Source of the DNA: an uncultured Xanthobacteraceae bacterium
GTDB taxonomy: Bacteria > Pseudomonadota > Alphaproteobacteria > Rhizobiales > Xanthobacteraceae
NCBI GenBank assembly: GCA_955652195.1
Contig: CATPBC010000028.1
Span: forward strand, 1 to 10,089
Direction of reading: 5' to 3'
DNA length: 10,089 nt
Made by a program: the position numbers and the translations under genes. The notes beneath the pieces were generated by a model. It saw only the letters and a list, made by a program, of their open reading frames with translations. It ran no database searches and was not told the origin of the DNA. Numbering within the stretch: the first letter of the stretch is position 1; each line of letters starts with the position of its first letter. Below are positions 1-10,089 of this stretch, in pieces.

Positions 1-186
1 GAAGGCTTGCGCCAATGCCTGGTCGCTGATGACGACCGGATCGTCCGCTAAAGCAATCCGCTCATGCGCCGCCATGCTGCCGCGCACAAAAAAGCCGGCG
101 GCAATCGCAAACAATGCGCCGGCCAGCACTGCGCCGGCGGGATGGCGCGCGATACAACTAAGGGCGTTGCGTCTCGGGAGTTCCAT
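1..186 (-). CDS. N-terminus of a membrane-anchored or exported protein, partial
   Basis: The first 62 residues are visible; the gene continues past the left edge of the window. It opens MELPRRNALSC, and a hydrophobic segment at residues 17-34 (AGAVLAGALFAIAAGFFV) follows a short basic stretch. That is the pattern of an uncleaved signal anchor or an export signal. Residues 35-62 are polar and would lie on the periplasmic side. The ATG at 186-184 is the only reasonable start and follows no strong ribosome binding site. The layout (short cytoplasmic tail, one membrane segment, then a stretch ending VVISDQALAQAF) is reminiscent of membrane-anchored PpiC-type peptidyl-prolyl isomerases, but this is too short to assign and the gene is left as hypothetical. 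It is divergent from the zinc-protein operon across the first repeat pair. Confidence 0.6.
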   Translation of the reverse strand, partial: MELPRRNALSCIARHPAGAVLAGALFAIAAGFFVRGSMAAHERIALADDPVVISDQALAQAF

Positions 187-237
187 TGTGATCTAGGTCC
201 GAACCTGCCATAAGTTTCCGGCTTTTTTCACAACGCA

Positions 238-311
238 CTAGTGCCGCGAACCCGAAGTTCGCCAGGTTCCTGAACGCTCCGATACGAACTTCGGGTTCAA
301 GACGGCACTAG
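238..311 (+). repeat. Palindromic CTAG-ended element 1 (left pair, forward polarity)
   Basis: 74 bp. The 9-bp ends CTAGTGCCG (238-246) and CGGCACTAG (303-311) are perfect inverted repeats. Inside them a second perfect 14-bp inverted repeat, GAACCCGAAGTTCG (248-261) and CGAACTTCGGGTTC (285-298), encloses a 23-nt loop. The spacer between end and inner stem is 1 nt on the left and 4 nt (AAGA) on the right. This asymmetry gives the element a direction, used here for the strand. Confidence 0.9.
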
Positions 312-325
312 CAAGGGTAGATTTG

Positions 326-398
326 CTAGTGTCCTTATCGATTCCGAAGTTCGTACAAGGTGCCGCACAGCTTACGAACTTCGGAATCGGGACACTAG
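326..398 (-). repeat. Palindromic CTAG-ended element 2 (left pair, reverse polarity)
   Basis: 73 bp. Ends CTAGTGTCC (326-334) and GGACACTAG (390-398) are perfect inverted repeats. The inner 16-bp stem GATTCCGAAGTTCGTA (340-355) pairs perfectly with 373-388 around a 17-nt loop. The spacers are 5 nt on the left and 1 nt on the right, the opposite of element 1, so it points the other way. It lies 14 nt from element 1. Confidence 0.9.
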
Positions 399-417
399 TG
401 GAAACCGCAGTTTCCAC
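398..417. repeat. Perfect 8-bp hairpin abutting element 2
   Basis: GTGGAAAC (398-405) and GTTTCCAC (410-417) are perfect complements around the 4-nt loop CGCA. The hairpin shares its first base with the last base of element 2, so CTAGTGG here also reads like the beginning of another CTAGTG element. No T-run follows, so it is not a standard terminator. It lies about 40 nt upstream of the zinc-protein gene and could sit in its 5' leader. Confidence 0.7.
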
Positions 418-456
418 GGGATATGGTGTTTGTCTTTCGCGCTGCCAATCAAGAAC

Positions 457-702
457 ATGACCGAGCATATCGTTCCGCATTTCCACAACGATGTCGGCGT
501 GGCCGAGATCGAGATCGGCGCCAAAGAGTTCATGTGCATCGGCGCCCTACCGCCGTTCGATCATCCGCACGTCTTCTGCGATATGGGCGACGACAACGAA
601 TACGTTTGCCCGTACTGTTCGACGCTCTATCGGTACAATCCGCAGCTCGCGCCCAATGAGGCGCGGCCGCCGGAATGCGCCCTGAAACGCGAAACGGTCT
701 AA
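457..702 (+). CDS. zf-CHCC zinc-finger domain protein (NDUFS6-like)
   Basis: An 81-residue protein of the zf-CHCC family, the bacterial relatives of the zinc subunit of mitochondrial complex I (NDUFS6). The candidate zinc ligands are Cys27, His36 or His38, Cys51 and Cys54, the last two forming CPYC. The sequence around them (FMCIGALPPFDHPHVF and DDNEYVCPYCSTLYRY) is typical of the family in Rhizobiales, and the length is normal. ATG 457 is chosen because family members usually begin MTEHIVPHF. An in-frame TTG at 430 would only add nine residues unlike the family. The ribosome binding site is weak (AAGA just upstream). Its stop lies 9 nt before the FAD monooxygenase start, so the two are very probably co-transcribed. 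The cellular role of bacterial stand-alone versions is not settled; zinc binding is the firm prediction. Confidence 0.9.
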   Translation: MTEHIVPHFHNDVGVAEIEIGAKEFMCIGALPPFDHPHVFCDMGDDNEYVCPYCSTLYRYNPQLAPNEARPPECALKRETV

Positions 703-711
703 CCAATTTCG

Positions 712-1929
712 ATGTCGCTGCCGTCCTCGCGTACTGTCATCGTCGCGGGCGCGGGAATCGGCGGCCTCACCGCCGCCCTGGCCTGCGCGCGCAATGGCTT
801 TCGCGCGCTGGTCCTTGAACAGGCCGAGCGTCTCGAAGAAACCGGCGCTGGGATCCAGCTTTCACCCAACGCAACCCGCATTCTGATTGGGCTCGGGCTC
901 GCCGAACGGTTGCGGCCGCATGTGGTGGCGCCGACCGCGATCCGCGTGCTTAGCGCGCGCAGCGCCCGGGAAATCGTGCGCATCCCGCTTGGCGAATATG
1001 CGGCGCAGCGTTACGGCGCACCCTATTGGATGATTCATCGCGGCGACCTGCAGGCGGCGTTAAGCGATGCAGCGGTGCAAGACCTCAACGTCGTGGTCCG
1101 GCTCGGCATGTGCATCGAGGATTTCGCCACGCATCCGCATGGCGTCACGATCTCGGCACGAGGCTCCGGCGGTCTATGGACTGAGCACGGCAACGCGCTG
1201 ATTGCGGCGGATGGCCTGTGGTCCGCCTCACGGGCGCGCATTGCGTCCAAAGATCCGCCGCGTTTTGCCGGCCGGACCGCCTGGCGCGCGCTGCTACCTG
1301 CGGCACAGGTTGCACCCGAATTCCGCGAACCACTCATCCATCTGTGGCTTGGGCGCAACGCGCATCTGGTTCACTATCCGGTCAAAGGCGGCAAGCTCAT
1401 CAATGTCGTCGTAATCACCGCAGACGATTGGAGTGGGCGGGGCTGGAGCGAAGCGGCAAGCCGGATCGATCTGTTGGCGCGGCTTTCGGACACGCGCTGG
1501 GCGCCCAACGCGCATTCTCTAATTCGCGCGCCGGAAGCTTGGCTGAAATGGGCGCTTTATCAGGCCCCGCCGCTTGCGAATTTCTGCCAAGGTGCGGCGG
1601 CGCTGCTTGGTGACGCCGCCCATGCGATGCTGCCGTTTCTGGCGCAAGGCGCGGCTATGGCCATCGAGGATGCCGCGGTGGCGGCGCAATGTCTCGCCCG
1701 CATGCCCGACAATCCGGCCGCCGCCTGGGAAACCTATTCCGCCGTCAGGCGTGGCCGCACCCGCAAGGTGCAGCGCTTGGCTGCGCGCAATGGCAACCGC
1801 TACCACCTCCCGGGTGTTGCGGCCATGTTCCGGAACACAGCCATGCGCCTAACCGGTGGCGAACGGCTCTTGCACCATTACGATTGGCTGTATGATTGGC
1901 GGCCGCCACCCGCTTTGTCGATCAGCTGA
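712..1929 (+). CDS. Class A FAD-dependent aromatic-type monooxygenase
   Basis: A 405-residue flavoprotein of the salicylate hydroxylase/UbiH type, expected to be cytosolic and to use NAD(P)H and O2 to hydroxylate a small, probably aromatic or quinone-like, substrate. All three family signatures are present: the N-terminal dinucleotide-binding GAGIGG (residues 13-18), the DGLWSASR motif binding FAD and NAD(P)H (D167-G168), and the C-terminal GDAAHAMLPFLAQG motif for the FAD ribityl chain (G300-D301). The IHR..L stretch at 108-113 also fits. Length is normal and no frameshift is visible. ATG 712 is the first start after the zinc protein and lies just ahead of the Rossmann strand. The substrate cannot be read from sequence. 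Salicylate-like hydroxylase, 6-hydroxynicotinate-type monooxygenase and a ubiquinone-pathway enzyme all remain possible. Confidence 0.88.
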   Translation: MSLPSSRTVIVAGAGIGGLTAALACARNGFRALVLEQAERLEETGAGIQLSPNATRILIGLGLAERLRPHVVAPTAIRVLSARSAREIVRIPLGEYAAQRYGAPYWMIHRGDLQAALSDAAVQDLNVVVRLGMCIEDFATHPHGVTISARGSGGLWTEHGNALIAADGLWSASRARIASKDPPRFAGRTAWRALLPAAQVAPEFREPLIHLWLGRNAHLVHYPVKGGKLINVVVITADDWSGRGWSEAASRIDLLARLSDTRWAPNAHSLIRAPEAWLKWALYQAPPLANFCQGAAALLGDAAHAMLPFLAQGAAMAIEDAAVAAQCLARMPDNPAAAWETYSAVRRGRTRKVQRLAARNGNRYHLPGVAAMFRNTAMRLTGGERLLHHYDWLYDWRPPPALSIS

Positions 1930-1979
1930 TCACGGCACCAGCGTCGATCCCGCAACCAACATCACGACGATTAGGCAAA

Positions 1980-3017
1980 ATGAGCATAGGCGAAACGCTG
2001 TTCCCGACGACGATTGCCGGCAGCTTGCCGAAGCCGGCGTGGCTTGCGGCGCCGCAGAAGCTGTGGGCGCCGTGGCGGATGGAGGGCGAAGAACTCACCG
2101 CCGCCAAGGATGACGCCACACTGCTCGCGCTGAAGATTCAGGAGGACGCAGGGATTGATATCGTCACCGACGGCGAGCAATCGCGCCAGCATTTCGTGCA
2201 TGGCTTTCTCGAGGCGGTCGAAGGCATCGATTTCGACAAGCGCGTCGAGATGGGCATTCGCAATGATCGCTACAAAGCGATGTGCCCGACCGTGGTCGGC
2301 CCATTACACTTGCGCGGGCGCGTGCATGCACGTGAGGCGCGGCTCGCCCGCGTGCATACCAGGAAAAAACTCAAATTCACCCTGCCTGGTCCGATGACCA
2401 TCGTCGATACGATCGCCGACGCCCATTACGGCGACCGGGTGAGGCTGGCCATGGCCTTCGCCGCGCTGCTCAATGACGAGGCGCGCGGGCTTGCCGCCGA
2501 TGGTGTCGACGTCATCCAGTTCGATGAGCCAGCCTTCAACGTCTACATGGAAGCCGCAGCCGGTTGGGGAATCGAGGCGCTGCACCGTGCGATCGAGGGC
2601 CTGACCTGCAAGACCGCCGTGCATATCTGTTACGGCTACGGCATTCCGGCAAACGTTCAATGGAAAGCGACGCTCGGCGCCGAATGGCGGCAGTACGAGC
2701 AGTTTTTTCCGGCATTGGCCGCGAGCCGGATCGATCAAGTGTCGTTGGAATGCATTCATTCGCATGTCCCGATGCACGTGCTCAAGTTGCTCCAGGGCAA
2801 GGACGTGTTGATCGGTGTGATCGACGTCGCCAGTGAAGAGATTGAAACGCCGAACGAGGTTGCGGCGGTGATCGCTGCGGCAACCGAATATGTTCCCATG
2901 CATCGGATTGTTCCGTGCACGAATTGCGGCATGGCGCCGATGCGCCGCGACATTGCGGCAGCGAAGCTCGGAGCACTCGCCCGCGGTGCAGCGCTAGCGC
3001 GCCGAAAGTTCGGCTGA
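1980..3017 (+). CDS. MetE-like cobalamin-independent methionine synthase, C-terminal-domain-only type
   Basis: A 345-residue protein matching only the catalytic, zinc-binding C-terminal domain of MetE. This domain activates homocysteine thiol for methyl transfer; the full-length enzyme is about 750 residues. Candidate zinc ligands are His215 and Cys217 (AVHICYGYG), Glu257 (VSLECIH) and Cys316 (TNCGM). The Glu-to-Cys spacing is close to that of E. coli MetE, whereas the His-to-Glu interval is about 18 residues longer. ATG 1980 is preferred over an in-frame ATG at 1896 inside the monooxygenase, because family members start close to LFPTTIAGSLPKP and TTAGG lies just upstream. It follows the monooxygenase by 50 nt and may share its transcript. 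The methyl donor is uncertain: core MetE proteins lacking the N-terminal domain may use methylcobalamin or another donor instead of methyltetrahydrofolate. Confidence 0.85.
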   Translation: MSIGETLFPTTIAGSLPKPAWLAAPQKLWAPWRMEGEELTAAKDDATLLALKIQEDAGIDIVTDGEQSRQHFVHGFLEAVEGIDFDKRVEMGIRNDRYKAMCPTVVGPLHLRGRVHAREARLARVHTRKKLKFTLPGPMTIVDTIADAHYGDRVRLAMAFAALLNDEARGLAADGVDVIQFDEPAFNVYMEAAAGWGIEALHRAIEGLTCKTAVHICYGYGIPANVQWKATLGAEWRQYEQFFPALAASRIDQVSLECIHSHVPMHVLKLLQGKDVLIGVIDVASEEIETPNEVAAVIAAATEYVPMHRIVPCTNCGMAPMRRDIAAAKLGALARGAALARRKFG

Positions 3018-3025
3018 GTAGCCCT

Positions 3026-3430
3026 TCAGCGCGCAGTTCCTTTTCGCTGCAGAATGCTGCGCATGACCTCCGCGTGGCTGAGATCGAGTTCACGCGTCGC
3101 GGTTAACAGCGTCGCCGCGCGGCCTTTGACCATGGCACGCAGCGCGCTCAGCTGCTCCGGCCGTTCCGCCAGCTCGGCCTTATAACGGCGGCGAAATTCC
3201 GCAAACCGCGCCGGATCGTGGCCATACCATTTGCGCAGCTCGGTCGATGGCGCAAGCTCGCGCGGCCAGGCATCGAGCTTGAGCTTGGTTTTCGATACGC
3301 CGCGCGGCCACAGCCGATCAATGAGAATACGCACGCCATCTTGCGGCATCGGGTTATCGTAAGCGCGCTTTATCGCGATTGATGACGATCGCCGCTTTGG
3401 GCGGGATGTGCGTGCGCCGCCCTTCGTCAT
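3026..3430 (-). CDS. DUF488 (YeaO-like) family protein
   Basis: A 134-residue protein of unknown biochemical function. The family core is recognisable: RAYD (residues 22-25), GVRILIDRLWPRG (32-44), WYGHDPARFAEFRRRY in the middle and a conserved LLTATRELDLSHAEV near the end. Residues 1-17 are an extra basic, serine-rich extension beyond the usual start near IAIKRAYD. No ATG, GTG or TTG lies between that extension and the core, so ATG 3430 is the only usable start. It overlaps the csoR stop as ATGA (3430-3427), indicating translational coupling. Its own stop lies 8 nt from the stop of the convergent MetE-like gene. Co-expression with csoR predicts that it is made under copper stress; that is inference from context. 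Confidence 0.85.
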   Translation of the reverse strand: MTKGGARTSRPKRRSSSIAIKRAYDNPMPQDGVRILIDRLWPRGVSKTKLKLDAWPRELAPSTELRKWYGHDPARFAEFRRRYKAELAERPEQLSALRAMVKGRAATLLTATRELDLSHAEVMRSILQRKGTAR

Positions 3431-3702
3431 CGCTGGCTACGCGCGATGACATCAATCAGCTCGGCGACTTTGCGGCGCTGCTCGCCCTTGTTGCCGGACG
3501 CGATCGCATTCTCGACGCAATGCGCCGCATGGTCGGCGAGAATTTTCTCTTCGGCGCGCCGCAATGCAGCGCGCACCGCCGAAAGCTGCGTCACAATATC
3601 GATGCAATAGCGGTCCTCATCGACCATGCGCGCAAGCCCGCGCACCTGTCCCTCGATCCGCCGCAAGCGTTTTAGCACCGAAGCCTTGGCAATGGTTCGC
3701 AT
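3427..3702 (-). CDS. csoR: CsoR-family copper-sensing transcriptional repressor
   Basis: A 91-residue all-alpha metal-sensing repressor of the CsoR/RcnR/FrmR family (DUF156). The start is typical ([13 protein letters not shown], residues 11-23). Metal ligands fit the Cu(I) CsoR pattern exactly: Cys33, His58 and Cys62, with spacings of 25 and 4 residues as in Mycobacterium tuberculosis CsoR (Cys36, His61, Cys65). The nickel sensor RcnR and formaldehyde sensor FrmR use different ligand sets, so copper is the best call. In the family, apo-protein binds a GC-rich palindrome and Cu(I) releases it. Here such an operator lies 9 nt upstream of its own start, between it and a divergent copper ATPase. 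ATG 3702 is the only sensible start, and the promoter predicts a nearly leaderless transcript. It overlaps the downstream DUF488 gene by 4 bases. Confidence 0.92.
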
Positions 3703-3714
3703 GCCGCTTATATA
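3686..3714 (+). promoter_or_regulatory. Sigma70-type promoter for the copper ATPase
   Basis: TTGGCA (3686-3691), a 17-nt spacer and TATATA (3709-3714) form a good housekeeping promoter. Transcription would start near 3721, giving a leader of about 30 nt before the ATPase ATG. The -35 box lies inside the 5' end of csoR. The -10 box overlaps the CsoR operator by four bases, so bound repressor would block it. Confidence 0.6.
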
Positions 3715-3737
3715 CCCCTACGGGGTATAGGTTTCAA
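3709..3737 (-). promoter_or_regulatory. Sigma70-type promoter for csoR-DUF488
   Basis: Read on the minus strand: TTGAAA (3737-3732), a 17-nt spacer and TATATA (3714-3709). The -10 box is the same six base pairs used by the plus-strand promoter, since TATATA is self-complementary. The expected start is at about 3702-3703, which is the csoR ATG, so the mRNA should be leaderless or nearly so. The operator fills the spacer and part of the -10 box. Confidence 0.55.
3711..3729. promoter_or_regulatory. CsoR operator palindrome
   Basis: TATACCCC (3711-3718) and GGGGTATA (3722-3729) are perfect inverted repeats separated by TAC. A C/G tract flanked by TA-rich ends is the established form of CsoR-family operators. 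It overlaps the shared -10 box and the expected ATPase transcription start, so one repressor assembly could silence both directions. Confidence 0.9.
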
Positions 3738-3750
3738 GGCAGTCCAGATC

Positions 3751-6048
<2,298 letters not shown>

Positions 6049-6079
6049 TGTTACCGCGCCGCAAGGTCTTTCTCGCTTT

Positions 6080-6110
6080 TTTGCCGTTTCACCTGTAGTT
6101 TGACGGCAAA
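6080..6110. other. Weak stem-loop after the copper ATPase gene
   Basis: TTTGCCGT (6080-6087) and ACGGCAAA (6103-6110) pair around a 15-nt loop, within the 96-nt gap between the ATPase and the MgtC-type gene. The T-run precedes the stem on the plus strand and only ATTTCC follows, so this is a poor terminator. It could be a leader structure or chance. Confidence 0.25.
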
Positions 6111-6144
6111 TTTCCGCTTTCTCCGTTCAGCTCGCGAACCCTTT

Positions 6145-7431
6145 ATGCCCACAGTGCCTTCACCAGTTAGCATCGCGCTGCTGCTCGGCTTGAGTTTTTT
6201 CCTCGGACTCGCTTTCGAAGATTTTTTCGCGCAGTCGACGCGGCGGCGGCCAGGCGGCATCCGCACCTTTCCGATGCTCGCGCTGGCGGGCGGGGTGCTT
6301 TATTTGCTCGATCCCGCTCACTTTGTTCCGTTCACCGCGGGCCTCGTCATCCTCGGCGCATGGCTGGTCATCTATTATCGGGCTTATGTCGGCGCCGCAG
6401 ATGAGCAAGGCGAACCGACGGCCGGAATCGTGGTGCTAATTCTCAACGTGCACGCGTATCTGCTCGGTGCGGTCGCGCTGGCGCTGCCGCCATGGATCGC
6501 GGTGACCATGACGGTGGTTTCGGTGTTGTTGCTCACCGGCAGGGAGCAACTTCATGCGCTGGCGCGGCGGCTCGACATCGGGGAAATTATCACCGCCGGC
6601 CAATTTTTGATCCTGACCGGCATCGTGCTGCCGCTGCTGCCGAACCAGCCAATCACGACGCTCACCCCAATCACGCCGCGCCAGGTCTGGCTCGCGCTCG
6701 TCGTGGTCTGCACGTTTTCCTATGTCAGCTATCTGGCGCAGCGCTATTGGGCGGCGGTAGCCGGCGGGCTCTGGATGGCGGCGCTCGGCGGCCTCTATTC
6801 GTCGACGGCGGCAACGGTCGTGCTCGCGCGGCAGGCGAAAGCCGAACCCGCGGTGCGGCGCCAGGCGCAAGCCGGCATCACAGTCGCAACGGCGATTATG
6901 TATTTGCGCATTCTGGCGATCATCGCGATCTTCGATCTAGCACTTGCGCGCGTGTTGCTCGTGCCGCTGGGCGCGCTTTCGCTTGCCGGTTTCGCATTCT
7001 GCGGGCTGCAATATCGCTTCGCCGCGGCACCAGACAAGCAATCGCCACAAGCCATGCATCTTGCCGCCAGCACCAATCCGCTCCAACTTGGCGCCGCCGC
7101 GATCTTTGCGGTGCTGTTCGTCGCCGTGTCGCTGATCTCGACGGTGGCCAAGTCGCAGTTCGGAATTTACGGCATCTATACACTGGCCGCCATTGTCGGT
7201 GTCTCGGATATCGATCCCTTCGTCCTCAACTTGGCGCAGGGCGGCGTGGCTGGGGCGACGAATGCCGCGCTCGCCGCCGCGATCCTGATCGCGGCGTCCT
7301 CGAACAATATTTTAAAGGCGATTTACGCAGCCAGCTTTGCCGGCGGCAGGGCGGCCGCGGCGAGCGCCGGCGCGCTCATCGCGCTTGCTGTCGCCGGATT
7401 CGCAGCCGCCTTCGCCGTCGCAACGTTGTAA
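6145..7431 (+). CDS. MgtC/SapB family membrane protein with C-terminal DUF4010 domain
   Basis: A 428-residue polytopic inner-membrane protein. The N-terminal part (residues 6-60) has the MgtC/SapB pattern: a glycine-rich first helix (IALLLGLSFFLGLAFEDFF), then a basic stretch and GGIRTFPMLALAG. About ten further hydrophobic segments follow, and the C-terminal half has DUF4010 features (the GGLYSSTAATVVLAR and GIYTLAAIVGVSDIDPF stretches). ATG 6145 is chosen because it starts just before the first helix. A TTG at 6100 would add 15 polar residues and has no ribosome binding site. No biochemical activity is established for the fusion; magnesium-related and envelope-stress roles known for MgtC proteins should not be carried over without test. 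It lies 96 nt downstream of the copper ATPase on the same strand, so read-through expression is possible. It converges on the lipoprotein gene with an 18-nt gap. Confidence 0.85.
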   Translation: MPTVPSPVSIALLLGLSFFLGLAFEDFFAQSTRRRPGGIRTFPMLALAGGVLYLLDPAHFVPFTAGLVILGAWLVIYYRAYVGAADEQGEPTAGIVVLILNVHAYLLGAVALALPPWIAVTMTVVSVLLLTGREQLHALARRLDIGEIITAGQFLILTGIVLPLLPNQPITTLTPITPRQVWLALVVVCTFSYVSYLAQRYWAAVAGGLWMAALGGLYSSTAATVVLARQAKAEPAVRRQAQAGITVATAIMYLRILAIIAIFDLALARVLLVPLGALSLAGFAFCGLQYRFAAAPDKQSPQAMHLAASTNPLQLGAAAIFAVLFVAVSLISTVAKSQFGIYGIYTLAAIVGVSDIDPFVLNLAQGGVAGATNAALAAAILIAASSNNILKAIYAASFAGGRAAAASAGALIALAVAGFAAAFAVATL

Positions 7432-7449
7432 CAAGAAGAAAGAAAAAGC

Positions 7450-7896
7450 TCAGCGCAGCGTCTGGTCGCTTTGCAGCGGCGACGCAAAGCTGCAGTTCTT
7501 TTCCGCGGCATTGCGCTGGAGAAGCTTTTGTTCGGCGATCACCGAATCGTATTCGCTGCGATAAGCCAGCGATCCGATCACCGACCCTGCCGCACTTTCA
7601 CTTGCCCTTTCCATGAGACCGCGCAGCTCGCTCTCGCGCGCAATCAGAGCTTTCCGCCGGGTCGCAAGATCGTCGCAGTGATAAAGCGTGTAGCGGCCCG
7701 GATCGATAAAGACCGCGCCGGCGCCATCGCTCCCGCAGCCGGCAAGGGGGACAAGCGCGAGAAGGGCCAAGCTCGACAGGACAAAGCTCGACAGCGCGCC
7801 GTACCATCGGCCGCGCGCCGGAGACGCGCGCGGCGCGCGCGCTCGCGGCCGGTCAATGGCGAGCCGATCATTGGCGAATTTGTCCCAGATAGTCAT
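7450..7896 (-). CDS. Small predicted lipoprotein of unknown function
   Basis: A 148-residue protein from ATG 7896. A long arginine-rich n-region (residues 1-32) precedes a hydrophobic core (LSSFVLSSLALLALVP) and the lipobox LAGC, with lipidated Cys54. The mature part (about 95 residues) includes YHCDDLATRRKALIARESELRGLM, a helical Lys/Arg/Glu-rich stretch, a small-residue segment (SAAGSVIGSLAYRSEY) and a late Cys in AEKNC. It would sit in the envelope, anchored by lipid. I recall similar short lipoproteins in Bradyrhizobium-type genomes but know no function. The start is uncertain: an in-frame ATG at 7998 would add 34 residues, giving an unlikely n-region of over 60. AAGG lies upstream of 7896 but rather far away. 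The stop faces the MgtC-type gene at 18 nt. Confidence 0.7.
   Translation of the reverse strand: MTIWDKFANDRLAIDRPRARAPRASPARGRWYGALSSFVLSSLALLALVPLAGCGSDGAGAVFIDPGRYTLYHCDDLATRRKALIARESELRGLMERASESAAGSVIGSLAYRSEYDSVIAEQKLLQRNAAEKNCSFASPLQSDQTLR
7769..7794. repeat. Short direct repeat inside the lipoprotein signal sequence
   Basis: AAGCTCGACAG occurs at 7769-7779 and again at 7784-7794, offset 15 bp, so the reading frame is kept. On the coding strand it gives the two LSS units in LSSFVLSSL, within the hydrophobic core. It may have arisen by slippage. Confidence 0.6.
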
Positions 7897-8067
7897 CGCA
7901 ACACGCGTCGCCTTACCCGCCCCGCGAATGCCGCTTGTGAATGCCAATTGTGAATGACATGAACTCTGTCGCAGCACCATGCGCCGCAAATGTGGCATGC
8001 CATGATGCCGCCCGGCACCCAGCAGATAGGTCCAAACGGCGAAGCCTCAGTCTAGCCATACGTGCCG

Positions 8068-8143
8068 CTAGTGTCCCGATTCCGAAATTCGCACGCTTTG
8101 TCGGCATGCTTTCATGCGAACTTCGGAATCAAAGGGACCCTAG
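8068..8143 (+). repeat. Palindromic CTAG-ended element 3 (right pair, forward polarity)
   Basis: 76 bp. Ends CTAGTGTCC (8068-8076) and GGACCCTAG (8135-8143) match with one mismatch. The inner stem GATTCCGAAATTCGCA (8078-8093) pairs with TGCGAACTTCGGAATC (8115-8130) with one mismatch, around a 21-nt loop. The spacers are 1 nt on the left and 4 nt (AAAG) on the right, the same polarity as element 1. Its outer parts closely resemble element 2 read in reverse. Confidence 0.9.
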
Positions 8144-8156
8144 CAAATATATAATC

Positions 8157-8233
8157 CTAGTGCGGTTTTTGGATTTGAAGTTCCTATGAGAGCTTCCGAC
8201 TGAACTGTAGGAACTTCAAATCCACCGCACTAG
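8157..8233 (-). repeat. Palindromic CTAG-ended element 4 (right pair, reverse polarity)
   Basis: 77 bp. Ends CTAGTGCGG (8157-8165) and CCGCACTAG (8225-8233) are perfect inverted repeats. The 16-bp inner stem GGATTTGAAGTTCCTA (8171-8186) pairs perfectly with 8208-8223 around a 21-nt loop. The spacers are 5 nt (TTTTT) on the left and 1 nt on the right, opposite to element 3. It lies 13 nt from element 3 and ends 50 nt before the membrane-protein ATG. Confidence 0.9.
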
Positions 8234-8283
8234 TGTTAAAGTCTAACGAGGGGGAGGATCACGCCTCTGTTGAGCTGAAACAA

Positions 8284-9192
8284 ATGCATTTCGACTGGTT
8301 GGATTGGTCTAATCCGGTGGCGCTGTGGTGGAGTTTTCTGGTCACCGTCAGCGCCGTGAACATCACCCTCTTGCTTTGCCTGCGGGCCCTTTACCGGGCC
8401 AATCCTTTCGGCGCGGCAAATGCAATCTTTGCGGCAGAACCGCTTGCGCTTCTGAGCGCCATCTATGTCTTCGGCTGCGCGTTCCGCTCGATCCTGCCGC
8501 GCGCGGATGTCGAGCGGATCTGTTTGTTCGACAGTTGGCTCTCCAGCGTATTGATCGGCCGCTCGGTTGCTACGCTGGCAGAGCTTTGTTTTGCCATCCA
8601 ATGGGTGATCGTTCTGCGCGAACTCGGCCGCATCGCGCATTCCGACACGGCGAAAAATATTGCCAAGCTGATCGTGCCTTTGATCGCGCTCGCCGAAACC
8701 TGTTCATGGTATGCGGTGATCTCGACGAATTTCCTCGGCAATGTGCTGGAAAACTCGTTGTGGACCGTCACCTTCGCGCTGGTCGGGATCGCGCTTGTTC
8801 GGCTCGCCGCAAGCTTTCGTGGCGGCGCGCGATGGATCATTGCCGCAATGGCCGCCGGCGCCGCCGGCTATGTGGTTTTCATGTCCATGGTCGACGTGCC
8901 GATGTATGTGCTGCGATGGCATGCGCAGCTAGCGAACGGTCAGCAGATTCTCGGATTTTTCGCCGGTTTGCACGATCTGGCGAGCCGCTGGGTGGTCACG
9001 CACAGTATCGCGCAATGGCGCGACGAGATTCCCTGGATGTCGCTTTATTTCAGCGTCGCGGTCTGGGCCAGTCTGTTGCTCGGCGGTTTCGCCTTGGTTC
9101 GCCATCGCCTGTCGCGCTACCGCACGCGCCGGCCGCTGTTCAAATTCGCCGGACGCCGTCCGATCACCGTCGCGGTCCGATCCTCGCGATGA
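8284..9192 (+). CDS. Multi-pass membrane protein of unknown function
   Basis: A 302-residue hydrophobic protein with roughly seven membrane segments, near residues 12-33, 47-68, 84-110, 125-150, 158-178, 182-210 and 244-268. It begins MHFDWLDWSNPVALWWSF, an aromatic-rich amphipathic start leading into the first helix, and ends in a basic tail (HRLSRYRTRRPLF). That suggests a cytoplasmic C-terminus by the positive-inside rule. I recall similar unannotated proteins in Bradyrhizobium-type genomes, but no domain or catalytic motif is recognisable. ATG 8284 is preferred because it directly precedes the aromatic segment. An in-frame GTG at 8233 overlaps the last base of repeat element 4 and would add 17 polar residues. 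Neither start has a well-placed ribosome binding site. It is 90 nt upstream of the parA-like gene on the same strand. Confidence 0.75.
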   Translation: MHFDWLDWSNPVALWWSFLVTVSAVNITLLLCLRALYRANPFGAANAIFAAEPLALLSAIYVFGCAFRSILPRADVERICLFDSWLSSVLIGRSVATLAELCFAIQWVIVLRELGRIAHSDTAKNIAKLIVPLIALAETCSWYAVISTNFLGNVLENSLWTVTFALVGIALVRLAASFRGGARWIIAAMAAGAAGYVVFMSMVDVPMYVLRWHAQLANGQQILGFFAGLHDLASRWVVTHSIAQWRDEIPWMSLYFSVAVWASLLLGGFALVRHRLSRYRTRRPLFKFAGRRPITVAVRSSR

Positions 9193-9269
9193 GCCGATAG
9201 GCAGTTTGCCGCGAATCCGGTACCGTCTGCTGCGCTGATTCGCTTTGCGCGGGCTTTTAGCAAAGACCG

Positions 9270-9274
9270 TGAGG
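9270..9274 (+). promoter_or_regulatory. Ribosome binding site of the ParA-type gene
   Basis: TGAGG ends 8 nt before ATG 9283, the best-placed ribosome binding site in the window. It supports ATG 9283 over the in-frame GTG at 9274, which overlaps this motif. Confidence 0.6.
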
Positions 9275-9282
9275 TGAGGCGC

Positions 9283-9927
9283 ATGATCATAACGGTAGCC
9301 ACCTTGAAGGGCGGCAGCGGCAAGAGCACGCTGGCGAGTTGCCTTGCCGTTCATTGGCATCTGCGAGGCCGGCGCCCTACCCTGATCGACGCCGATCCGC
9401 AGCGCTCGATCGTGCGGCTCGCCGCGCGCGAACGCGCGCTCGGCGGCGTTGCCGTGGTCGAGGATGCGAGCGAGGAAGCCTCGATCAATGCGCGGCGGCT
9501 CGCCGGCGGCGGCGGATTGGTGATCATCGACACGCCGGGTTTTCGTTCCAAGACCACGCTCGATTGCCTCGCCGCAGCGGACTTCTTGCTCGTCCCGGTC
9601 AAGCCCTCGCCATTCGACGTCGATCGCATGCTCGATACGCTGAGCCTCCTGGTCGAACGCGCCGATGGCCGGCGGCCCCTGTTTCGCTGTCTGCTCACCC
9701 AGACGACGCGCGATTCAGTGATCGCCAAACACATTCGTTCCGAGCTCGCCGCAGCGGGACTGCCGGTGCTGCACAGCGAAATGACCAACCGCGTCGGTTA
9801 CCCGGAAGCTTCGCTGTGGGGCGCAACGCCGAGCTTGATTAGCTGGAAAGGACCCGCCGCGCGCGAGATCGCCGCCATCGCCGACGAGGTCGACATGATT
9901 ATCGGCGCGCAGCAGGCCGCCGCATGA
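9283..9927 (+). CDS. ParA-family (Walker-type) partitioning/positioning ATPase
   Basis: A 214-residue ATPase of the ParA/MinD superfamily. The deviant Walker A KGGSGKST (residues 9-16) carries the signature first lysine (K9). LIDADPQ (34-40) gives the A' aspartates D36 and D38, and VIIDTPG (80-86) is Walker B with D83. In this family ATP drives dimer formation and non-specific DNA binding, and a partner protein triggers hydrolysis, moving a cargo over the nucleoid. The protein lacks the N-terminal helix-turn-helix of plasmid ParA proteins and is shorter than chromosomal ParA of the parABS locus (about 260-290 residues). No ParB homologue or parS site is visible. This resembles orphan ParA-like proteins that position other cargos, such as chemoreceptor clusters (PpfA) or carboxysomes (McdA). 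Its stop overlaps the next start as ATGA, so the downstream protein is the likely partner. Confidence 0.9.
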   Translation: MIITVATLKGGSGKSTLASCLAVHWHLRGRRPTLIDADPQRSIVRLAARERALGGVAVVEDASEEASINARRLAGGGGLVIIDTPGFRSKTTLDCLAAADFLLVPVKPSPFDVDRMLDTLSLLVERADGRRPLFRCLLTQTTRDSVIAKHIRSELAAAGLPVLHSEMTNRVGYPEASLWGATPSLISWKGPAAREIAAIADEVDMIIGAQQAAA

Positions 9928-10089
9928 GACGCAAGCCGCTCCCCAAGGCGATCACGCGCTCGATCGCCAACTTGCACGAGATCGCCGCCGGCTTTGCCGC
10001 GGATGAGCAGGGCCGCGTGCCGCGCCAACCTACAACACGCCAACCTACGACGCACCATGCCACGCCATTCGATGCAGTCGAGCCGGAGC
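9924..10089 (+). CDS. Putative ParA partner protein, N-terminal part
   Basis: An open frame of 55 codons that runs off the right edge, beginning at ATG 9924 inside the stop of the ParA-type gene (ATGA overlap). That overlap and the unbroken frame are the evidence that it is a gene. The protein begins with a basic stretch (MRRKPLPK), then a predicted helix (AITRSIANLHEIAAGFAADEQ) and a proline- and threonine-rich, probably disordered, segment with two RQPTT repeats (residues 34-43). Partners of ParA ATPases commonly carry a short basic N-terminal peptide that stimulates ATP hydrolysis, and this start would suit that role; this is inference. No family is recognised. The remainder, and any cargo-binding domain, lies outside the window. 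Confidence 0.65.
   Translation, partial: MRRKPLPKAITRSIANLHEIAAGFAADEQGRVPRQPTTRQPTTHHATPFDAVEPE
10023..10052 (+). repeat. 15-bp tandem repeat in the putative ParA partner
   Basis: Two 15-bp units (10023-10037 and 10038-10052), differing only at the third bases of the last two codons, each encode RQPTT. The repeat is in frame and sits in a low-complexity linker. Differences confined to synonymous positions favour translation of this frame. Confidence 0.8.

What the first reader, a model, noticed from the sequence alone, without database searches (positions are those of the whole stretch)
238..8233. A family of CTAG-ended double palindromes whose arms co-vary
Four elements (238-311, 326-398, 8068-8143, 8157-8233) share one plan: 9-bp CTAGTG-type ends, a short spacer, a 14-16 bp inner stem around GAAGTTC, and a 17-23 nt loop. 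The stem sequences differ between elements (AACCC, ATTCC or GATTT next to the core; CCG, TCC or CGG in the ends), yet each change is matched on the opposite arm. The two imperfect positions are both in element 3. Matched changes mean that the folded or cruciform shape is kept, not just the sequence. Such shapes are known substrates for hairpin-recognising transposases such as RAYT proteins and IS200/IS605-type enzymes, but I cannot name this family with certainty and no such enzyme lies in the window.
Basis: partly seen in the sequence, partly recalled or inferred. Interest (0 to 1): 0.72.

Follow-up and report, generated by a model that had tools for sequence, protein, structure and literature searches.

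The report
Two-hairpin mobile repeats of IS630 type
The four palindromes are two copies of a small non-coding jumping element, built from two DNA hairpins, that is found in many alphaproteobacterial genomes and whose ends resemble those of a known kind of bacterial transposon, which suggests how such repeats move.

Summary
In detail: four covarying hairpins, none matched by shuffles. They are two copies of one ~165-bp composite: two hairpins in inverted orientation around a 13-14-nt spacer, CTAG at both ends. The own genome has 126 exact arms; relatives occur widely in Alphaproteobacteria. Over aligned copies 97-99% of stem cells pair; changes on both sides outnumber G-U intermediates 203 to 13. 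Some sites are empty in sister species.
Best reading: a MITE moved by IS630-family DDE transposases. The outer 24 nt match terminal repeats of one IS630 clade in sequence, spacing and asymmetry (one end with GANTC at positions 11-15, the other without). Each of 94 aligned hairpins has 2-5 extra nt on its inner arm, which should spoil it as an end. RAYT/IS200 enzymes fit poorly: 7 of 9 element-rich genomes tested had no match, though G013 had five.
Mobilisation is inferred. No genome was found with an intact IS630 whose ends equal those of its composites; 1 of 14 other element-bearing genomes in the class sample had a close transposase. CIR and Bru-RS repeats are the closest known kinds; their sequences could not be tested.

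The parts
238..398 (+). Composite 1 (161 bp): B-type hairpin + spacer + A-type hairpin, CTAG at both outer ends
238..311 (+). Hairpin 1, B-type end, stem class C (CCGCGAACCC); outer arm at its left
238..261 (+). Outer arm of composite 1, left: CTAGTGCCGCGAACCCGAAGTTCG, terminal-repeat-like; 19/24 identical to the left end of the Roseomonas IS630
299..302 (+). One-sided bulge (AAGA) on the inner arm of hairpin 1
312..325 (.). 14-nt spacer between the hairpins of composite 1
326..398 (-). Hairpin 2, A-type end; outer arm at its right
335..338 (+). One-sided bulge (TTAT) on the inner arm of hairpin 2
375..398 (-). Outer arm of composite 1, right: CTAGTGTCCCGATTCCGAAGTTCG; 22/24 with the Roseomonas IS630 right end, 20/24 with the G014 IS630 right end
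384..388 (-). GANTC (GATTC) at positions 11-15 of the A end
   Evidence: sequence; family counts
8068..8233 (+). Composite 2 (166 bp): A-type hairpin + spacer + B-type hairpin
8068..8143 (+). Hairpin 3, A-type end, with two mismatched pairs
8068..8091 (+). Outer arm of composite 2, left (A end): 21/24 with the Roseomonas IS630 right end
8078..8082 (+). GANTC (GATTC) at positions 11-15 of the A end
   Evidence: sequence
8131..8133 (+). One-sided bulge (AAA) on the inner arm of hairpin 3
8144..8156 (.). 13-nt spacer CAAATATATAATC (read A to B), like CAACTTTATGATT in other species
8157..8233 (-). Hairpin 4, B-type end (CGGTGGATTT); outer arm at its right
8166..8169 (+). One-sided bulge (T run) on the inner arm of hairpin 4
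8210..8233 (-). Outer arm of composite 2, right (B end): CTAGTGCGGTGGATTTGAAGTTCC; 16-17/24 with three IS630 left ends

Best explanation
The elements are two copies of a non-autonomous transposable element (MITE) of the IS630 / Tc1-mariner kind. Shown here: each copy is two hairpins in inverted orientation; both outer ends are CTAG; the outer 24 nt resemble terminal repeats of one IS630 clade; one end resembles the GANTC-bearing IS end and the other the opposite IS end; the inner arms are inverted copies of the outer arms with 2-5 nt inserted; copies sit at sites some of which are empty in sister species. Inferred: an IS630-family transposase supplied in trans binds the two outer arms, cuts there and pastes the composite at the TA of a CTAG target. 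The inner arms have the wrong spacing, so only the composite moves as a unit. The palindromes arose when each IS end was copied inversely next to itself; transposition keeps the outer arms, and either arm copying or a hairpin or double-binding-site function keeps the inner arms matched. The one test of host benefit that I could make (orthologous copies in Roseibium plasmids) showed none.
For: Copy number and spread. Composite architecture in 58 places of 50 of 112 loci. Extra nt on the inner arm in 94 of 94 aligned hairpins: 2-5. Covariation. Insertion: of 15 tested sites, J7 (L069:7849) aligns through the junction in four genomes with 4 nt in place of the element, J6 and J14 are empty with gaps near the junction, J8 and J9 give weaker gapped matches. 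IS630 ends: in the ten members with >=55% identity to the L228 transposase and a readable end, 16 of 19 ends match an outer-arm form at 13 or more of the 19 positions after CTAGTG (best of six forms), against a mode of 6 over 1811 CTAG sites; of 1333 CTAG sites not followed by TG, 37 reach 13, and these include the CTAGTC IS ends themselves. Roseomonas sp. KE2513 IS630 (L158:1321-2515) left end and Caulobacter ginsengisoli B end: 22/24. Roseibium plasmid composite A end and G160 IS630 right end: 23/24, both CTAGTCACC. Bradyrhizobium barranii IS630 (L464) has TGTCCCGAGTC at one end and TGTGGTGGACCAG at the other; of the 100 composite ends tabulated, 45 have TCC and 31 TGG after CTAGTG. GANTC at positions 11-15: composite A ends 43/49, B ends 2/51; IS630 C-terminal-side ends 21/26, other ends 1/26; 45 of 50 composites have exactly one such end, 5 none. 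Arm-like right ends: 9 of 10 such transposases form one clade, support 96/93. IS630 copies are themselves bounded by CTAG with unlike flanks. Literature: ISY100 mini-transposons with 30 bp of each end are as active as the full element and TA is duplicated (PMC2170065, abstract and passages); IS630 prefers TA in CTAG (title in its reference list).
Against: No genome was found holding composites and an intact IS630 with identical ends. In the class samples, of 14 element-bearing genomes besides the own one only G289 also had a transposase at E<=1e-90. In G059, G160 and G218, with several IS630 copies, a 23-nt end pattern found no hairpin: hits lie beside IS630 genes or lack an inverted copy within 180 nt (four of the loci examined in 126). 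The own genome has, at E<=1e-60, only a contig-end fragment of the clade, with right end CTAGTCACG. Of 10 plasmid IS630s read (of 444 records), 4 lack GANTC at both ends and 2 have it on the other side. TA duplication was not proven: empty sites are too diverged at the four target bases. Window B ends match the IS left ends only 16-19/24. Element-rich G013 does have Y1 transposases.
Confidence: 0.75

Rival explanations
1. Arm matching is mutational, not selected: one arm is repeatedly copied from the other by template switching at the quasi-palindrome, in a MITE otherwise as above. This explains covariation without any function of the hairpin.
For: Two-sided changes with almost no G-U intermediates (170 v 8 and 33 v 5 cells). 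A bulge-free perfect B hairpin in L387. Single 57-58-bp perfect palindromes in Acidisphaera and Limobrevibacterium.
Against: The one-sided bulge persists in 94 of 94 aligned hairpins (L387 is not among them), where copying should erase it. Within G000 56 of 95 deviating stem cells are broken, 20 are G-T and 19 compensated.
Confidence: 0.3
2. Host function at RNA level: transcribed hairpins act as terminators, stabilisers or processing sites and are kept by selection.
For: Strong folds. Stems vary less than loops within the genome (0.016-0.040 v 0.084-0.198 per base; arms not used for detection 0.010-0.027, placed by best match). Junctions lie in long open frames less often than random positions (named loci 32/51 v 88%; own genome 6/12 v 82%).
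Against: Very few G-U pairs. In 7 orthologous Roseibium/Labrenzia plasmid copies the element varies at 7/167 sites (stem 5/118) against 24/402 and 48/726 in the neighbouring genes, with no compensated change. No Rfam family at gathering threshold on the elements searched. Of 20 genus genomes 3 have no model match and 6 only 1-4.
Confidence: 0.1
3. REPIN-like elements moved as single-stranded hairpins by a Y1 transposase (RAYT or TnpA of IS200/IS605).
For: Inverted pairs of bulged hairpins with a short spacer resemble REPINs (recall). G013, with 147 model matches, has five Y1_Tnp matches. 6 of 37 inner feet in own loci read GTAG, the tag of one REP class.
Against: No Y1_Tnp match in 7 of 9 element-rich genomes of the genus that were tested. 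Arms match DDE-type IS630 terminal repeats. Stems of about 24 bp are far longer than REPs of 20-40 bp in all (start of the abstract of PMC3733652, search listing).
Confidence: 0.05
4. CcrM-linked regulatory repeats (CIR-type): kept because they place GANTC methylation sites, with mobility secondary.
For: GANTC at a fixed place in 43 of 49 A ends. CIRs are described as alphaproteobacterial, intergenic, two-armed with linker, TA at the termini (PMC2229807 passages).
Against: The same GANTC sits at the same place in many IS630 ends (21/26), so it may be inherited from the transposon end. B ends mostly lack it (2/51). Some sister species do without the elements.
Confidence: 0.08
5. Mobilised by an IS5-family element with CTAG/YTAR target preference rather than by IS630.
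For: An IS5-family element sits in an inner CTAG of a composite (L059); IS711 prefers Bru-RS repeats and YTAR (PMC2266754 passages).
Against: That IS has ends CTAGAACCTATCTC, unlike the arms. It uses the composite as a target.
Confidence: 0.03

Closest known systems
CIR elements (Caulobacter CcrM-associated intergenic repeats; Chen and Shapiro 2003, seen only through passages of PMC2229807 and PMC10969869)
   Same: Alphaproteobacterial, intergenic, two inverted-repeat arms joined by a linker, TA at termini, GANTC site; the 2007 review says more information is needed on the mechanism of mobility
   Different: About 110 bp against about 165 bp here (a 121-bp compact form exists in G278); GANTC said to be at or partly in a terminal loop, here in the stem at positions 11-15; listed there without terminal inverted repeats
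Bru-RS1/Bru-RS2 of Brucella (Halling and Bricker 1994, seen through passages of PMC2266754, PMC2267715 and PMC10800456)
   Same: Repeated palindromes in an alphaproteobacterium that are preferred insertion sites of IS711, whose target is YTAR
   Different: 103-106 bp; sequence not available to compare
RIME elements of rhizobia (title in a reference list only; details recalled)
   Same: Rhizobial intergenic mosaic with large palindromes (recall)
   Different: Sequence not available to compare
TA-ended bacterial MITEs such as RUP and Correia/NEMIS (PMC2229807 passages; the IS630 family of the RUP partner is recalled)
   Same: Small non-coding elements with TA at the termini; for RUP an IS transposase is proposed
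   Different: Those are described with one stem formed by 5' and 3' ends; here each end forms its own hairpin
REPINs / BIMEs with RAYT (recall; abstract starts)
   Same: Inverted pairs of bulged hairpins in intergenic DNA
   Different: Far longer arms, CTAG ends resembling IS630 repeats, no Y1 match in 7 of 9 element-rich genomes tested

Membership tests
IS630-type MITE | No transposase gene inside | tested here: met
   161-167 bp composites (one of 180 bp) without room for one
IS630-type MITE | Outer ends match terminal repeats of an IS630 element | tested here: met
   22-23/24 in the best pairs; window A ends 16-22/24, window B ends 16-19/24
IS630-type MITE | Same-genome autonomous partner with the same ends | tested here: not met
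   G289 is the only co-occurrence in the class samples and its end differs
IS630-type MITE | TA target duplication, CTAG preference | tested here: inconclusive
   CTAG at 35 of 43 outer ends in own loci (loci were partly fetched by a CTAG pattern); empty sites diverged at the four target bases
IS630-type MITE | Insertion polymorphism between relatives | tested here: met
   5 of 15 sites have cross-junction matches in sister species, J7 the cleanest
REPIN / RAYT system | Y1 transposase in the genome | tested here: not met
   no match in 7 of 9 element-rich genomes (some incomplete); five matches in G013, one sub-threshold in G006
REPIN / RAYT system | GTAG/CGTC tag at the foot of short REPs | tested here: not met
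   outer feet are CTAG within a ~24-bp stem; 1 of 43 outer and 6 of 37 inner feet in own loci read GTAG
CIR | Two stem-loops with linker, TA termini, alphaproteobacteria | tested here: met
CIR | Sequence identity to CIR1-4 of Caulobacter crescentus | not testable with these tools
   source paper not held; a named C. crescentus genome could not be searched with a DNA or RNA query
CIR | GANTC in a terminal loop | tested here: not met
   GANTC at positions 11-15 of the stem in 43 of 49 A ends; loops were not counted for GANTC
Bru-RS | 103-106-bp Brucella sequence | not tested
   sequences not available; two Brucella loci (L115, L163) hold relatives of the present family
Rfam RNA family | Covariance model match | tested here: not met
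   no hit on the elements of the window or of five other loci

The most novel reading that the evidence does not exclude
A class-wide MITE superfamily in which each IS630 end was turned into its own hairpin by an inverted, mis-spaced second copy. The mis-spaced arm would be a decoy or loading site for the transposase that prevents single-hairpin excision. The GANTC at only one end would tie mobility to CcrM methylation and so to the cell cycle. CIR and perhaps Bru-RS repeats would be members, which would explain why CIRs carry CcrM sites.
Probability: 0.15. Interest if true: 0.75.

Novelty: new variant of a known kind. Interest (0 to 1): 0.5.

Why it matters
For CIR repeats of alphaproteobacteria a 2007 review leaves the mechanism of mobility open (PMC2229807 passages), and my nine literature searches listed no mover for CIR, Bru-RS or RIME repeats. 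End-by-end agreement of a look-alike family with one IS630 clade gives a named enzyme to test, a reason for the CTAG ends, and a plain origin for the GANTC site. The family also offers a large natural data set on covarying DNA palindromes that are probably not RNA.

Tried and rejected
RAYT/IS200 as mover: PF01797 search, disfavoured, with G013 as an exception. IS5-family element in L059 as partner: its ends differ, it is an inserted passenger. IS630 of C84 (L028) as partner: ends CTAGAGC, unlike the arms, merely inserted in an outer CTAG. Presence on plasmids: composite 2 of the window matched only Roseibium/Labrenzia (8 records; a ninth through its flanks); three other composites gave no match. 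Bradyrhizobium empty site of L157: in 24 of 50 matching genomes the match stops at the junction (query 110-111), but in the 30 loci looked at the right flank resumes homology, where it does, mostly some 60-90 nt further on, so no duplication could be read. A first open-frame test was confounded by stops in the element itself (0/42) and replaced by a junction test. Order-level relatives with single pattern hits (G036-G038) are at control level and not counted as family members. Literature: 9 searches; their listings showed no paper joining CIR, RIME or Bru-RS to IS630; most subscription journals are not in that library.
Full report
WHAT IS THERE. The four palindromes are at the stated coordinates and fold far better than shuffles (z -5.5 to -10.9, 0 of 200 shuffles each). 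They form two composites: 238-398 (161 bp) and 8068-8233 (166 bp). In each, two ~75-nt hairpins stand in inverted orientation around a 13-14-nt spacer. Each hairpin has an outer arm without a bulge and an inner arm with 3-5 extra nt; the bulged sides face the spacer. In 21 listed composites (20 distinct places) of the own genome the flanks beyond the terminal CTAGs are unlike, except where two elements abut.

THE FAMILY. In the own genome (3.3 Mb draft, 85% complete) 126 exact arms were found against 3 for a reversed control pattern. A covariance model gave 142 matches at E<=1e-5; 150 candidates were scored and one palindrome can match on both strands (seen), so this is not a hairpin count. 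I saw 75 distinct hairpins in the stretches fetched. In the genus 17 of 20 genomes have at least one match, from 1 to 150; three have none. Composites or hairpins of the family were seen in, among others, Bradyrhizobium, Afipia, Nitrobacter, Mesorhizobium, Brucella, Devosia, Caulobacter, Phenylobacterium, Asticcacaulis, Paramagnetospirillum, Acidisphaera and Hyphomicrobium. With the model, 15 of 240 genomes of the class (own included) had matches under stricter filters. Variants: triple hairpins (L115, L204, L211), a compact 121-bp form with 4-nt loops in G278, single perfect 57-58-bp palindromes without bulge in Acidisphaera and Limobrevibacterium, elements sharing one CTAG (C16, C32, C71).

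COVARIATION. Of 112 loci, 50 (58 places) passed the rules for both ends of a composite; I did not sort the other 62, some of which are cut by locus ends, degenerate, or IS630 ends. From one composite per locus I aligned 44 of 51 B-type and 46 of 49 A-type hairpins (I left out ten, mostly near-duplicates) plus the window's four. B-type: 96.7% of 1146 cells pair, 170 cells changed on both sides, 8 on one side, score 0.403 against 0.141 in shuffles and at most 0.107 when slid. A-type: 99.1% of 1058, 33 against 5, 0.112 against 0.039 in shuffles and at most 0.051 when slid. One measure, further pair types, did not exceed shuffles for B-type (438 of 500 as high). Scarcity of G-U argues for DNA-level symmetry. 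Within the own genome (75 hairpins, 71 classed) stems differ from their class consensus at 1.6-4.0% and loops at 8.4-19.8% of positions; detection was conditioned on the outer arm, but arms not used for detection differ at only 1.0-2.7% (best placement). Of the 95 stem cells that deviate, 19 are compensated, 20 are G-T and 56 broken, so single copies decay.

MOBILITY. Fifteen of the own-genome sites were searched as joined flanks in 20 genomes of the genus. Five gave matches across the junction in sister species: J7 cleanly, J6 and J14 with gaps near the junction, J8 and J9 more weakly. The listing was cut, so nothing is claimed about the other ten. At J7 (L069:7849) four genomes align through the site with four bases where the element would add 161. 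The target bases themselves have diverged, so the duplication length is not proven.

THE IS630 LINK. Transposases of one IS630 group (NF033545, DDE_3; three of them scanned), found by protein search except L158 and L195, which came by the DNA pattern, often have ends of the form CTAGT[GC]NNN[CT]GANTCnGAAGTTCG with the spacing of the composites' outer arms. In the ten members with >=55% identity to L228 and a readable end, 16 of 19 ends reach 13 or more of 19 scored positions. L254 was dropped for want of a readable pair of ends. Best pairs: Roseomonas IS630 right end and window right end 22/24; its left end and the Caulobacter ginsengisoli B end 22/24; G160 IS630 right end and a Roseibium plasmid composite 23/24, both with the rarer CTAGTCACC start. 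The B. barranii IS630 combines TGTCCCGAGTC at one end with TGTGGTGGACCAG at the other, like composite A and B ends; its extent is supported by matches of about 1214 bp in other Bradyrhizobium plasmids. GANTC stands at positions 11-15 in 43/49 A ends and 2/51 B ends, in 21/26 transposase-C-terminal-side IS ends and 1/26 opposite ends (26 unique IS with repeat match >=14/28 and length 1120-1210, others dropped). In ten plasmid IS630s (of 444 records) the picture is weaker: exactly one GANTC end in 6, of which 2 on the other side, and none in 4. On a tree of 28 transposases, 9 of the 10 with arm-like right ends form one clade (96/93); the tenth, L220, falls in its sister group. Inner arms differ from outer ones by 2-5 extra nt in 94 of 94 aligned hairpins, which breaks the terminal-repeat spacing.

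MECHANISM AND DOUBT. The simplest account is trans-mobilisation by IS630-group transposases, consistent with ISY100, where 30 bp of each end suffice and TA is duplicated (PMC2170065, abstract and passages). I could not find a genome with an intact partner having exactly the ends of its composites. Only G289 of 14 other element-bearing class genomes had a close transposase, with a related but not identical end. In CTAGTC-ended IS630 genomes the end pattern found no hairpins. The own genome shows one fragment of the clade with a different end. So the link is by homology of ends, not by co-occurrence. Y1 transposases (RAYT/IS200) are absent at E<=1e-3 from seven of nine element-rich genus genomes tested but present in G013. 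Why the arms stay matched is open: arm-to-arm copying, double binding sites, or hairpins in a transposition intermediate.

HOST ROLE. In 7 of 9 available Roseibium/Labrenzia plasmid orthologues the element is about as variable as its neighbouring genes (7/167 against 24/402 and 48/726) and shows no compensated change. This speaks against strong host selection on that copy; it is one locus.

KNOWN KINDS. CIR repeats share the plan (two arms, linker, TA termini, GANTC, alphaproteobacteria) but are described as ~110 bp with GANTC at a loop. Bru-RS repeats share the role of insertion hot spot for an IS with YTAR target. Neither sequence could be tested. Rfam has no match on the elements searched.

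Noticed in passing
L059 (G000:C231) 2047-2884: An IS5-family element (NF033580) with ends CTAGAACCTATCTC sits in the inner CTAG of a composite, recalling IS711 in Bru-RS repeats.
   Followed up: partly
L028 (G000:C84) 1-1044: An IS630 element with different ends (CTAGAGC...) sits flush against a composite, sharing its CTAG; L220 (G006) shows the same with another IS630 beside a B hairpin.
   Followed up: partly
L157:5173-5176 and L452:2164-2167: The terminal CTAG of the composite supplies the TAG stop codon of the neighbouring gene: in Bradyrhizobium pachyrhizi (frame inferred from sister genomes) and in a Roseibium plasmid (annotated gene).
   Followed up: no
L019, right flank (G000:C59 about 4353-4432): A second, unrelated palindromic repeat (GCATGATCCCGAAAAGTGGGAACCGGTTTTCGGACAAGATCATGC) with many matches across the genus.
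   Followed up: no
L115, L204, L211: Composites with a third hairpin in the middle; the L115 middle arm (CTAGTGGATTGAATTTGACGTTTG) resembles ends of another IS630 subgroup (CTAGTGGATTGATTCCAATGTTTG in L261).
   Followed up: no
L195: IS630 of this clade on a contig labelled Planctomycetota MAG (label seen): transfer or binning error.
   Followed up: no
window 3427-7431: Metal locus: metal-sensing repressor (PF02583), P-type ATPase with YHS and HMBD domains, DUF4010 protein, lying between the two composites.
   Followed up: no
L142 3231-3651: speF leader and alphaproteobacterial sRNA ar45 next to each other in Afipia massiliensis.
   Followed up: no
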